A DNA stretch of 64,000 bases from Candidatus Poribacteria bacterium (GTDB lineage Bacteria > Poribacteria > WGA-4E > WGA-3G). The notes under the pieces were generated by a model that made no database searches, was not told the origin of the DNA, and saw only the letters and a list, made by a program, of their open reading frames with translations. Shown here piece by piece: positions 1 through 64,000 of the stretch. The translations under genes and the position numbers were made by a program. The DNA lies in contig JAJEAG010000098.1 in assembly GCA_022824265.1 (NCBI GenBank), positions 1 through 64,000 of the forward strand, in the 5' to 3' direction. Within the stretch, counting starts at the first letter, position 1, and each line of letters opens with the position of its first letter.

Positions 1-140
1 TTGTGAGGTGCAGTTGGGACATCAACTGTTGGCGTAGGCTTTGTCAGACTACTTTGTAGCAAAGGTCGTTGATCCCACGATTTCACAACGAAGATAGGGA
101 TTGAAGAATCCCACTACTTTAGTTGTGGGAGTATGTCAAT
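1..140 (+). mobile_element. Probable right end of an IS200/IS605-type element (hairpin end)
   Basis: Positions 109-130 form a hairpin (stem TCCCACTAC / GTTGTGGGA with one mismatch, TTTA loop) followed by GTATGTCAA. This closely resembles the subterminal right-end hairpin of IS200/IS605 elements carrying TnpB, whose 3' ends also form the guide-like omega RNA. The bases before it (1-100) carry no intact frame: stops fall at 4-6 in frame 1 and soon after in the others, so at most a decayed TnpB C-terminus is present. The rest of any element lies outside the window. The call rests on pattern memory, not a database match. Confidence 0.45.
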
Positions 141-361
141 ACGACTTATTTGGTCAAGAATGACTCTGAAAATTCGGAATCTTCTGCCAAAAACAATAAC
201 AACGGAATTAAGGATGTGGATTCAACCAATTTGAACAGTTACATATTACGAATTCATGATATATATTAAAACTCGTTTCTTCTACCGAACCCACGTTATA
301 ATTTTGTAGATTCAGACTGTGCCTATACAAATCTAATTGAAAAGACCATATTAACATTAAC

Positions 362-949
362 ATGGAAAGAAAAGCAGACATAACACGCGAAACCAAAGAA
401 ACTCAAATACGACTTAGCCTCAACCTTGACGGAAATGGAACGTCTTCCATTAACACAGGTGTTGGATTTCTGGATCACATGTTGGAGTTATTTGCAAAAC
501 ATGGGTTCTTTGATCTTGAGGTTGAAGCTAAGGGTGATCTACATATAGATGCCCACCACACAACAGAAGATGTCGGTATCTGTCTTGGACAAGCTCTGAA
601 CAAAGCAGTCGGGGATAAGGTAGGAATGCGACGGTTCGGAAGTTTCACTGTCCCGATGTATGAATCTCTTGCGAAAGTAGACCTGGATATCTGTGGTCGT
701 CCTTATCTCCACTATGAGACTCCTCTCAATTTCGGCAAAATTGGTGAATTTGACATAGAATTGGCTGAAGAATTCTTCCACGGATTTGTTAACAATAGCG
801 GCACAACTTTACACATTAATGTACCTTACGGAACAAATCAACACCACATTATTGAAGCAATTTTTAAGGCAGTCGCGAAAGCATTAGATATTGCTACCAT
901 TATTGATCCGCGTGTTTCAGGTGTGCTATCTACCAAAGGAAGCCTGTAA
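362..949 (+). CDS. hisB: Imidazoleglycerol-phosphate dehydratase
   Basis: Sixth step of histidine biosynthesis: dehydrates imidazole-glycerol phosphate to imidazole-acetol phosphate in the cytoplasm. The 195-residue protein is the usual length of the monofunctional enzyme. It shows all the Mn-binding family signatures: GFLDHM near residue 35, [10 protein letters not shown] near 63, a second histidine motif NQHHIIEA near 160, and the C-terminal STKGSL. No N-terminal phosphatase domain is present, so it is not the fused enterobacterial form. No clear Shine-Dalgarno precedes the ATG. No other his gene is in the window; glgC follows 31 nt after the stop. Confidence 0.97.
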
Positions 950-980
950 GGTTACTCAATTTGAAACAGAGGAGAACTCA

Positions 981-2267
981 ATGAGCAATGTAATTGCTGT
1001 AATACTTGGCGGTGGTCGTGGCACCCGTCTATTTCCATTGACTCGCGACCGCGCCAAACCCAGTGTTCCAATTGCTGGAAAATTTAGGTTAGTTGATATA
1101 CCAATTAGCAACTGTCTCCATTCAGGAATGGACCGCATTTATGTCTTAACACAGTTTAACTCTGTCTCCTTAAATAGACACATAGCGCAAGCTTACCGCT
1201 TTGATACATATCGGAGTGGTTTCGTCCAAATATTGGCTGCGCAACAGACACTGATGGGTGATGAATGGTATCAGGGAACTGCTGATGCTGTTAAGCACAA
1301 TCAACCCTATATCCTAAATCCACGATTTCCAAACGATTATGTTCTCATTCTTGCGGGGGATCACCTATATCGGATGGATTATCGTAAGATGCTGGCAATT
1401 CACGCTGAATCCAACGCTGATATAACCGTATCTGTTATTCCTGTGAATAAAGAGGATACAAGCGGACTCGGTATCCTACAAACTGATACAAATGGACGTA
1501 TAACCGATTTTGTGGAAAAACCGCAAACAGAGGAGGAACTGCACAAGCTACGTGTTGAACCTGAGGTATTTACATCACGTGGAATTCAACCGAAGGGCAG
1601 AGAATTCATCGCCTCTATGGGAATTTATATATTTAATCGCAATGTGCTTCAGGAAGTCCTCCAAGATGAGTCAAACGTAGATTTTGGAAGAGACATCATT
1701 CCTAAGCGTATTAAAACTCGACCTGTTTCCGCTTACTTCTTTGACGGATATTGGGAGGATATCGGTACGATCCGTTCCTTCTATTCAGCCAATATTGCCC
1801 TAACTAACACAACTCCTGAATTCAACTTCTATGACGAGCAATCACCCATCTACACCAACCGTAGACATCTTCCAAGTACCAAGGTAAATAGTAGCAGCGT
1901 CCGCTCCTCTATTCTTGCTGAAGGTTCTATCATTGATGACTCAGAACTTGATAGAACAATTGTAGGGATACGTAGTATCATCTCGAACGGAAGTCGTGTT
2001 TACCAATCTGTTTTGATGGGGGCAGACTTCTATGAGTCCGAAAAAATAAAATCAGAAAACACAAAGGCAGAGATACCAAATGTTGGTATCGGACAAAAAT
2101 GTTTGATTCAGAATGCAATTATTGACAAAAATGCACGAATTGGTGATAATGCAGTGATTGCGAATACAAAAAACGTTGACAATTTTGATGCAGACAACTA
2201 TTATATACGGGATGGGATAGTAATTGTACCTAAAGACGCTACGATTCTTCCTGATACAGTAATTTGA
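981..2267 (+). CDS. glgC: Glucose-1-phosphate adenylyltransferase (ADP-glucose pyrophosphorylase)
   Basis: Makes ADP-glucose from glucose-1-phosphate and ATP, the committed step of glycogen synthesis. The N-terminus has the nucleotidyltransferase signature GGGRGTRLFPLTRDRAKP followed by the GKFRLVDIPISNC stretch. AGDHLYRMDY holds the catalytic Asp. The C-terminal third is the left-handed beta-helix of bacterial enzymes (repeated I-x-N-A-x-I pattern). The ATG at 981 is chosen because AGGAG lies 9 nt upstream and the protein then starts MSNVIAVILGGG; an in-frame ATG at 891 would run through the end of hisB. Length is 428 residues, normal for the family. No glgA or glgB is nearby. Confidence 0.97.
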   Translation: MSNVIAVILGGGRGTRLFPLTRDRAKPSVPIAGKFRLVDIPISNCLHSGMDRIYVLTQFNSVSLNRHIAQAYRFDTYRSGFVQILAAQQTLMGDEWYQGTADAVKHNQPYILNPRFPNDYVLILAGDHLYRMDYRKMLAIHAESNADITVSVIPVNKEDTSGLGILQTDTNGRITDFVEKPQTEEELHKLRVEPEVFTSRGIQPKGREFIASMGIYIFNRNVLQEVLQDESNVDFGRDIIPKRIKTRPVSAYFFDGYWEDIGTIRSFYSANIALTNTTPEFNFYDEQSPIYTNRRHLPSTKVNSSSVRSSILAEGSIIDDSELDRTIVGIRSIISNGSRVYQSVLMGADFYESEKIKSENTKAEIPNVGIGQKCLIQNAIIDKNARIGDNAVIANTKNVDNFDADNYYIRDGIVIVPKDATILPDTVI

Positions 2268-2342
2268 ATGAAACATAACCTAATACGCGGATGGAGACTA
2301 ATTTCAACCGCATTCTCGTCTTTGGACAAAGGAACATTTTAG

Positions 2343-3113
2343 ATGAATAAAATTCTATTTTTTCTAATTCTCGGTCTCTTAGTTATTTCTCCTCAACTGA
2401 TGGCACTTGACACAAACGGCTTAGTCGGAGCGTGGCTAATGGACGATAAAGGAGATACAGTATCTGATTCTTCTGAAAACGGTTTGGATGGAAATATAGC
2501 AAGAGGAAATCCGAAATGGGTTGATGGTAAATTTGGCGGTGCTATGCAATTTGGCGGGGCAGATATGGTGACGGTCGCCGATGATGCAGCACTTGATCTC
2601 AAGTCTTTTACACTCTCAGCGTGGGTTAATATCCCGAAAATTACAAATGTATGGCAAATTATCGCTTCAAAAGAAAACCGAGGACCAACAGGTCGTAACT
2701 ACGGAATATTCGGTCATGTCAACAACGGTAAAATACATTATTCCTTCACAACCGCGAATGGTTGGAAATCTTTTGATGCAAATACTGTTGTCTCTAATGG
2801 TGAATGGCACCACATTGTTGCAACTTATGAAAAACCAGATTTCAAACTTTATGTAAACGGCAATGTTGATGCACAGGTTGCCCCAAATACCGATCCGGAT
2901 AACCATGATAATTTCCTTTTCATCGGAGGATGCGATATCGGTAATTATTGGATGACTGGATCTATTGATGAAGTCGTCCTCTATGACAGAGCTCTTGATG
3001 CGGCAGATATAAAAACTCTCATGAATAATAGTTTTACCGATGCTCTTGATGTGCAACCGGGTGGAAAACTGGTTACAACATGGAGCAAAATTAAGCGGAA
3101 ATCTTCATATTAG
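2343..3113 (+). CDS. Secreted LamG-domain protein with C-terminal KLxTTW tag (copy 1)
   Basis: A 256-residue exported protein. The signal peptide covers residues 1-21 (two Leu/Ile-rich blocks, cleavage after LMA). Residues about 25-225 form one LamG / concanavalin-A-like jelly roll: GLVGAWLMDD start, ADMVTVADDAALDL, FTLSAWVNIP, GEWHHIVATYE and the family ending IDEVVLYDRAL. Such domains usually bind glycans or mediate adhesion; no ligand can be read from sequence. The last residues, DVQPGGKLVTTWSKIK plus a short basic tail, match a motif shared with four other secreted proteins here. The AAAGGA ribosome site precedes the ATG. The next gene is a close paralogue of identical length, so this is a tandem duplication. 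Confidence 0.88.
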   Translation: MNKILFFLILGLLVISPQLMALDTNGLVGAWLMDDKGDTVSDSSENGLDGNIARGNPKWVDGKFGGAMQFGGADMVTVADDAALDLKSFTLSAWVNIPKITNVWQIIASKENRGPTGRNYGIFGHVNNGKIHYSFTTANGWKSFDANTVVSNGEWHHIVATYEKPDFKLYVNGNVDAQVAPNTDPDNHDNFLFIGGCDIGNYWMTGSIDEVVLYDRALDAADIKTLMNNSFTDALDVQPGGKLVTTWSKIKRKSSY

Positions 3114-3246
3114 TTTTGATACCAACACTAATAATCTATTAGTTTAGTGGGAGTCAACGTTAATGTGAATGTTTAATTTAAGATCATTTTCGTCACATGT
3201 TTGTACAGGTGGTGATTATGTTGACAGAATAAAAAGGAGAATATTT

Positions 3247-4017
3247 ATGAATAAATTTTCACTCATAGTAATATTAACACTACTTGCCATTACACCAAAT
3301 CTCATGGCTGTTACAACTGACGGACTTGTTGGAGCTTGGACGTTTGAGGACGGTTCAGGTGATAAGGTAATGGATTCCTCTGGAAACGATTTACATGGGG
3401 AAGTCACATTAGGTAATCCCAGCTGGGTCGATGGTAAATTTGGCAGTGCCTTGGAGTTTGGTGGTTCAGATATGGTTACTGTTGCTGATGCCGATGCTCT
3501 TGACCTAACATCTTTTACTATTGCAGCATGGATTAATAGTCCGAGAACATCAGGAAGGTGGCATGTTATCGCTGCAAAAGAAGCTCGTAATCCAACAGGA
3601 CGTAACTACGGTATCTTCGGTCATGTGAATACAGGTGTTATCCACTATTCCTTTACCTCAGGTGGTTGGAAATCCTATGATGCAAATACAAATGTTACGG
3701 ATGGTGCTTGGCATCATGTCGCAGCCACTTATTCCAAACCAGATTTTAAACTCTATATTGATGGTGAAGTGGACGCTGAAGTTGCACCGGATGCTGATCC
3801 TGAAAGCAACACCAGTCCTCTATATATCGGTGGATGTGACATCGGTAATTACTGGATGACAGGTGCTATTGATGAGGTAGTCCTATATGACAGGGCACTG
3901 AGCTCGGACGAAATCGCTGAACTCATTGCTGATGGAATTGCATCCGTAACGCCAGTTGAACCTGCTGATAAGTTGGTGACGACTTGGAGCAGAATTAAAT
4001 CAAAGGCAACAAAGTAA
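3247..4017 (+). CDS. Secreted LamG-domain protein with C-terminal KLxTTW tag (copy 2)
   Basis: Close paralogue of the gene just upstream, also 256 residues, with the same order: signal peptide (cleavage after LMA near residue 21), one LamG domain to about residue 228, then VEPADKLVTTWSRIK and a basic end. Several blocks are identical between the copies, such as NPTGRNYGIFGHVN versus GPTGRNYGIFGHVN, and DIGNYWMTG. The start at 3247 is chosen over an in-frame ATG at 3169 because AAAAGGAG lies just upstream and only this start gives a proper signal peptide. A hairpin follows at 4075. Probable surface or extracellular glycan-binding protein; substrate unknown. Confidence 0.88.
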   Translation: MNKFSLIVILTLLAITPNLMAVTTDGLVGAWTFEDGSGDKVMDSSGNDLHGEVTLGNPSWVDGKFGSALEFGGSDMVTVADADALDLTSFTIAAWINSPRTSGRWHVIAAKEARNPTGRNYGIFGHVNTGVIHYSFTSGGWKSYDANTNVTDGAWHHVAATYSKPDFKLYIDGEVDAEVAPDADPESNTSPLYIGGCDIGNYWMTGAIDEVVLYDRALSSDEIAELIADGIASVTPVEPADKLVTTWSRIKSKATK

Positions 4018-4074
4018 CTTATATTAGCGTGTTACACATATCTGATCAATTAGCGTGAGTTATACGTAACCTTT

Positions 4075-4098
4075 GAAGCACCCTATTATGGGTGCTTC
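4075..4098 (+). terminator. Hairpin after the LamG pair
   Basis: Perfect 9-bp stem GAAGCACCC / GGGTGCTTC with a TATTAT loop, 57 bp after the second LamG stop. There is no T-run after it, so intrinsic termination is plausible but not certain; an mRNA 3'-end stabiliser is the alternative. Confidence 0.5.
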
Positions 4099-4170
4099 AT
4101 ACATCTCATATACAGCAAGCAAATAATAAACTACTCTTCTGCTCGTATTGAAGGAAGGCATACATAAGAT

Positions 4171-4446
4171 ATGGCTGAATTAAGACAGCAGCTTCTTGTC
4201 TTACATTTACATACACCAGACCTAAATAGCCACGTTGTTGCATGGGCAATGTATGATGGCACTGGGAAAAATCGCTATACCACAGGGGATAGCGAAGCAC
4301 CACCCTATAGCTCCGTTATTGAAGCAATGCAAGATGGTTGGCGGGTAATTCAGTTTCCGCAACAATTCCCCGCTTATCCTGGCATGGAGTATTACACTTC
4401 ATATCTAAGATTTGAATATATCTTAGAAAAGTTGGAGGAAATATAA
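4171..4446 (+). CDS. Small hypothetical protein coupled to PhyH dioxygenase
   Basis: A 91-residue soluble protein with no signal peptide and no motif I can name. It is rich in aromatic residues toward the end (FPAYPGMEYYTSYLRFEYI). AAGGAAGG lies upstream. Its TAA stop overlaps the ATG of the dioxygenase gene by one base (TAATG), which indicates translational coupling. A partner or accessory role with that enzyme is inferred from coupling only. Confidence 0.75.
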   Translation: MAELRQQLLVLHLHTPDLNSHVVAWAMYDGTGKNRYTTGDSEAPPYSSVIEAMQDGWRVIQFPQQFPAYPGMEYYTSYLRFEYILEKLEEI

Positions 4447-5264
4447 TGATTGATAAAGAACATCTCCTAACAACAGAACAGATGGCGAATTTCGTAGCCG
4501 ATGGCTACCTTCGTTTTGATGATTTTATCCCTGATGAATTGAATAAAGCCGCACATGAAGAGATGGCTTCAGGTGTATCGGTTCGAGGCGGGGGTGGTAC
4601 TGTTTTAGACGACGTATGGCAGGACGATTCCGCTGTAGGAAAGGTTTTTCGTCTCCCGAAGGTTCAAGGCATTATCCAAAGTCTTGTGGGTGAAGCACCT
4701 TTGTTTGACCATCATGCTGTTCACATTGTGCAACCACATAGGGAACATGGACAGATTTGGCACGCGGATGCGATCATTGATGTTCGGATGCATTTTGACA
4801 TCCAATTCTTCTATTTTTCCCATGACACACCTCGTGAAATGGGTGGTACAATGATATTGCCTGGGAGTCACTTCAGACGTGTGTGTGAAACAGACGTTGC
4901 ACGCTACCAAAACTTCCTCGGACAACACCCAATAGTCTGCAATGCTGGGACGCTTGTTGTTGTTCACCACGGGATTTGGCACTGTGCACAACCGAATTTA
5001 ACTGAAGATACCCGCTACATGTATAAACTACGACTTAACCCGACTGTCCGTCAAATGAAACTATGGAATACAGATGACATTGGTTCTGTTGGTATTGGTG
5101 GCGTATTAAGTCGTAACCATAGATGGTATGGTAATGATGTTCGGCTTGAAATAGTTAACCGAATTAAACTATGGCGTTTCCTGATTGGTGATGAATCGTT
5201 TGATGTCGGGTATTGGTTATCTCGACTTGAGAATATGCCTGAGAATGTACCCAACGTAGCATAG
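4446..5264 (+). CDS. Phytanoyl-CoA dioxygenase (PhyH) family Fe(II)/2-oxoglutarate oxygenase
   Basis: Predicted non-haem iron oxygenase of the PhyH family, 272 residues. The 2-His-1-carboxylate iron site is visible: H106-x-D108 in WHADAI and the distal His near 179 in GIWHCAQPN. Arg190 (EDTRYMYK) is placed to bind 2-oxoglutarate. The family hydroxylates very diverse small molecules, so the phytanoyl-CoA name does not define the substrate. GGAGG lies just before the ATG, and the gene overlaps the preceding 91-residue gene by one base. A very strong terminator lies about 40 bp downstream. Confidence 0.88.
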   Translation: MIDKEHLLTTEQMANFVADGYLRFDDFIPDELNKAAHEEMASGVSVRGGGGTVLDDVWQDDSAVGKVFRLPKVQGIIQSLVGEAPLFDHHAVHIVQPHREHGQIWHADAIIDVRMHFDIQFFYFSHDTPREMGGTMILPGSHFRRVCETDVARYQNFLGQHPIVCNAGTLVVVHHGIWHCAQPNLTEDTRYMYKLRLNPTVRQMKLWNTDDIGSVGIGGVLSRNHRWYGNDVRLEIVNRIKLWRFLIGDESFDVGYWLSRLENMPENVPNVA

Positions 5265-5301
5265 TTTATTATCAGATAAAGTATTGTATACTCAATAATA
5301 A

Positions 5302-5350
5302 AAGAATAACCCCGCAAAAAATAATTATATATTTTTGCGGGGTTATTCTT
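5302..5350. terminator. Strong bidirectional intrinsic terminator
   Basis: Perfect 19-bp inverted repeat (5302-5320 and 5332-5350) with an 11-nt AT loop. The stem contains a CCCCGC core with A/T runs on both sides, so either strand gives a GC-rich hairpin followed by U residues. It sits between the convergent PhyH gene (+) and the GspC-like gene (-) and should terminate both. Confidence 0.92.
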
Positions 5351-5375
5351 TATAATGATTCAAAAACGTAGTCTG

Positions 5376-6155
5376 CTAACGATCTCCACGTCCGCGTCTA
5401 CTACGACTAAATTCACGTATCATACGTTCACGTTGATCTCGAGAAGCACCCTCAAACCTTCTACGCATCTGTCGTGCCTTCTCCATCATTTCTTTTCTCA
5501 TTTGTTCACTTTTCATAAAGGCTTCTTTTGCTTTTCTAATAGCATCATCATTCTTAGATGATGCATTAGATTGATTATTGTCGTCATTGTTGGACTCTGA
5601 TCTTGATGAAGCACTATGTCTTGAAGAACCTCCAGATTTTATAGGTTGCCAAGTGCCACCTCTTAGTGTGATAGTCTCTCCATTTTTATCCAAAATGATC
5701 TGCTTTTCTTGTATTTCCTTTACAATAGCATCACCGACCTTGTCACCCACCATAGCAGTATAAAAATTACCGGAACGTCGTTCTAAAACATACGCTTTTG
5801 AGATCCTACCATTTTCATCTGTCTTTGTTCCCCTGAAAGCGTATTCCGGTTCTTTCTTGGGTGGTCTCCAACCGAGAGGACGGAAAATACTATTGTCAAC
5901 AATTACTTTGTAGTAATCGGAATTATCTTTTGACTCAGAATCTTTGGAATTTCTCTGTCCTGTCCAAGTTGAACCTTGTTGTCGGTTGCGGAACTGTTCC
6001 ATACGCATTGCGGTTTTTGCTGCGTCTTCATCCACCTTTGTTGCGATATTACCCTTTTTAGGTGAATATTGCGCATGCAGATGCACCCCATATACAAGAA
6101 GTAAACCGGCGACACAACATATTCCTAAAATGATGAGAATTTTTGAAAACTTCAC
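5376..6155 (-). CDS. Membrane-anchored protein with a GspC/PulC-like HR domain
   Basis: A 259-residue single-pass protein: N-terminal membrane segment near 5-27, a charged linker, then residues about 81-170 that look like the periplasmic HR domain of type II secretion protein GspC. Supporting blocks are DNSIFRPLG, YAFRGT, GRISKAYVLERRSGNFY, MVGDKVGDAIVKEI and ILDKNGETITLRG. A Ser/Asn-rich linker and a highly basic helical tail (from about 205, ending RSRRGRGDR) follow, which is unusual for GspC. No other type II secretion gene is in the window, so this is an orphan or part of a dispersed system. A terminator lies directly downstream. The HR-domain call is by pattern only. Confidence 0.7.
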   Translation of the reverse strand: MKFSKILIILGICCVAGLLLVYGVHLHAQYSPKKGNIATKVDEDAAKTAMRMEQFRNRQQGSTWTGQRNSKDSESKDNSDYYKVIVDNSIFRPLGWRPPKKEPEYAFRGTKTDENGRISKAYVLERRSGNFYTAMVGDKVGDAIVKEIQEKQIILDKNGETITLRGGTWQPIKSGGSSRHSASSRSESNNDDNNQSNASSKNDDAIRKAKEAFMKSEQMRKEMMEKARQMRRRFEGASRDQRERMIREFSRSRRGRGDR

Positions 6156-6415
6156 ATTCTTCTCCTTATTTTCAGTGCCAGTGATCCATCAAAAAATAAC
6201 TTGAGGCGTTTTCATAGATATTAGACTAATATCGTCAAAAAAAGTTCAATTTTTATTGTTTTCTGTGTTTTACCTTTCAATTGTTGCTAATTTTAACACA
6301 TTTTTTAGCTGTTGTCAAGTTGTAGTTAAAACCTTTCAGATACCTACAATTCACCAATATTTGCTATGTTTTGGTCTCGGTTTTTCCTCTTTTATGAATG
6401 ATCTCCGAAACAGGG

Positions 6416-8056
6416 CTATTTTTCTTTTATATATAGAACCTGATTTGCGGGTGTGTTTTCAACGATCTGAATTGACCCACTAACCCAACGTACTTCAATC
6501 TTATCAACATTTTTGTGATTACCAAGACCGAAATGCATTTTTAATTCTCGTTGTGAAAGATAACCGTCACCACTCTGTATTTCACGTATTTGAGACAAAT
6601 CTCCTGCGGTTATCTTAACACGTGTTCCGATTGCATCCGATGAGGTATTTGTAGCTTTCAATTTAATCTGTAGCCAGTTGTTCCTGTTTCCTCCATCATT
6701 ACGTAATAGACGTGGAGGTGTATTGGAATTGGTCACAAGAATATCAATATCTCCATCTAAATCGTAATCCGCGAAAGTAGCACCACGACTTACATCTTCA
6801 AGAAGCATACCAGGTCCAAGAGATTGGGATATTTCAGTGAAAGTGCCATCTTGCATATTTTGAAAAAGCATGTTGCGTTGTTCATAGGTCCCTTCCTGTC
6901 CCAGTTCTTTCAGATTGTCATGCAGATGTCCATTAGCTACAAAAACATCTCCATATCCATCATTATCTATGTCAACAAATGCTGTTGCCCAACCAACATA
7001 CGGATATGTTATCTTTGCTGTTTTTGTTGTTGATGTTAAATCCGTAAAAAACCCGTCACCGTCATTATGGTAGAATGTATTAGTTTGTTCTGTGTAGTTA
7101 GTAACGGTCAAATCAATCCACCCATCGTTATCCCAATCACCAAACGCTGTACCCATACCGTTTTCTACAACACCGTTTTCACTTAGAGCTACTCCAATCA
7201 TAAACCCTATTTCTGTGAACTCACCGTTCCCTAAATTCCGATAGAATAAATTTTCCGTGGAATCGTTAGCTACATAAATATCGGTATATCCGTCATTGTT
7301 GTAGTCTCCCCATGCAACCCCCAAACCTTTACCGTTAGGATTAAAGATACCTGTTGCCTTTGTAACATCCGTAAAAGTCCCATCACCGTTATTTCGGTAT
7401 AGCACATCGGATTGTGCTACGAAGTTGTCTGGTTTACAATATGCTCGTATTCCTTTCTCTTTTAGTCCACACCACGGATTTTCCTCATCAAGCGAGAAAA
7501 CGATATAATTGACAACATAAAGGTCAATGTTACCATCTTTATCGTAATCAGCGAATGAACAGCCGGTGCTCCAACGCGGTTCAGTAACACCTGCTTCTTC
7601 TGTCACATCAGTAAATGTGCCATTACCATTATTTCGGTAGAGACGATTTTTGCCGAAATTAGTAATGTAAAGGTCCAGGTTGCCATCGTTATTGTAGTCC
7701 GCTACAGCACCCCCATGTCCATACCCATCGTCTCCCACTCCAGCTATCTGTGTTACATCAGTGAAAGTTCCATCACCATTGTTTTGATACAGACAGTTGA
7801 TGGGAATTTCTGTCATATTGTAACCGGGTAGAGGTGCCCCGTTGATCAAATATAGATCCGGATCATCATCAGAGTCATAATCGAAAAATACAGCACCTGA
7901 ACCGAGTATCTCCATTGGGAATTTATGACCACTCCGTCCATCTACGTGTGTCCAGTGAATTCCAGCTTCGTAGGTTACGTCAACGAATTGAACTCCGTTC
8001 CCAAAGGTATTAGGTAGAGGTAGCAAGATTAGTGTAATCAGTAGAAATTTATACAT
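6416..8056 (-). CDS. CRTAC1-type FG-GAP/VCBS repeat protein with ASPIC/UnbV domain
   Basis: A 546-residue exported protein with signal peptide in residues 1-20. Multiple FG-GAP/VCBS blade repeats fill most of the chain, each with a D-x-D-x-D-G calcium-binding-like loop (DYNNDGNLDLYITN, DYDKDGNIDLYVVN, DYNNDGYTDIYVAN, DWDNDGWIDLTVTN, DIDNDGYGDVFVAN, DYDLDGDIDILVTN), predicting an integrin-like beta propeller. The last 90 residues are the ASPIC/UnbV domain (WLQIKLKAT, GTRVKI, HFGLGNH, EVRWVSG). Last gene of a five-gene operon, 43 bp after the TPR gene. CRTAC1/TPR pairs recur in environmental bacteria; function unknown, probably surface binding. Confidence 0.9.
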   Translation of the reverse strand: MYKFLLITLILLPLPNTFGNGVQFVDVTYEAGIHWTHVDGRSGHKFPMEILGSGAVFFDYDSDDDPDLYLINGAPLPGYNMTEIPINCLYQNNGDGTFTDVTQIAGVGDDGYGHGGAVADYNNDGNLDLYITNFGKNRLYRNNGNGTFTDVTEEAGVTEPRWSTGCSFADYDKDGNIDLYVVNYIVFSLDEENPWCGLKEKGIRAYCKPDNFVAQSDVLYRNNGDGTFTDVTKATGIFNPNGKGLGVAWGDYNNDGYTDIYVANDSTENLFYRNLGNGEFTEIGFMIGVALSENGVVENGMGTAFGDWDNDGWIDLTVTNYTEQTNTFYHNDGDGFFTDLTSTTKTAKITYPYVGWATAFVDIDNDGYGDVFVANGHLHDNLKELGQEGTYEQRNMLFQNMQDGTFTEISQSLGPGMLLEDVSRGATFADYDLDGDIDILVTNSNTPPRLLRNDGGNRNNWLQIKLKATNTSSDAIGTRVKITAGDLSQIREIQSGDGYLSQRELKMHFGLGNHKNVDKIEVRWVSGSIQIVENTPANQVLYIKEK

Positions 8057-8099
8057 GTATGGTACCAGTATTTCAAGAAAATGAACTTGTTTTGCAACA

Positions 8100-9740
8100 C
8101 TATTTTTCTTTGATTTTCGTTAAGGTCTGTCGCAATGTTGATCTTTTGGGATCCATCCTAATGGCAGCATTTATAGCGTTTAATGCCTTTTCATGTTCCC
8201 CCGCATGATGGTAAGCTAAGGCAAGTGTTTCCAAGTATTGAGGGGTAGGGACTAACTTAACTGCTTTTTCAGACAATGTAATTATATCCTGCGGGTTAAC
8301 ATTATCAGGAAGTTGTGAGGTTAAGGTTTGTTGTGATTTCGATATAACATCAAGGTAAAGTCTTGCTAATCCATTTAATGCGTAATGTGCTTCACTGTCT
8401 AAGGTTAATGTTTCCTGATATGCCAGAAGTGCTTTGCTAATTTCACCACGGTGGTGATGTATTGATGCAATTCTACCTTTGGCTATTGCCAACGACGGAT
8501 CGTATTTTAAGGATGTGGAATATTCAGCAAATGCTTCATCAAATCGTCCCTGATAATGGTAAACCGCTCCTAATCCAGCGTGAAGCACCGCTTGTTTAGG
8601 TTCAACGGCAAGTCCTTCAAGATAAGACTGTTCTGATTCTTTTAGTCTGTTTGACCTAAAGTATAATTGCCCAAGTTTATAATGTGCTGCTGTGTATTTG
8701 GGATTTATTTGTATTGCTACTAAAAACGCATCAATTGCTTCATCAAATTTCTTATATTTTTCATAAGTAAGTCCCAGTTGGTAGTGTTTCAGTGGGTTGC
8801 TCGGTTCAATAATAATTGCCTGTTCACGATTGTCAATTTCTCGCGCAATATTGTTTAAGTGCTGATATGTTGCCATAGCCTTAGTGCCTTCTTCAACCTG
8901 TTTCAGTCTAAACAGTGCTTGGGCAAGATTGTAATAGGCACCTATATGGTCTGACTGTTGGGTAATAACAGTTCGGAAAATATCAGCGGCACGTTGATAT
9001 TCTCGCTTTTTTGTGTGGACTAAACCGAGACTATAATGCGCTGCAGTAAAATTGGGATCAAACTTTACCGCTTTTTCCAAATACAGAAGAGCTTTATCAA
9101 GGTCTCCTTGCTGTAGATAGATCGCGCCCAAGTTACCATTAGCCATAGTTAGTTCTGGCTTGATGGTTAAAGCACGTTTGTAGTAGTGAATTGCTTGGTC
9201 CAGTTGTTGAATTGATTCATAACAGGAGGCGAGATTTGTAATTGCTTCAGCAAGATTCGGAGATATGCTTAGACTCGTCTGATAGGTATCAATTGCTTTC
9301 TGAAACTGGTTATCATGCTGATAGGCATAAGCAAGACCAAGCCATACGTTAACAACATTAGGATATTTTGTGGTTAGTGTATGGTAGAGTTCAATTGCCT
9401 TGTCAAACCGAGAAGATTTTGTGTAGAGAAGGGCAAGATTTGTTTCAACTTGTAACAATCCTGGAGATAATTGCAGCGCATGTTTAAGGGAGGTTTCAGC
9501 CTTGTTGTATTCACCAAGGTGGAGGTGTATTGTACCTAATGCAGCGTGTGCTTTAGCGAAATTTGGATTATGTTCAATGGATTTCTGAAAACTTTGTAGT
9601 GCTTTTGCATATTCACCTTTACGAACTTCCTGCATACCACGCGTATAAAAATCTATTGAAATTTGCGATGAATGAACAGAAACATTGCCACAAAAATAAA
9701 GGCAAAGAATAATAACAAACGAGTGACGTTTTAACAACAT
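8100..9740 (-). CDS. Exported TPR-repeat protein
   Basis: A 546-residue protein of about 13-14 consecutive 34-residue tetratricopeptide repeats with the usual A-x-x-x-Y/G-x-A-x-x-x-P spacing (for example YKRALTIKPELTMANGNLGAIYLQQGDLDKALLYLEKAV split across repeats). The start at 9740 gives a hydrophobic signal sequence (LLKRHSFVIILCLYFCG), follows GAGGA, and sits 5 nt after the upstream stop; a start at 9776 would overlap that gene. TPR superhelices are protein-binding scaffolds, so this is likely a periplasmic or surface partner of the neighbouring CRTAC1 and SUMF1-type proteins. No enzymatic domain seen. Confidence 0.9.
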   Translation of the reverse strand: MLLKRHSFVIILCLYFCGNVSVHSSQISIDFYTRGMQEVRKGEYAKALQSFQKSIEHNPNFAKAHAALGTIHLHLGEYNKAETSLKHALQLSPGLLQVETNLALLYTKSSRFDKAIELYHTLTTKYPNVVNVWLGLAYAYQHDNQFQKAIDTYQTSLSISPNLAEAITNLASCYESIQQLDQAIHYYKRALTIKPELTMANGNLGAIYLQQGDLDKALLYLEKAVKFDPNFTAAHYSLGLVHTKKREYQRAADIFRTVITQQSDHIGAYYNLAQALFRLKQVEEGTKAMATYQHLNNIAREIDNREQAIIIEPSNPLKHYQLGLTYEKYKKFDEAIDAFLVAIQINPKYTAAHYKLGQLYFRSNRLKESEQSYLEGLAVEPKQAVLHAGLGAVYHYQGRFDEAFAEYSTSLKYDPSLAIAKGRIASIHHHRGEISKALLAYQETLTLDSEAHYALNGLARLYLDVISKSQQTLTSQLPDNVNPQDIITLSEKAVKLVPTPQYLETLALAYHHAGEHEKALNAINAAIRMDPKRSTLRQTLTKIKEK

Positions 9741-9745
9741 GGCAA

Positions 9746-10615
9746 TCAGTCCTCGGAAGGAGTGTCCATTACACAACGAAAGCCACGTAAGAGTGAACCA
9801 GGGTTACCACCAAATCGATTTGCACATCGTGTGAAATCTAAATTTTCTGCCCATCCACCACCTTTGAGAACATGACCGTCGCCTGTTTCTGGTCCCATAG
9901 GATTAGCATTCGGAGCGTAATCATAATAATCTGGATCATACAAGTCAGAAACCCATTCCCATAGGTTACCCGCCATATCATGAGCACCATAGGGACTTGC
10001 TCCTTGTGGAAATTGTCCAATTGGAGCAGTTAATTTATAGCCGTCAATTAATCCAGTACCATCATTTCCACTAAGTTTTGTAGCATCCCACTCATTACCC
10101 CAGGGCCAGATGCGTCCATCTGTCCCGCGTGCAGCTTTTTCCCATTCTGCCTCAGTCGGTAATCTTTTCCCTGCCCAATTTGCGTAAGCGACAGCATCTG
10201 TCCATTCTAATACTACAGCAGGCAGGTCTGCATCGTTATGAGGCGGATAATCTAAATATTTATTGGGTTTGTATCCGGTATCTGTTAGAAACTGTTTGAA
10301 TTGTTTATTGGTGACCTCAAATTGATCAATGTAGAATGCATCTAAGTATACTGTCCGTTGTGGACGTTCATTGTCAAATCGGGAGATGTTTCTGAGTGGA
10401 AATATTTCTTTATAATACTCTATATCAGCATCGCTGGTACCCATTAAAAAATCACCTGCTGGAACAAAAACCATTACACTTCCATCTTTAGGTGAGGTAA
10501 TGGTCTTTACAGGTGATGGTTTAACAGGTTGTGAATCCATTCTCTCACCACATGCAAAGACAAGTAGTAAGAGAATGGAATGAATAACAATGAAACAAAA
10601 TTGCTTATGTTTCAT
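9746..10615 (-). CDS. FGE-sulfatase (SUMF1)-fold lipoprotein lacking the catalytic cysteines
   Basis: A 289-residue lipoprotein with lipobox LVFAC (Cys22). Residues about 46-285 are a complete formylglycine-generating-enzyme/SUMF1 fold: MVFVPAGDFLMGT, DAFYIDQFEVTNKQF, RLPTEAEWEKAARG, PWGNEWD, DMAGNLWEWVSD, VLKGGGW and GFRCV. True FGE carries two copper-binding cysteines two and seven residues after the Trp of GGSW; here those positions are Glu257 and Thr262. It therefore should not activate sulfatases and more likely acts as a binding or structural domain, as in many bacterial SUMF1 proteins. The gene lies 5 nt from both operon neighbours. Confidence 0.9.
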   Translation of the reverse strand: MKHKQFCFIVIHSILLLLVFACGERMDSQPVKPSPVKTITSPKDGSVMVFVPAGDFLMGTSDADIEYYKEIFPLRNISRFDNERPQRTVYLDAFYIDQFEVTNKQFKQFLTDTGYKPNKYLDYPPHNDADLPAVVLEWTDAVAYANWAGKRLPTEAEWEKAARGTDGRIWPWGNEWDATKLSGNDGTGLIDGYKLTAPIGQFPQGASPYGAHDMAGNLWEWVSDLYDPDYYDYAPNANPMGPETGDGHVLKGGGWAENLDFTRCANRFGGNPGSLLRGFRCVMDTPSED

Positions 10616-10620
10616 TAACT

Positions 10621-11427
10621 TTATCTAACTGCTTTCAAGTCACCCCAGGTTGTTGATAACTTTCCTTCAGGTTGAACTGCGGTAGCATTTGCCATGAGCC
10701 AGATGATAATTTCAGCAGCGACTGCACCTTTTGGTTCATCACCGTTTGCAGTCTGTATAACTGGAATCAATCTACCGCGGTCTCCATCTCGCACAATAAT
10801 TGGGTCAGCACGTGTACCCGCTTCATTTTGTGCAAGTGATACCTCTACTTCCCAATTATCAGCAAGTTGATCAATGTGGAAGGGACGGTCAGATTGGAAT
10901 TCTGGTAGACTTGGAGCAATCTCTTTTCCTTTCTCAGTCACTATCATCGGTGTATTATCATCCCACATGACGATACCAGGAATATCCATCATATTTTCTA
11001 ACCCACCGACTTCATTGCGTGCTTGTAATCCCCAGAACATATAATCAGCGTGGTTGATGAATGCATCACCGTCTGTCGTTTCAATGAACAATTCCGCAAT
11101 GGAACCGTCAGGTTGTGTGTTGCCTTGTGGATAAATAGTTGGTGGTAAATCACCATATAACACACAGATATCCAAACCGTTGTCACCAGACACATCTTCC
11201 ATCCAACTCGCAACAGCGTCCATATCGCCATCACTATCATACAAAGTATTTTTAATACCTGCATCATTTAGCATGTCAATACAGATTTGTGCCTGCGCGT
11301 CTGCGGCATCCTTACTAATCCATTGAACAGTACCAGTGTAGATAATCACTTCACCTGCAGCAAACACTTGTGTAACGGGTAGTGCTAATAAAGCAATTAA
11401 CGTCGTGAAAATAACGACATTTCTCAT
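10621..11427 (-). CDS. Secreted protein of unnamed family with KLxTTW tag (copy B)
   Basis: A 268-residue exported protein with signal peptide ending near AFA (residue 23). The mature part shows an alternating alpha/beta pattern (VIIYTGTVQWIS, ICVLYGDLPPTIYPQGN, LIPVIQTANGDEPKGAV) that could be a ThuA/glutamine-amidotransferase-like Rossmann fold, but I see no catalytic triad, so I give no function. It ends AVQPEGKLSTTWGDLK, the tag shared with the LamG proteins. A close paralogue lies 4 nt upstream; shared blocks include YPQGN, FWGLQARNE and MMDIPGIV. Second gene of the five-gene operon. Confidence 0.85.
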   Translation of the reverse strand: MRNVVIFTTLIALLALPVTQVFAAGEVIIYTGTVQWISKDAADAQAQICIDMLNDAGIKNTLYDSDGDMDAVASWMEDVSGDNGLDICVLYGDLPPTIYPQGNTQPDGSIAELFIETTDGDAFINHADYMFWGLQARNEVGGLENMMDIPGIVMWDDNTPMIVTEKGKEIAPSLPEFQSDRPFHIDQLADNWEVEVSLAQNEAGTRADPIIVRDGDRGRLIPVIQTANGDEPKGAVAAEIIIWLMANATAVQPEGKLSTTWGDLKAVR

Positions 11428-11431
11428 TAAT

Positions 11432-12256
11432 TTACCTCCTTGATTTTATATCACCCCATAATGTGGGGAGTTTATTTGCGGGGTCAACCGCTTGAGCACC
11501 TACAGCTTCAATATAGTAATTCAGAATAATCTCGGCGAACACTTCACCCTTCGGATCATCTTGATTTGCAGTCTGATATACTTGGATGAGTCGTGCTTCG
11601 GTTTTTGTATTTCGAAGAATACATGGATCACACCGAGTTGATCCTTTTGCTTCTCCGGTATTTGTTGCAAAGGCAATTTCCAATTCCCAATCATTTGCTA
11701 ATTGGTCAACGTGGAAAGGACGATCAACCGCGTAATCTTTGAGCGTTGGTGTGAATTCCTTTCCTTCAGGTGTGACCTTCATTGGGGTATCGTCATCCCA
11801 TTGTACAATTCCAGGGATATCCATCATATTTTGGAGTCCACCGGCTTCATTGCGTGCTTGTAGTCCCCAGAAAAAATAATCAGCAGTATTAGCAAAAGTG
11901 TTTCCTGCATCAAGGAACTCCTCGGCAACAGAACCGTCAGGTTTAGCATTACCTTGAGGGTAAATTACAGGTGGAATATCACCAAACAAGACAATAATAT
12001 GATTTTCCTTTTTCTTAGTATGATTTTTTGTCCATTCTTCTAATGCGCCGGCACCCTCATTAACTACCTCACCGATGCCATTTTTTCCCGTGATCATATC
12101 AATCAGAATATCAGCCTCAGCTTGTGCAGCTGCTTGACCAATCCACTGTGTAGTCTCTGTGTAAACGAAAACATCCACTTGAGCATCAGCGTTAGGTATA
12201 CAGAACATTATCGCAATAGTGCACAAAACGCATATAACAGTAATAACAATCTTCAT
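11432..12256 (-). CDS. Secreted protein of unnamed family with KLxTLW tag (copy A)
   Basis: First gene of the operon, 274 residues, paralogue of the next gene. Signal peptide in residues 1-25 (cleavage after ADA). Shared blocks with its partner are IPPVIYPQGN, DYFFWGLQARNE, MMDIPGIVQWDD, DRPFHVDQLA and QTANQDDPKGEV. It has an extra Cys pair (RCDPC) absent from the partner. The C-terminus AVDPANKLPTLWGDIK is a slightly diverged form of the common tag (T-L-W for T-T-W). A strong AGGAGG site precedes the ATG by about 10 nt. Function unknown; a possible ThuA-like fold is only a weak impression. Confidence 0.85.
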   Translation of the reverse strand: MKIVITVICVLCTIAIMFCIPNADAQVDVFVYTETTQWIGQAAAQAEADILIDMITGKNGIGEVVNEGAGALEEWTKNHTKKKENHIIVLFGDIPPVIYPQGNAKPDGSVAEEFLDAGNTFANTADYFFWGLQARNEAGGLQNMMDIPGIVQWDDDTPMKVTPEGKEFTPTLKDYAVDRPFHVDQLANDWELEIAFATNTGEAKGSTRCDPCILRNTKTEARLIQVYQTANQDDPKGEVFAEIILNYYIEAVGAQAVDPANKLPTLWGDIKSRR

Positions 12257-12643
12257 AATATAACGAATCCTCCTAATAATAGTTAAATTTATTTTATATA
12301 TCTCTTACAATTGCAATCTATGATGTGGTCTTTAATACCATACTGACTTACTTAAGAATATGTGGAGAAATTGGGTGGGAATCTGAAAGGCAATCTAAAA
12401 TTCCTTAATCATCAAATCAATTTTACGAATAATACGGACTCCCCAATTTCTGCACATTTCGTATCTTAAAGAATATCAGATTTTCTCATCGCAACTATCA
12501 TACAAAATTGTCATAAAATAGTCAAATATTTTTCTTTTTTCTGTAGATACAGGACTGTATATGAGAATACGGACGAGGAGACCTCGCCCTACGGAATGTC
12601 CGAGACGCGATGAATTGCGAGACTGCAAGCAGGAATCAACTGA
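12257..12643. other. Intergenic stretch upstream of the five-gene operon
   Basis: A 387-bp gap between two minus-strand transcription units. It holds the AGGAGG site of the operon, an AT-rich promoter-like zone with no convincing -35/-10 pair, a T-rich tract near 12526-12540, and one dispersed repeat unit at 12571-12592. Next to that repeat is GAATTGCGAGACTGCAAGC (12612-12630), which resembles units at 37329 and 37450. No gene seen. Confidence 0.6.
12571..12592 (+). repeat. Small palindromic intergenic repeat (CCTAC family)
   Basis: Imperfect palindrome of the form GG-x-CGAGGAGACCTCG-CCCTAC. The same pattern, a GC-rich hairpin ending CCTAC, recurs at 14723, 37377 and, as a diverged form, near 37284 and 49429. 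REP-like dispersed element. Confidence 0.6.
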
Positions 12644-13612
12644 TTATTCTGAAGGCTCTGAGGTTAAAGATAGAAATAATTCCTCTAAACTCATCTCATC
12701 TGTGCGTAACTCAAGCATATCCCACCCAGAATTAACAACAGTTTTTGCGACTTCTGGACGGACATCTGTATCCATATCATAACGAATAAGATATGTATCA
12801 TGAACATTTTCAGTGGAATGTTCTACACCAAGAACATTTGGTATATTTCTTAGTGTTTCAATTATTGTTTCAGGTTGTCCGCCAGATAACGCAAGTGAAA
12901 GTGTTTTGTAGGCAGCATCAATTCGGTCTTCATTATGTGTGTGACTTGGAACAGCGTGTCCGTTGGATAATGAGACATCACCAGTAATTTTACCATTGCT
13001 GATAATTAGCAACCTTTCACACGTCAGGCTTGCTTCGGGTAGGATGTGGGTGCTGAAGAGAATAGTTCGCTCTTTGCCAAGTGATTTAATCAACTCACGG
13101 ATTTCAACGATTTGTCGTGGATCTAAACCTGATGTGGGTTCATCGAGGATTAGAACTTCTGGATCATGTATGAGTGCTTGTGCTAAACCTACGCGTTGTC
13201 TGAAGCCACGTGACAACTGTCCAATAATTTGATGCCGTCGTTCTAATAGACCGCACGACTCAATAGCAACATCTAATCGTTCCTTTATTTGTTTGCGTGG
13301 AACACTTCGGATTTTTGCCATGTAAGAAAGATATTTTGTTACTGTCATTTCATTGTAAAGTGGAATATTCTCTGGGAGATAACCGATCCGTTTACGGACT
13401 TCGCGCGATTCCTTGAATACATCGTATCCCGCAACAGTGGCAGTTCCTTTACTTGCTGGCATAAAGCAGGTCAAAATCCGCATCGTGGTAGTTTTCCCCG
13501 CACCATTTGGACCCAGAAAACCAACGATTTGTCCTTTGTCTACTCTAAAGGATATATCCTTGAGTGCTTGAAATGGACCGTAGTTTTTTGATAAGTTATT
13601 GACTTCAATCAT
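12644..13612 (-). CDS. ABC transporter ATP-binding protein (GldA/multidrug-type)
   Basis: A 322-residue cytoplasmic ATPase. Walker A GPNGAGKT at 34-41, signature LSRGF at 133-137 (Arg in place of the first Gly of LSGG), Walker B VLILDE at 153-158, and the H-loop in FSTHIL. The C-terminal 100 residues resemble the extension of GldA/CcmA-type ATPases of gliding and drug-export systems and end SLEELFLSLT. No permease gene is adjacent; the downstream side is intergenic, so the partner must be encoded elsewhere. The start MIEVNNLSK is the usual one for the family. Confidence 0.9.
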   Translation of the reverse strand: MIEVNNLSKNYGPFQALKDISFRVDKGQIVGFLGPNGAGKTTTMRILTCFMPASKGTATVAGYDVFKESREVRKRIGYLPENIPLYNEMTVTKYLSYMAKIRSVPRKQIKERLDVAIESCGLLERRHQIIGQLSRGFRQRVGLAQALIHDPEVLILDEPTSGLDPRQIVEIRELIKSLGKERTILFSTHILPEASLTCERLLIISNGKITGDVSLSNGHAVPSHTHNEDRIDAAYKTLSLALSGGQPETIIETLRNIPNVLGVEHSTENVHDTYLIRYDMDTDVRPEVAKTVVNSGWDMLELRTDEMSLEELFLSLTSEPSE

Positions 13613-13673
13613 GATTTCTATTGGTTTAGTTTTTGGGAAATGATAACAGCAGATGATGGTGAGACTTTATGGT

Positions 13674-14567
13674 TTAATCAACGTGATCGCTACTATTCCT
13701 CGGGATAGTAAATTCCAGATCTCTGGGACGACCAGATAGATACAAATTGTTATCGGGATTAACACTTTCGGATTCCGCAAGCACTTCAGGTAAATCAACT
13801 GGTACAGATTTAACCTCAATTCTATCTGGGTACACAAAGACCTGTCGCCACATCATCGGATAGCATATAATACCAGATGTGACAATACACAACAAACCTT
13901 GTTCTCTAAAGACGCGGTTGAGATGTAAATGTCCACAAAAGAACGCTAAAATCTGTTTTTCAAAAGGTGCGGCGATTTCAATGATTTCAGCTGAATTTGC
14001 AATCCGAGAACCAACCCCTTGAAACTCTACGCTTGGGAATGGCAGTTGATGTGAAAAAAAGATTATTTCCTCACCATAATCAGCTGCTTTTTTCATTTCA
14101 CGTTCTACCCAAGCAAGTTGATTCGTACTGATATATCCATGGGTTAAATCTTTGGGAACTTCTTGTGCATCGAGCAAAATAAAACGGATATTGTCTTTAA
14201 CAAAACAGGTTGACCCCATACCATTTATACCGAACCGTTCTATATATGCGTCTTTAGATCCAGTTTCTGGATCAAGATCATGGTTGCCTGGGATATGATA
14301 ACATGGCATATTCAAACGTTCACTTAGCATTAGAGCAGCATGCAATGATGCGACATATTCTTCTGCCGACATATCAAAACTATTCCCACCACAGACTATA
14401 TCTCCCCCATGAACAACAAAATCGGGCTCAAATGCGTTTAGTTGTTCAATCAGTTTTTCATAGAGTGCCAAACTGTTTAATTGCTGTTGTAACCCACTTG
14501 CATAGTTTTGAGTTGCATTGAGGTAAAGATGTGTATCAGTTATAAATGCGAACTTGAAAGGTGTCAT
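13674..14567 (-). CDS. Calcineurin-like metallophosphoesterase
   Basis: A 297-residue soluble enzyme with all five metal motifs of the superfamily: DTH near 11-13, GGD near 55-57, GNHD near 95, SHQ in FFSHQLPF, and GHLH in FFCGHLHLNR. These coordinate a two-metal centre that hydrolyses phosphomono- or diesters. The layout resembles the CpdA/3',5'-cyclic-AMP phosphodiesterase class, but substrate cannot be assigned. No signal peptide. It precedes a palindromic repeat and a sulfatase on the same strand. Confidence 0.88.
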   Translation of the reverse strand: MTPFKFAFITDTHLYLNATQNYASGLQQQLNSLALYEKLIEQLNAFEPDFVVHGGDIVCGGNSFDMSAEEYVASLHAALMLSERLNMPCYHIPGNHDLDPETGSKDAYIERFGINGMGSTCFVKDNIRFILLDAQEVPKDLTHGYISTNQLAWVEREMKKAADYGEEIIFFSHQLPFPSVEFQGVGSRIANSAEIIEIAAPFEKQILAFFCGHLHLNRVFREQGLLCIVTSGIICYPMMWRQVFVYPDRIEVKSVPVDLPEVLAESESVNPDNNLYLSGRPRDLEFTIPRNSSDHVD

Positions 14568-14627
14568 TTCATAACTCGTTTTCTTAGATTTTTGATATTA
14601 ATAGACAAACCTGTTACTACAGTCTAT

Positions 14628-14759
14628 CTCATAAATCGTTTACTTGATCTCTTACAGAAAATCACATCTTCATCGTAGGGGTGAGGTTTCCTCGCCCTCA
14701 GATAGAAAAGGTACTTCTAATCGGGCGGGGAGACCCCGCCCCTACAAGTGATTTATGAG
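14628..14759. repeat. 132-bp nested inverted repeat element
   Basis: Outer arms CTCATAAATC (14628-14637) and GATTTATGAG (14750-14759) enclose two inner palindromes that are inverted copies of one another: GTAGGGGTGAGG...CTCGCCC (14675-14697) and GGGCGGGGAGACCCC...CCTAC (14723-14745). The whole element can fold as a cruciform. It lies between the sulfatase and metallophosphoesterase genes and belongs to the CCTAC repeat family. Confidence 0.7.
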
Positions 14760-14768
14760 GACGCGCTA

Positions 14769-16115
14769 CTATTTGACATAACCTGTTGTTCCGTTGCGTT
14801 CTTCCTTATGTGCTTCCCAGTAATTTTCTATACCTTGTCGCCATGTTTGTGCCGCTTCTGTGAGTTCAGTTGTGATTTCAGGATATTCATCCTTCAAATT
14901 TGTCGTTTCACCCATATCAGTTTCAAGGTTTGCAAGGTGAACATCATCTTCGGGCGGTGCACCTTCAACCAATCGACCATTCAGGACTAATTTCCACTTG
15001 TCTCTTCTCATGGCAGTCTGGTCTCCCATCTCCCAAAAAATATCAGTGTGCGGAGAGAATTGACCATCACATACCATCGGGATTAAGTCTAATCCATCAA
15101 GTTCATATTTGGATAGATCCGCTTCGGCAGCGGATAGAAACGTTGGAAAAACATCCATTGCTGCACCGATCAGACTTAACACGTTACCAGGAGGTATCTC
15201 TTTAGGCCAATGCATAATTCCTGGAGAACGGATTCCTCCTTCATATAAACTGAATTTATGTCCTTTCAATTTACCAGCACTGCCACCGTAGTATGGATCT
15301 TGTGTGCCATCTAACCAATTTCTTGTTTCACGTGAGGGTCCATTGTCACTCTGGAAATAGGAGAAGGTATTTTCTGCAACACCCAATCGTTCAAGTTCAG
15401 CGAAAATCTGACCAACGCTATCGTCAACAGCACTTAACATCGCAGCCATAATCTGTCTGTCCCAAGGTAGATTTGGAAACCTATCAACATATTCTTGTGG
15501 TGCATGCATCGGGTAGTGTGGTGCATTGTATGGCACATACAGGAAAAACGGCTTATTTTGCTCAACTGCTTTTCGGATATATCTTACAGCATATTCTGTT
15601 ATCAACTCCGTAAAGTATTCACCGTTTCTGTATATTTCCTCTCCGTTTTCCCATAGGTCGTGTGTCTGGTCAAAATCGGGTCGTCCTAAAGCCCAATAAA
15701 AGATGTGAGAATAGAAATCAATACAACCTGCTAAAAATCCAAACCAATCGTCAAACCCGTGATCCTCTGGACGTGAACCCTCAGCAAGTCCAAGATGCCA
15801 TTTTCCCGACATCGCAGTGTAATAACCGAGTTCCTTAAGCGCAGTTGCAATCGTAGGGACGGAAGGTGGTAATCCAGTCGCTGTTCGGTGTCCTGCTAAG
15901 ATAGAACGAACTCCTGCATGACACGGATACCGTCCTGTTAATAACGCTGCACGAGATGGAGAACAGACAGGTGAATTGGAGTACCAATCTGTAAAACGCA
16001 TACCTTCAGATGCCATTCTATCCAGATGCGGAGTTCTGAAATCTGTAGCACCCATACAGGAAAGGTCACCATAGCCTTGGTCATCGGTTAAAAAAATGAT
16101 AAAATTAGGTTGCAT
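14769..16115 (-). CDS. Type I sulfatase (GALNS/arylsulfatase-like)
   Basis: A 448-residue alkaline-phosphatase-superfamily sulfatase. The N-terminal metal site is FLTDDQGYGD (D11, D12). The modified-cysteine motif is C51-S-P-S-R followed by AALLTGRYP, so it needs conversion of Cys51 to formylglycine. SGKWHLG holds the Lys/His of the second signature and FQSDNGP further metal ligands. No signal peptide is visible from the chosen ATG, which is unusual for a polysaccharide sulfatase. The best guess is hydrolysis of a sulfate ester on a sugar; the substrate is unknown. The FGE-like gene in the window lacks the catalytic residues, so maturation must be done elsewhere. Confidence 0.92.
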   Translation of the reverse strand: MQPNFIIFLTDDQGYGDLSCMGATDFRTPHLDRMASEGMRFTDWYSNSPVCSPSRAALLTGRYPCHAGVRSILAGHRTATGLPPSVPTIATALKELGYYTAMSGKWHLGLAEGSRPEDHGFDDWFGFLAGCIDFYSHIFYWALGRPDFDQTHDLWENGEEIYRNGEYFTELITEYAVRYIRKAVEQNKPFFLYVPYNAPHYPMHAPQEYVDRFPNLPWDRQIMAAMLSAVDDSVGQIFAELERLGVAENTFSYFQSDNGPSRETRNWLDGTQDPYYGGSAGKLKGHKFSLYEGGIRSPGIMHWPKEIPPGNVLSLIGAAMDVFPTFLSAAEADLSKYELDGLDLIPMVCDGQFSPHTDIFWEMGDQTAMRRDKWKLVLNGRLVEGAPPEDDVHLANLETDMGETTNLKDEYPEITTELTEAAQTWRQGIENYWEAHKEERNGTTGYVK

Positions 16116-16152
16116 CGTTCTCCTCTATCTCAGGTGACATTCACCAGCATTG

Positions 16153-17691
16153 TTATTTCTTCCAAAAACTCCGATCTAAACTCCGATATTGTATTGCTTC
16201 AGAGACATGAACTGCTTCTATATTTGGGTTTTCATCAAGGTCTGCAATGGTTCGTGATACTTTCAAAATTCGGTCATACGCTCTTGCACTTAACCCTAAC
16301 TGATTGATTGCAACACGAAGCAAATCCTGTGCTTGTGTTTCAATTTTACAGTATTCCCGAATCTGTTTAGATTCCATATTTGCGTTAGCGTGTATTGAAG
16401 TTCCATCAAAACGTTGATGTTGTAAACGACGGGCTGCTTCCACCCGTTTACGAACAATAGGTGACGCTTCTCCTTTTACCTCTGCTGAGAGTTCTGCATA
16501 TTTTACCGCTGGCACTTCAACTTGTATATCAATCCTATCTAACAGTGGACCAGATATGCGGGAAACATACGTCTGAATCTGTTTGTGTGTGCATTTACAC
16601 TCTCTATTTGGATCACTAAAGAAACCACAGGGACAAGGATTCATCGCTGCGACTAACATGAAGTTTGCTGGATATGTAAGTGATGCAGCAGCCCTTGAAA
16701 TCGTCACATGTCCATCTTCTAATGGTTGTCGCATGACTTCAAGCACGTTCCTACGAAATTCAGGAAGTTCGTCAAGGAAAAGCACACCATTATGTGAGAG
16801 ACTCACCTCTCCTGGACGAGGAACATTCCCTCCACCGATTAATCCTGCGTCAGAAATCGTATGATGCGGTGACCGAAACGGACGCGTTGTAACTAAAGGT
16901 GTATCACTTGGTAGTATACCAACTATACTTTGAATTTTCGTAGTTTCCAGTGATTCATCCGTTGACAACTTCGGTAGGATTGAAGGAATCCGTTTAGCAA
17001 TCATTGTTTTACCGGACCCAGGTGGTCCGATCATTATTAGATTGTGTCCTCCTGCTGCAGCTACTTCAACGGCGCGTTTTACATGTTCTTGTCCCTTAAC
17101 ATCAATTAAATCAAGATATGTCTGTGTCTCTTCTGTATTTACTGCGGTACTAATTGTAAAGGTTTCTGGAGCGATTTCTTTTGCGGAATTTAGGAAAGCA
17201 GCAGTATCTGACAAACTTTCAACAGGGAAAACATTCAATTCTTCAACAATTGCTGCTTCTTTTGCATTTGCTGCCGGTAGAATCAAGTGCTTTATTCCAT
17301 TCTGTTTTGCTGCTATTGCGATTGGCAGTCCTCCCTGTATGCTCCGAATAGTACCATCAAGAGCAAGTTCACCTAAAACTATAGTACTTTCAAGGTTCGC
17401 TAAATCCACTTGATTCGTGGCTGCCATAACACCGATTGCAATAGGGAGATCAAATGCAGAACCCGTTTTCCGAATATCAGCAGGAGCTAAATTGGCAGTA
17501 ATTCTGCTGGGTGGAAAGTAAAACCCAGAATTTTTAATTGCAGCTATAACCCTATCTCTACTCTCCTTGATAGCACTGTCCGGTAACCCAACTGTGCTGA
17601 ATGCAGGCAAACCATCTGAAACATCCACCTCTACCTTTACAACATAAGCATCAATTCCCAACACCGCGCTACTGAGAACAGTTGCAAGCAT
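16153..17691 (-). CDS. comM: ComM/YifB-type Mg-chelatase-like AAA ATPase
   Basis: A 512-residue protein with the family's three parts: N-terminal Lon-protease-like fold domain ([20 protein letters not shown]), central AAA core with Walker A GPPGSGKT and Walker [11 protein letters not shown], and the C-terminal ChlI helical domain ([18 protein letters not shown]). A Cys cluster (NPCPCGFF then ECKCT) lies in the core, typical of YifB. In Vibrio ComM acts as a hexameric branch-migration helicase for natural transformation; the same role here is by family only. Length is normal. Confidence 0.95.
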
Positions 17692-17796
17692 TTATATTCC
17701 ATCCAAGTTTTCTCTCCCCAGTTTCGCTATAAGAATCATATCACAAAAGGATATGACGTTTTTTCTGTATATTAAATTAGACGTTATTTTGTTTAT

Positions 17797-18816
17797 TTAT
17801 CGGGTATCCTCAGTGAGTTTATGCAGTAATTGCAGTTGCTTGGGATCGGATATTACAAACAATGCATCGCCAGCCTCTATCTTCCAATTACCATCAGGAT
17901 TGTAGATATATTCCCCGTCCTTACTTCGGATAGCGATCACCACCAAGCCTGTTTCTTCTTTGATACGGGCATCTTCAATGGTAATCCCATTAAGTTTAGA
18001 TTCGGGTTGAATGATAGATTCCGCAAAACGCGTCGTTTGCCTGTTTATTTGCATCTTAGCGAAAAAGTCAATTAGATGAGGTTCAAGTATACCGGAAGCA
18101 AGTCTGATTCCACCTATATGATCAGGTAAAACAACTTCATCTGCACCTGCGGTTTCCAATTTCGCGGGTGAGTTATTCTCTACTGCTTTTGATACGACAC
18201 GCAAATTTGGATTAAGTTTCTTTGCCGAAATAACGACAAACAAATTATCTTGATCTCGACTTAGGCATGCTACCAGACCTTTAGCACGTTCAATTCCAGC
18301 ACGTATAAGGATATCGTCATCAGTGGCATCACCATGTAGGTATAGGAAATCATACGTGTCCGCGATGTGTTCCAAACGATCTTCATCCACCTCAATACCA
18401 ATAAAAGTGGCATCCGCTTTCAACATCTCTTCAATCACATGAATTCCGGTGTCACCGATTCCACAAACTATATAATGATTTGATAATTTTTCTACGTCTC
18501 GTGCCATTTTTCTATGTTTGAAAAAACTGAGTAATTGTCCTTCAAGTAAGTAGGTTGTTGCTATGGTTATGCTATAGAAAAACACCCCAATTCCACCAAA
18601 GAGTAGAAGCAGTGTGAATGCTTGTCCAGCACGACTTATTTCCATGTCGTCATAACCGACTGTTGTCACCGTAATTACTGTCATCCAAACAGAGTCAAAA
18701 ATACCCCAATCACGATGTGGATTATCTTTCTCAAGGACTGAAAATCCTATTGTTCCTATGAAAAGGAGACCCAACAACAGACTGACTGCGATTATTATAT
18801 TGCGTTGATAATTCAT
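17797..18816 (-). CDS. Potassium channel subunit with RCK (TrkA-N/TrkA-C) domain
   Basis: A 339-residue two-helix channel subunit. TM1 at about 7-27, pore helix and filter TTVGYD at 51-56, TM2 at about 63-90, then an RCK module: TrkA-N Rossmann fold with GIGDTG at 119-124, acidic residue at the end of strand 2 (GIEVDED), and a TrkA-C domain from about 245 (LNGITIEDARI...). The order matches MthK-type channels, gated by ligand or Ca2+ binding to the RCK ring; NAD-type binding is suggested by the intact GxGxxG. Single gene, 84 bp after the DUF1844 gene. Confidence 0.93.
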   Translation of the reverse strand: MNYQRNIIIAVSLLLGLLFIGTIGFSVLEKDNPHRDWGIFDSVWMTVITVTTVGYDDMEISRAGQAFTLLLLFGGIGVFFYSITIATTYLLEGQLLSFFKHRKMARDVEKLSNHYIVCGIGDTGIHVIEEMLKADATFIGIEVDEDRLEHIADTYDFLYLHGDATDDDILIRAGIERAKGLVACLSRDQDNLFVVISAKKLNPNLRVVSKAVENNSPAKLETAGADEVVLPDHIGGIRLASGILEPHLIDFFAKMQINRQTTRFAESIIQPESKLNGITIEDARIKEETGLVVIAIRSKDGEYIYNPDGNWKIEAGDALFVISDPKQLQLLHKLTEDTR

Positions 18817-18900
18817 TTTCCTCCGTATTATTGCAGTCTACAGGAAAAGTCCTATAGATATCGGCAAGAAATTACAGAACTATCTATCAAGTATTGATTT

Positions 18901-19287
18901 TTATTCTTCGTTCGGTGTATCTTCCGTTTCAGTTGATGTGTTGTCCTCGTTGGAAACATCTTGTTCAGGTTCTTCTGGTGCAGTATCCTGTTCTGGAACA
19001 TCCTTTTGACTATTCACAGCACGGACATACCCCATTCTCAAATCATAAAGAGAATTTGCTAAATAATTGGATTCTGGGGCAGATAAGTTTCCGTTAGTTT
19101 TTTCTTCAAGCATCTCCAAGGTGTCAATCATTCGTTTTGCTAATCCAAGATTGACAATAACTTTGTCAGTTTCTGGATCCTTAAATCCTTGAAGATAGAG
19201 ATGGGCTGTTGTAATTAAATCCGTAATAAATGATATAAAATCAACAGGTGGGAGTTGTGTTTCTTCTTGGGTTATATTTTCTTCCAT
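18901..19287 (-). CDS. DUF1844 family protein
   Basis: A 128-residue soluble protein. Residues about 17-90 fit the DUF1844 pattern: FISFITDLITTAHLYLQG, LGLAKRMIDTLEMLEEKTNGNL and LANSLYDLRMGYV. The remaining tail from about 95 is disordered and highly acidic (Glu, Asp, Ser, Thr, Pro), ending TEDTPNEE. The family is widespread and uncharacterised. It lies upstream of the K+ channel gene on the same strand. Confidence 0.85.
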   Translation of the reverse strand: MEENITQEETQLPPVDFISFITDLITTAHLYLQGFKDPETDKVIVNLGLAKRMIDTLEMLEEKTNGNLSAPESNYLANSLYDLRMGYVRAVNSQKDVPEQDTAPEEPEQDVSNEDNTSTETEDTPNEE

Positions 19288-19371
19288 TAACTTCTCCTGA
19301 TATGACGCAATGACTCCGATGATAATGTATCAAAGGTTTTATGAAATTCAATGTATATGGATTAGTAACTA

Positions 19372-19740
19372 TTACTCATCAAAGATAATAATTTGTGCAA
19401 GTAGACTTCCCGCTTGGTTGTTATTGTTAGGATTTTCGTTCATTGCCAGAAAAATAACACCGTCCGCGGGGGCAGGATTATCGTATCGCGACCCAACAGC
19501 GAATATGCTACTTCCAACTCTTGCAATTAGTGCCCCGATATTGGTTCCGGGTAGAAGATAGCCATCTCCTGCTGGTGTTTTGGGAACACCGTCTGCACCA
19601 CACCATCCCGTACGATTTTTTAAGTCCGGTGACCATGCTCCCTCAGCATCTATTACGAGACGTTGTCCTTTTTCAACGCGTACATAACTCTCTTGCCAAA
19701 CTGGACTCGGACGTGCTGTCCGAATAACAGTGAATGCCAT
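19372..19740 (-). CDS. LecA (PA-IL)-like lectin-domain protein
   Basis: A 122-residue single-domain protein resembling Pseudomonas LecA in order of motifs: V-x-V-x-x-G-Q-R-L-V-I-D-A strand, GWCGADG, PGTNIGALIARVGSS (LecA GALVMKIGNSG), FAVGSRYDNPAPADGVIFLAMNE and then the calcium/galactose loop NENPNNNNQAGSL (LecA YNDVPGTYGNNSGSF). It has no signal peptide, as in LecA itself. Galactose or another sugar with Ca2+ is the likely ligand, but two loop residues differ, so specificity is uncertain. ATP-type motifs absent. Stands alone between the DUF1844 and cyclophilin genes. Confidence 0.65.
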   Translation of the reverse strand: MAFTVIRTARPSPVWQESYVRVEKGQRLVIDAEGAWSPDLKNRTGWCGADGVPKTPAGDGYLLPGTNIGALIARVGSSIFAVGSRYDNPAPADGVIFLAMNENPNNNNQAGSLLAQIIIFDE

Positions 19741-19803
19741 TCAATTGTCCTTTCAGTTTTTAATATAGGGTAGTCTATTGTTAGACAAACAACTCACCAA
19801 CAT

Positions 19804-20439
19804 TTACTCTCCGTCGCGTTCACGAATTGTAATATCTACTATTTTATCATACTTTGCGATATTATCTAATATCTCTAAACCTGTGATTACTTTGCCGAGA
19901 ACTGTATAGTCCTCATCCAATTCAATAGCATCTTTGCAGATAAAGAATTCATCTCCATCAGAAACAGTCTCGCCTGGTGTTTTTGCCAGTAGAACAACGC
20001 CTTTTACAAGCGGGTGATCACTTTTTTCAATAGGTATTGTCTCATTTGCAAGTTTGGAACCTGCTTGGATGAATAGTTCTTGAACATCATGAAAATGTTC
20101 ATTTCTGTAATTCGCACTGTTAGCGTTTTTGATAAAATTCTTTGATGCAATTGGGGCATTGGATGCATAGAATTCAAACTCTATTATACCTTTTGCAGTT
20201 TGAATAACAGCGATTGCATTCGCTGGGTCTATATCAGGGAAAGTTTGCCTCTCTGGTTCCTTGGGTTCTTCCGCTGGTTTGATGACCGTCTGTTGTGTTT
20301 CAGGTTGTGCTGCTTCTTCTGTAGTAGGTTCCGATGACTGTTTATCTGGCTGGGAACAACTTAACAGAAGAAGCAGAGAAAGACATGACAAAACGACAAG
20401 TGCGATAGGAAATTGGTTAACTCTCTTACGACTTAACAT
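19804..20439 (-). CDS. Cyclophilin-fold lipoprotein with degenerate active site
   Basis: A 211-residue lipoprotein (lipobox LLLSC, Cys28), Pro/Glu/Thr-rich linker to about 72, then a cyclophilin fold (AIAVIQTAKGIIEFEFY, NAPIASKNFI, KGVVLLAK, DGDEFFIC, DYTVLGKVITGLEILD). The essential catalytic Arg of F-H-R is Asp118 (F-H-D) and the substrate-groove S-Q-F motif is D-E-F, so proline isomerase activity is doubtful. The start at 20439 gives the lipoprotein signal; an in-frame ATG at 20484 does not. It overlaps the preceding intact paralogue by 14 bp, indicating a tandem duplicate that diverged. Confidence 0.85.
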   Translation of the reverse strand: MLSRKRVNQFPIALVVLSCLSLLLLLSCSQPDKQSSEPTTEEAAQPETQQTVIKPAEEPKEPERQTFPDIDPANAIAVIQTAKGIIEFEFYASNAPIASKNFIKNANSANYRNEHFHDVQELFIQAGSKLANETIPIEKSDHPLVKGVVLLAKTPGETVSDGDEFFICKDAIELDEDYTVLGKVITGLEILDNIAKYDKIVDITIRERDGE

Positions 20440-20986
20440 ATTTTGACTTTGCCTCCAATCGGATCTTAGTGATGACATCTCCAATAACTAAGTTATCAAC
20501 GACTTCCATACCTTGAATAACGCCACCGAATGTAGTATAACTTCCATCAAGATGAGGTTGTGGTTCCAAACATATATAGAACTGACTTCCTGCTGAATCT
20601 GGCCTATTTGGTCGTGCCATTGCTAAAGTACCTCTAATGTGTTTCCGTTGGCTCGGATTCGTGTACTCGTCAACAATAGTCCAACCTGGTCCACCAGTTC
20701 CATCTCCCTTCGGACATCCCCCTTGAACAATATTCAAACCAGGTGTTTTCATTATTCTATGAAATGTCAATCCATCGTAGAATTTCAGATTGATAAGTTT
20801 TTTGAAGTTTTCCACTGCTATAGGGGCAGATTCATTGTAGAATTCAATCACGAATGTGCCTTTTACAGTTTTGACGACAGCGACTTGTTCCTGAGGTCCC
20901 TTCTCTCCACCAAATGGTAAAAAGGCACATCCGGTTATGGTTAGTAAAACAGTTATTAAAAATAGTTTATATACCAGAGTCTTCAT
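20426..20986 (-). CDS. Peptidyl-prolyl cis-trans isomerase, cyclophilin-type lipoprotein
   Basis: A 186-residue lipoprotein (lipobox TITGC, Cys20) carrying a complete cyclophilin domain: F75-H76-R77 with catalytic Arg, QGGCPKGDGTGGPG, GTLAMAR, SAGSQFYI, LDGSYTTFGGVIQGMEVVD. It should catalyse proline isomerisation to help fold envelope proteins. First of two adjacent cyclophilins; the second copy has lost the catalytic Arg. Lies 13 bp downstream of the LamG gene. Confidence 0.93.
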   Translation of the reverse strand: MKTLVYKLFLITVLLTITGCAFLPFGGEKGPQEQVAVVKTVKGTFVIEFYNESAPIAVENFKKLINLKFYDGLTFHRIMKTPGLNIVQGGCPKGDGTGGPGWTIVDEYTNPSQRKHIRGTLAMARPNRPDSAGSQFYICLEPQPHLDGSYTTFGGVIQGMEVVDNLVIGDVITKIRLEAKSKYVKS

Positions 20987-20999
20987 TAATTATCCTTGA

Positions 21000-21788
21000 T
21001 TATTTCGTTTTGATCCGTGCCCATGTTGTGGTTAACTTGCCTTGTGGAAGGACATCTGCAACTGGATTTTCCATATCCATCATGAGTTCGTCTTGAGTTA
21101 ACGCATAGTCATATATCTTGATTTCATCAAGTGCACCATTGACAAAACGTTGGTTTCCACCTCGAGCACCAATATAAAGTGGTTCATTGTTAGCGGTTAG
21201 TTTACCCTTACATTCCAATTCTTTATTGAGTTCCCCATCAATATACAATTTGATTGTGGTACCATCCCATGTTCCTGCAAGAAAGCGCCATGTTTCATCC
21301 TGTATACTGTCACCAATATTATGTTCGCGGCAATTATCTGGCAGATCAAAGAATTGAAGTAACGACCCACCGCGGTACCATGCTGCAAGCGTAAACAGTC
21401 CAGCTTTCCATGTATTACCTTTTTCAACACCTGTCTGAACATCTGAACCAGGACCACCAGCACTCGCCTTGATATTTGCCCAGAATTGAACCGTAATGCC
21501 ATCAACAACATGGAGGCTATCGTCATCTTCGACTTCACCCCATGATGCACCATCTAACTCTATCGCTTTTCCAAACTTTCCATCGACTAATTTATGTTTA
21601 CCATTGAATTCTGCATCATTACCATAGTCAGACAAATCAGGTGCTACGTCCCCATTTAATTCATCAAAGGATAGGTGCAGGATAAGGTCATCAGCCGAAC
21701 ATATACCAGTCAACAAAACAGTTCCGAAGAGGATAATGTACATTCCAACACAAGTAAAAAAACTATATCTTTTCGTCCAAAAGTTCAT
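21000..21788 (-). CDS. Secreted LamG-domain protein with C-terminal KLTTTW tag (copy 3)
   Basis: A 262-residue exported protein with a hydrophobic segment near 10-30 (cleavage near CSA). Residues about 33-240 form a LamG jelly roll (LILHLSFDELNGD, KAIELDGASWGEVED, ITVQFWANIK, WRFLAGTWDGTTIKLYIDG, LDEIKIYDYALTQDEL). It is more distant from the 2.3-4.0 kb pair, and yet it ends with the same tag, DVLPQGKLTTTWARIK. First gene of a unit with the cyclophilin pair. Binding target unknown. Confidence 0.88.
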   Translation of the reverse strand: MNFWTKRYSFFTCVGMYIILFGTVLLTGICSADDLILHLSFDELNGDVAPDLSDYGNDAEFNGKHKLVDGKFGKAIELDGASWGEVEDDDSLHVVDGITVQFWANIKASAGGPGSDVQTGVEKGNTWKAGLFTLAAWYRGGSLLQFFDLPDNCREHNIGDSIQDETWRFLAGTWDGTTIKLYIDGELNKELECKGKLTANNEPLYIGARGGNQRFVNGALDEIKIYDYALTQDELMMDMENPVADVLPQGKLTTTWARIKTK

Positions 21789-21939
21789 ATCTATACTCCA
21801 TTCAAAGTTGTTTATAACGCTACTTAGCGGTTTAATTTATTGTTAGATATTCTTCAATAATCTTCAAGTAATCCTACGCATTTGATTACAAATTAAGGAT
21901 ACCAAAAGTTTTTGAAAAAGTCAAGAGATTTCTCTGCCT

Positions 21940-23010
21940 TTGCAAAATGATGCACTTGTCAAAAACCACATTTTCAACTACAATGTGCACGTGTATACAT
22001 TAGAACCTATTACATCCCAAAACATGAACGTATGGGATTCTTTAATACAACAATGTCTAAATTCTACTGCATTCCATAGCATTGCATGGAGAAATGCACT
22101 TGTAACTTCTTTCAAACAACTTGATCCGGTGTATCTATTTATCAAGAATGATAACAAGTTAATCGGTGGAATCCCTGCATTCTTGTTTCAGCCAATCCCT
22201 GGTATCCGTTTATGGCATTCTATGCCGTGGAATCTGTTCGGGGGTGCACATATCATTGATTCTGTTGAAGTAGACCGGCATGATTTGATTTCTACTATTT
22301 TAACCTATATTGAATCTAAAGCATCAAAAAATGGGTGGTGTGAACTGCGTTGGACGTTTTCACCTAATGCCACTGTCCAATACGGTAATTTTATAACTGA
22401 ATTCGGATATCATCCCGAAGAAAGGTTCACACATATCTTAAATACGAATGGTGATATCGATTTTCTATGGTCTTCCTATAACAAAAGAGTACGAGGGGCA
22501 GTACGTAAAGCACAGAAATCGGGTGTGCAAGTCACCGATACGGAAAGTGATGAAGATTTAACCGAATTCTACAACCTGTATTTAATGACTGTCAAACGAC
22601 TTGGAGGAACACCGAAGCCTCGCAAACTGATGAAAATGCTTCTACAGCAAGGTATTGCTAAACTTGCAATCGCTTCTTATGAAGGCAGGATCATAGCAGG
22701 ACTACTCTATCTATACTATAATCGCACCGTGACTTTATGGTGTGAGGCATCTCTGCCCGAGTACTTACAATATCGACCAAATAATGCTATTTTTCACCAC
22801 ATCATCACTTGGGCGTGTAAAGAAGGTTATGAACGAGTCGACTTCGGAGCATCTCCTCCAGAAAATGAAGGGTTAATTGCACACAAAGAACAGTATCGTG
22901 CCAAAAAGACTGATTTCTGTAGTTATACCAAGATAGTTTCACCATACAAGCGATCTCTATGGACACGGAGCGAAAGCGTACTGCGAAAGATATATACATG
23001 GCTGCAGTGA
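21940..23010 (+). CDS. FemAB/GNAT-fold acyltransferase-like protein
   Basis: A 356-residue soluble protein of the FemAB-like (double GNAT) type: N-terminal domain to about 150, then the linking signature SYNKRVRGAVRKAQKSGV, a second GNAT fold with LAIASYEGRIIAGLLYLYYN, and YERVDFGASPPENEGLIAHKEQ near the end. Family members transfer aminoacyl groups to peptidoglycan precursors or act in exopolysaccharide modification and exosortase systems. The frame opens at TTG (21940) with no clear ribosome site, so the true start is uncertain. It heads a plus-strand unit with a sulfatase and a phosphodiesterase, which favours a role in surface polymers. Confidence 0.82.
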   Translation: MQNDALVKNHIFNYNVHVYTLEPITSQNMNVWDSLIQQCLNSTAFHSIAWRNALVTSFKQLDPVYLFIKNDNKLIGGIPAFLFQPIPGIRLWHSMPWNLFGGAHIIDSVEVDRHDLISTILTYIESKASKNGWCELRWTFSPNATVQYGNFITEFGYHPEERFTHILNTNGDIDFLWSSYNKRVRGAVRKAQKSGVQVTDTESDEDLTEFYNLYLMTVKRLGGTPKPRKLMKMLLQQGIAKLAIASYEGRIIAGLLYLYYNRTVTLWCEASLPEYLQYRPNNAIFHHIITWACKEGYERVDFGASPPENEGLIAHKEQYRAKKTDFCSYTKIVSPYKRSLWTRSESVLRKIYTWLQ

Positions 23011-23056
23011 TTGGATTAATGACACAACCTCAATGTTAACAGAAATAGGAGTAATA

Positions 23057-24409
23057 ATGGAACGTAAACCTAATTTAATTTTCGTATTTGGTGACCAACA
23101 CCGTCAATGTGATGTCGGGTGTGCAGGCAACCTACAAGTGCAAACCCCCAATATGGATAAACTTGCACAGGAAGGGGTGTTCTTTCCTAATACCTTTACA
23201 AATGTCCCAATATGTGTGCCTGCACGTGGATCACTGATGACAGGAAAACATCCGTTAAGCCACAAAGCGGTTTCCAATGATTTACCACTCCCATTGACTG
23301 AAACAGGTATCGCTCAGGTCTATAAAGACAATGGATACGAAACAGGATATATCGGTAAATGGCATCTTGGTGGAGTACCGAGAGATAAGTTTATTACACC
23401 TGAGATGCGGTTCGGTTTCGACCATTGGGTCGGCTGGAATTGTCATCATAACTACTTCAATGCACCATATCACGATTCAGACGGGAACAAAATGCAGATT
23501 GAAGGTTACGAACCGGATTTCCAAACGGATCAGGCGATACAATACTGCCGAGACCACGTTGAAGAACCTTTCTGTCTCTATGTCAGTTGGGGACCACCAC
23601 ATAACCCTTATGAACATGTGCCTGATAAATATAAAGAGATGTATCCACCAGATGAAATCCAATTGCGTCCAAACGCAGTAGATACACCTGCAAATCGGAA
23701 AGATATATCAGGATATTACGCGCATATCACTGCCTTAGATGAAAATTTAGGTCGCTTAATGGATGCACTTGATGATATCGGCATCGCTGAGGATACTATT
23801 CTTGTCTATACCTCTGATCATGGGGATATGCTTGGAAGTCACGGACATAATCGGAAGGAACGTCCGTGGGATGAATCGAGTCGTATTCCATTTATGATGC
23901 GATATCCCCGCAAAATCCAGGCAGGTGTCACTCGTGATACCTTACTAAGTCTCGTTGATTTTATGCCGTCAATGTTATCTTTATGTGATTTACCAATTCC
24001 TGACGGTGTTGAAGGGATTGATTTATCAGATGCCATGCTTGGAAAGGAGATTGACGAGCCGCAATCAGTTCTTCTTGAATTACCTTTGCATGGTGGTGAG
24101 GGAAATAATTTCGGTCTTACCGAATGGCGAGGTGTCCGTACCCATCGCTACACTTATGCCCGCCATTACGATGGAACAGGTTGGCTACTCTATGACAACG
24201 ATAATGATCCATATCAAATGAACAATCTTATTGAGGATCCGGATTCACAAGCAATTCGTGATGAATTAGAAGTTGAACTACAACAATGGTTAACCCGAAT
24301 AAACGATCCATGCATTGCAGGTATAGACCATATTCGACAACTTGGACTCGCAGAATTGTGGAATCTCAGCGAGCAACGATTGGGTGGAAGAAAACCGCGT
24401 TGGGCATAA
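23057..24409 (+). CDS. Type I sulfatase family protein (CxPAR type)
   Basis: A 450-residue sulfatase. The metal site begins LIFVFGDQHR; the modified cysteine lies in C53-V-P-A-R followed by GSLMTGKHP, fitting the C-x-P-x-R rule with Ala in the fourth position. YIGKWHLGG supplies the second signature and YTSDHGDMLGSHG the C-terminal metal ligands. The start at 23057 follows AATAGGA and gives the canonical N-terminus; the frame is open from 23033. No signal peptide. It lies 46 bp after the FemAB gene and 10 bp before the phosphodiesterase gene. Substrate unknown; choline, sugar or phosphonate ester hydrolases share this form. Confidence 0.9.
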   Translation: MERKPNLIFVFGDQHRQCDVGCAGNLQVQTPNMDKLAQEGVFFPNTFTNVPICVPARGSLMTGKHPLSHKAVSNDLPLPLTETGIAQVYKDNGYETGYIGKWHLGGVPRDKFITPEMRFGFDHWVGWNCHHNYFNAPYHDSDGNKMQIEGYEPDFQTDQAIQYCRDHVEEPFCLYVSWGPPHNPYEHVPDKYKEMYPPDEIQLRPNAVDTPANRKDISGYYAHITALDENLGRLMDALDDIGIAEDTILVYTSDHGDMLGSHGHNRKERPWDESSRIPFMMRYPRKIQAGVTRDTLLSLVDFMPSMLSLCDLPIPDGVEGIDLSDAMLGKEIDEPQSVLLELPLHGGEGNNFGLTEWRGVRTHRYTYARHYDGTGWLLYDNDNDPYQMNNLIEDPDSQAIRDELEVELQQWLTRINDPCIAGIDHIRQLGLAELWNLSEQRLGGRKPRWA

Positions 24410-24419
24410 AGGTAGAAGC

Positions 24420-25817
24420 ATGAAAAAGCGCGTAATGATAATCGGATGGGATTGTGCTGCTCCAGAACTGGTATTTGATGCATTCAAAGACGACATGCCA
24501 AATACACAACGGTTGATGCAAGAGGGAATCTATGGACATTTAGAAAGCACAATCCCACCTATCACCGTGCCCGCGTGGATGTGCATGATGACAAGTCGTG
24601 ATCCGGGTGAACTCGGTATCTACGGCTTTCGCAACCGTAACGATTATTCTTATGATGCATTGACTATTGCCAATTCACATGCCATCAAAGTGCCGCCTCT
24701 ATGGGAACTACTTGGACAGGAACAGAAACGTTCTGTCGTTTTAGGTGTACCGCTTACCTATCCTACTAAACCTTTTCCCGGTTGGATGGTTACCAGTTTT
24801 CTAACGCCTATTGATCCAAACTCTCCGATAACAGAGAACAATCTGCAGTGGACATTTCCACCACGACTGGCACGTGAAATAGCACAAGTTGCACCTGAAT
24901 ATATGATTGATATTCCCGACTTTCGTACGGATAAACGTGCTGAGTTGGAAAAGCAGTTATTCAAAATGACACGTGAACGTTTCAAATTCGCAAGGTATTT
25001 ATTAGAGAAAAAATCTTGGGACTTCTTTGTAATGGTGGAAATGGGTTCTGACCGACTACATCACGCATTTTGGCGTTATTGGGATAAAACACATCCTAAA
25101 TATGAACCGAATTCACCATATACGAATACGATGCGAAATTACTATCGCATGCTTGATGAAGAACTTGGAGAAATGTTAACGTGTGTTGATGAGAATACGA
25201 CTGTCATGATTGTATCTGACCATGGTGCAAAAAGGATGGTTGGGGGAATCTGTATCAATGAATGGCTAATGAAAAACGGTTATCTGACACTAAAAACCGA
25301 ACCACAAGGTATTACCCGATGGACAACCGATATGGTAAATTGGCAGCAGACAAAAGCGTGGGGAGAAGGTGGCTATTATGGTCGTATCTTTCTCAACATT
25401 GCTGGAAGAGAATCGGACGGAATTGTCAGAGCAGAAGATTATGAAAAAGTCCGAAATGAATTAAAGAAGCAACTTGAAGGAATCACAGACGAATCGGGGC
25501 AAAGCATCAATACACGGGTTTTTAAACCGCAGGAAATATATCGTGAATGTAACAACATTCCACCTGACCTAATCGTCTACTTCGGTGATCTCTATTGGCG
25601 TTCTGTTGGCAGTGTCGGATACAATAGTATCTATACTTATGAAAACGATACCGGACCTGACGATTGCAACCACGCTGAGATGGGTATATTCATTATCAAA
25701 GATGGTAGACAAATAGATGGGCAAGTACCACCGAAGAGTATTTACGACATCGCCCCAACAGCCCTAAGAGAATTTGGCATTGATATTCCAGATGTAATGC
25801 TTGGGAAACCGATATGA
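24420..25817 (+). CDS. Type I phosphodiesterase/nucleotide pyrophosphatase family protein
   Basis: A 465-residue alkaline-phosphatase-superfamily hydrolase without signal peptide. The first metal Asp lies in MIIGWDCAAPEL, the likely nucleophile region in PPITVPAWMCMMTSRDPGELGIYGF, and the last metal ligands in IVSDHGAKRM and NHAEMGIF. This is the arrangement of predicted AP-superfamily proteins annotated as phosphodiesterases. Start chosen at MKKRVMIIGWD, 10 bp after the sulfatase stop, so the two are co-transcribed. Which ester it cleaves cannot be read from sequence. Confidence 0.88.
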   Translation: MKKRVMIIGWDCAAPELVFDAFKDDMPNTQRLMQEGIYGHLESTIPPITVPAWMCMMTSRDPGELGIYGFRNRNDYSYDALTIANSHAIKVPPLWELLGQEQKRSVVLGVPLTYPTKPFPGWMVTSFLTPIDPNSPITENNLQWTFPPRLAREIAQVAPEYMIDIPDFRTDKRAELEKQLFKMTRERFKFARYLLEKKSWDFFVMVEMGSDRLHHAFWRYWDKTHPKYEPNSPYTNTMRNYYRMLDEELGEMLTCVDENTTVMIVSDHGAKRMVGGICINEWLMKNGYLTLKTEPQGITRWTTDMVNWQQTKAWGEGGYYGRIFLNIAGRESDGIVRAEDYEKVRNELKKQLEGITDESGQSINTRVFKPQEIYRECNNIPPDLIVYFGDLYWRSVGSVGYNSIYTYENDTGPDDCNHAEMGIFIIKDGRQIDGQVPPKSIYDIAPTALREFGIDIPDVMLGKPI

Positions 25818-25886
25818 TATGAAAATTGATTATCACTTAAATAAATGATAAAATTACGTGATAAGAACTGTAAATTAGGCAAACAG

Positions 25887-27485
25887 ATGAAAACATTTGA
25901 AACTCAAGGTCCTGTATCACCTGATAGGAACTACGTCGTACGACGGAGTATGGAACTCACGGACTTCGTCACCTGTGTCAAACAGGGACGTTATATCGTC
26001 ATTTTTGCGCCACGACAGACAGGTAAAACTACGTTCTTCAGATGGGCATTAGATGCTCTCACAGATGAAGACTCAACCTACTTTCCTATTCAACTGGATT
26101 TTGAAGAGTATAAAAACGTTAGTTCTTCCGACTTTTACAACTACCTATACCAAGATATTCGTAAAGAAATTGAGGAAGTCTTCAAAAAACGTGACATGCA
26201 GTTATCTGATCAACTTTTCCAATTTCTTGAGGACATAGAAATTATCAATCACGTCGCGTTGAGACATTTTTTTGAAAAACTTGCGGTAATATTAGAAAAC
26301 CAACGAATCATTATCATTATTGACGAGTTTGATGGTATCCCACAAGATGCAGTGTCTGATTTTCTTCACTCGTTACGCCGTATCTATCTATCCGACCCAG
26401 AAACACGATGTATCCATAGTCTTGGAATTGTTGGGGTGAAAAGCATTGCACAACTCAACTATGATCGGTCTATCTCACCATTCAACATACAAGACGAATT
26501 CGCACTACCGAACTTCACTCTGGAACAAGTCCGTGAACTCTTTGCTCAATATACGGAAAATGTCGGGCAGAATATTACTCCTGATGTAATTGAAGCACTC
26601 CACAAACAAACGGCTGGTCAACCGTTTCTCGTAAACAGATTAGCACAAATTCTCACCGACGAACTAAATATCCCTAAAACTGATACGCTTCAAATGCAGC
26701 ACTTTACACAAGCACACACACGCCTCCTTCGTGAACGGAATACTAACATAGATCATCTTATAGGCAATATACGGAGGGAACCGAGATTTGAAGACATCCT
26801 GATGAGAATTGTTTCTTATGAAAAAGGTATAGGATTTAATCTGGATAATGAACTCATTGATGAACTCACCACTTTCGGCATTATAACAGAAGGTTCAGAT
26901 GGAATGTGTGAAATTGTTAATCCAATTTACCACCAACGTATCATGCATGCCTTTCAACCACTAATAAATGGATTAGAGAACGAATACTTCTCTGACGAAT
27001 CCGCAAATACTTTTTTGGATTACCTCACATCGGATGGTCAGATTCTGATGCAGCCACTTCTTGATAATTTTCAGAATTTTGTTAAACGCGCTGGATATCG
27101 AATTTTACAAGTTCCTGATACTCCACAAGAATTTGTGGGACAATATCTTCTGTTCACCTATCTTGATCAATTTGTGCGATTGGTACGTGGTAATATGTTT
27201 CTTGAAGTACATACAGGTCGCGGTAGAATAGACTTGCTCATTCTACATAATCAACGTAAGTATATCGTTGAGACCAAAATTTGGGAAGGAGAGAGGCAAT
27301 ATAAAGCAGGAAAAAAACAACTCGCAACATATCTAAAATTGGAGGAGGCAGTAGAAGGTTATTATATCGTATTTGACCACCGTAAAGAGCCGTTTCCATT
27401 AGTAGAGACAGAAAATCAAGAAGGTTTTTCGATTCACAGTTATGTCATTCCTGTTGTACAAGAAATCCCTTCACGAGTAAAATAA
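25887..27485 (+). CDS. AAA-like ATPase with C-terminal PD-(D/E)xK nuclease-like domain
   Basis: A 532-residue protein. Walker A APRQTGKT at 41-48, Walker B IIIIIDEFD near 148, an arginine/sensor region, then a winged-helix-like middle part. About 80 residues before the end lies GRGRIDLLILHNQRKYIVETKIWEG split here as RIDLLI and VETKIW, the D...ExK arrangement of PD-(D/E)xK nucleases. The family (AAA-ATPase-like, often near mobile or defence genes) is uncharacterised. The frame is open from 25845; the ATG at 25887 begins MKTFETQGPVSPDRNYVVRR, the usual start of such proteins. Single gene, convergent with the P1 peptidase. Confidence 0.82.
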   Translation: MKTFETQGPVSPDRNYVVRRSMELTDFVTCVKQGRYIVIFAPRQTGKTTFFRWALDALTDEDSTYFPIQLDFEEYKNVSSSDFYNYLYQDIRKEIEEVFKKRDMQLSDQLFQFLEDIEIINHVALRHFFEKLAVILENQRIIIIIDEFDGIPQDAVSDFLHSLRRIYLSDPETRCIHSLGIVGVKSIAQLNYDRSISPFNIQDEFALPNFTLEQVRELFAQYTENVGQNITPDVIEALHKQTAGQPFLVNRLAQILTDELNIPKTDTLQMQHFTQAHTRLLRERNTNIDHLIGNIRREPRFEDILMRIVSYEKGIGFNLDNELIDELTTFGIITEGSDGMCEIVNPIYHQRIMHAFQPLINGLENEYFSDESANTFLDYLTSDGQILMQPLLDNFQNFVKRAGYRILQVPDTPQEFVGQYLLFTYLDQFVRLVRGNMFLEVHTGRGRIDLLILHNQRKYIVETKIWEGERQYKAGKKQLATYLKLEEAVEGYYIVFDHRKEPFPLVETENQEGFSIHSYVIPVVQEIPSRVK

Positions 27486-27497
27486 AACTAATGAAAT

Positions 27498-28427
27498 TCA
27501 ATGGTCTTGCCCCGAAAAAGAGATTACTGCAGCGACAATCGACTCAGCCACTACCTCTGCAGCGAGGATACCGATAGTATTCACACTGCTGCCAGTGTGT
27601 TCACCAGTAGCAAGGGTAAAGAGTGTATCACCATCAAACATAGTATGTGAAGGACGTATTGCGCGTGCCATTCCATCATGTGCCATCTCAGCAACCCGTG
27701 TTGCTTCTGTAACAGAAAGCACAGCGTTTGTCGCAACAACACCGATAGTGGTATTCGTTCCCGGAACAACACTTGCATCTAATAGTCGTTCAGTGATGTC
27801 TACGAAACTGTTATCAATCTTGCCACCCGATACGATCTCACCGGTGTCAGGATGCACAACATTCCCAAGTGCATTCACGACCATCAAAGCAGCAACGATT
27901 AATCCGTTTTCAAGATACTTACATGCTGAACCAACACCTCCTGGAGAAGGTGTAACACCATGTACTTTGCCCACGGTTGCCCCAGTTCCTGCACCAACAA
28001 CACCCATCTCTACAGGATCAGAGGATGCCTCAAGGCAGGCTTGATAACCCATCTGTCTGTCCGGACGCACATGTGCATCACCGACATGCAAGTCAAATAT
28101 AACTGCAGCAGGAACAATTGGGACATGAACAGAACCAGCAGGAAACCCAACATCCCTCTCTTCAAGGAATTGGACAACACCTCCAGCAGCATCCAACCCA
28201 AAAGCACTGCCACCTGTTAGTAATACCGCATGTGCTTTCTGAATTAAACGACCCGGACGAATAGATTCTGTCTCTCTTGTACCGGGTGCAGCACCGCGCA
28301 CATCAACCCCCGCCGTTGCACCATCTGGACAAAGGATAACGGTACATCCTGTCCGCGCATCTAAATCAGTCGCGTGTCCGACCTGTATTCCATCAATCAC
28401 AGTGAGGGTACTATTTGGCATTGTCAT
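27498..28427 (-). CDS. P1 family (DmpA/S58-like) peptidase
   Basis: A 309-residue cytoplasmic protein of the DmpA/BapA family of self-processing aminopeptidases. Family blocks are seen in order: TVIDGIQVGHATD, TGCTVILCP, GVDVRGAAPGTRET, VLLTGGSAFGLDAAGGV, GYQACLEAS, GAGTGATVGK and GTNTTIGVVATNA near 240. The nucleophile is expected at the Thr/Ser of the NTT segment, where the precursor cleaves itself. The tail MARAIRPSHTMFDGDTLFTLATG is typical. Divergent from the LRR genes and convergent with the AAA gene. Confidence 0.92.
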   Translation of the reverse strand: MTMPNSTLTVIDGIQVGHATDLDARTGCTVILCPDGATAGVDVRGAAPGTRETESIRPGRLIQKAHAVLLTGGSAFGLDAAGGVVQFLEERDVGFPAGSVHVPIVPAAVIFDLHVGDAHVRPDRQMGYQACLEASSDPVEMGVVGAGTGATVGKVHGVTPSPGGVGSACKYLENGLIVAALMVVNALGNVVHPDTGEIVSGGKIDNSFVDITERLLDASVVPGTNTTIGVVATNAVLSVTEATRVAEMAHDGMARAIRPSHTMFDGDTLFTLATGEHTGSSVNTIGILAAEVVAESIVAAVISFSGQDH

Positions 28428-28535
28428 ACATAAACTATAACGGAATCAAACATAATCTGCAAGTGATATTGTATAGATTACAACTCAATATAATGCTATA
28501 ATACAATCAAGTCAATTTGCTGTAGAGGTTTTATC

Positions 28536-31139
28536 ATGAAACATATATGCCTGTTATTAATGCTTCTCACAATTTTCGCCAGTTGTTCACCACCAGAACC
28601 CGTGGATATTCCCGATCCAAATTTAGCTGCTGCTATTCGGAAAGTTCTCAATTTGGATGAAGATGCACCCTTCCGAGAAAAGGATCTGATAAAAATCGAA
28701 AAACTTAATGCAAGTAGTAGTCAAATAACCGACTTAACAGGCTTAGAAAAAATGACAGGATTGACGGAGTTATTACTTAGAAGTAATCAAATTATGAATA
28801 TTACACCGTTACAAGGATTAGAGAAACTAACATATTTGGATCTCTCCGGTAACGAAATTAGTGATATTACACCAATAGTTGGAATGACAAATCTAACGCG
28901 CCTCATGCTCGGAGGAAATCAAATTAAAGACGTCCAACCTTTATCAAATTTAACGCAGTTAACAGACTTATTCCTCAATTCTAATGATATCAATGACATT
29001 ACGCCACTCAAAGGATTAACAAGGCTTGAGTCGTTAATGCTGTCCAGTAACCAAATCACTGACCTGTCACCACTTTCAGATTTGACGATGCTTAAGGAAT
29101 TAATACTTAATTTCATGCCAATCAAAGACCTAACACCTATTAAAGATTTGACGGAACTGACGAAATTATCACTTATGATGTGCAAAATTAGTGAAATCTC
29201 TCCGATAGCTGGATTAACACAACTCAAAGAATTAGTGCTCTCATCCAATGAATTTAGTGATATTACCCCGCTAACCGGATTAACACAACTCAAGGAATTA
29301 GGGCTTTCATCTAATGAAATTAGTGATATTACCCCGCTGGCTGAGTTGAAAAAACTCACTACTTTAAACCTTGTTGGTAATAAAATCAATGATTTGACTG
29401 CACTCACAGGTCTTACTCAACTGACAGACTTAAACCTTGAAAACAATCATATTGACGACCTGACACCCCTTGCAGGACTCACACAGTTGAAGAAATTGGA
29501 ATTAAGAAAAAATAAAATTGGTGATTTTTCCCCACTTGCTGGATTGGGACAACTGATAAGTTTAGACCTTGCCTGGAACAAAATGGAAAATATCAAATTC
29601 ATCAGCGGATTTAAAAAACTTAGACAATTAAATCTGGACAATAATCATATTAAAGATTTAACATCTCTTGTTGTCTTGCTTGAAAATTTGCCTGAACTTT
29701 CATACTTATATCTGAAGAATAACATTATAACAGACATCTCTCCTCTCGAAAAATTGACACAAATTATAAGTTTAGAGCTTAGTAATAATAGGATCAGCGA
29801 CATTAACCCGCTTGCTAATTTGACACAACTTCAAGATTTAGATTTAGCAAGCAATATGATAAGTGATATCATACCTCTCAGAGGATTAACACAACTCTTT
29901 AGTTTAACACTATATAATAATCAGATATCAGATATCACTCCACTTGCTGGATTTAAATTCCTTCAGATCCTTTTCCTACAAGATAACAAAATTAGTGATA
30001 TTTCTCCGCTTGCTGGATTAAGTTCTCTTGGAGCATTATTAATCAGTAGTAATAAAATAACTGACATTAATCCGCTATTAGAAATGAAACAACTTTGGAC
30101 TTTATCGCTTGATGGAAATCTTATTACAGATATTTCACCGCTTAAAGGACTTACAGAACTGGAAAATCTCCAATTAAATAAGAACCATATTACTGATATT
30201 ACGCCACTTACTGGATTAACAAGACTTACAGAATTATACCTAAATTCTAATAAGATAAATGATATCACCTCACTTGCTGGATTAACAAAACTAACCCGTT
30301 TGGAAATCAATGACAATCAAATTGAGGACATTGAACCTCTTAAGAAATTAACACAACTCACAGACCTATCACTTGACAACAATCAAATCACAGACATTAC
30401 ATCGCTAAGTGGTAAAACAGAACTCAAACAGCTATCACTCTCTAAAAACAAAATTATCGACCTGCCTCTGTTAACAGGATTGAATCAACTGGAAAGGTTA
30501 CATCTCAAAAACAATTTTATCACTGATTTTACACCTCTCACAAGTTTAAATAATTTAACAGTCTTATTTTTGGATGGAAATAAAATAAGTGATTTAACAA
30601 TGCCGATGAAGTTTAAAACACTAAAAGCTATATCATTGATAGACAATAATATTGACGACTACACACCACTTTCAGAATTAACGACTCTCACGGAAATAAT
30701 AGTTGGAGGAAACAATTTCAGAGATCTCACACATCTCACTACTGTATTGACTGAATTACCAAATTTATTCTTCTTGAATATCACAAAAAGCAAAATTAAC
30801 GACATTACCCCACTTGCAAAGTTAAGCCAATTAAGACAATTAAGACTTACAAAGAACCAAATTACTGACATTACTCCACTTTCACAATTATCTAAACTTT
30901 ATGTCTTATTGTTGAATGAAAATCAAATATCTGACATCACTCCACTTAAAGGATTAATACAACTGAGGTATTTGGAACTTAAAAACAATCAAATTCGTGA
31001 TATTAGCGTTGTAGAGTCCTTGAAGAATTTAGATCGTTTGTCTCTTAAGGACAACCCAATCCGTGATATGTCCCCGATTCAACGGTTACGTAAAAATAAT
31101 CCAAAATTAAAGATAGATATTGATGGCACACATCCATAA
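28536..31139 (+). CDS. Giant leucine-rich-repeat lipoprotein (36 repeats)
   Basis: An 867-residue lipoprotein: lipobox IFASC (Cys17), a short cap (PDPNLAAAIRKVLNL) as in internalin-type proteins, then 36 LRR units counted by eye from about residue 64 to the end. Units are 22 residues (L-x-x-L-x-L-x-x-N-x-I-x-D-I-T-P-L) of the internalin/SDS22 type; two units are extended to 26. Nothing follows the repeats except NPKLKIDIDGTHP, so no C-terminal anchor other than the lipid. Probable surface protein-binding scaffold. GAGG lies before the ATG. A shorter LRR lipoprotein with the same cap follows after 12 bp. Confidence 0.93.
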   Translation: MKHICLLLMLLTIFASCSPPEPVDIPDPNLAAAIRKVLNLDEDAPFREKDLIKIEKLNASSSQITDLTGLEKMTGLTELLLRSNQIMNITPLQGLEKLTYLDLSGNEISDITPIVGMTNLTRLMLGGNQIKDVQPLSNLTQLTDLFLNSNDINDITPLKGLTRLESLMLSSNQITDLSPLSDLTMLKELILNFMPIKDLTPIKDLTELTKLSLMMCKISEISPIAGLTQLKELVLSSNEFSDITPLTGLTQLKELGLSSNEISDITPLAELKKLTTLNLVGNKINDLTALTGLTQLTDLNLENNHIDDLTPLAGLTQLKKLELRKNKIGDFSPLAGLGQLISLDLAWNKMENIKFISGFKKLRQLNLDNNHIKDLTSLVVLLENLPELSYLYLKNNIITDISPLEKLTQIISLELSNNRISDINPLANLTQLQDLDLASNMISDIIPLRGLTQLFSLTLYNNQISDITPLAGFKFLQILFLQDNKISDISPLAGLSSLGALLISSNKITDINPLLEMKQLWTLSLDGNLITDISPLKGLTELENLQLNKNHITDITPLTGLTRLTELYLNSNKINDITSLAGLTKLTRLEINDNQIEDIEPLKKLTQLTDLSLDNNQITDITSLSGKTELKQLSLSKNKIIDLPLLTGLNQLERLHLKNNFITDFTPLTSLNNLTVLFLDGNKISDLTMPMKFKTLKAISLIDNNIDDYTPLSELTTLTEIIVGGNNFRDLTHLTTVLTELPNLFFLNITKSKINDITPLAKLSQLRQLRLTKNQITDITPLSQLSKLYVLLLNENQISDITPLKGLIQLRYLELKNNQIRDISVVESLKNLDRLSLKDNPIRDMSPIQRLRKNNPKLKIDIDGTHP

Positions 31140-31151
31140 GCAATATATACT

Positions 31152-32552
31152 ATGAAACATGTTTACCTGCTTATTCTATTACTAACAGCATCACTTAGTT
31201 GTTCCCTTTTCGATCAGGATATAATACCCGATAACAACTTAGCCGATGCCGTGCGAGCAGAACTTGGGTTAGACACAAATACCCCAATTTTAGAAAAAGA
31301 TCTGAAATCGTTAGAATATTTTTCTGCTATGGGAAGAGGAATTACAGATATATCTGGTTTGGAAAAAGCTGTAAATTTAAAGCATTTAACTTTATACTTT
31401 AACAAAATTAGAAACATCACACCACTATCAAAACTAACACAACTCACAAACTTAGATCTGAGTGATAATGAAATCCGCGATATTACCCCACTTGCTAATT
31501 TGACAAAACTTGAGACTTTAACAATATCCAACAATAAAATAGATGATCTCACACCCATTGCAAAGTTAAAGCAACTAACAAACTTACAATTTCAGAATCA
31601 TCAGATTAATGACCCAACACATCTCTTTGGTGTGCTTACACAATTGTCCGAACTGACAGAACTGGATCTTGGATTAAACAAAATTAATGACATTACACAA
31701 ATTACGAAGTTACCGCATCTGACTAAATTATCACTTGAAGGTAGTGGAATTACGGACATTGCGCCAATCGCTGAAATGGCACAACTCACAGATTTGGATC
31801 TCAGAGAATGCAAAATCACAGATATCACTCCGATTACTCAAATGACATTTCTAACAAAACTATCACTTGACGGCAGCCAAATTCCTGACATCACAATACT
31901 CACTGAAATGACAGAACTCACACAGTTATCACTTGAAAACTGTCAGATCTCGGATTTCACACCTTTCGCTAAAATGACAGAACTCACCATTTTCTCTTTA
32001 TATAATTGTCAAATCATAGACTTCACACCGATTTCCAAAATGAACCGTTTGGAATTTTTAGGACTCGGTGGCATACCAATCAAGGACTTAAATTTCTTCA
32101 CAAAATTAAAGCAGTTAGACTCACTATCACTCGTAAACTGCCATATCAGTGACATCAATCCTCTAAGTGAACTAAGACAACTTGACACGTTGTATCTCAA
32201 CTATAATGAAATTACGGATATTTCACCACTTGCTGAATTGACAGAACTTCAATTTGTATCCATAAAAAATAATGAAATTGCGGATATTTCACCACTTGCT
32301 GAATTGACAGAACTTTATTTCCTATTACTTGACAATAATCAAATCAGTGATATTTCACCATTGACTCACCTGACAAACCTTAAGATGCTGTCTATTGCGA
32401 ATAATAAAGTCAGTGACATCAGTATCCTTGAAAATCTAAAGAAACTCAAAGTTATAAATATACAGGAGAACCCAATTAATAAGAAGAGAGCAACAATTCA
32501 CAGACTCCGTAAACAGAATCCAAATTTACAAGTTGTTGAAGCGAATAAGTAA
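31152..32552 (+). CDS. Leucine-rich-repeat lipoprotein (18 repeats)
   Basis: A 466-residue lipoprotein paralogous to the preceding gene: lipobox SLSC (Cys17), cap DNNLADAVRAELGLDTN, then 18 LRR units of the same internalin/SDS22 type with one 26-residue unit. The repeats end HRLRKQNPNLQVVEANK, matching the end of the larger protein (RLRKNNPKLKIDI). Many units here have Cys at the Asn position (NCQISD, ECKITD), unlike the first protein. Co-transcribed with it. Confidence 0.93.
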   Translation: MKHVYLLILLLTASLSCSLFDQDIIPDNNLADAVRAELGLDTNTPILEKDLKSLEYFSAMGRGITDISGLEKAVNLKHLTLYFNKIRNITPLSKLTQLTNLDLSDNEIRDITPLANLTKLETLTISNNKIDDLTPIAKLKQLTNLQFQNHQINDPTHLFGVLTQLSELTELDLGLNKINDITQITKLPHLTKLSLEGSGITDIAPIAEMAQLTDLDLRECKITDITPITQMTFLTKLSLDGSQIPDITILTEMTELTQLSLENCQISDFTPFAKMTELTIFSLYNCQIIDFTPISKMNRLEFLGLGGIPIKDLNFFTKLKQLDSLSLVNCHISDINPLSELRQLDTLYLNYNEITDISPLAELTELQFVSIKNNEIADISPLAELTELYFLLLDNNQISDISPLTHLTNLKMLSIANNKVSDISILENLKKLKVINIQENPINKKRATIHRLRKQNPNLQVVEANK

Positions 32553-32584
32553 GAGAGATTTATCAGAAAAGGGAGGACGTAGAT

Positions 32585-33775
32585 ATGGCAAAATTAGCAA
32601 TTAATGGTGGCGAACCTGTTGTCAAACACGGGTTAGGTAAAGGTTGGCCCATACATGATGAAACAGAAGAGAAAGCACTGTTAGAAGTCCTACGTAGTGG
32701 GGCATGGAACAGACGTGAGAAGGTCGATGAAGTCGGTGAGAAGTTTGCTGCATACCATGACGCAAAATACGGCATTCCCCTTGCAAATGGCACGGTGGCG
32801 TTGCAGTGTGCCCTAAAAGCTGCTGGTATCACGGCAGGTGATGAGGTAATTGTTCCTGCACTCACATTCGTCGCGACGGGTACATCTGCGGTATGTGTCA
32901 ATACAGTCCCAGTTATCGTTGACATAGATCCACTTACCTATAACATTGCACCTAACGCAATAGAGGCAGCGATTACTCCGAGAACGCGGGCAATTATCCC
33001 AGTGCACAACGGCGGTTATCCTGCCGATATGGACGCAATTATGGAGATTGCAGAGAAACACGATCTCAAGGTAATTGAGGATTGCGCCCATGCACATGGT
33101 TCCCAATGGCGTGGCAAAGGAGTCGGTTCAATTGGACACCTCGGCACATTCAGTTTCCAGATTGGGAAAACGCTGACGTGCGGTGAAGGTGGTATGGTGA
33201 TAACAAACGACGAAGATCTCGCTAACAGAGCAGGACATGTTGCTAACCTAAACATGCGTATGACAAACCTACAAGCAGCATTATTGTTATGTCAACTTGA
33301 ACGACTTGATTCACAGGTAGAAACACGCGAAAAAAATATGGCATATCTTGTAAAAGGTATGGAGGAAATAGAAGGAATCAATCCAATTCCGCGCGATGAA
33401 CGTGTCACACGATGGTGTTTCTACTACTGGGATTTCCGTTTCGTATCGGATGAATTCGGAGGTATCTCACGTGGTCGATTCTTTGAAGCACTTGGTGCGG
33501 AAGGTGTTCCGTGTGGTGTCGGTGCACACGGACAACCCATCTATAACGAAGGACCTTTCGGTAGTCCTGAGCAATTTGACCTATTCGGATTACCGCGTGA
33601 ACACCTTGGTGACCGCGCCATTGATTACAGCAAAGTCCACTGTCCAGAAGCAGAACGCGTGTATCATGAAGAAGTCTGTAGTTTCGGTCATTCCATGTTT
33701 TTAGGTGACACTGACGACATGCAACTGATATTAGACGCATTCCAGAAGATTCGCACCCACGTAGACGAGCTGTAG
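32585..33775 (+). CDS. DegT/DnrJ/EryC1/StrS-family PLP aminotransferase
   Basis: A 396-residue cytoplasmic aminotransferase-fold enzyme. PLP features: GTVALQCALKAAG, VIEDCAHAHG (Asp that binds the pyridine N), and the lysine in FSFQIGKTLTCGEGGM that forms the internal aldimine. It ends with the family's substrate-binding tail (HCPEAERVYHEEVCSFG). Such enzymes aminate keto-sugars or related ketones in surface glycan or secondary metabolism. GGGAGGACG precedes the ATG. No sugar-pathway gene is adjacent, so the substrate is open. Confidence 0.93.
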   Translation: MAKLAINGGEPVVKHGLGKGWPIHDETEEKALLEVLRSGAWNRREKVDEVGEKFAAYHDAKYGIPLANGTVALQCALKAAGITAGDEVIVPALTFVATGTSAVCVNTVPVIVDIDPLTYNIAPNAIEAAITPRTRAIIPVHNGGYPADMDAIMEIAEKHDLKVIEDCAHAHGSQWRGKGVGSIGHLGTFSFQIGKTLTCGEGGMVITNDEDLANRAGHVANLNMRMTNLQAALLLCQLERLDSQVETREKNMAYLVKGMEEIEGINPIPRDERVTRWCFYYWDFRFVSDEFGGISRGRFFEALGAEGVPCGVGAHGQPIYNEGPFGSPEQFDLFGLPREHLGDRAIDYSKVHCPEAERVYHEEVCSFGHSMFLGDTDDMQLILDAFQKIRTHVDEL

Positions 33776-33779
33776 CCTA

Positions 33780-36134
33780 TTATTCTAACTTTAATGGAAC
33801 GTCTAATGTCGCTGGAAACGAACACTCCGTCTCATTACAAGGTTGGTAGTCAAGTTTTAAAATAATTGGAATGTCTTTGTTGATTGTCATTTCCGGTTTC
33901 TGCTTGAGCTTTACAGGAATTGTAAACGTCTTTTCATATACGTTTATAGGTTCAGGACTAAACTCAAAATGTACGGATTTACCCTTTGGATACTGAACTT
34001 CTGACACCTCAACTGGTGCGTCTTCTGCAACTGCAATAGTCGTTGGAATTAGGTTATCTTGTCCAGCAGGATTTGCGTTGATATGCCAACCAGCTGCTAT
34101 CTTTACCTGTACCTCCACTTCAATTTGATTATCTTTTATGGGTTCACTGATTTTCGCTGTCGCAGTTACAAGTGTCTGTGTTGAATCCTCGAAAGGTGAG
34201 TCTGGTAGGATGGATACGTCAAGTTCCGACTTGCCTTTTGCTGCTGAAGCATCACCCTTCTCATCTATATTGAGGTAACCATTGAGAGCATAGAGCATGT
34301 GCATGAAAGAGGAAGGGGTTTCTTCCATAGATCGCACAAAGCTGCGCAACGTCTTCTCAACATAATTTCTATAACTTGGACCAAGCAATAAGAGATTGTT
34401 AACTGCCACAGCATTGCCTGAAGGAACTGCAGAATCGTGAGGCTTTTTCGTGCGAACAATCAACTGTTTTGCATCTTCTTTTGTGTAATAGAACGCTCCA
34501 TTTTTGTTGTCCCAGAACAGTTCAATCATCTTATCAGTTAGGGTCTTTGACGATTCCAACCAAATTCCTTCACCAGATGCACTGTGCAATACGAGTAGAC
34601 CCCGCACCAAAAAGGCGTAATCATCAAGATACCCATCATAACTCGCAACACCGGCAGTATATGTATGCCACAATTCTCCATCTTTCTTTGTTAATGTATC
34701 AAGAATAAACTGGGCTGCATTTGACGCTGCAGTCAGATATTTTTTCTCACCTAATACCTCATACCCATAAGCAAGTGCATCTATCATCAAACCGTTCCAA
34801 CTGACAATTATCTTAGTATCAAGTAGTGGATATTCACGTTTTGCACGTGCAGTCAAAAGTGTTTCTCTCGCGGATTTAAGCGATGGTAATAATGATTCCG
34901 ACTCTGATCCATTTGGTACAAACAACACATTCTTTCCTTCAAAATTTTGTCCTTTATCCACACCGTATACAGATAGGAACTGTTCAACGTTTTCTTTCGG
35001 TAGAGTATTCTTTATTTCCTCCTCTGTCCAGACGTAATATTTACCCTCTTCAGCATCTGTTTCGGCATCTAATGCAGCATAGAAACCACCTTCGGGTGAT
35101 GTCATCTCGCGTGCAACAAAACTGAATATCTCCTCAGCAACACGACGATACTGTGGTTTTTCTGTAATCTGGTACGCTTGCAGATATATCTTTGCCAATT
35201 GTGCGTTATCATAAAGCATCTTTTCAAAGTGAGGAACAAGCCATTTCGCGTCTACCGAATATCTATGGAATCCACCACCTATCTGGTCATACATACCACC
35301 ATAAGCCATCATATCCAAGGTGTGTGTAACCATCTTTAGAAGCGATTCGTCTGATGTGTATTTGTATTCCCTAAGTAGAAACTCCAAATTTGCAGGACTT
35401 GGAAATTTAGGTGCAGCACCAAACCCACCATAGTCTTGACTATAAGTCTTTTTCAAATGCGCGATACCATCAGCAATTAGTGAATGCTTTATTTCTGATG
35501 TAGCAAGAGATGTGAACGCTCTGTTGGTTACCGTCTCAATGATGTTCGTGATGTTGTTTGCTGTTTCAATTACCTCTGCTTCTCGTGTCGTCCAAGCTTC
35601 ATGAACAGCAAACAGAATCGTTGGAAAACCGGGTCTATTCGGCATATCTGTAGACGGAAAATATGTGCCAGCAAAGAAAGGTTTCAAATCAGGCGTAAGG
35701 AATACTGAGTTGGGCCACCCACCACGTTGCATCAATATCTGTGTTGCAGTCATATAAATTTCATCAAGGTCTGGACGTTCTTCCCGATCAATTTTGATGT
35801 TTATATAGTTCTTGTTCATCTGTTCAGCAATTTCGGGGTTAGAAAACACCTCGCGTTCCATCACATGACACCAATAGCACGTAGAATAACCGACCGACAG
35901 AAAAATAATCTTGTTCTCTTTCTTCGCACGTTCCAACGCTTCATCACCCCACGGATACCATTCTACTGGATTATGTGCGTGTAGTAGCAGATAAGGACTG
36001 GTTTCGTTGATTAGTCTATTTGTCCATTTCCAAGTTCCGTCTGGATTTTTTAGTGCATTTTCATCTGCACTTCCCAAGTACGTGATACAAAAAAGAAATA
36101 GAAGTAAAAATATGTTCCTGATTATATTTTTCAT
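33780..36134 (-). CDS. YyaL/SSP411-type thioredoxin-fold protein with DsbD-N-like tail
   Basis: A 784-residue exported protein: signal peptide at 1-22, DUF255 thioredoxin-like domain with [16 protein letters not shown] and [12 protein letters not shown] (CxxC), then the long alpha/alpha-barrel (six-hairpin) region of the YyaL/spermatogenesis-associated 20 family ([47 protein letters not shown]). The last 130 residues resemble the DsbD N-terminal domain ([27 protein letters not shown]) with its Cys pair. The start at 36134 is 4 nt after the Uma2 gene and gives the signal sequence. Thiol-redox role in the envelope is inferred from both domains. Confidence 0.9.
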
Positions 36135-36138
36135 AATG

Positions 36139-36738
36139 TTAATTTTTGCTTTCAGGAAATGTAACGCGTTCATATATTTCCTGTAGTGGCAATTCACACT
36201 GAATAGAAGTAAGCGGAAGAAGATCATCAAGTTCACGAAAGGAAGTATAACCCCACTCATCCGGTTTTCTGAGATACCGTTCCACATTTGCCTTATCTTG
36301 TGATACAAGGATATATTCTTTCAAGGATTCAAGTTGTTGGTAATGCAAAAGTTTCTCACCTCTATCATAAGCCTCAGTACTTGGAGAGAGCACTTCTACG
36401 ATAACAATAGGATTGAGGAGCGTGTCAAAAACATCGTCTTCAAAACGCGGTTCTTCACAAACGACAACGACATCAGGATAGAAATAGGATGAAGTGCTGG
36501 GAGTGCTTACACGCATTTCGCTTTTATAGGTTTCACATCCGCCGCCTTTTAATTGATTGCGGAGTTCACCAGAAATATTGATTGATATAAGATTATGCGC
36601 GCGACTCGCTCCTGACATAGCGACTATTTTTCCGTTGACGTACTCACTTCTGACTGTATCAACATCAGGTATAACTTTACGTTCTAATGTTATATATTCT
36701 TCTGGACTTAGGTGTGTTTGTACTGCACTTATTGCCAT
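36139..36738 (-). CDS. Uma2 family (DUF820) putative endonuclease
   Basis: A 199-residue soluble protein of the Uma2/DUF820 family, which has a PD-(D/E)xK nuclease fold. The acidic motif lies in YPDVVVV and [11 protein letters not shown], with [10 protein letters not shown] after it. The family is abundant in cyanobacteria and other environmental bacteria and has no settled function. The ATG at 36738 is preferred to 36750 because GGAG lies 8 nt upstream of it. Upstream of the SSP411-like gene by 4 nt, so co-transcribed. Confidence 0.88.
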
Positions 36739-36973
36739 GTTTTTCTCCATTTATGTATTTTGATTGTTTCATTATAACGCAGGCATGTCGTGATGTCAAG
36801 ATTATTGAGTAAATCGCACAGAACCCTTCAGTTATCAATATTAATCCTTCTTCTGTAGGAGCGATTTTTGATTTTATTTTGCATTTTTTGAACCAGGATT
36901 TTCAGGATTAGTTTTTTCTCAAATATATATGCTTTCTCAGAATAGATGTCCTATTATGAATAAAATTGCTTCG

Positions 36974-37116
36974 AAAAAAACGTACCAAAAAAGGGTGTTT
37001 TTCGGTTTTTGGTACGTTTTGATTATCGGGTTTATACCAGTATGAAACTGGGTTTATAGGGTGGTACGAATTTTTTGAAATTTTCATTTTGGTACGTTTT
37101 TCATTTTCGGTATTTT
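36974..37116 (+). repeat. Dispersed intergenic repeat, copy A (inverted partner at 44045)
   Basis: About 140 bp. It begins with an inverted repeat built of AACGTACC...GGTACGTTTT, continues ACCAGTATGAAACTGGG, GGGTTTATAGGGTGGTACG, GAAATTTTCATTTTGGTACG. The reverse complement of 44045-44186 aligns along the whole length (both contain ACCAGT...CTGGGTTTATAG and TTTGAAATTTTCATTT). Identity is roughly three quarters by eye. No coding frame. The two copies face each other across the metal-transport operon. Confidence 0.75.
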
Positions 37117-37376
37117 TTCATATTCAGTCGTTAATATTTGGATTACAATGGATAGAAAAAGATATTAATTTTGTCCGCACAATAAGCATCAATTAAGTGT
37201 GTAACGTTAGTGCATCTATACACCTCATGCAACATGCCATACGTACATGCTGCTCTCTGGGGCTTGCTGTCCATGTAATTGGGTCGCGATTCGGAGATCG
37301 CTCCTACAGAATGTAATGTAAGCGGCACAATTAATTGCGCGACTACAAACGCCTCCGATATGCAAAGTGTTAATAC

Positions 37377-37399
37377 GGGCGGGGAAACCCCGCCCCTAC
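37377..37399 (+). repeat. Palindromic intergenic repeat (CCTAC family)
   Basis: GGGCGGGG-AAA-CCCCGCCCCTAC: perfect GC-rich 8-bp stem. It differs by one base from the unit at 14723-14745 (AGA in place of AAA in the loop). REP-like element. Confidence 0.75.
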
Positions 37400-37743
37400 G
37401 ATGTGCATGAGGCGACAAATGCAATATTCGCATTTAACGTTGATTTAGCAATTAATTGCGCGACTACGAACAGGTTTTTGAGTTAATAAATAGCTTCATT
37501 TCGAAATGATGTTATAGTATAACGGATAATGGGTTGTGGAGGGTAGGTTATCAAGAGATGGGAACAATATATATCCAATATGTTTTATGTGAGTTTGGAA
37601 AATTGGTGTTTTTTCTGAATCAGGATTTTCAGGATAAGAGGTCAATTCTACAGCGGAAGACTTTATTTGAAAAACTGAATGGCTCTGGTAAATCGCAGGG
37701 TATTAGTTTGCGGTTATTCAGCAGTGATAACACTTCTGCAAAG

Positions 37744-38928
37744 TCATTGCACAAGTGCCTGTTGTGCAATGGTGCGTCCCCTATCGGTCAGGAAAAGTTG
37801 CGCTGATTTCTGAGAAACATATCGGTTGTTTAGCGCATATTTGACTACCCGTGATGCAAATGTTGGTTCCCACTGGAGATGTTCATGCAGATGTGCTACT
37901 TCTGATTCCGCTTCTGCCTCAGGAAGTCCTTCGTGATTAAAGAGATGTATCACCAACATTGTTTGCGCGAATTCCCATTTTTGTCGAATATGTCGACGAG
38001 CAATTGCGATTAACCCCCGATTCGGAACTATCAAAAAAACCAGTACAAAAACAATAAAGGTCATAGATGCAATTGCTCCCGCAATTGAGACATTAGATAA
38101 ATACGCGAGCCAATAACCTATCACTGCATTCACACACCCTATAATAACACTTAGGATTAGCATACGTGTTAGGCTGTCGGTCATAAGGTAGGCAGTTGCA
38201 GGCGGACCGACTATTAATGCGACAACTAAAATTGATCCTACCGCATCAAAAGCACCCACAGTTGTCATTGAAACTAACGTCATCAATCCGTAATGAATAA
38301 GGACAGGCGATAAACCCAACGTCGCAGCTAAACTTGCATCAAATGTTGCTAACTTCAATTCCTTATAGAAAATCAGAATAAAGACAAGGTTCAATATTAG
38401 CAAACCACCCATCACATATAGAGACAGAGGACCCAGATCGAAACTGAAGGAAAAATAACCTTGTAATAGAACTTGGATATGCAAAATGACATATAGAAAC
38501 AGAGGATTTAGATCGGCAATGAACACCTCTAAGCGATTAAGCGGAGCATAAGCCAGTTCACCGAGAAGGACAGCATCTATATCTAAATGGATATTACTGG
38601 CGTACCTTGAGATGAGAATCACACCAATACTGAATAGAGCAGGGAATGTCAACCCAATCGCAGCATCCTCTTTTACAAGTTTTGTTTTTTGCAACAACTC
38701 AACGAATACAACAGTGAGTACACCAGTTGCACCCGCAGCGAGAATCAGTAACGGTGATGAAAGACTATGCGTAAGGAAAAAGGCGAGAACAATACCGGGC
38801 AAAATAGCATGACTAATCGCATCACTCATCAATGTCATGCGACGTAGCACCAAGAATACCCCGGGTAAAGCACAGGCTGATGCAGTCGTAACAGCAATAA
38901 GTATAATGTCAAGATTTCCAATTTGCAT
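37744..38928 (-). CDS. Metal ABC transporter permease with C-terminal winged-helix-like extension
   Basis: A 394-residue inner-membrane permease of the ZnuB/MntB/TroC family: 8-9 TM helices, with SDAISHAILPGIVLAFF (substrate-binding TM) and VGAFDAVGSILVVALIVGPPATA. After about residue 305 a soluble tail of 90 residues contains HLHEHLQWEPTFASRVV and LFLTDRGRTIAQQAL, resembling a winged-helix or DtxR-type fold. Long C-terminal tails are known in some MntC-like permeases, but the role is unclear. Last gene of the metal operon, 5 bp after the other permease. Confidence 0.88.
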   Translation of the reverse strand: MQIGNLDIILIAVTTASACALPGVFLVLRRMTLMSDAISHAILPGIVLAFFLTHSLSSPLLILAAGATGVLTVVFVELLQKTKLVKEDAAIGLTFPALFSIGVILISRYASNIHLDIDAVLLGELAYAPLNRLEVFIADLNPLFLYVILHIQVLLQGYFSFSFDLGPLSLYVMGGLLILNLVFILIFYKELKLATFDASLAATLGLSPVLIHYGLMTLVSMTTVGAFDAVGSILVVALIVGPPATAYLMTDSLTRMLILSVIIGCVNAVIGYWLAYLSNVSIAGAIASMTFIVFVLVFLIVPNRGLIAIARRHIRQKWEFAQTMLVIHLFNHEGLPEAEAESEVAHLHEHLQWEPTFASRVVKYALNNRYVSQKSAQLFLTDRGRTIAQQALVQ

Positions 38929-38933
38929 TGATT

Positions 38934-39872
38934 CTATTCGCTTTCCTGCTGAGGTTCTTCCATCAAACGACCCATGGCAATCTTTAGGCTACGTCTATTT
39001 TTACGTTGTCTAATGGTATCCCAAATTAACCCACGGTTAGGCGCAAATACGATTGAAAGACCTACAAATAAGGTAGCACATAGGATAATCATTGGTCCTG
39101 TAGGAAGCCCCGTTGTACTGCTACTGATAATTGTCCCACTCACCCCCGCAAATGCTCCGAAGACAGCAGCCAGAAACACCATTAAGTTAAGCTTGTTTGT
39201 CCATTGACGCGCAGCAACTGCAGGAGCAACTAACATTGCACTCATTAGCACAGCACCGACCGCTTGTAGACCAAGAACAATTGCAATAACCAGTAGACTC
39301 GTCAGCAAAATATCGAGCAAACGGGTAGGAAAACCGAGAGATGCAGCGAACCCTTCATCAAAAATCAGCAGTTTCAACTCTTTCCATAAAATAAGCATAA
39401 TTATGAGTGCAATTCCACCGAGTATACCAATAGTTATGACATCACGTTTTAAAATTGTCGCTGCTTGTCCAAAGATAAAGGTATCTAATCCTGCTTGATT
39501 TGCATTTCCGCTACGTTGTATCAGTGAATACAACACTAATCCGAAGCCAAAAAAGGTAGATAGAACAAGGGCAAGTGCGCTATCATGTTTTATACGCGTT
39601 AATCTGACAATACTTATAATAGCGAGTGCACCTAACCAACCTGCGATTGCTGCACCAAGAACAAGAATCAAGGGAGTCTTGCTTCCCGTTAGCAAAAACG
39701 CAATTGCTATACCGGGTAGAGCCGCATGAGAGATTGCATCACCGAGAAGACTTTGTCGACGCAATACGGCGTAAGTACCAAGTGCTCCACTGACTGTTCC
39801 AAGCAGCGCGGCACCTAATGATACAACGATCAGTGTATAATCAATTCGTGTTAGAAACAGAAAATTATCCAT
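38934..39872 (-). CDS. Metal ABC transporter permease
   Basis: A 312-residue inner-membrane permease of the ABC-3 family. Diagnostic blocks: GTYAVLRRQSLLGDAISHAALPGIAIAFLL, split here as RRQSLLGDAISHAALPG, and LGLQAVGAVLMSAMLVAPAVAARQW; about 8 TM helices. It pairs with the second, longer permease encoded 5 bp downstream, giving a heterodimeric channel. The substrate should be Mn2+ and/or Zn2+ judged from the binding protein and the regulator in the same operon. Starts 56 bp after the ATPase gene. Confidence 0.92.
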   Translation of the reverse strand: MDNFLFLTRIDYTLIVVSLGAALLGTVSGALGTYAVLRRQSLLGDAISHAALPGIAIAFLLTGSKTPLILVLGAAIAGWLGALAIISIVRLTRIKHDSALALVLSTFFGFGLVLYSLIQRSGNANQAGLDTFIFGQAATILKRDVITIGILGGIALIIMLILWKELKLLIFDEGFAASLGFPTRLLDILLTSLLVIAIVLGLQAVGAVLMSAMLVAPAVAARQWTNKLNLMVFLAAVFGAFAGVSGTIISSSTTGLPTGPMIILCATLFVGLSIVFAPNRGLIWDTIRQRKNRRSLKIAMGRLMEEPQQESE

Positions 39873-39928
39873 GATGTTTGGATGGTATGTCAGTGTAATT
39901 GATTACTTACAGCGTGTATCTACAACAT

Positions 39929-40672
39929 TTATCGGTTTTTCATGAATGCAATACGACCACCGTAAGTTTCACGCAAATTTTCAGAAGTGAATGTGTCCTT
40001 AACAGGACCACTGGCAATTCTACGGATGTTCAATAGTGTTACCCAGTCAAAGTAATCGGTAACAGTTTGCAGGTCATGGTGTACGACGACAACCGTTTTA
40101 CCATTTTCACGGAGTTCTTGGAGTAATGAAATGATTGCGCGTTCGGTGGTAGCATCAACACCTTGGAATGGTTCATCCATCAGATAGATTGTCGCATCTT
40201 GTACAAGTGCACGTGCAAGGAAAACACGCTGCTGTTGACCCCCTGAGAGTTGACTAATCTGTCGTGTCGTATAATTCTCCATGCCAACTTTTTCAAGAGC
40301 ATGCATCGCCAGTTCGCGATCACGACTTCCAGGTCGCTTAATCCATCCAAGTGCACCATATCGTCCCATCATAACCACATCAAGCACATTTGTCGGAAAA
40401 TCCCAGTCAACGCTGCCACGTTGTGGCACATATCCAACAATGCGGCGTTGTGTTTCATAAGGCTTATTGTATATTAGCACATTCCCAGCGGCTGGACGAA
40501 CTAACCCCAAAATTGCCTTGATCAAAGTTGTTTTTCCTGCACCATTCGGACCGACAATCGCTAAAAGCACACCGGGAGGGACATCAAGATCAATGTCCCA
40601 CAAAACAGGTGTCTCCTGATATGCAACGGTTAAATCGGTTACTTCAATGGCTTTTGAATCAAGTGCCTGCAT
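39929..40672 (-). CDS. Metal ABC transporter ATP-binding protein
   Basis: A 247-residue ATPase of the ZnuC/MntA-ATPase group. Walker [10 protein letters not shown] near 38, signature LSGGQQQR near 142, Walker [13 protein letters not shown] near 165, and H-loop VVVHHDL. It energises import by the two permeases in the same operon. The ATG directly abuts the TAA of the binding-protein gene, so translation is coupled. Length and motifs are complete; no oddities. Confidence 0.94.
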
Positions 40673-41626
40673 TTACTCTTCCTTATTGGAAGTAGTTTCA
40701 TCTAACAATGCCTTTACAATCGTATCAATGTTGTGCCGCACCATCCCAATATATGTACCCTCAGGTGTGCCAGCATGCCCCATAGCATCAGAAAAAAGTT
40801 CTCCTCCAATCTGTACATCATAGCCTTTGGCTTTGACAGCTGCTTTCACTGCCTCAAGGCTGCGGGAAGGAACAGATGATTCTACAAAGATAGCAGGAAT
40901 ACGACGTTTAGCAATAAATGCGGCTAATTCCTGAACATCAGATATCGCTGCTTCCGAAACAGTACTTATGCCCTGCAACCCTTTCACTTCAAAACCGTAT
41001 GCTTTCCCGAAATAGTTAAAAGCATCATGGGCAGTAACAAGTACCCGTTGTGCTTGTGGCACACGTTCAACCTGTGTCTTGACATATTGATGTAGTTCCA
41101 TAAGCTTTGTGAGGTATTGCTGCGCATTAGTTTGATAAGCTGCCTTGTTATCAGGGTCTAACTTACAAAGGGAGTCGCGTACATTTTCAACTGCTTTCAT
41201 CCAAAGCGATACGTCAAACCATAAATGAGGGTCATACTGTCCTTCAAATTCTGGTGGTGATAATAAGAGTGCTTTGTCTACACCATCTGTTACCGCAACA
41301 GTTTTGGTATCACCGGGCATTTTTGAAAGCACATCTCCCATTTTTGATTCAAGATGCAATCCATTATAATAGATGATATCCGCTGAATTAAGTCGTTGGA
41401 GATCTTTTGCAGTAGGTTTATATAGATGTGGATCAACGCCAGGACCCATCATGCCTTCTACATCAACATGATCTCCACCAACATTTTTCACAATATCAGT
41501 TACCATCCCAATTGTTGCAACAACATGCACTTTTGCATCCGAATTTGGACTAGGTGCATTTTTTGTATCACAACCGTAACTCACAAAGCTAAGTATTATA
41601 AATAATATTATAATTAATCTCTTCAT
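40673..41626 (-). CDS. Metal-binding lipoprotein of a Mn/Zn ABC transporter (TroA/ZnuA-like)
   Basis: A 317-residue cluster A-I substrate-binding lipoprotein (lipobox SYGC, Cys19). The metal ligands are visible as H67 (DPHLYKP), H134 (YDPHLWFD), H200 (TAHDAFNYF) and D280 (LFSDAMG). Three His plus one Asp is the TroA/Zn-type set; the strict Mn proteins PsaA/MntC have Glu in the third place. So the pump probably takes Zn2+ and Mn2+, whereas the regulator looks Mn-type. No His-rich loop of ZnuA is present. Stop abuts the ATPase start; 3 bp after the MbfA-like gene. Confidence 0.92.
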   Translation of the reverse strand: MKRLIIILFIILSFVSYGCDTKNAPSPNSDAKVHVVATIGMVTDIVKNVGGDHVDVEGMMGPGVDPHLYKPTAKDLQRLNSADIIYYNGLHLESKMGDVLSKMPGDTKTVAVTDGVDKALLLSPPEFEGQYDPHLWFDVSLWMKAVENVRDSLCKLDPDNKAAYQTNAQQYLTKLMELHQYVKTQVERVPQAQRVLVTAHDAFNYFGKAYGFEVKGLQGISTVSEAAISDVQELAAFIAKRRIPAIFVESSVPSRSLEAVKAAVKAKGYDVQIGGELFSDAMGHAGTPEGTYIGMVRHNIDTIVKALLDETTSNKEE

Positions 41627-41629
41627 TCT

Positions 41630-42769
41630 TCAAATTCCAAAGAAAAAATGATCTAAAACTTTACCTACAATATAACCTACACCAGCAACGCCAAGACCAA
41701 CGACAAACATATCAATTCCACTCCGAAATAGACCACGTCCTGTGAAAAGACTTCGCGCGGCACCGACAGCAAAGTGTGAAGACATCGCAAGACTAAAAGA
41801 AATCCATATTGCGGTAAAACCTGTAGTGAACAAAAATGGGGCAACAGGAATAAAAGCACCAACCGCGGTTGCAAGTCCGGTAATCCACCCCTCTTTGATT
41901 GGTGTAGTATGCGATTCACCGATCTTAAGTTCCGACTGAATCTTTTCCTCTAATGCCCTTTCTGGGTCACGCATCACTTCCTGTGCAAGGAGTCTTGCAT
42001 GCTCCTTTGGCACCCCACGGGAGGCATAAATGAGTGTCAGTTCATCCTCCTCAATGTCAGGCATCAGACGGATTTCTTCTTTTTCCACCTCAATTTCATA
42101 CTCATATACCTCCTGCACGCTTTTAGCAGCGAGATATCCAGAGGCACCCATTGAAAGTGAATCTGCAACTGTCCCAACAATACCAGTTACCAGAATTGTA
42201 GACGGGTTCTCTGAAGCAGCGATTACACCTGCAACTAATCCGAAATTGGCTGTCAATCCATCATTAAAACCGTATACAATGTTTCCTAACATACCGCCAG
42301 ATTCGGTTTTATGCCACGGTTCCATACTTGACCCAGTGAGTTCCTGCAGACTTTCTGTATGCATTGCGGATTCTTTCGCAAGAACAAGTGCTGTTTCTTT
42401 TGCATCTTCTAAAGTACTGTCTTTGTGCAGCTTTAAGTAGTCTTTTACCTCACTCGCTTCTTCATCCAGCATCCGATTTAGCGGGAACATATTCCCGAAC
42501 TTTCGTGCATACCAAGACCAGAATCTGGCTTTATATGTAGGACGTTGTTCCTTAATCTTAATTTCATAGGATGTCAGCATCTCTTCCCAACGGGCAACAT
42601 GTCTACTTTCCACATCAGCAAGCTCAAGTAATATATCTTTCCGATCAGGGTCCGGTTCAAGCTCTGCGAATACGCTATATAGGAAACTTGCATCTACTTC
42701 ATCTTGTAAATGGTGTCTCCATGTCTTAATAGTTTTGAAATCAGGTCTAATCTTTTTTTGTTCATTCAT
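41630..42769 (-). CDS. MbfA-like protein: ferritin-like domain fused to VIT1/CCC1 transporter
   Basis: A 379-residue protein. Residues about 10-150 form a four-helix ferritin/rubrerythrin-like domain with carboxylate motifs (DEVDASFLYSVFAE, ELADVESRHVARWEE, DEEASEVKDY, AKESAMHTESL). From about 160 follows a VIT1/CCC1 domain with five TM helices (GMLGNIVYGFNDGLTANFG... as NDGLTANFGLVAG, ADSLSMGASGYLAAKS). The order matches rhizobial MbfA, an iron/manganese exporter regulated by Irr. The ATG at 42769 is chosen because GAGGGGACC lies upstream. An exporter-type protein inside an importer operon is unusual. Confidence 0.9.
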   Translation of the reverse strand: MNEQKKIRPDFKTIKTWRHHLQDEVDASFLYSVFAELEPDPDRKDILLELADVESRHVARWEEMLTSYEIKIKEQRPTYKARFWSWYARKFGNMFPLNRMLDEEASEVKDYLKLHKDSTLEDAKETALVLAKESAMHTESLQELTGSSMEPWHKTESGGMLGNIVYGFNDGLTANFGLVAGVIAASENPSTILVTGIVGTVADSLSMGASGYLAAKSVQEVYEYEIEVEKEEIRLMPDIEEDELTLIYASRGVPKEHARLLAQEVMRDPERALEEKIQSELKIGESHTTPIKEGWITGLATAVGAFIPVAPFLFTTGFTAIWISFSLAMSSHFAVGAARSLFTGRGLFRSGIDMFVVGLGVAGVGYIVGKVLDHFFFGI

Positions 42770-42812
42770 AATTGGTCCCCTCATCGGTAATTTGCGCGCA
42801 TTCAATGCGCGC

Positions 42813-43484
42813 CTATACAGTATCTATTGGTTCTACATTATTTACAAAAATATTTTTCGCTACTTCCCGTCCAATCACCGCTTGTTGTCCAGCAATATCA
42901 ATAGTAAAGGGACCATCAAATGGGGCAACTTCTATCACCTTGAACGCTGTACCAGGATAAAGATTAAAACTCCCCAGATGACGCAACAACGCTGCATCAT
43001 TATCACTTACCTCTGCAACCACACACGATTGTCCATTTTGAAGATCAGTCATCGGAATGGATTGTATTTCAGGAACGACACCGTTCTTATCAGGTATAGG
43101 TGAACCGTGTGGGTCAGCAGTTGGGTATCCCAGAATCTCGTCCATCCTTGCCTCCACTTCTTCTGAGATAACGTGTTCCAATTTCTCTGCTTCATCATGA
43201 ACACCATCCCACGGGACACCAAGTGCTTTATTCAAATAAAGTTCTAAAAGACGATGATGTCTAATGATTTCAAGCGCAACGGCTTTACCAGCATCCGTGA
43301 GTGTAACACCTTGATAACGTTGATGACTAACAAGGTTCATACTTTTAAGTTTTTTGATCATGCCAGTGGCAGATGCAGGTTTCACATCAAGAAATTCTGC
43401 TAATATTCCAGTTGAAACTTTGCCACCTTTCTCTTGCAACTTATAGATTGACTTAAGGTAGTCCTCAGCCGCTTGTGTAAGCAT
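42813..43484 (-). CDS. mntR: DtxR/MntR-family metal-dependent regulator
   Basis: A 223-residue repressor: N-terminal winged helix (AEDYLKSIYKL, KVSTGILAEFLDV, ATGMIKKLKSMNLV), dimerisation helices (IIRHHRLLELYL, VHDEAEKLEHVISEEVEARM) and a C-terminal SH3-like FeoA domain. Where DtxR has Met10 and Cys102, this protein has Asp8 and Glu100, the MntR (Mn-selective) pattern; H77, E81, E103, H104 are kept. The start at 43484 is chosen because AGGAAAG precedes it; an in-frame ATG exists at 43550. First gene of the metal operon, so probably autoregulated through the palindromes at 43567 and 43605. Confidence 0.9.
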   Translation of the reverse strand: MLTQAAEDYLKSIYKLQEKGGKVSTGILAEFLDVKPASATGMIKKLKSMNLVSHQRYQGVTLTDAGKAVALEIIRHHRLLELYLNKALGVPWDGVHDEAEKLEHVISEEVEARMDEILGYPTADPHGSPIPDKNGVVPEIQSIPMTDLQNGQSCVVAEVSDNDAALLRHLGSFNLYPGTAFKVIEVAPFDGPFTIDIAGQQAVIGREVAKNIFVNNVEPIDTV

Positions 43485-43566
43485 TGTCTTTCCTATCCGC
43501 AGGTTACTCACAGATGTGTAACCTATACTTGCGGGAAATGGTTGGTACAAACCACGTGATTAAGAT

Positions 43567-43586
43567 TAAATATGCCTTAATATTTA
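43567..43586. promoter_or_regulatory. Second palindrome in the mntR leader
   Basis: Perfect 7-6-7 inverted repeat TAAATAT-GCCTTA-ATATTTA, 80 bp upstream of the mntR ATG and downstream of the predicted start of transcription. It shares the GCCT core with the palindrome at 43605 (GCCTAAA on the minus strand), so it may be a second regulator site; a chance AT-rich palindrome is possible. Confidence 0.4.
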
Positions 43587-43604
43587 AACATCTCAACAAT
43601 TTAT

Positions 43605-43648
43605 TTTAGGCATAACTAAATTATATATTAGTATCAATTATAAGTCAA
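43605..43648 (-). promoter_or_regulatory. mntR operon promoter with overlapping operator
   Basis: On the minus strand: -35 TTGACT (43643-43648), 17-bp spacer, -10 TATAAT (43620-43625). The palindrome TTTAG-TTATGC-CTAAA (43605-43620) begins at the last base of the -10 and covers the expected start point near 43613, the classic place for a metal-dependent repressor. Consensus promoter and position are seen directly; the protein that binds is inferred from adjacency to mntR. The leader is about 130 nt. Confidence 0.72.
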
Positions 43649-43699
43649 CCCTTTATTTTCAAGAATCAGAGGTGCGAAAGGTGTATACATATCTTGTGT

Positions 43700-43854
43700 C
43701 TGAACCAGGATTTTCAAGATTTTCGGGATTTGCAGGATTAGGAGTTAGTGCGTATATATTCCTTTGTTAAGGATTGAGGGCTAACTTTTGCCAAGGAATA
43801 TTGGCATATATCTCCTATCCTGAAAATCTTGTAATCCTGTAAATCCTGGTTCAG
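43700..43854. repeat. 155-bp imperfect inverted repeat
   Basis: Left arm 43700-43744 begins CTGAACCAGGATTTTCAAG and ends GGATTAGGAG; right arm 43812-43854 begins CTCCTATCCTGAAAATC and ends ATCCTGGTTCAG. The arms are about 43-45 nt and complementary with a few mismatches; the loop is 67 nt. The motif AACCAGGATTTTCAGGATT also occurs singly at 36891 and 37618, so this is one arm of a wider repeat family. Confidence 0.75.
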
Positions 43855-44044
43855 ACAACTGAAACTGACCACTGAAAACTGAAAAACTACCACAAACATA
43901 CATGAAACATATTGTTCCAATCCCCACAACCCCTTCACACCCTTCCCCACTACCTGTTATAATACTACCACTATGAAAACAAAAACTGCACACGATCCAT
44001 AACATCAACAAAAAACCACAGAAATGTCCACCCAAAAACTGACC

Positions 44045-44186
44045 ATAACCAAGCAAATAAAAAACCTACACAAATGAAAATTTCAAAACGTTTCGTACAC
44101 ACCTATAAACCCAGACCCAGACTGGTCCAACCCCAAAAATCAAAACGTACACAGAAACGAGAAACAGCCTTTTTGTGTACGTTTTT
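44045..44186 (-). repeat. Dispersed intergenic repeat, copy B (inverted partner at 36974)
   Basis: Reverse-complement counterpart of element A. On the plus strand it reads CAAATGAAAATTTCAAAACG, CGTACACACCTATAAACCCAG, CTGGTCC and ends in an inverted repeat of AAAACGTACAC...GTGTACGTTTTT. The GTACC of copy A is GTACAC here on both arms, a paired (compensatory) change, so the hairpin seems maintained. Non-coding. Confidence 0.75.
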
Positions 44187-44347
44187 AAAAGGAGCAAAAA
44201 CCATTGATCTTACATTATAAGAGCGGACTGCACTCGGAGAGTACCTGCTACTATGTCAAGTGGTACAAGTGAGACGCGGATATAATTTAAACACATTGAA
44301 ACATTCATCAACAAAAGATTCTAAACCTAAATAACCCGTTTAATTGA

Positions 44348-44376
44348 TTGACATATCTCAATAAATCTGTTAATAT
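44348..44376 (+). promoter_or_regulatory. Sigma-70-type promoter for the HtrA genes
   Basis: TTGACA (44348-44353), 17-bp spacer, TAATAT (44371-44376). The expected start is near 44383, giving a 133-nt leader before the ATG at 44516. Confidence 0.6.
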
Positions 44377-44515
44377 TATATACACAAGAATTAACACGAA
44401 AAATGTAATATAACCTAAACCAACACTGAACATGTGTCCAGTATACAATGAAAAAAAATATAATAATTGGATATTCTCACTACAGAATAATTAAAACAAA
44501 CCTTGAGGTAAAATA

Positions 44516-45877
44516 ATGAAAATGAATACGTTCCAATTTACGATTTTTCTGATATTCGTTGCAATCATCAGTTCATATACATCTTTAGCAAATCAATCAA
44601 TAGAGACAGACCAACCAAATGACATTGAAATATTAAGATCTTTTGAAAATGCAATTTCTAAAATCGTTGAACAAAGTAAACCTGCGGTTGTCAGTATAAG
44701 TGTAATTAAGGATGAAAAAAAGGATGGTAAGATAATCGAGACATCGGGAGGTGGTTCCGGTTTTATTATTCGAAATGATGGCTACATCCTAACCAACGAA
44801 CATGTTGTACGTGGATCAAAAAAGATCACTGTTAGTTTGTTTAATGGCAGAGAACATGATGCAAGTTTGATTGGTGATGATCAAAACAGTGATATAGCAG
44901 TCTTGAAAATAGATACACTCAAACCACTTCCTGTTCTCAAATTCGCGGATGCGACAAAGGTCCGTGTCGGACAATTTGCTATCGCGATAGGCGATCCAAA
45001 AGGATTTAAGCTTACAGTGACTGCTGGAATAGTCGGTGGAAAAAACCGCTGTTTTCACGAAAAAAACAATCTTTATCAGTATCATCACACCTACATTCAA
45101 ACAGATGCTTGGATCAACCCTGGCAGTAGCGGTGGTCCCTTACTGAATATACAAGGCGAAGTTATCGGTGTAACTGCATTAAACCCGGGTGAAGGTTCAA
45201 CATTAGCTGTTGAATGTGATCTTGCCAACAAAATAAGTAATCAACTGATAACACATGGTAGAATAATCCGTGGACACATTGATGCTGGAATGCAAGATGT
45301 TGCACAAGGTATAAAACTAACAAGGGTTAAACGGAACACTTCTGCATTGAAGTGCGGATTAAAACAGAATGACATCATTGTTGAATTTGATGGGGAAAAG
45401 GTAGCAGGCGTAAACGATTTTGAACTGCATGTTATGGGTTGTCAGATCGGGCAACAATACCCAATCAAGGTATTACGACAAGAACAGGAAATTACACTCA
45501 ATCTGACTATTGATGAGATGCGACCTGAATTAGTTGGACGGTCTGTGAATACTGATTCAGTTTCTTGGAAGACAATTGGATTATCCACACGAAAGTTGGA
45601 ATATAATAATTATCAAAGATATGCATATTTGAATGAAGATGATCAAGGTCTTATCGTTGAAAGAATAAAAAGAAATTCTCCCAGTTACGAAGCAAAAATA
45701 CCACGTGGAGCACTCATCACTGCTGTCAATGAACATAAAATAGAAGATGTTCATACCCTTGAAACATACTTGGATAATGAAAAAGATATTTCAGAAATAA
45801 CTCTGGATATTAAAGGTATCCAGGGTACAGAAAAAGTCATGCTCAAATTGCAGGACAGTCAACTGACACCTCAATAA
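44516..45877 (+). CDS. HtrA-like periplasmic serine protease with two PDZ domains (copy 1)
   Basis: A 453-residue trypsin-like protease: signal peptide at 1-26, catalytic triad His96 (TNEHVV), Asp126 (NSDIAVLKID) and Ser205 (NPGSSGGPLL), then PDZ1 (about 258-345) and PDZ2 (about 350-445). This is the DegP/DegQ order, acting in quality control of envelope proteins. Activation loop LA is short. Unlike copy 2 there is no lipobox, so this one should be soluble in the periplasm. It has several extra Cys residues (C179, C234, C284?) not found in DegP. Preceded by a good promoter and followed by a hairpin before its paralogue. Confidence 0.93.
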   Translation: MKMNTFQFTIFLIFVAIISSYTSLANQSIETDQPNDIEILRSFENAISKIVEQSKPAVVSISVIKDEKKDGKIIETSGGGSGFIIRNDGYILTNEHVVRGSKKITVSLFNGREHDASLIGDDQNSDIAVLKIDTLKPLPVLKFADATKVRVGQFAIAIGDPKGFKLTVTAGIVGGKNRCFHEKNNLYQYHHTYIQTDAWINPGSSGGPLLNIQGEVIGVTALNPGEGSTLAVECDLANKISNQLITHGRIIRGHIDAGMQDVAQGIKLTRVKRNTSALKCGLKQNDIIVEFDGEKVAGVNDFELHVMGCQIGQQYPIKVLRQEQEITLNLTIDEMRPELVGRSVNTDSVSWKTIGLSTRKLEYNNYQRYAYLNEDDQGLIVERIKRNSPSYEAKIPRGALITAVNEHKIEDVHTLETYLDNEKDISEITLDIKGIQGTEKVMLKLQDSQLTPQ

Positions 45878-45916
45878 ATCACTACAACCATACATGCATT
45901 CATTAACGTTGCTAAA

Positions 45917-45950
45917 TTAGTGTTTCTCAGCACGTTATGAGAAACACTAA
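45917..45950 (+). terminator. Hairpin between the two HtrA genes
   Basis: Perfect 13-bp stem TTAGTGTTTCTCA / TGAGAAACACTAA with an 8-nt loop, 40 bp after copy 1 and 39 bp before copy 2. There is no T-run after it, so it may act as a partial terminator or a processing/stability element that sets the relative amount of the two proteases. Confidence 0.55.
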
Positions 45951-45988
45951 AGTGACACTTAATCTAATAACCTTCAAAAGGACCATAT

Positions 45989-47320
45989 ATGCATAAAAAG
46001 TTATATCTGTTCTTTAGTATTAGTATTCTTTTAGGTATTCTTTCTTCCTGTGCATTCCAAAACAAACAACCTACCAATTTGGAGCTGCTAAGTGCCATTG
46101 AAAATGCATATATTGACATAGCAGCAAAGAGTAAACCTGCTATTGTTGCTATTGTTGTTGGACATTCAGATAGAAGGTTAAATAAATCTGGATCGGGCTT
46201 CTTTTTTCGTGAGGATGGCTATATTCTGACAAATGACCACATCGTTCACGGGGGAGAAAGATTCCAAGTAAAACTATTAGATGGTAGCATACATGACGCA
46301 AAATTAATCGGCACGGATATTATCACTGACGTAGCCGTCCTAAAGATTGATACTGATAAAAAACTATCTATCCTTCCATTAGCAGATTCAGATAACGTTA
46401 GAGTCGGACAATTTGCAATTGCCATTGGTAATCCATTTCAACTTGCTTATACAGTCACAACCGGTATAGTTAGCGGAAAAAGTCGTACAGTTCTTGGTGG
46501 AATGCCTGTTATTCGTTATCAAAACTTCATCCAAACAGATGCGTGGATAAATACTGGCAGCAGTGGCGGTCCTTTGTTAAATATATACGGAGAAGTGATC
46601 GGTATCAACGCTTTAATTCGTAAGGTGGAAAATACACCCGGACCTGTACGAGCAGGAGCCGGATTTGCTATATCCAGTAATCTGGCAATCAATATTGGTG
46701 AAAAACTAATTGCAAACGGAAAAATCATTCGTGGTTATCTCGGGATAAGCATGCAGGAAGTACCTGGAGGAATTCGCGTTGACAGAGTAAGATATGGAAC
46801 ACCCGCGGAAAAAGCAGGTCTGCAATGGCGTGACATTATCTATGAATACAACGGGAAAAAGGTAAGTAACAATCTTGAATTCCAGATGCTAATTGCAGAG
46901 TCACCTGTCGGAGAAGAGTCTATCATTAAGGTCCTACGACGCGGAAAAGAGAGAACACTCAGAGCAACAATTGTTGAAATGCCGCCTGAAATGGCGGGTC
47001 TACCTTTTGAAGATGATTCTGTTTCATGGAAAACACTCGGATTAGCAGTTAGGAAATTGGAAAAAGGTGATTATGAGAGGTACACATACCTCGAAAACAG
47101 TGATCGTGGTGTAATTGTTGAAAGAGTTAGAGAAAACACTCCTGGCTTCAATGCAAAAATACCGCGAGGAGCACTCATTATCACAATCAACGATAAAGAA
47201 GTTTCAGATGTTCAGACTTTTGAAGCACTGCTACAATCTCACAAAGAGGTTAAAGAACTGATTCTTGAGGTGAAGAGCAGCCATGGCACAGAAAAATTAA
47301 CCCTACAGTTATCAGAATAG
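45989..47320 (+). CDS. HtrA-like serine protease lipoprotein with two PDZ domains (copy 2)
   Basis: A 443-residue paralogue of the preceding gene, but lipid-anchored: lipobox LSSC (Cys21). Triad His84 (TNDHIV), Asp114 (ITDVAVLKID), Ser192 (NTGSSGGPLL). Two PDZ domains follow; long blocks match copy 1 (DSVSWKTLGLAVRKLE, IPRGALI). Probably faces the periplasm from a membrane and degrades misfolded envelope or outer-membrane proteins. AAAAGGACC precedes the ATG. Confidence 0.94.
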   Translation: MHKKLYLFFSISILLGILSSCAFQNKQPTNLELLSAIENAYIDIAAKSKPAIVAIVVGHSDRRLNKSGSGFFFREDGYILTNDHIVHGGERFQVKLLDGSIHDAKLIGTDIITDVAVLKIDTDKKLSILPLADSDNVRVGQFAIAIGNPFQLAYTVTTGIVSGKSRTVLGGMPVIRYQNFIQTDAWINTGSSGGPLLNIYGEVIGINALIRKVENTPGPVRAGAGFAISSNLAINIGEKLIANGKIIRGYLGISMQEVPGGIRVDRVRYGTPAEKAGLQWRDIIYEYNGKKVSNNLEFQMLIAESPVGEESIIKVLRRGKERTLRATIVEMPPEMAGLPFEDDSVSWKTLGLAVRKLEKGDYERYTYLENSDRGVIVERVRENTPGFNAKIPRGALIITINDKEVSDVQTFEALLQSHKEVKELILEVKSSHGTEKLTLQLSE

Positions 47321-47386
47321 TTGTAATATTTGAATATGTCTTGTATACGAGGATATTTTGAGAACTAATATCGGACAAAAAATGTA

Positions 47387-49378
47387 ATGGAAAACATAAT
47401 AGAAACACAGAAAACGTTAACTCTAAAAGACATTTTCAGTCCGGGTGGCATCATCTCGCAGAATCTATCAAGTTATGAATATCGTGAGGAACAACTGCTG
47501 ATGGCAAACGCGGTCGCCCGCGCATTCGTCGATTCTGAACATCTGGTGGTTGAAGCAGGAACTGGGGTTGGAAAGAGTTTCGCATATCTCATTCCCGCAA
47601 TCTCGCTTGCGGTAAAAACTCATCAGACTGTAGTCATATCCACGAATACTATCAGTTTGCAGGAACAACTCGTTACAAAAGATATTCCATTTCTGCATGA
47701 AATATTACCTCGTGATTTCAAGGCGGTCCTTGCAAAAGGACGACGAAACTATCTATCTCAAAGACGACTGAATACGCTACTAACTTATGATCGCGGTTTA
47801 TTCGACTCGTTGGATGAAGTTGAACAGGTGAAAGAAATCGTTGAATGGGCAGAAATGACAGAGGATGGAAGTCTGGCAGACCTCCCGATGGAACCAAAAA
47901 ATCTCATCTGGAATAAAGTAGCATCTGACCGGGACAATTGCCTTAGAGGCAAATGTCCGACCTATGATGTATGTTTCTACTTCAAGGCACGGGACGAAAT
48001 GCACGAGGCTGACCTACTCATCGTCAACCACCACCTGCTTTTCAGTGACCTTGCCCTCAGACAACTTGACCCATCTATCGGCATCCTACCTGCGTATGAT
48101 TACCTTGTTATTGACGAAGCACATCACTTGGAAGCAATCGCAACACAACATACAAGCCTTGAAGTTAGCAGCACCAGAGTCAAATGGCTCTTAGATTCAC
48201 TTCATCACGAAAGAAACGAGGGTTGCGCTGCAACGCGTTTCGACTCTAATAATTTAATAAGCGAAGTGTATAAAGCACGTGAACAAGCAAACGTGTTTTT
48301 TAAGGTTGTAGAAGATTACTTCGTTGATTCAGACAGTAATATCAAAACACAACGTATTGATGAAGATAATATTGACGAGGTATTTGCAGAAGGGAATATA
48401 TTAGATAATCCTTTATCAAACATTGAAAAGACACTCAAGCAGTTACGAGATAATGCTGATACGGATGACGATGAACAGGAATTGACTTCATACTTCAACC
48501 AATGCAAACGACTCAGAGATGATTTAGACTTAATGATTCAACAGGCTGAATCTGATTATATATACTGGGTTGAAACCTCGTCGTGGGGACGAACCCCGCG
48601 CATTCTTCTAAACGCTACACCTGTTTATGTCAGTAAGATGTTAAAGGAAAACCTCTTTGACGTAAAAGAGAGTGTTGTGATGACGAGTGCAACACTCGCT
48701 ACAAACCAGAACTTTGATTATTTTAAACAACGTGTTGGGATTGACATGTGTCGGGAACTGCTTGTGCATTCACCATTTGATTTCAAAAAACAGGTAAAAA
48801 TACACATACCGCATACAATGCCAGATCCGAATAGCATTGAGTTTATCCCTGCTGCTATTCGTGAAATCAAACATTATCTTGAAATGACACACGGCAAGGC
48901 ATTTGTCCTTTTTACCAGTTACAAAATGATGGATGAAGTTTATGACGAAGTGGCACCCTATCTTGCTGAAATCGGTATTGATGTATTCAAACAGGGAGAT
49001 GGACTTTCACGAACAGATATGTTACATGCATTTCGAGAGGATACGAATTCAGTTCTATTTGGAACTTCCAGTTTCTGGGAAGGGGTTGATGTACAAGGGG
49101 AAGCCTTGAGTAATGTTGTAATAACAAAATTGCCATTTGAAGTACCAACACATCCAATCATGGAAGCACGCGTCAAACAGATTAAAGAACGAGGCGGAAG
49201 TGAATTTATGGAGTTCAGTTTGCCCGAAGCAATTTTACGTCTAAAACAAGGATTCGGAAGACTTATCCGCACACAAACTGATCATGGAATAGTCGTTATT
49301 CTGGATTCACGGATCAAAACACGTAGTTATGGAAAACTCTTTTTAGACTCATTGCCCCCTTGTGATATTATTGCTTGA
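47387..49378 (+). CDS. DinG/XPD-type helicase
   Basis: A 663-residue superfamily 2 helicase. Walker A EAGTGVGKS at 56-64, Q/Ia region, Fe-S segment with C185, C190 and C196, DEAH box (VIDEAHHLE), VVMTSATLAT, FWEGVDVQGEALSNVVITKLPF and QGFGRLIR. DinG has four Fe-S cysteines; the first, normally in NYLC, is Ser124 here (NYLS), so either the cluster has a non-Cys ligand or it is altered. 5'-3' unwinding of DNA/RNA structures in repair is the family role. No exonuclease domain, unlike Bacillus DinG. 66 bp after the HtrA gene. Confidence 0.92.
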   Translation: MENIIETQKTLTLKDIFSPGGIISQNLSSYEYREEQLLMANAVARAFVDSEHLVVEAGTGVGKSFAYLIPAISLAVKTHQTVVISTNTISLQEQLVTKDIPFLHEILPRDFKAVLAKGRRNYLSQRRLNTLLTYDRGLFDSLDEVEQVKEIVEWAEMTEDGSLADLPMEPKNLIWNKVASDRDNCLRGKCPTYDVCFYFKARDEMHEADLLIVNHHLLFSDLALRQLDPSIGILPAYDYLVIDEAHHLEAIATQHTSLEVSSTRVKWLLDSLHHERNEGCAATRFDSNNLISEVYKAREQANVFFKVVEDYFVDSDSNIKTQRIDEDNIDEVFAEGNILDNPLSNIEKTLKQLRDNADTDDDEQELTSYFNQCKRLRDDLDLMIQQAESDYIYWVETSSWGRTPRILLNATPVYVSKMLKENLFDVKESVVMTSATLATNQNFDYFKQRVGIDMCRELLVHSPFDFKKQVKIHIPHTMPDPNSIEFIPAAIREIKHYLEMTHGKAFVLFTSYKMMDEVYDEVAPYLAEIGIDVFKQGDGLSRTDMLHAFREDTNSVLFGTSSFWEGVDVQGEALSNVVITKLPFEVPTHPIMEARVKQIKERGGSEFMEFSLPEAILRLKQGFGRLIRTQTDHGIVVILDSRIKTRSYGKLFLDSLPPCDIIA

Positions 49379-49428
49379 TCGTCCGTATAGTTGCTACATA
49401 ATCCGCCCTAACCGTCAATATAAAACGA

Positions 49429-49454
49429 TAGGTGCGATTACAAAATCGCACCTA
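49429..49454. repeat. Palindromic intergenic repeat between convergent genes
   Basis: Perfect 11-bp stem TAGGTGCGATT / AATCGCACCTA with an ACAA loop, followed by C to complete a CCTAC end. It is an AT-richer relative of the CCTAC repeats. It lies between the DinG gene and the lipoprotein gene (convergent) and may help terminate both, though no T-run is present. Confidence 0.65.
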
Positions 49455-49532
49455 CAACACAAGTAAATTTCGTTTTGATAAAGCGACACATCTATATGAA
49501 TTCTGGATTACGCGGATGATTTCATAACTAAA

Positions 49533-50576
49533 TTAATAACGTTGCGGTGAAGGTTGAGCAACGCGAATCCCTCTACTGTGGGTAAATGGAAAGCGAAACT
49601 CAATTGTTTGATAACGTTGGGCTCCATCAGGTGGAGGTGCTTTTTCAATACGAAGTATCACACTAAGGTCCACGGCATTGAGTTTTACTTGCCTGAAAGG
49701 AACAAAACCTTCTGCTGATTCACCCGGTCTAACGCCAACACGATGAGCACCGACTTGTCTTTCAACAATAGGCATACGTTTTTCCAATAGGATTTCACGT
49801 GCTTTTTCCAAACCTTTTTTTACATAAAGACCTGAGGCACGTGACATATAAGTAAACCTTTCCTCTAAATCATCAATATCCATACCTGGATAGAAGTTAT
49901 CACCTTGATCAGTCATTTCACATTTCTTGACATCAAAAATGACGTGCTCGTTACGATTATTCGTTATCTTCACATAAAACACATCAGTTTTATCTCCCTG
50001 TCTGAGAGCTTCAGTTTCGTAAAAAGGAGAAAATGCATTACCTCGGTTATACTTCCGATCCAAATCAGTTCTTCGCCAATAACAGATAGAAACGGTTATA
50101 CCGTCTATAGTTTTTGTAAGAAAAGGTTGTCTTGCCTGTATATCAAAAGTCTCTGGAAAGTCAGCTAAGAATACGACATCAACTTCTTTCCTGTCTTCGT
50201 CCGCAGTAGGAAGTTCTATTTCGGGTTGTACCTCAATCCAGTCTGTCAAAAAATTATTCCATTCTTCAACAGCATACGCATATTCTGGTGAAGCAAATAC
50301 ATAAGTTAAAGCTTTTGCATTTGCATCTTTTTTCTTCACCAAACGAAAACCAACAGTTTGAAGTCCATGCTTTTCAATTATCGGATTTGCCAACTTTGCA
50401 GCAGGAACTGCAGGTACTACTACATCTGCAGAAGAATTGTTGTCTAATTCCATTTGTGCGTCAACTATATTATGCACTGGTTGAATCGGAGACATACTTT
50501 GTAAAGACTGACCACAACCTAACACACTCAATCCTAACAGAAATAATACCCCTATATTCAACAGTAAATATTTCAT
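49533..50576 (-). CDS. Lipoprotein of unknown function
   Basis: A 347-residue lipoprotein: the start at 50576 follows AAAGGACAG and gives a lipobox (SVLGC near residue 21). After a Pro/Ala/Val spacer come a mixed alpha/beta region (GFRLVKKKDANAKALTYVFASPEY) and an Ig-like stretch in which a charged linker and GESAEGFVPFRQVKLNAVDLSV suggest a beta-sandwich. I recognise no family. The in-frame ATG at 50687 would add 37 residues without an obvious ribosome site. It lies convergent with DinG and 224 bp downstream of the M6 protease. Confidence 0.8.
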   Translation of the reverse strand: MKYLLLNIGVLFLLGLSVLGCGQSLQSMSPIQPVHNIVDAQMELDNNSSADVVVPAVPAAKLANPIIEKHGLQTVGFRLVKKKDANAKALTYVFASPEYAYAVEEWNNFLTDWIEVQPEIELPTADEDRKEVDVVFLADFPETFDIQARQPFLTKTIDGITVSICYWRRTDLDRKYNRGNAFSPFYETEALRQGDKTDVFYVKITNNRNEHVIFDVKKCEMTDQGDNFYPGMDIDDLEERFTYMSRASGLYVKKGLEKAREILLEKRMPIVERQVGAHRVGVRPGESAEGFVPFRQVKLNAVDLSVILRIEKAPPPDGAQRYQTIEFRFPFTHSRGIRVAQPSPQRY

Positions 50577-50800
50577 TTGCTGTCCTTTAATTTGTGCCGG
50601 ACGATATGGATTCCTCCCTGCACACTCGCCTGCTTTTGTTTGCTTAGTAAACCAATTCATTAATAAAATTGCCTCCTTATCTACCACTTCTCAATAACAA
50701 CGTTGTTTAGATGTTTGTAATAATACATATCCTTAAGTTACCATAACTACGATTTTTCGTCAACAAGATAAATTTATGATTGAGAGGTAACATAAGGAGA

Positions 50801-52987
50801 TTATCTGAGAATACCTAAATTACCGGTCTCACGTATGACTGAATCTGCTTGTGTTGCTGCGATATGGTAAATATATATACCGGAGGAAAGCGGAGTGCCA
50901 TGTTGATTTTTACCATCCCACAGAAATTTACCAGATGCCAAAACCTCCTGCTGGGTTTTACTAAAAATCTTCTCACCATTAATAGTAAAAATATCAAGTG
51001 TGACACTATCCGCTGATTGAGATGCGGGGAGTTGATATGTAAAGGTGATTCCAGATGATGAAGGTCGCATAGGATTTGGATAAACCTGTGTATGTATTTT
51101 TGCGAACGGTTCAGGATCAAGCTGCTCTACTAACAATTTGTAGGACTCAACACTGCTGAATTCACCATCTGAAGTCACCTCAAGATACAATGTCTGTCTT
51201 GTAGCGGGTTGATAAAGAATTTGGTATCCAATCAAATCTGCAGCTTTTTCACCCATTCCTAATATCTCACCTGTATCTGTCAGAAGGTGCAAACTGTAAT
51301 TAATGTGCTCTGGAAATTCCGATAATGTGGCGCGGATCGTTATACCGCCGGCAGCTTCAAATCGATAAAGGTCTTGGAGATCAGATGCGTCATATAGGAA
51401 GGAGTAATAGGGTTGATTGTAAAAAATTGGGAATGCTGTTCCAATGGTGTTGTTCGGTTCATAGGTATCACCGAAAGAGACTAACATCTGCATCGTTAGA
51501 CCTTCAGCACTTATATTGGTAATAGAAATACCAGAAGGTGTGCCATCACTTGAACTACTGTTCGGCAAAGTTCCGGGTGTGAAACCAGTTTGGTTATCGT
51601 TCGCAGAATAGGCTGCACCATCAGTGACAAGATCAATGTCTATGAAGCCAGGATCATCCGGATGAATACCGATATGTTCAGGATCATTGGGGTCTTCAAG
51701 CCAAATCTGAAAAGCAGCATCAAAACTACCAAGACGTCGGACCTGTGTCTCATCAATATGCCAGATGAGAATACCTGATTCTGGAAGATATGTGTCAAAG
51801 GTTGCTCCTGAGTTTTTATATCGGTTCTCAATAAGGAAAAATTCTCTGTTTATTACATCGGTAGGCAAATCAGAATCACTACCAAAGGTAGTAAAAACCC
51901 TCCGTGTTAGTGGAATATCAATTTTGAAGAGTTTGTCTGTTTTAGATGGCAGTTCAAAACATGGGACGGTAATTTGTCCAGACTTCGTGATTGTTACAGG
52001 TTCAATCCAACCAACACGTCCATTTTCAGGACGTGCATCAAAATCCCATTTCAAATATCCAATAATATGACTGGGTTCTAAGCCGTTTCCTATGGTTATA
52101 TTAACGGGTCCCTGATAGGGACCGAATGCCCCCATTAAACCCCATTTATGGTCACGTGCGTCTGTAAAGTTTGACCCATAAACATCTGGTGCGCCAAAAT
52201 CGTGGAAGAATTCATGGAAGTATATACCTAAATGTGGTTTATCAAAATCAGGTTCTTCAGCAACAACAATTGCAGTGTCAACTCTTACCCCGTCAAGGGT
52301 TAGGTTGACATTTGGTGTTAAGATAGACCATATATCATATTCTGGATCAACTTCATTAATTTCCTTGCTGGACGCTTCGTCATTACCAGCATGTATAATG
52401 AAAAGGTGGTCAACGATTCCATCTTTATCACGGTCGTATTTTGAAAAATCGACAGTTGCATCTACCGCACGACATGCCTCTCTAATTAGCTCATGATATC
52501 GTGGTACATTAATCTGTCCTTCACCATAATAACGCATCGGTTTCTGAGCCCGTATCCATTTATTACCTTCTGGTAAAACACCTCCAACGGGTCCCGGTTG
52601 TACATCCATTTGTCCATAGGAATTTTCGCGGAAATAAGTTTTTAGTGACACACCTTCTTCAGCAAATAGATATTCATTAAACTCTGCGCTACTTCTTTTA
52701 CCCGGTTGATCACTGAAATCAATTTTGAGAGCAAGCACATATTCAATCCCATCAGGTTGTAATACACTGAGTTCCCTTGCATTACAACATCCATCTAATG
52801 CTTCAAGATAGTTTGAAAGACCGAGTTCAGAACTTTGTCCTGGAGAAGTTTTAGGGGACATTTTACCTGTGTTAGGATCAATGTCAAAATATAGGTAAGG
52901 ATTAGGAGGAGCTGCATAGCAGAATGCTGTAACCACAAGGAAACACGCGATACATGCTACACGTAAAGCAGAAACTATGTTAATCAA
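50801..52987 (-). CDS. Secreted M6-family (immune inhibitor A-like) metalloprotease
   Basis: About 728 residues: hydrophobic signal region (SALRVACIACFLVVTAFCYA), propeptide, then the M6 catalytic domain (RENSYGQMDVQPGPV, zinc motif HEFFHDFGAPDVYG, HExxH-type, and GLMGAFG). The middle is beta-rich and the end (YPNPMRPSSSGITFTYQL, then WDGKNQHGTPLSSGIYIY) is the FlgD-like/T9SS-type-A-like module. The start is uncertain: the frame is open to 53119, overlapping the upstream gene by 140 bp. I chose a TTG at 52987, which overlaps its stop by 8 bp, keeps the signal peptide, and has a weak GGTGGTGA before it; the ATG at 53044 is the alternative. Confidence 0.88.
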   Translation of the reverse strand: MINIVSALRVACIACFLVVTAFCYAAPPNPYLYFDIDPNTGKMSPKTSPGQSSELGLSNYLEALDGCCNARELSVLQPDGIEYVLALKIDFSDQPGKRSSAEFNEYLFAEEGVSLKTYFRENSYGQMDVQPGPVGGVLPEGNKWIRAQKPMRYYGEGQINVPRYHELIREACRAVDATVDFSKYDRDKDGIVDHLFIIHAGNDEASSKEINEVDPEYDIWSILTPNVNLTLDGVRVDTAIVVAEEPDFDKPHLGIYFHEFFHDFGAPDVYGSNFTDARDHKWGLMGAFGPYQGPVNITIGNGLEPSHIIGYLKWDFDARPENGRVGWIEPVTITKSGQITVPCFELPSKTDKLFKIDIPLTRRVFTTFGSDSDLPTDVINREFFLIENRYKNSGATFDTYLPESGILIWHIDETQVRRLGSFDAAFQIWLEDPNDPEHIGIHPDDPGFIDIDLVTDGAAYSANDNQTGFTPGTLPNSSSSDGTPSGISITNISAEGLTMQMLVSFGDTYEPNNTIGTAFPIFYNQPYYSFLYDASDLQDLYRFEAAGGITIRATLSEFPEHINYSLHLLTDTGEILGMGEKAADLIGYQILYQPATRQTLYLEVTSDGEFSSVESYKLLVEQLDPEPFAKIHTQVYPNPMRPSSSGITFTYQLPASQSADSVTLDIFTINGEKIFSKTQQEVLASGKFLWDGKNQHGTPLSSGIYIYHIAATQADSVIRETGNLGILR

Positions 52988-54308
52988 ATTCACCACCACA
53001 TTTTCTGCATAAGATGTAGAATTGAATGTCGTCAGAATGGGCATGTTGTTTGATGAGATCAACAGCTTGATCAGGCAGTTCTTCTTCACATTTTTGACAT
53101 TTATAGAGTGATCCTTCATGTTCAGGAAATTTTCTTATGTCACCCCAAATATCGTTGAGCCAGTATTTAAATTCCCACGGAAATTCAGTTTCAACTGCCT
53201 TTGATATCTCAACTGCATGGCTAATTAATTTTCTGCACTCCTCAAATGTGGCAGGTTCATAGGGGTGTGGTTGTGTAAGCGTAGGTATCGGTTTACCTTC
53301 AGCAGCATTTTCAGGATTGTATCGTCGAGAACGTGTTAGCAAAATTTGGTCTAACCGTGTACCCGGTTCTCTACCCTTTGACCATACACGGTAATATCCT
53401 GGACGTTTGACCCTAAAGTAACCCGGTTCTGACTTGCCGAGTGGGTGCGTTGAAGTATCCCAAAGCCAACGATTCCATTTGGAGTCGTCCCCCGGAACTG
53501 CCCATACTTTGATTGCATTGGGTCCGCCCTGTTCGTCCCACGGATACGGTTCAACATCTTCAATGCCAACCCAGTATGAGTCTTGACTCCCCGACTTATA
53601 GTATGTCCGAATCCACACGTACCATTTTCCTCTTTTAGGTATATAGACTTCATAAATAGCACGCGCATTTCTCGCGCTATCAATTGCCCTTCTGTTGGAA
53701 GCTTCTTCGTCTTCCACAACATTCACACCATTGTCAAAATGCATCGCAGTTTCCGCTTCAATGATAAGTGTGTCCCTTGGGATGCGAATAAATTCCTGTT
53801 TTTTATCTTTTACTTCACGTTCGCGTTCTTGCTCTATTTCCTCTTTTTCTTCTTCTGGTATTGCGTGTTCCGGTTCAGTGTAACTATTTCCGAACCTTTG
53901 ACATGCCCGTTCAAATTGCTTTTCGGACATGTTTGCATCGTAGAAACAGTCTCGGACACCTTTTTTCCAAAGGTCAATCAGCAGGAACATCGCCTTTAAA
54001 TTTCCATCAGGACGTTTACGCGTGCCAACAATAATTAGCATACCTGTATCTCGTGAACGACTGACAAGGCATAGGTGAATGGGATATTCAGGTGAGGCAA
54101 CTTTTCTGCTTTGAACGATGAGGGGACTATAATATTTGCATCGGTTATCGCATCCAGGGATTTTTGCCCGTTTAGCACTACAACATTCTGGACAAATAAT
54201 CATACTACTAAGGGCAGGGCATGCCCGTTTACCATTATTGGAACGGCATGTACGACACCTTTGTGTTTTGATACGTTTCTGTCTGGTAGGAAGTCTCTGA
54301 TGGCGCAT
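52980..54308 (-). CDS. Zinc-ribbon / jelly-roll fusion protein of unknown function
   Basis: A 442-residue protein without signal peptide. Order: N-terminal Cys-rich basic domain (C18, C21, C30, C39, C42, C43, C53, C57); residues about 70-135 with LIIVGTRKRPDGN and FLLIDLWKKGVRDCFYD, resembling the VVxARxxPNG..FVLVDLxxLGVKD module of SEC-C-type proteins; an acidic Glu-rich coiled segment (145-175); a CBM6/35-like jelly roll (TLIIEAETAMHF...YWVGIEDVEPYPW...GYYRVWSKG); and a C-terminal zinc ribbon (C-x2-C ... C-x2-C). Combining a cytosolic-type zinc module with a carbohydrate-binding-like fold is unusual. Function unknown; overlaps the M6 gene region downstream. Confidence 0.82.
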   Translation of the reverse strand: MRHQRLPTRQKRIKTQRCRTCRSNNGKRACPALSSMIICPECCSAKRAKIPGCDNRCKYYSPLIVQSRKVASPEYPIHLCLVSRSRDTGMLIIVGTRKRPDGNLKAMFLLIDLWKKGVRDCFYDANMSEKQFERACQRFGNSYTEPEHAIPEEEKEEIEQEREREVKDKKQEFIRIPRDTLIIEAETAMHFDNGVNVVEDEEASNRRAIDSARNARAIYEVYIPKRGKWYVWIRTYYKSGSQDSYWVGIEDVEPYPWDEQGGPNAIKVWAVPGDDSKWNRWLWDTSTHPLGKSEPGYFRVKRPGYYRVWSKGREPGTRLDQILLTRSRRYNPENAAEGKPIPTLTQPHPYEPATFEECRKLISHAVEISKAVETEFPWEFKYWLNDIWGDIRKFPEHEGSLYKCQKCEEELPDQAVDLIKQHAHSDDIQFYILCRKCGGEFD

Positions 54309-54421
54309 GGCATGTGGCTTTCGTTGCTATATGAATATTGATGCAATCCAGACTCAGTAATGTGCTACTATTTACAGCAGTAACAAACGACTCCCAGAGT
54401 TGACTTTACAGTTCAACACTG

Positions 54422-56731
54422 TTAATTTGGTCGGTTAACAAGGTCAGCAAGGTATTCTGCGATTTTGTCTGTAACTTGTTCGGCATCTACATCCGCAAAG
54501 TTAAATAGTTCCTTAAGCATAGGTGAAATTGCTCCTGTGTCAAGCAACGCATTTGCAAGCCGTCCCATGCTACTTCGGTTGATACCACCTTTACCATCAC
54601 TACCGCCCATATCAAGAATCTTGATATTGTCAATTTTCTCTACTGGACGCATGAGATGTTCAACAATATCTGGTGCTTCCTCAATTAGTTCAAGGATTGC
54701 CTCTTGAACCAGCACTCGTTGTTCTGCGACATTTCGTGCTTCGTATTCTGCCATTTCACCTTGTGCTTTAGCACGTGCTTCTGACAATACAGCATCTGCC
54801 AGACGTTCAATCGGTTGAGCTTGGGCTTCTGCCCCGATGATAGCCACATCACGTTGCCATTCAGCTTCTTTCGTCTGTTCAGTTGCCGTAACATCAACTT
54901 CAGCACCTATACGTTCTGCCTCCGCAACCAACATTTCTTTCTCGGCAAGTGCGGTAACCAACTGTTTGTTAGCGACTTCAATCTTCCTGTCTTCATCAGT
55001 GAGTGCGACACGGAGTTCTTGGTTGATGCGTGATTGTTCTACTGTTAACATCTTTGCAATTTCGGTCAGTTCAACATGCTTGTTCTGGTCAATCTGTGCG
55101 GTTTCAACAACGAGGTTCTTTTCAATCTCGCGCTGTTGGACCTGTTGTTCTTGTGCGAACTTCGCGGTTAGCACGGTCAAGTCTCGTTCAACATCTCGCA
55201 ACTCAACACCTTCTTGTTGAGCAATGCGTGCTTTTTCTACGAAGAGTTGTTTTTCAAACTCTCGCTCTTGGACCTGTTGTTCCTGTTCAATCTTTCTTAG
55301 CTCAACCTGTAATATTTTTGAAATTTCTGTGAGTTCGACCTGTCTATTTTGGTCAATCTGTGCGGTTTCAACAACGAGGTTCTTTTCAATCTCGCGCTGT
55401 TGGACCTGCTGTTCTTGTGCGAACTTCGCGGTTAGCACGGTCAAGTCTCGTTCAACATCTCGTAACTCAACACCCTCTTGTTGGGCAATGCGTGCTTTTT
55501 CTACGAAGAGTTGTTTTTCAAACTCTCGAACTTCAATTGTTTGTTCCTGTTCTATTTTTTCCAATTGAACAGTGAGAACTTGTTGTATCTCTGCAAGCTG
55601 TACAACTTTGTTTTGTTCAATTTGTGCGGTTTCAACAACGAGATTCTTCTCAATTTCACGTTCTTGGACCTGTTGTTCTTGTGCGTATTTAGCGGTCTGC
55701 ACAGTCAATTCTTGTTCAACCTCACGCAACTGTACGCCTTCTTCCTGAGCCACACGAGCACGTTCTACCTCAAGTTTCATTTCGTATTCGCGCTCTTGAA
55801 CACCCTGATCCATCTCATATTGGAATATGATTGTTTCCGCTTCTCGGTCAGCAGCATAGATAGCAATATTTTTCTGTTGATCCGACTCACCCCATGCTCT
55901 TATTTGCTCCTGTTCAAATTTTTCAAGGTCAGCTTGAGCATGAATCGTTACGATTGCAACCTCTTTTTCTTGTTCAATACGTTCTTTCTCACGTTCTGCC
56001 TCAGCGGTAATTTCTGTGATTGCTCGTATACCGACAGCATCAAATCGGTTGGTTGGGTCTAATGTTCCTATTGGTGTTTGATCAACTCGTATAATAGATA
56101 CAGTATCAAGTGTCAATCCATTTTGGAGTCTCAGATTATTTCCACATGCATCTTCAACACTATCAGCAAATTCTTGTCGTTTTTGAAGTAGGTCTTGAAT
56201 TTCACTATCAGCAGCGACACTTCTTAATGCACCATCCAACATCGGTTCTATCAACTCACGGATAGTTTCGGGGGTCATAGATTTATCACCGAGGGCTTGG
56301 GCAGCAGTCAGAATATCCTCTTCTGCGGGATATACCTTTATGTAAAAAACGACTTCAACGTCGGCACGGTTAAAGTCGTTGGTAATTAAGGAATCAGATT
56401 GTTCACGAACAACCTCAATTCGCATGGTATTGAGCGAAATCTCTTTTATTTCATGGATAATCGTGTTTACCCATAGACCACCCGTAATTCGTATCTTTTC
56501 TTTTGCACCACCTGTTCGGACTAGGGCGACATCAGCTTTTGGGATTCTATATCTGATAACAGAACCGACAAAAGCTGCTAAACCGGCGATGAAAACAACG
56601 GATACAACACCCATCCATCTAAGGACATTTGTCTGGTTGTTATCATCACCACTAATCAACTGATTATATGCAAAATAGCCGATGACGCTAACAACAATAA
56701 TTAAAAAGATAACAGCAAGAATGAGACGCAT
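54422..56731 (-). CDS. SPFH (flotillin-like) protein with a 22-residue-repeat coiled coil
   Basis: A 769-residue membrane protein. Two hydrophobic segments (about 4-24 and 40-62), SPFH/band-7 domain at about 62-230 (YRIPKADVALVRTGG, MRIEVVREQSDSLITND, VEVVFYIKVYP), then a very long Glu/Gln/Val-rich helix to about 640 built of 22-residue units (R-E-x-E-x-x-L-x-V-x-T-A-x-I-x-Q), nested in three 88-residue super-repeats, and a C-terminal domain with Gly-rich linker. Flotillins organise membrane microdomains as oligomers; the extra-long repeats would make a tall cage. 39 bp after the crystallin-like gene, so likely co-expressed. Confidence 0.9.
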   Translation of the reverse strand: MRLILAVIFLIIVVSVIGYFAYNQLISGDDNNQTNVLRWMGVVSVVFIAGLAAFVGSVIRYRIPKADVALVRTGGAKEKIRITGGLWVNTIIHEIKEISLNTMRIEVVREQSDSLITNDFNRADVEVVFYIKVYPAEEDILTAAQALGDKSMTPETIRELIEPMLDGALRSVAADSEIQDLLQKRQEFADSVEDACGNNLRLQNGLTLDTVSIIRVDQTPIGTLDPTNRFDAVGIRAITEITAEAEREKERIEQEKEVAIVTIHAQADLEKFEQEQIRAWGESDQQKNIAIYAADREAETIIFQYEMDQGVQEREYEMKLEVERARVAQEEGVQLREVEQELTVQTAKYAQEQQVQEREIEKNLVVETAQIEQNKVVQLAEIQQVLTVQLEKIEQEQTIEVREFEKQLFVEKARIAQQEGVELRDVERDLTVLTAKFAQEQQVQQREIEKNLVVETAQIDQNRQVELTEISKILQVELRKIEQEQQVQEREFEKQLFVEKARIAQQEGVELRDVERDLTVLTAKFAQEQQVQQREIEKNLVVETAQIDQNKHVELTEIAKMLTVEQSRINQELRVALTDEDRKIEVANKQLVTALAEKEMLVAEAERIGAEVDVTATEQTKEAEWQRDVAIIGAEAQAQPIERLADAVLSEARAKAQGEMAEYEARNVAEQRVLVQEAILELIEEAPDIVEHLMRPVEKIDNIKILDMGGSDGKGGINRSSMGRLANALLDTGAISPMLKELFNFADVDAEQVTDKIAEYLADLVNRPN
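55087..55798 (-). repeat. 264-bp direct repeats inside the SPFH gene
   Basis: Three in-frame copies of 264 bp (88 codons) starting near 55087, 55351 and 55615. The first two are nearly identical at DNA level over about 180 bp including third positions, so they arose by recent duplication; the third (5'-most in the gene) is more diverged. Each consists of four 66-bp units. Confidence 0.85.
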
Positions 56732-56770
56732 TAATTTCTCCTATGGTAATACTTCACTGCTAAAACGTTT

Positions 56771-58189
56771 CTATTGGAAGATAATTTCATTATTTATGTT
56801 TATTCTACTATGCCGTCCCTTTAAGGGTTGGCGTGGGGAGGTTTGCCAAGCAAGATTTGCTAAATAACAAAGAATATTTTCCATCAGAGGTCTTGCGACA
56901 GCAGTACGATGTGCATCACGTGTATCTATTGCAAAACCGACGTAGTAGCCCTCTCCCCATGGCAACAAAATACTGACAGCATCATTATTATCTTCTCTGA
57001 TAGCCAACTTTCGGTAACTTGGGTCATTCGTAACCCAATGGTCGTCAGTGACTAAATTGTCGACATCAATCTTATGGGGCCACGTAAACATTCCTGTTCT
57101 TTGTCCATCTTCTGTGATATTAACGTTAGAATCTTCTGAATTAGTTATAGTAATTGGATGTCTATCTACTGGAAGCCAATCACCACGCCATACCGGTTCA
57201 GGATTATGAACACCGTCAGCTGGGACAATATTATTGTCCATTGCAGATGCCCACACGATTCCACCCTTTCTAACGAACTCTTTGATGGCATCATCAGCAT
57301 CTTCAACGAAGTACTCTCCATCATGTCCAGGGGCATTCCAAGTAAACCAGATGATATCGTAATTAGAAAGGACAAGACTGGAAAGTTTTATCGCATTATT
57401 CGGATCCCCTCTGTTGTCCGGGTTATCGTTTATTTTTACTGTTGTATATTGAAATTCTAAACCTTCAAGCATTGTAAGAGATTCCAAAACTGCCGGTTCA
57501 CCTGATAAATTGTCTCCAATAACAATTAACACCCGGAAAACACCTAAAGGTACAATTTTGATTGAAGAGATAATATCAGAAAATGATTGTGAGTGCGCTA
57601 AGGAGCGAAGATTCCGTACGGACCGCTGGAATTCGCGGGAACCAAGGTCTATATTTATCCTACGTCCTTCAAAGTTGACATGTTCATAGAAAATGACATG
57701 GCACCCACTAAATGGGAAATTTGGTCCGCGTTGAATACGGATAGAAGAAATCACATCATTCATACCGATCTCAAACATTGAACTAACATCACGAAGTATG
57801 ACACTCCGTTGACCGCTGAAATCAATATCGCGAAAAACCTCTATGATAATGGGAACTGATCCGTATTCTGGTGGTGTGGGATGTGCTGCCGGACTAAAAC
57901 TAATTGATGAAATTGCATCACCGAAGTTATAGGGTATCTCATGAATGTTCGGATAAAATCCTGGTGCTAATACTAAACGTCTACCTTGAAAATTAAAATG
58001 TTCATGAAAAATAGCTTTGTAATTCGGAGACGCATTGAAACTTGGTCCCTTATATATCTTAACTGAGGATATAATATCTTGGACACCAATCAAACTTGTA
58101 TTTGTTTCGGAGTCAATAAGCGTTATTTTACGTCCTTGATAATTGACATGTTCAAAGACTTCAACAACTAATCTCGGTCTGCTCGACAT
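56771..58189 (-). CDS. Four-motif beta/gamma-crystallin protein with ThuA-like C-terminal domain
   Basis: A 472-residue soluble protein. Residues about 1-225 hold four Greek-key motifs: FEHVNYQGRKI, FHEHFNFQGRRL, FRDIDFSGQRS and YEHVNFEGRRI. Each is followed by a D-x-I-S-S calcium site (QDIISS, GDAISS, NDVISS, SDIISS; the third fits the N/D-N/D-x-x-S/T-S rule exactly). Residues about 230-445 form an alpha/beta domain like ThuA (RVLIVIGDN, NYDIIWFTWNAPGHDG, IKEFVRKGGIVWAS, WGEGYYVGFAID). No signal peptide. ATG at 58189 preferred (AAGGGCAG upstream) over 58204. Precedes the SPFH gene. Confidence 0.85.
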   Translation of the reverse strand: MSSRPRLVVEVFEHVNYQGRKITLIDSETNTSLIGVQDIISSVKIYKGPSFNASPNYKAIFHEHFNFQGRRLVLAPGFYPNIHEIPYNFGDAISSISFSPAAHPTPPEYGSVPIIIEVFRDIDFSGQRSVILRDVSSMFEIGMNDVISSIRIQRGPNFPFSGCHVIFYEHVNFEGRRINIDLGSREFQRSVRNLRSLAHSQSFSDIISSIKIVPLGVFRVLIVIGDNLSGEPAVLESLTMLEGLEFQYTTVKINDNPDNRGDPNNAIKLSSLVLSNYDIIWFTWNAPGHDGEYFVEDADDAIKEFVRKGGIVWASAMDNNIVPADGVHNPEPVWRGDWLPVDRHPITITNSEDSNVNITEDGQRTGMFTWPHKIDVDNLVTDDHWVTNDPSYRKLAIREDNNDAVSILLPWGEGYYVGFAIDTRDAHRTAVARPLMENILCYLANLAWQTSPRQPLKGRHSRININNEIIFQ

Positions 58190-58574
58190 AGTTCTGCCCT
58201 TCATTGAAGGTCATTATATCTATTGGTTCCGGTGATTGTAATTTATTATATCATTGATTTAACACATTGTCAAGGAAAAAGGATTAGTGAATGGAATTTT
58301 TTGCACTTGACAAGCAAAAATTAATATGATAGTTTTTTAGATGAAACAGAAATTGATAATTGACAGTCAATACCAGAGTTTATTTGGAATTAAAATATTC
58401 ATCTTATGCTGTATATAATATAAGAGGTGCAATGACATAGTTGTGATGTATAAAGTTGTGTAATTATGAGCATATATCACCGATATAATGACTTTCCCAA
58501 AATTACACCGTTCATTGGCTAATGTGAGACACAAAGTTCTGTCAGGTCTTCTGAGATAAGTCTGAGGATGTACT
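58190..58574. other. Divergent intergenic region
   Basis: 385 bp of AT-rich sequence between the divergent crystallin-like and SdiA-regulated-like genes. It contains isolated TTGACA boxes (58307 and 58360) but no well-spaced -10 for either, so promoters cannot be placed. No repeat of the families above and no gene seen. Confidence 0.55.
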
Positions 58575-59447
58575 GTGCGATATTACAAAGTAATAGTCCT
58601 ATTCAGCTTTTTGGGTATAAGTGCCTTTTTATTTTATTTTCTTATGAGAATGGAAGATTCTGAAAGAAAAAAGAATGTAGCTTCTACCCCAATTGAACTG
58701 CCCTATACTTGGGTAGGGAATATCAGTAAAACATCAATTGCTGAACCTTCTGGTGTAACTTATCACCCATTGAGAAAAACGTTGTTCGTAGTAGATGACG
58801 GTGGTTTTCTGCATGAAATCAGTCCTGACGGAGTGAGTATAAAAAAAGGAGATCTTCAAGGTCGTGACCTTGAGGGAATAACGACTAACCCGAAGACAGG
58901 ATGGCTATATGCTGTTGTTGAAGATGAGGAATCTATTCTGGAAATTAATCCTGATACACTCACTATTCGTAGAGAGTTTAAAATCAACCGTACTTTTGAA
59001 GGGAAAACACTCCTGGAAAAGGGTGGTATGGGTGTGGAAGCAATCGTATTCATTCCAGACTCTTCACATGCAGAGGGCGGTACTTTCTGGATAGGTAATC
59101 AAACATTCAACCTTAAACCGAGTGGTGAACTTTCTATTGTATGCGAGGTGGAGGCACCCCTTAACAGTTCTGATGCGGAAACAGCAGAAGGAACTATTGT
59201 CCGTTATTATAAGATGGATTTCATTGATATATCAGGTCTTGGTTACGATACACAAAGCGATTCTTTGGTGTTAATTAGCGATACAACAAACCTACTGGTC
59301 GAACTCAAACGTGATGGTAACTTAATCCATCGGTATCTATTACCAGGGGATGATCAGGAAGGCGTTACATTAGATGGTCTCGGTTATATGTATATTGCAC
59401 AAGAAAACGGGCAAATTATCAAGTTGGCAGATCGTCGTCTCCGTTAG
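58575..59447 (+). CDS. Membrane-anchored SdiA-regulated (YjiK-like) beta-propeller protein
   Basis: A 290-residue protein with an N-terminal membrane segment (about 5-25) and a propeller-like domain of the SdiA-regulated/YjiK family: EPSGVTYHPLRKTLFVVDDGGFLHEIS, RDLEGITTNPKTGWLYAVVE, GVEAIVFIPDS, DISGLGYDTQSDSLVLISD, DQEGVTLDGLGYMYIAQE, each given here as short blocks of alternating E-G-(V/I)-T motifs. The family includes phytase-like and lectin-like members; function unknown. The start is GTG at 58575; an out-of-frame ATG precedes it. Ends overlap the small minus-strand gene by 29 bp. Confidence 0.85.
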   Translation: MRYYKVIVLFSFLGISAFLFYFLMRMEDSERKKNVASTPIELPYTWVGNISKTSIAEPSGVTYHPLRKTLFVVDDGGFLHEISPDGVSIKKGDLQGRDLEGITTNPKTGWLYAVVEDEESILEINPDTLTIRREFKINRTFEGKTLLEKGGMGVEAIVFIPDSSHAEGGTFWIGNQTFNLKPSGELSIVCEVEAPLNSSDAETAEGTIVRYYKMDFIDISGLGYDTQSDSLVLISDTTNLLVELKRDGNLIHRYLLPGDDQEGVTLDGLGYMYIAQENGQIIKLADRRLR

Positions 59448-59649
59448 TATCGGTGTCAATTAGACGAAGTAGCACAACCCCCGGCATCAAATCCAAAATA
59501 GGATTGAGAGAGGCATACTGTTCTGCTGTATACCCACAATCTACACGCCACAATATCTGCACATTACCCTCATCATAGATAACACCGGATGCAAGTATAT
59601 CCCCTTTTTGGTCTTCTAACTGAAAACATCTACGACGTTTAGTGTCCAT
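59419..59649 (-). CDS. Small hypothetical protein (convergent overlap)
   Basis: A 76-residue soluble protein, start MDTKRRRCFQLEDQKGD, with an alternating hydrophobic pattern (ILASGVIYDEGNVQILWRV) that looks like a real fold rather than a shadow. Its 3' end overlaps the propeller gene on the other strand by 29 bp. It lies downstream of mqnD on the same strand. No family recognised; could be spurious. Confidence 0.5.
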   Translation of the reverse strand: MDTKRRRCFQLEDQKGDILASGVIYDEGNVQILWRVDCGYTAEQYASLNPILDLMPGVVLLRLIDTDTNGDDDLPT

Positions 59650-59705
59650 AGCAGGACCTCAGTGTAACAAATGGATTCATTTTCGTCTGATTGACAACTT
59701 GCCTT

Positions 59706-60542
59706 TTAAATCTCAACAAAATCAGCATCTATTTTATGGGCAATTACTCCCATTTCGTGTCCACGATTTAGAAGTTCCTGTACTGCTGTTCTTCCACTAT
59801 CCCCATAGTCTAAGGTATAGTCATTCACATACATCCCTACGAATTTATCAGCAAGGTCCGTTTCCATATCGCGTGCATAAGTCATTGCATATTCAAGTCC
59901 AAGTTCACGGTGGTCAAGTGAATATTGTATGCTCTGTTTAAGCAGTGACGTAATATCACGTATTTTCTCAGTTCCGAGGTTACGTCGAATTACATTTGCC
60001 CCAAGAGGTAATGGCAATCCAGTTTCGTCGTACCACCATTCCCCTAAATCAACGATTTTGTGAAGTCCCTCACGTGCGTAAGTGAGTTGTCCTTCGTGAA
60101 TAATGAGTCCTGCATCAACTTTACCGTCCTGCACAACGTCAATTATCTGATCAAAACGGTGTGTTTCTGTTTCAACTTCACCGTTGTAAAGTTTCATTGT
60201 CAAATAGGCGGTTGTCATTTCACCCGGAATTGCAATTCGTTTGCCAGTAATGTCGCTTATTGGTTCCTTAGAAACGATGAGCGGTCCGTAATTGTCTCCA
60301 ATGCTTGCCCCACATGGCATAAGGGCATAATCTTTTGCAACATAGGCATAGGCGTGAACTGAAATTGCAGTAACTTCAAGCTCCGCAGCCAAGGCGCGTT
60401 TGTTCAAGGTTTCAATGTCTTCAATTACATGGACTATTTTATAGGGGTCAGTCTTAATTACGTCTTTAGCGAGTGCATAGAACATGAATGCATCATCAGA
60501 ATCTGGACTGTGTCCGATCCTAATTATCTCTGTTTCTGTCAT
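59706..60542 (-). CDS. mqnD: 1,4-dihydroxy-6-naphthoate synthase-like (MqnD) protein
   Basis: A 278-residue periplasmic-binding-protein-fold enzyme of the futalosine menaquinone pathway, converting cyclic dehypoxanthine futalosine to dihydroxynaphthoate. MqnD blocks: IGHSPDSDDAFMFYAL (usual SPCPNDTF), SVHAYAYVAKDYALMPCGAS, IAIPGEMTTAYLTMKL, AGLIIHEGQLTYAREGLHKIVDLGEWW (as HEGQLTY and DLGEWW), GLPLPLGANVIRR. The catalytic His of IIHEGQ is present. The first signature is diverged (DSDDAF). No other mqn gene nearby, so a MqnA paralogue is the alternative. Confidence 0.82.
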   Translation of the reverse strand: MTETEIIRIGHSPDSDDAFMFYALAKDVIKTDPYKIVHVIEDIETLNKRALAAELEVTAISVHAYAYVAKDYALMPCGASIGDNYGPLIVSKEPISDITGKRIAIPGEMTTAYLTMKLYNGEVETETHRFDQIIDVVQDGKVDAGLIIHEGQLTYAREGLHKIVDLGEWWYDETGLPLPLGANVIRRNLGTEKIRDITSLLKQSIQYSLDHRELGLEYAMTYARDMETDLADKFVGMYVNDYTLDYGDSGRTAVQELLNRGHEMGVIAHKIDADFVEI

Positions 60543-60661
60543 TCTGGTTTCCTTTCATACATTGTCTTTTCCATCTGTATGTGGTATTATTGTTAATCTC
60601 ATAGTGTAGTAACAGTTAGGAAATCGCATCTTTCATTCCATTACTATTACAAAATTCTTCA

Positions 60662-61594
60662 ATGGCACAAAAATATCTATACCTTGTTGCAATTCCATTT
60701 CAACTCAACGAACTTGCTGCCGCAGAATCTGTAGCGTTGACAGGTGCTGCACCAGATTCACACGGTATCACGATTTCAAATACATGTGTTGATACGCGTC
60801 GTGGAGCTTACCTAAAAAGTTGTACCGAAATTCTCTTTGAAGCTGCAAGCGTCAAAGAACTCTGTGCCAAAATCCGTTCAGCAGAATTATATGCGGATGC
60901 TTTCCGTGTATCCGTTGTAAAAAAACCGAGAAGCCTTAATCTTGACTCAATGATGTTGGCACGGCAGATCGGAGGGGTAATTGATGGCAAACCGAATTTG
61001 TCCTCACCGCAAATTGTATTTATGACAATCATTACCTCCGAAAAAATTTGGTTTGGTCGTCTTTTGTCAGAATCGGATGGAATCTGGCAGGTATACAATC
61101 AACGACCCCATGTCACATCAAGTTCACTTCCTGCGAGGTTAGCACTTGCCTTGGTTAACCTTGTTGCTGCTCCCGGCGAACATCTACTTGACCCATGTTG
61201 TGGTACAGGTACAATTGTTATGTCAGCTGCAAATTATGGAATTCGTGCAACCGGTTATGACATCAATCCACGTATGGTAGGTGCTACTACAAAGAACCTA
61301 CAGCATTATAAATTAAATGCTAATATTGAATTAAAAGATGCCAGGGATATACGCGAAAAATTTGATGCAGTTGCTACAGACCTACCCTATGGAATAAGTC
61401 TTGTTAAAGATACTGCAGCAACAGCAGAGATACTTTCCAACCTGAAAACTTGTGCACCAAGAGCTGGTTTTATAGATATCAGAGATCTAAGTCAACCGTT
61501 AGATGATTTAGGTTATAACGTAGAGGCAATAATTCCTGTTCCAAAACTACGCCTTTTAAGACGTGTTTTTATAACCTCCAACGTTGATCAATAA
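60662..61594 (+). CDS. Trm11/TrmG10-type RNA (guanine-N2) methyltransferase
   Basis: A 310-residue protein: N-terminal part with a THUMP-like fold, then a Rossmann methyltransferase domain. SAM site LLDPCCGTGTIVMSAA near 180, acidic YDINPRM, and the catalytic DLPYG (D-P-P-Y type, N2-guanine class) near 240. The family methylates G10 of tRNA in archaea and eukaryotes; bacterial members are less studied. Ends overlap the GcvH-like gene by 7 bp (convergent). No ribosome site is obvious. Confidence 0.85.
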   Translation: MAQKYLYLVAIPFQLNELAAAESVALTGAAPDSHGITISNTCVDTRRGAYLKSCTEILFEAASVKELCAKIRSAELYADAFRVSVVKKPRSLNLDSMMLARQIGGVIDGKPNLSSPQIVFMTIITSEKIWFGRLLSESDGIWQVYNQRPHVTSSSLPARLALALVNLVAAPGEHLLDPCCGTGTIVMSAANYGIRATGYDINPRMVGATTKNLQHYKLNANIELKDARDIREKFDAVATDLPYGISLVKDTAATAEILSNLKTCAPRAGFIDIRDLSQPLDDLGYNVEAIIPVPKLRLLRRVFITSNVDQ

Positions 61595-62019
61595 TCATCT
61601 ATATCTTCATAAAAGTCCGTTTCTGTTAAATATTCTCCTTCATCAAGTTCATCTTCTTCGAAATCTTCATAATCCTCAAGTGTCAATAACGACCCAAGTT
61701 CGTTTGGATTGTCTATATATATCTTGCAGATCCATCCGTCCCCTTCAGGCACATTATTAACAATATCTATATCGTCCTCTAAAACTGGGTTTACTTCGTA
61801 TATTTCACCAGCAACTGGGGCGTATAGATAAAAGTTGCCACCAGTTTCAGTTTCAATTCTACCAATAATTTCTCCTTGTTCACATTCTTGTTCTGGAGAG
61901 ATGTCTATATAAATAATCTCGCCGTATATGTGTTGTGCGCGTTCTGTGATGCCAATAGTTCCTTCCGTATCATCAACTTCAATCCATTCATGTGTAGTTG
62001 TATATTTCACTGTGCTCAA
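61588..62019 (-). CDS. GcvH-like lipoyl-domain protein lacking the lipoyl lysine
   Basis: A 143-residue protein with the H-protein fold: YTTTHEWIEVDDTEGTIGIT (as THEWIEV), GEIIYIDISPE, GRIETETGG, YLYAPVAGEIYEVNP, GDGWICKIYI. In true GcvH the lipoate sits on Lys of E-S-V-K-A; here that stretch is E-T-E-T-G-G and holds no lysine. So it cannot carry lipoate in glycine cleavage. The C-terminal tail from about 112 is strongly acidic (LEDYEDFEEDELDEGEYL). No gcvT or gcvP is nearby. Divergent regulator or structural role is possible. Confidence 0.85.
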   Translation of the reverse strand: MSTVKYTTTHEWIEVDDTEGTIGITERAQHIYGEIIYIDISPEQECEQGEIIGRIETETGGNFYLYAPVAGEIYEVNPVLEDDIDIVNNVPEGDGWICKIYIDNPNELGSLLTLEDYEDFEEDELDEGEYLTETDFYEDIDDY

Positions 62020-62044
62020 AGTGTATTCCTCCGAAATTTTATAC

Positions 62045-62647
62045 TCACTTTAAACTTGTTGATGTGATTCCAATGCTTTGAATCTGTTCTTGAAGAGTTC
62101 CAATTTCTGTTTGCTGAATCCGAATTGTGATATTCGGATTAGGATCATATTCAATGTTGATTACTTGACCACCTAAACGTTCACATAGGTTGACGACTGT
62201 TCCTATGCGATTGTAGGTGGTTATTACACGTAAGTCTTGATAGTATATCCGAGTAACTATAGTAGCATTTTCAATGCACAATCGTGCACAAGTGCCATAC
62301 GCTCGTATCAGACCTCCGACTCCAAGTTTTACTCCTCCATAATACCTTGCGATAACAATAATAGTATTCGATAATCCAGCGGAACGTATCGCAGCAAGAA
62401 TAGGTGGACCCGCAGAATTTGTCGGTTCACCCGCATCTGTAGCATATTCTAATTTATCATCACCATTACTGAGACTATAGGCAAAGCAGTAATGGGTTGC
62501 TTGACGTATACGACCTTGAACTTCAGCAACAAATGGTTTTACTTCTTCACGGTTTTCGATTGTTGATGCTTCACCATAAAACCGAGATTTTTTTACAACA
62601 TATTTAGCGGTTGCAATTCCGACTATTGTCTGATATTCTCCTGACAT
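62045..62647 (-). CDS. YigZ/IMPACT family (UPF0029) protein
   Basis: A 200-residue cytoplasmic protein. Family blocks: KKSRFYGEAS, RQATHYCFAYSL, ATDAGEPTNSAGPPIL and VIARYYGGVKLGVGGLIRAYG. C-terminal ferredoxin-like domain follows (ITIRIQQTE). Eukaryotic IMPACT regulates GCN1; bacterial role is unsettled. It lies 25 bp upstream of the GcvH-like gene on the same strand. Confidence 0.94.
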   Translation of the reverse strand: MSGEYQTIVGIATAKYVVKKSRFYGEASTIENREEVKPFVAEVQGRIRQATHYCFAYSLSNGDDKLEYATDAGEPTNSAGPPILAAIRSAGLSNTIIVIARYYGGVKLGVGGLIRAYGTCARLCIENATIVTRIYYQDLRVITTYNRIGTVVNLCERLGGQVINIEYDPNPNITIRIQQTEIGTLQEQIQSIGITSTSLK

Positions 62648-62760
62648 AATTTACATTAGCGTTAGACCCAACTCTATACTTACTATATGACTGATAAGTC
62701 ATCAATTGAGTTTGTTTTTTAATATACGTTCAAAAATCAATAACAGTACATCAAAAGTGA

Positions 62761-63915
62761 TTAAAAATCTTGTCCTATTGAAAAAGCGTAAACAGAAGTG
62801 CCTTGAACAATGTGAATTCTTTCGTCTTCAGCCACAGTCGGTGTAAACTGCGGGGTATAAGCAGCATTAAGTGCTATGTTTCCAAACTTTACACCAATTC
62901 CTACGCAGAGACCTTCTGCTTTCCAAGTTCTTTCTTCCATCATATAGTCCGCATCTTCTAATAGATATACTGAATCATATCGTTTTTCGGTATCCCTGAG
63001 ATATCCGATTCTACCGCCTATACGGTTATTGTACCATATTTCAACGCCAAGGTTTGTTCGGATACCATCGCTAAATGGTGGATGTATATCCAAACCGAGA
63101 CGTATCATAGTGTTTGAATAATCCAGTTGATATGCAAAACCTGCAATAACATCACGGTTTATTTTATCTGGAATGAAAGGATCTATGAATGACAATCCGT
63201 TACTTAGATTTCGAACGACAACACCTGCATGAAAAGACTTGCCAAATTGTTGAATGAGACCAATATTATATGCGTAACCACGACCAAAATGTTCCTTATT
63301 AATTGTATCAGTCACCTTAGAACGTACCCACCTTGCATCAAATCCAACAGTAGTACCACCAAAGAGATTAATTGCATATCCGATTCCAAAAGCAAGGTTA
63401 TTTTCGGGAAAACTGTTGAGGGCTTTTCCTTCATGGTTAACACGTCGAAAACTACCTTCATGAACTAAGGATAATGCAGCACCGATTGTTCCGTATCTTC
63501 CTATTGGGAATGCCCAATTAAGTGTTTCAATACCAGATGCTCGTTGTTCAAAACGGCTATAATCCTCATAGTCGGCATCAAAATTCGGTTTCGAAAGAAG
63601 GGCAATAGTACGGGGGAAACGGGTCATGTGGACTACAAACTGATCTCCATCTGCAGCAATAATTCCTGCGGGATTGTTACCGAGCGCATTTGCTCCACCA
63701 GTAGCACCAACAAAACTACCACCCATTCCACGATGATCAGCACCGTGTAATTGTTTGAGAAACCTGTCTGCATCTGCCGTTAGGCGCACATCTGATGCAA
63801 CTGTAGTTGGTATGAAACAAAAAAGAATTAGATAGAATATACAAAATGACGATAGAATATATTTACTATTGATATTCAATGCATAAATGAGAGAACAATC
63901 TATTTTTCTGTTCAC
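62761..63915 (-). CDS. Outer-membrane beta-barrel protein (PorV/OmpP1-like)
   Basis: A 384-residue exported barrel protein: hydrophobic signal (SSFCIFYLILFCFIP, cleavage near TVA), mature N-terminus with DHRGMGGSFVGATGGANALGNNPAGI split as GMGGSFVGATG and NALGNNPAGI, as in PorV/OmpP1-like proteins, then alternating amphipathic strands and a terminal Phe (GQDF), the barrel assembly signal. Start chosen at GTG 63915, since GGAG lies 8 nt upstream; the frame is open to 63981 at the window edge. Substrate or partner unknown. Confidence 0.82.
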   Translation of the reverse strand: MNRKIDCSLIYALNINSKYILSSFCIFYLILFCFIPTTVASDVRLTADADRFLKQLHGADHRGMGGSFVGATGGANALGNNPAGIIAADGDQFVVHMTRFPRTIALLSKPNFDADYEDYSRFEQRASGIETLNWAFPIGRYGTIGAALSLVHEGSFRRVNHEGKALNSFPENNLAFGIGYAINLFGGTTVGFDARWVRSKVTDTINKEHFGRGYAYNIGLIQQFGKSFHAGVVVRNLSNGLSFIDPFIPDKINRDVIAGFAYQLDYSNTMIRLGLDIHPPFSDGIRTNLGVEIWYNNRIGGRIGYLRDTEKRYDSVYLLEDADYMMEERTWKAEGLCVGIGVKFGNIALNAAYTPQFTPTVAEDERIHIVQGTSVYAFSIGQDF

Positions 63916-64000
63916 TTTTCTTACTCCAAGACCTATGTAGGTCATTGTATACTTGAATGGAAGTGTGAATTTATGTGTCAATGTATGTGTTTGTGGGGTG

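Follow-up and report, generated by a model that had tools for sequence, protein, structure and literature searches.

A short tryptophan-centred C-terminal tag on secreted proteins of the phylum Poribacteria, apparently an undescribed sorting signal

PEP-CTERM and GlyGly-CTERM signals are built of a motif, then a transmembrane helix, then a basic patch, and the cargo peptides of encapsulins and microcompartments are short C-terminal stretches carried by unrelated cytosolic proteins. The MYXO-CTERM layout is again motif, transmembrane helix and basic patch (PMC11980579). Short signals are also on record for the T9SS: the last 22 residues of Hbp35 are reported to be required for T9SS secretion and attachment of GFP (as cited in PMC11969387), and Prevotella intermedia has short CTDs of 43–55 aa (PMC11969387). 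A 2014 single-cell study described Por-type CTDs in Poribacteria and found none of the structural secretion genes (PMC3909097).

Here we compare with these systems an ending shared by five secreted proteins in a 64 000-nucleotide stretch of poribacterial DNA (the window; coordinates refer to it unless another locus is named). A preliminary description had placed the ending on two unrelated protein families and had explained it as a sorting, export or anchoring tag with processing machinery of its own. All five proteins and their endings were confirmed in the sequence:

2343–3113, + strand: secreted LamG protein (ConA-like lectin fold) with a signal peptide, tag carrier (Laminin_G_3, E=2.3e-28)
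3051–3110, + strand: its C-terminal tag, VQPGGKLVTTWSKIKRKSSY (from sequence; profile E=3.4e-12, top of 121 matches)
3247–4017, + strand: second secreted LamG protein, tag carrier (Laminin_G_3, E=2.8e-29)
3955–4014, + strand: its C-terminal tag, VEPADKLVTTWSRIKSKATK (from sequence; profile E=1.1e-11)
10621–11427, − strand: secreted protein whose family has no name (cluster 4), tag carrier (no Pfam or NCBIfam match)
10624–10677, − strand: its C-terminal tag, VQPEGKLSTTWGDLKAVR (from sequence; profile E=7e-12)
11432–12256, − strand: secreted paralogue of the protein at 10621–11427, tag carrier (from sequence and clustering)
11435–11488, − strand: its C-terminal tag, VDPANKLPTLWGDIKSRR (from sequence; profile E=7.8e-12)
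21000–21788, − strand: third secreted LamG protein, tag carrier (Laminin_G_3, E=1.2e-23)
21003–21053, − strand: its C-terminal tag, VLPQGKLTTTWARIKTK (from sequence; profile E=2.8e-11)

The core of the five tails aligns without gaps, with invariant V, P, K, L, T, W and K. The two carrier families are indeed unrelated: three bodies match Laminin_G_3 (E 1e-23 to 3e-29), and Pfam and NCBIfam scans gave the pair at 10621 and 11432 no family at all; no model of either collection lies over the tail. Body clustering groups the protein at 10621–11427 with proteins of two other loci (L068 and L106) that are likewise tagged. The AlphaFold model of the LamG protein at 2343–3113 (pLDDT 89) has jelly-roll matches in the PDB; its tail is drawn apart from the body as a low-confidence helix (pLDDT ∼56–67), with no strand. 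An amphipathic helix, as suggested by this tail, is not supported: its hydrophobic moment is no better than chance, and the test favoured neither helix nor strand. Other secreted proteins of the window are without the tag (an FG-GAP protein at 6416, a TPR protein at 8100 and a DegQ-like protein at 44516), as are its lipoproteins (e.g. those at 9746, 19804, 20426, 28536, 31152, 40673, 45989 and 49533). Two neighboring leucine-rich-repeat lipoproteins, of 867 and 466 aa, lie between 28536 and 32552.

We built a search profile from the five window tails and ran it against the whole genome (4.45 Mb in 100 contigs, 97% complete), which gave 121 matches, 79 of them with an E-value of ∼7e-4 or better. 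The DNA around the matches was re-read in six frames, yielding 122 ORFs (120 without duplicates), and in all 122 the tag ends 0–13 residues before the stop codon; other records, poribacterial with few exceptions, add 178 tags, none of them farther than 12 residues from the stop. Internal occurrence had been named beforehand as one observation that would speak against a tag; in these 122 ORFs and 178 further tags the motif never lies outside the last ∼25 residues. Given 121 genome-wide matches and so strict a position, the motif is not due to chance. Counted as a plain DNA pattern, K-L-x-T-x-W shows no enrichment relative to a reversed control (66+38 versus 52+52), so that we use the profile and the position as evidence instead.

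The consensus of the 120 tails is x-[LT]-[APSD]-V-[ED]-[PA]-x-[GDN]-K-L-[TA]-T-T-W-[GA]-x-[LI]-K, followed by 1–14 residues that are usually basic. The tryptophan is present in 120 out of 120 tails, as is a lysine or arginine at +4; K at −5 is found in 117, V at −10 in 109 and P or A at −8 in 107. Net charge C-terminal of the tryptophan averages ∼+1.9, and the V-[ED]-P linker keeps a constant distance from the tag core. The GxY motif is absent from these ∼20-residue tails, and the hydrophobicity of the last 40 residues gave only one marginal case of a transmembrane helix after the tag (1 out of 120).

The bodies of the tagged proteins, after removal of signal peptide and tail, fall into 21 clusters (BLASTP and phmmer) with at least 11 Pfam folds. 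The largest cluster is LamG with 68 members; the others include PD40 and LDLR-B propellers, RhaB_D2/PA14, CBM9, CBM4_9, NPCBM (an NPCBM-carrying tagged protein has a HEXXH-like HELAH site), DUF4960, HmuY, LTD, F5/8C-like and GH43_C2/DUF1349-like proteins, and several without any family. A shared larger domain as the source of the motif is excluded by the clustering and by Pfam. On contig 4 of genome G000 (L004 and L094), at least five tagged propeller proteins of the LDLR-B (YWTD) type are encoded in tandem. Most tagged proteins are small (200–400 aa). A Sec signal peptide is detectable in 111 out of 120, so the carriers are exported and not cytosolic, and none of these 111 signal peptides has a lipobox cysteine. 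Out of the nine without a detected signal peptide, three run off the edge of a contig or locus, three look signal-like by eye, two are short fragments (truncated or frameshifted) and one is undecided.

Within the LamG family, the tag ends every one of the 62 short proteins that the genome encodes (under ∼320 aa; at locus L253 the ending, ...SGKIAVTWGELKVR, was assigned by eye alone), and no tag match was found in the five long ones (open frames of 646–1510 aa). When 30 LamG proteins are aligned (∼25–35% identity), the invariant columns are four tag positions (V, K, W and K) together with a single tryptophan of the lectin domain; with nearly all invariant columns in the tag, conservation is higher there than in the domain before it.

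The preliminary description had proposed a search of related genomes, and this finds the tag throughout the phylum, on secreted proteins: it is present in 85 out of 85 Poribacteria genomes (22 genera in 10 families), with 24 to more than 100 copies per genome, where at most 108 candidates were scored in each. A stringent DNA pattern run over named genomes gave records labelled Poribacteria in 77 out of 80 cases among the matches listed. Records labelled Pseudomonadota, Planctomycetota and Deltaproteobacteria contain four, two and one tags per whole genome, respectively, and out of 294 genomes from the phylum to which the Planctomycetota-labelled record belongs, 292 have no tag (the other two have two matches each); we read the tags in records labelled as other phyla as binning contamination or transfer. 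For example, locus L154 (JAPPIL010000222.1, labelled Pseudomonadota, from a 1.9-Mb genome with four tags) encodes two secreted proteins (342 and 396 aa) that bear the tag and by eye resemble trypsin, and may reflect contamination, mislabelling or transfer. On the evidence of sequence we conclude that Poribacteria as a phylum have a genuine C-terminal sorting tag in this ∼20-residue ending; strict C-terminal position, signal peptides and independence of fold support the original explanation as a tag well, its processing machinery being conjectural. What is established is the class of tag; its function and receptor are inferred.

A search for a co-occurring transpeptidase or secretion gene had also been suggested. 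Sortase (PF04203) is found in 0 out of 85 Poribacteria genomes (and in three out of 14 controls); a divergent set of SprA, PorV/PorQ and PorU-like proteins is present. The features concerned are as follows:

62764–63945, − strand: PorV/PorQ-family outer-membrane protein, untagged, candidate shuttle (NF033709 PorV_fam, E=7.8e-24, 84.8 bits versus a cut-off of 90)
50801–53119, − strand: secreted M6 metalloprotease that ends in a CTD of the FlgD/Por type (Peptidase_M6, E=1.4e-11; FlgD_ig, E=1.9e-7)
L236:3316–9780 (G000 contig 14): divergent SprA/Sov-like translocon, 2155 aa (five matching stretches, E=4.8e-39)
L258:5156–11629: PorU-like C25 sortase, 2158 aa, with its own FlgD/Por-type CTD at the end (E=1.3e-111, 374 bits versus a cut-off of 420)

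The SprA model matches 84 out of 85 Poribacteria genomes and none of the 14 controls; all matches but that of a single genome score under the curated cut-off (133 bits versus a cut-off of 200 bits in the genome of the window). The top three PDB matches of a structure model of an SprA fragment (residues 1060–1600; a modest model, pLDDT 65, TM-score 0.25) are the SprA structures 8gl6, 8gl8 and 6h3i; plain sequence searches of the PDB with the SprA and PorV proteins gave no match. PorV/PorQ-family proteins are found above the curated cut-off in 85 out of 85 genomes, with ∼15 per genome, and a C25 peptidase is found in 40 out of 40 relatives. GldM was found in 0 out of 40 genomes by a search that was also blank in the controls. 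Three of the ∼15 PorV-like neighborhoods were examined, and none has a tagged gene beside the PorV-like gene. At L266:823–4988 (C72), a PorV/PorQ-family gene adjoins one whose secreted product, 998 aa long, has a FlgD-like CTD and a weak match to the C-terminus of PorZ; the pair resembles a substrate and its shuttle.

Classical CTDs similar to Por_Secre_tail are encoded in 40 out of 40 genomes, with 27–82 per genome. The earlier statement that no T9SS C-terminal domain is present holds for the five carriers and fails for the window, because the M6 metalloprotease at 50801–53119 has one (TIGR04183 E=1.5e-4, slightly under the cut-off). Both classes of C-terminal signal, the tag and the FlgD/Por-type CTD, are thus found in one 64-kb window. 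The numbers of tags and CTDs vary independently (24 tags and 48 CTDs in genome G017, 106 tags and 35 CTDs in G000), as expected of two separate signal classes.

The SprA, PorV/PorQ, PorU-like and CTD proteins of the phylum lead us to infer that export or anchoring at the outer membrane has a second, minimal C-terminal signal in the tag. Our preferred reading, to which we give a probability of roughly 45%, is that the sorting tag is read at the outer membrane, likeliest by the divergent T9SS-like set, this last link being the conjectural one. Tagged proteins are made with a Sec signal peptide and without a lipobox, and would be delivered to the periplasm as soluble, non-lipidated proteins; the folded body bears the tag on a short linker that starts with V-E/D-P. 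Recognition of the tag at the outer membrane would then take the protein to the cell surface or outside. Among the genes seen, the likeliest reader would be the SprA-like pore with one of the ∼15 PorV/PorQ barrels as a shuttle, possibly with cleavage of the tag by the PorU-like protein. The tag would thus serve small proteins as a second, minimal signal, next to the classical Ig-like CTD of larger proteins.

Reading of the tag by the T9SS-like set draws on the presence of this machine in the phylum and on the precedents of the 22 residues of Hbp35 and the short CTDs of P. intermedia. Against it, we found no direct link of the tag to SprA, PorV or PorU, the tag has neither a CTD fold nor GxY, and AlphaFold draws its tail as a low-confidence helix and not as a strand. 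Since the tag, SprA, PorV and PorU are all near-universal in the phylum, their co-occurrence cannot discriminate, and the divergent T9SS-like set may or may not read the tag. We also put forward, tentatively, that the phylum has a sorting system of a new C-terminal class, in which the tryptophan-centred tag of ∼20 residues, with neither a helix anchor nor a beta-domain, has a receptor of its own and sends more than 100 small lectin- or propeller-type proteins per cell to the surface, in parallel to the divergent T9SS.

The main rival to reading by the T9SS-like set is retention through a non-covalent tag that has a receptor of its own. The basic, tryptophan-bearing tail would bind a component of the outer membrane, LPS, S-layer or scaffold, directly or through a dedicated receptor, and would hold small lectins and propellers at the surface after export by another, T9SS-independent route. 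We regard this as possible, if rather unlikely: an invariant tryptophan between invariant lysines with a basic end would suit such binding, many carriers have carbohydrate-binding folds of a surface-displayed kind, the proteins have neither a lipobox nor a transmembrane anchor, and the tail is modelled apart from a well-folded body, possibly as a short helix; but no receptor candidate was found, the hydrophobic moment lends an amphipathic helix no support over chance, and a classical surface route (T9SS-like) is present in the same cells.

It is improbable that the tag is instead cut near V-E-P by a transpeptidase of its own (of the LPXTG, PEP-CTERM or PorU type), with the mature end joined to a surface glycan. 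The constant distance of the V-[ED]-P linker from the core, the PorU-like C25 protease in the genome and the C25 peptidases in all 40 relatives would fit such cleavage, but no sortase occurs in the 85 genomes, and processing of the PEP-CTERM or MYXO-CTERM type is unlikely because the tail has no transmembrane helix. A periplasmic folding, chaperone or stability tag without a sorting role (e.g. one that blocks a tail-specific protease) would also be short, strictly C-terminal, basic at its end and independent of fold, but is very doubtful, as the tag occurs essentially in a single phylum, and there on small exported proteins of the binding type, not on periplasmic enzymes, and is absent from the other secreted window proteins (at 6416, 8100 and 44516).

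The preliminary description did not recognize the tag as described, and this stands: no Pfam or NCBIfam model covers it, and the motif letters occur in no paper of the literature searched, a scope outside which most subscription journals fall. The tag is apparently a new sorting signal, undescribed in the databases and papers searched. It defines a class of C-terminal signals without a transmembrane helix, a beta-sandwich or LPxTG; its carriers make up a very large class among the secreted proteins of this dominant, uncultivated phylum of sponge symbionts, and the tag allows such proteins to be listed from sequence. The divergent SprA, PorV/PorQ and PorU homologues partly answer the 2014 gap in structural genes (PMC3909097), and both signal classes are testable.

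Among known systems, a cargo peptide of the encapsulin or microcompartment type is rejected because the tagged proteins have Sec signal peptides and are not cytosolic, and a lipoprotein because a lipobox is found in 0 out of 111 signal peptides. LPXTG substrates of sortase similarly have a C-terminal motif followed by basic residues; the poribacterial proteins have no LPxTG and no membrane segment, and sortase is found in none of the 85 genomes. With MYXO-CTERM, PEP-CTERM and GlyGly-CTERM the tag shares its shortness, its C-terminal place on many exported proteins of one lineage and the basic patch at the very end, but it has no hydrophobic segment, and a tripartite tag of the PEP-CTERM or MYXO-CTERM kind is excluded by the missing transmembrane helix. 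The tag is not itself a T9SS type A/B CTD (TIGR04183, PF18962 or PF13585), as the tagged proteins scanned match no CTD family and have no GxY: it is only ∼20 residues long, with an invariant tryptophan and no Ig-like beta-sandwich, and the classical CTDs of Poribacteria are separate from it, on other, mostly longer proteins. It nevertheless resembles these CTDs in its place at the extreme C-terminus, in being carried by dozens of proteins per genome that differ in fold and are exported by Sec, in a conserved lysine close to the end, and in its occurrence in genomes that encode homologues of SprA, PorV/PorQ and PorU.

Follow-up and report, generated by a model that had tools for sequence, protein, structure and literature searches.

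The window, a stretch of 64,000 nucleotides of Candidatus Poribacteria DNA, carries five genes on its minus strand between positions 12256 and 6416. Taking the ATG at 9740 as the start of the TPR gene, the gaps between them are 4, 5, 5 and 43 bp, as an earlier note on this DNA had described. The TPR gene has a further start upstream, a TTG at 9776 (9776-8100); the internal ATG yields a product of 546 residues. According to the list of open reading frames, P1 has 274, P2 268, the FGE-fold lipoprotein 289 and the CRTAC1-type protein 546 residues. The operon products are exported by our reading of their N-termini as signal peptides, in line with the earlier note, and the FGE protein has a lipobox (LLVFAC↓G). 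The KLxTTW tag which that note had assigned to both paralogues holds to the letter for P2, which ends in KLSTTWGDLK, whereas P1 ends in KLPTLWGDIK.

Table 1. Operon genes, tags and other tagged proteins in the window.
Feature	Position	Strand	Basis
P1, exported protein, predicted ThuA-like fold, C-terminal tag at end (KLPTLWGDIKSRR)	11432..12256	-	ORF; 49% identical to P2
P2, exported protein, predicted ThuA-like fold, C-terminal tag at end (KLSTTWGDLKAVR)	10621..11427	-	ORF; predicted model
Lipoprotein with FGE (SUMF1) fold and another residue at one FGE cysteine position	9746..10615	-	PF03781 and lipobox
Exported TPR protein (ATG start)	8100..9740	-	ORF, TPR families
Exported CRTAC1-type protein, FG-GAP repeats and ASPIC/UnbV domain	6416..8056	-	Pfam; own-genome family survey
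P1 tag, K to stop	11432..11473	-	strict pattern match at 11444-11473
P2 tag, K to stop	10621..10662	-	strict pattern match at 10633-10662
Tagged exported LamG protein outside the operon	2343..3113	+	Laminin_G_3 2e-28; tag KLVTTWSKIK
Tagged exported LamG protein outside the operon	3169..4017	+	Laminin_G_3 4e-29; tag KLVTTWSRIK
Another tagged protein elsewhere in the window	21000..21788	-	tag KLTTTWARIK

Upstream of the operon, positions 12644-16115 hold ABC ATPase, metallophosphoesterase and sulfatase genes; in another genome (G007) the same block is followed by a paralogous FGE-FGE-P2-like cluster (L111). The tandem LamG genes (2343-4017) adjoin a PhyH-family gene. Promoter-like sites were no commoner than chance (18, with 20.9 expected).

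What kind of protein are P1 and P2? The two belong to the same family in an alignment of 52 sequences. Neither matches any Pfam model (E up to 0.01), those for ThuA included, or any NCBIfam model, and a search of PDB sequences with P2 and its family profile returned nothing meaningful, the best profile match being a short stretch to a designed PPR protein. A structure model of P2, built from 52 sequences with a mean pLDDT of 85, matches ThuA-like structures (Foldseek E 2e-5), with Z scores of 11.2 to 1t0b over 203 residues, 10.6 to 4pxy/4jqs, and 9.8 to 8aa2_G, an entry of the levan utilisome complex. The P1/P2 domain is accordingly modelled, and predicted, as a ThuA-like fold with no conserved catalytic cysteine. 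The best cysteine column in the family is occupied in 23 of 52 homologues; there is therefore no glutaminase site, and the assignment of the pair as class I glutamine amidotransferases was rejected. The model leaves the tag disordered, at pLDDT values below 50, and the tag residues K256, W261 and K265 are invariant in the 52 sequences. In Bacteroides, a levan surface glycan-binding protein contains a levan-binding ThuA-like domain reported to resemble entry 1T0B (PMC7618045); by analogy, this offers a precedent for glycan binding by a ThuA-like fold, not a proof for P1 and P2.

Homologues of P2 were absent from the plasmids and viral contigs searched. The genome of the window holds a further P2-like gene (G000:C20:33926-34621) whose alignment runs across one TAA stop, and several P2-like copies in relatives are also aligned over a stop; possibly the match extends past it. 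The domain is found in much larger proteins as well. Three large exported proteins (L104 40-2667, L105 4511-7225, L106 152-2275) combine a P2-type domain with cohesin, dockerin and a FlgD-Ig tail, a composition that suggests a cellulosome-like surface assembly; another (L108 5466-7619) carries it with LDL-receptor class B repeats, dockerin and FlgD-Ig, and a protein of 1465 residues (L110 2135-6532) with dockerin and a Por-like tail. One domain is therefore found either with the short tag or, in these large proteins, with a FlgD-Ig or Por-like tail.

The lipoprotein is a clear member of PF03781 (FGE-sulfatase; 1.5e-57, 195.6 bits, cut-off 23.3). Could it activate sulfatases? In an alignment that includes the human enzyme, the position of human Cys341 is cysteine in 33/33 orthologues, and the position five before it (human Cys336) is Leu in 25, His in 5 and Lys in 3. 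With one of the catalytic cysteine pair missing in all 33, the assignment as a sulfatase-activating enzyme was rejected, as was that as GldK/PorK (92.2 bits, curated cut-off 350). The TPR protein matches TPR_1 at 4e-75. The CRTAC1 protein contains FG-GAP_3 in seven stretches and a UnbV_ASPIC domain (6e-23, 81 bits, cut-off 23.4). CRTAC1, TPR and FGE proteins form large families in this genome, with 12 hits for CRTAC1 and 22 for FGE. The absence of an obvious enzyme site, claimed in the earlier note, is borne out by P1 and P2, in which no catalytic cysteine is conserved, and by the FGE protein, which has lost one cysteine of its pair. The binding folds that the note had recognised are found throughout the operon products.

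Is this arrangement of genes conserved? We used the window proteins as queries on loci of 34 relatives; all relatives are named Candidatus Poribacteria or uncultured Poribacteria. P1, P2 and the FGE gene stand together in 32 of the 33 relatives' loci that can be judged, the exception being L072 (L068 is cut). Beyond what chance would give, the full set of five keeps its order in 10 other loci spanning several families, six of them from the same genus (L039, L040, L041, L042, L045, L048) and four from deep lineages (L066, L069, L070, L071); at L065 the first four are present and then the contig ends. The relatives of the five genes thus do co-occur, rather than being scattered through other genomes, and their order is kept. 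In L043 and L068 the TPR-CRTAC1 genes adjoin the tagged pair on the opposite strand, and in two sister genera they lie apart from the tagged pair and FGE gene in most relatives. Where they have moved away, TPR and CRTAC1 are still paired in 8/8 genomes (G018, G019, G023, G027, G031, G033, G082, G083). In G048 the contig with the best CRTAC1 match shows no recognised TPR gene beside it, and in G046 the search found no more than a CRTAC1 paralogue at 54%, next to a weak TPR match. Because the pairing is kept both where the parts are together and where they are apart, the operon is, as judged by gene order, two stable modules joined: the tagged pair with the FGE lipoprotein, and TPR with CRTAC1.

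The tag extends well beyond this operon. Its consensus is V-[ED]-P-x-x-K-L-x-T-T-W-[GA]-x-[LI]-K. The DNA pattern K-L-x-T-x-W-G-x-[ILVMF]-K has 47 sites in the genome of the window and none for a reversed-pattern control; with G or A allowed after W, sites are present in 84/84 Poribacteria genomes (1-128 each, reversed-pattern controls 0-2). All sampled matches in the own genome lie 1-10 residues ahead of a stop, and at the protein level 69/69 matches in 812 kb of loci are C-terminal, none internal. Among 109 unique C-termini from carriers sampled through loci, V at -5 (96%) and P at -3 (90%) are columns for which the search did not select, whereas the values for K (99%), T (98%), W (100%), G/A (94%), L/I (96%) and the final K (99%) are biased where the search pattern fixes the column, and P1/P2 orthologues weigh heavily throughout. 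The distance from K to stop is 13 residues in 70 of the 109, and the mean net charge is +3. Thirty other carriers are about 20% identical to one another, and their invariant columns all fall within the tag. A strongly hydrophobic N-terminus is found in 31/34 carriers, compared with 18/40 ORFs of the window. Most sampled carriers are small (215-345 aa), and 21/30 have a LamG domain; 3-keto-disaccharide hydrolase-like (3keto-disac_hyd, 2/30 other tagged proteins), PD40 propeller and DUF4960 domains also occur, and one tagged protein (L078) has no PDB match.

Neither Pfam nor NCBIfam has a model that covers the tag, and TIGR04183/Por_Secre_tail matched none of P1, P2, the two LamG proteins and the 30 other tagged proteins. 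Searched with a stricter form of the tag, 2.9 million IMG/VR contigs yielded 15 matching stretches. In a literature search we found no text printing six common variants of the tag and no description of it. The tag appears to be a phylum-wide, fold-independent and undescribed C-terminal signal on exported, mostly lectin-fold proteins.

By which route might tagged proteins leave the cell? The single-cell study of Kamke et al. (2014) found Por-type tails on poribacterial proteins and no Por structural genes (PMC3909097). In our survey, SprA-like proteins are detected in 83/84 Poribacteria genomes at E<=0.001, only one of them over the curated cut-off; that of the own genome (L143:4616-11083) has 2155 aa and scores 4.8e-39, 133.5 bits in five stretches, against a cut-off of 200. 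The PorV family is over its cut-off in 84/84 genomes, and Por-type C-terminal tails are likewise present in 84/84. The GldM motor gave 0/59 matches, and the controls gave none either. A link of the tag to type IX secretion (SprA/PorV) is plausible, if unproven. The numbers of tags and Por tails per genome look unrelated by eye (G049, for example, has 1 tag and 26 tails), which leans towards separate routes.

Could the FGE lipoprotein and the TPR protein, then, belong to a machine that secretes or anchors tagged cargo, much as GldK/GldJ and SprE/PorW belong to type IX secretion, with P1 and P2 as the cargo? The phylum-wide SprA-like proteins, PorV and Por-type tails would fit such a machine, as would the occurrence of the P2 domain with dockerin and FlgD-Ig or Por-like tails in large proteins. 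However, the FGE protein falls short of the GldK cut-off, TPR-CRTAC1 lies apart from the first module in many genomes, tag and Por-tail counts look unrelated, and all SprA matches bar one are below the curated cut-off. We consider this explanation unlikely.

A different doubt concerns whether the products interact at all. The operon may be a loose grouping of generic exported proteins, its order kept by descent and co-regulation; this would suit the large gene families, the separation of the modules and the patchy presence of the close orthologue within the genus (7/18 same-genus genomes, the window's own counted). Against it, the same ingredients recur elsewhere. In one relative a P2 domain and an FGE domain are fused in a single protein of 683 residues (L107 4340-6391), and in the paralogous clusters L115 and L116 P1/P2-like genes stand beside FGE-like genes, as they do in L119, which also has a CRTAC1 gene. 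In the own genome, a tagged gene shares the same-strand run at 7/11 CRTAC1 loci, several of which also include a TPR gene; at another CRTAC1 locus (L153), FGE and TPR genes lie directly upstream. We applied a circular-shift test in three genomes, counting CRTAC1 genes with a same-strand tag within 3 kb: these number 4/10 in G010, where 0.29 are expected (0.0002 of shifts), 4/17 in G019, where 0.56 are expected (0.0016 of shifts), and 0/8 in G043, of a distant genus. CRTAC1 and the tag are therefore strongly associated in the family to which the window belongs, but not universally. Since CRTAC1, TPR and FGE families are large, some adjacency may stem from duplication of one ancestral cassette. 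Together with the P1-P2-FGE order kept across families, these recurrences make a mere grouping rather improbable. The claim of the earlier note that the five genes form one system thus stands in part: conserved order, the P2-FGE fusion and the paralogous clusters speak for it, while the division into two modules, their separation in most relatives of the sister genera and the patchy orthologue speak against it.

The paralogous cluster of L115 and L116 consists of a P1/P2-like pair and two FGE lipoproteins, with a further gene in between. In L115 (8384-9649) a scan places this gene in the di-haem peroxidase (CCP_MauG) family; in L116 a gene of equal length (4238-5503) occupies the corresponding position.

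A catabolic unit for keto-sugars, in which ThuA-like and 3-keto-disaccharide hydrolase-like proteins would be metabolic enzymes and not binders, is suggested by the fold of the P2 model and the two other tagged proteins matching 3keto-disac_hyd, but is improbable given that P1 and P2 have no conserved cysteine and that no ThuA model of Pfam matches their sequences, and that the operon has no redox or sugar-processing enzyme.

We favour a surface substrate-capture cassette of two modules, a reading that we believe about as much as we doubt it; glycan binding, surface location and complex formation of the products are inferred. In the first module P1 and P2, Sec-exported ThuA-like proteins without a conserved cysteine nucleophile, would act as glycan-binding proteins, held at or delivered to the cell surface via the short C-terminal tag, and their partner would be an outer-membrane lipoprotein of non-catalytic FGE fold. 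In the second, the exported TPR protein would serve as a scaffold and, with the FG-GAP/ASPIC propeller of the CRTAC1 type, link exported binding proteins in a larger array. As the tag sits on dozens of small exported proteins throughout the phylum, the cassette would be one of many that use a common C-terminal surface signal. Against the capture reading, none of the five genes encodes a transporter or a homologue of SusC/SusD, nor was a SusC/SusD pair found among the scanned flanking genes, and the TPR protein could be periplasmic. More tentatively, and with rather more doubt than belief, we propose that the tag is a new type of C-terminal signal for sorting or anchoring, shared by all Poribacteria and read by some machine (possibly a SprA/PorV branch), and that TPR-CRTAC1 cassettes are surface partners of tagged binding proteins.

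Poribacteria are dominant, uncultured symbionts of sponges, and their surface biology is largely unknown. With a tag on tens of exported lectin-like proteins per genome, the surface proteome could be listed from sequence alone, and the tag gives a handle for finding the machinery that reads it. The SprA-like and PorV-family proteins make the export route testable, set against the 2014 report of no Por structural genes. The operon provides a compact case, in which two tagged, predicted binding proteins come with a partner lipoprotein, a scaffold and a propeller; of the two outcomes, we regard the tag as more valuable than the operon.

How do these elements compare with known systems? Short, fold-independent C-terminal sorting tags that follow an N-terminal signal peptide are familiar from PEP-CTERM, LPXTG and others. 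The Poribacteria tag is likewise short, C-terminal and fold-independent, on proteins with an N-terminal signal peptide, but it contains neither a membrane-spanning segment nor an LPXTG or PEP motif, and no NCBIfam model matches it. The type IX sorting domain TIGR04183 resembles it in being C-terminal on exported proteins, dozens per genome, in Poribacteria; the tag, however, has about 13-18 residues and sits on small proteins, while most Por-tail frames listed are larger. P1 and P2 share a predicted fold with ThuA-like proteins (1t0b, 4pxy/4jqs), from which they differ in their low identity (about 9-12%), the lack of a Pfam match, their export and their C-terminal tag. Like Bt1761 of the Bacteroides levan utilisome, they would contain a ThuA-like domain, which in Bt1761 serves to bind glycan within an exported surface complex based on lipoproteins (PMC7618045); unlike Bt1761, they are single-domain, soluble, tagged proteins, not lipoproteins, with no sequence match to it, and their operon is without SusC, SusD or a glycoside hydrolase. 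The operon lipoprotein shares the PF03781 fold family with the formylglycine-generating enzyme (SUMF1), but is a lipoprotein with Leu, His or Lys at one catalytic cysteine position. Finally, the propeller protein has the FG-GAP repeats and UnbV_ASPIC domain common to CRTAC1/ASPIC-UnbV proteins, and in contrast to other members of that group, the copies described here stand in cassettes with tagged lectin-fold and TPR proteins.
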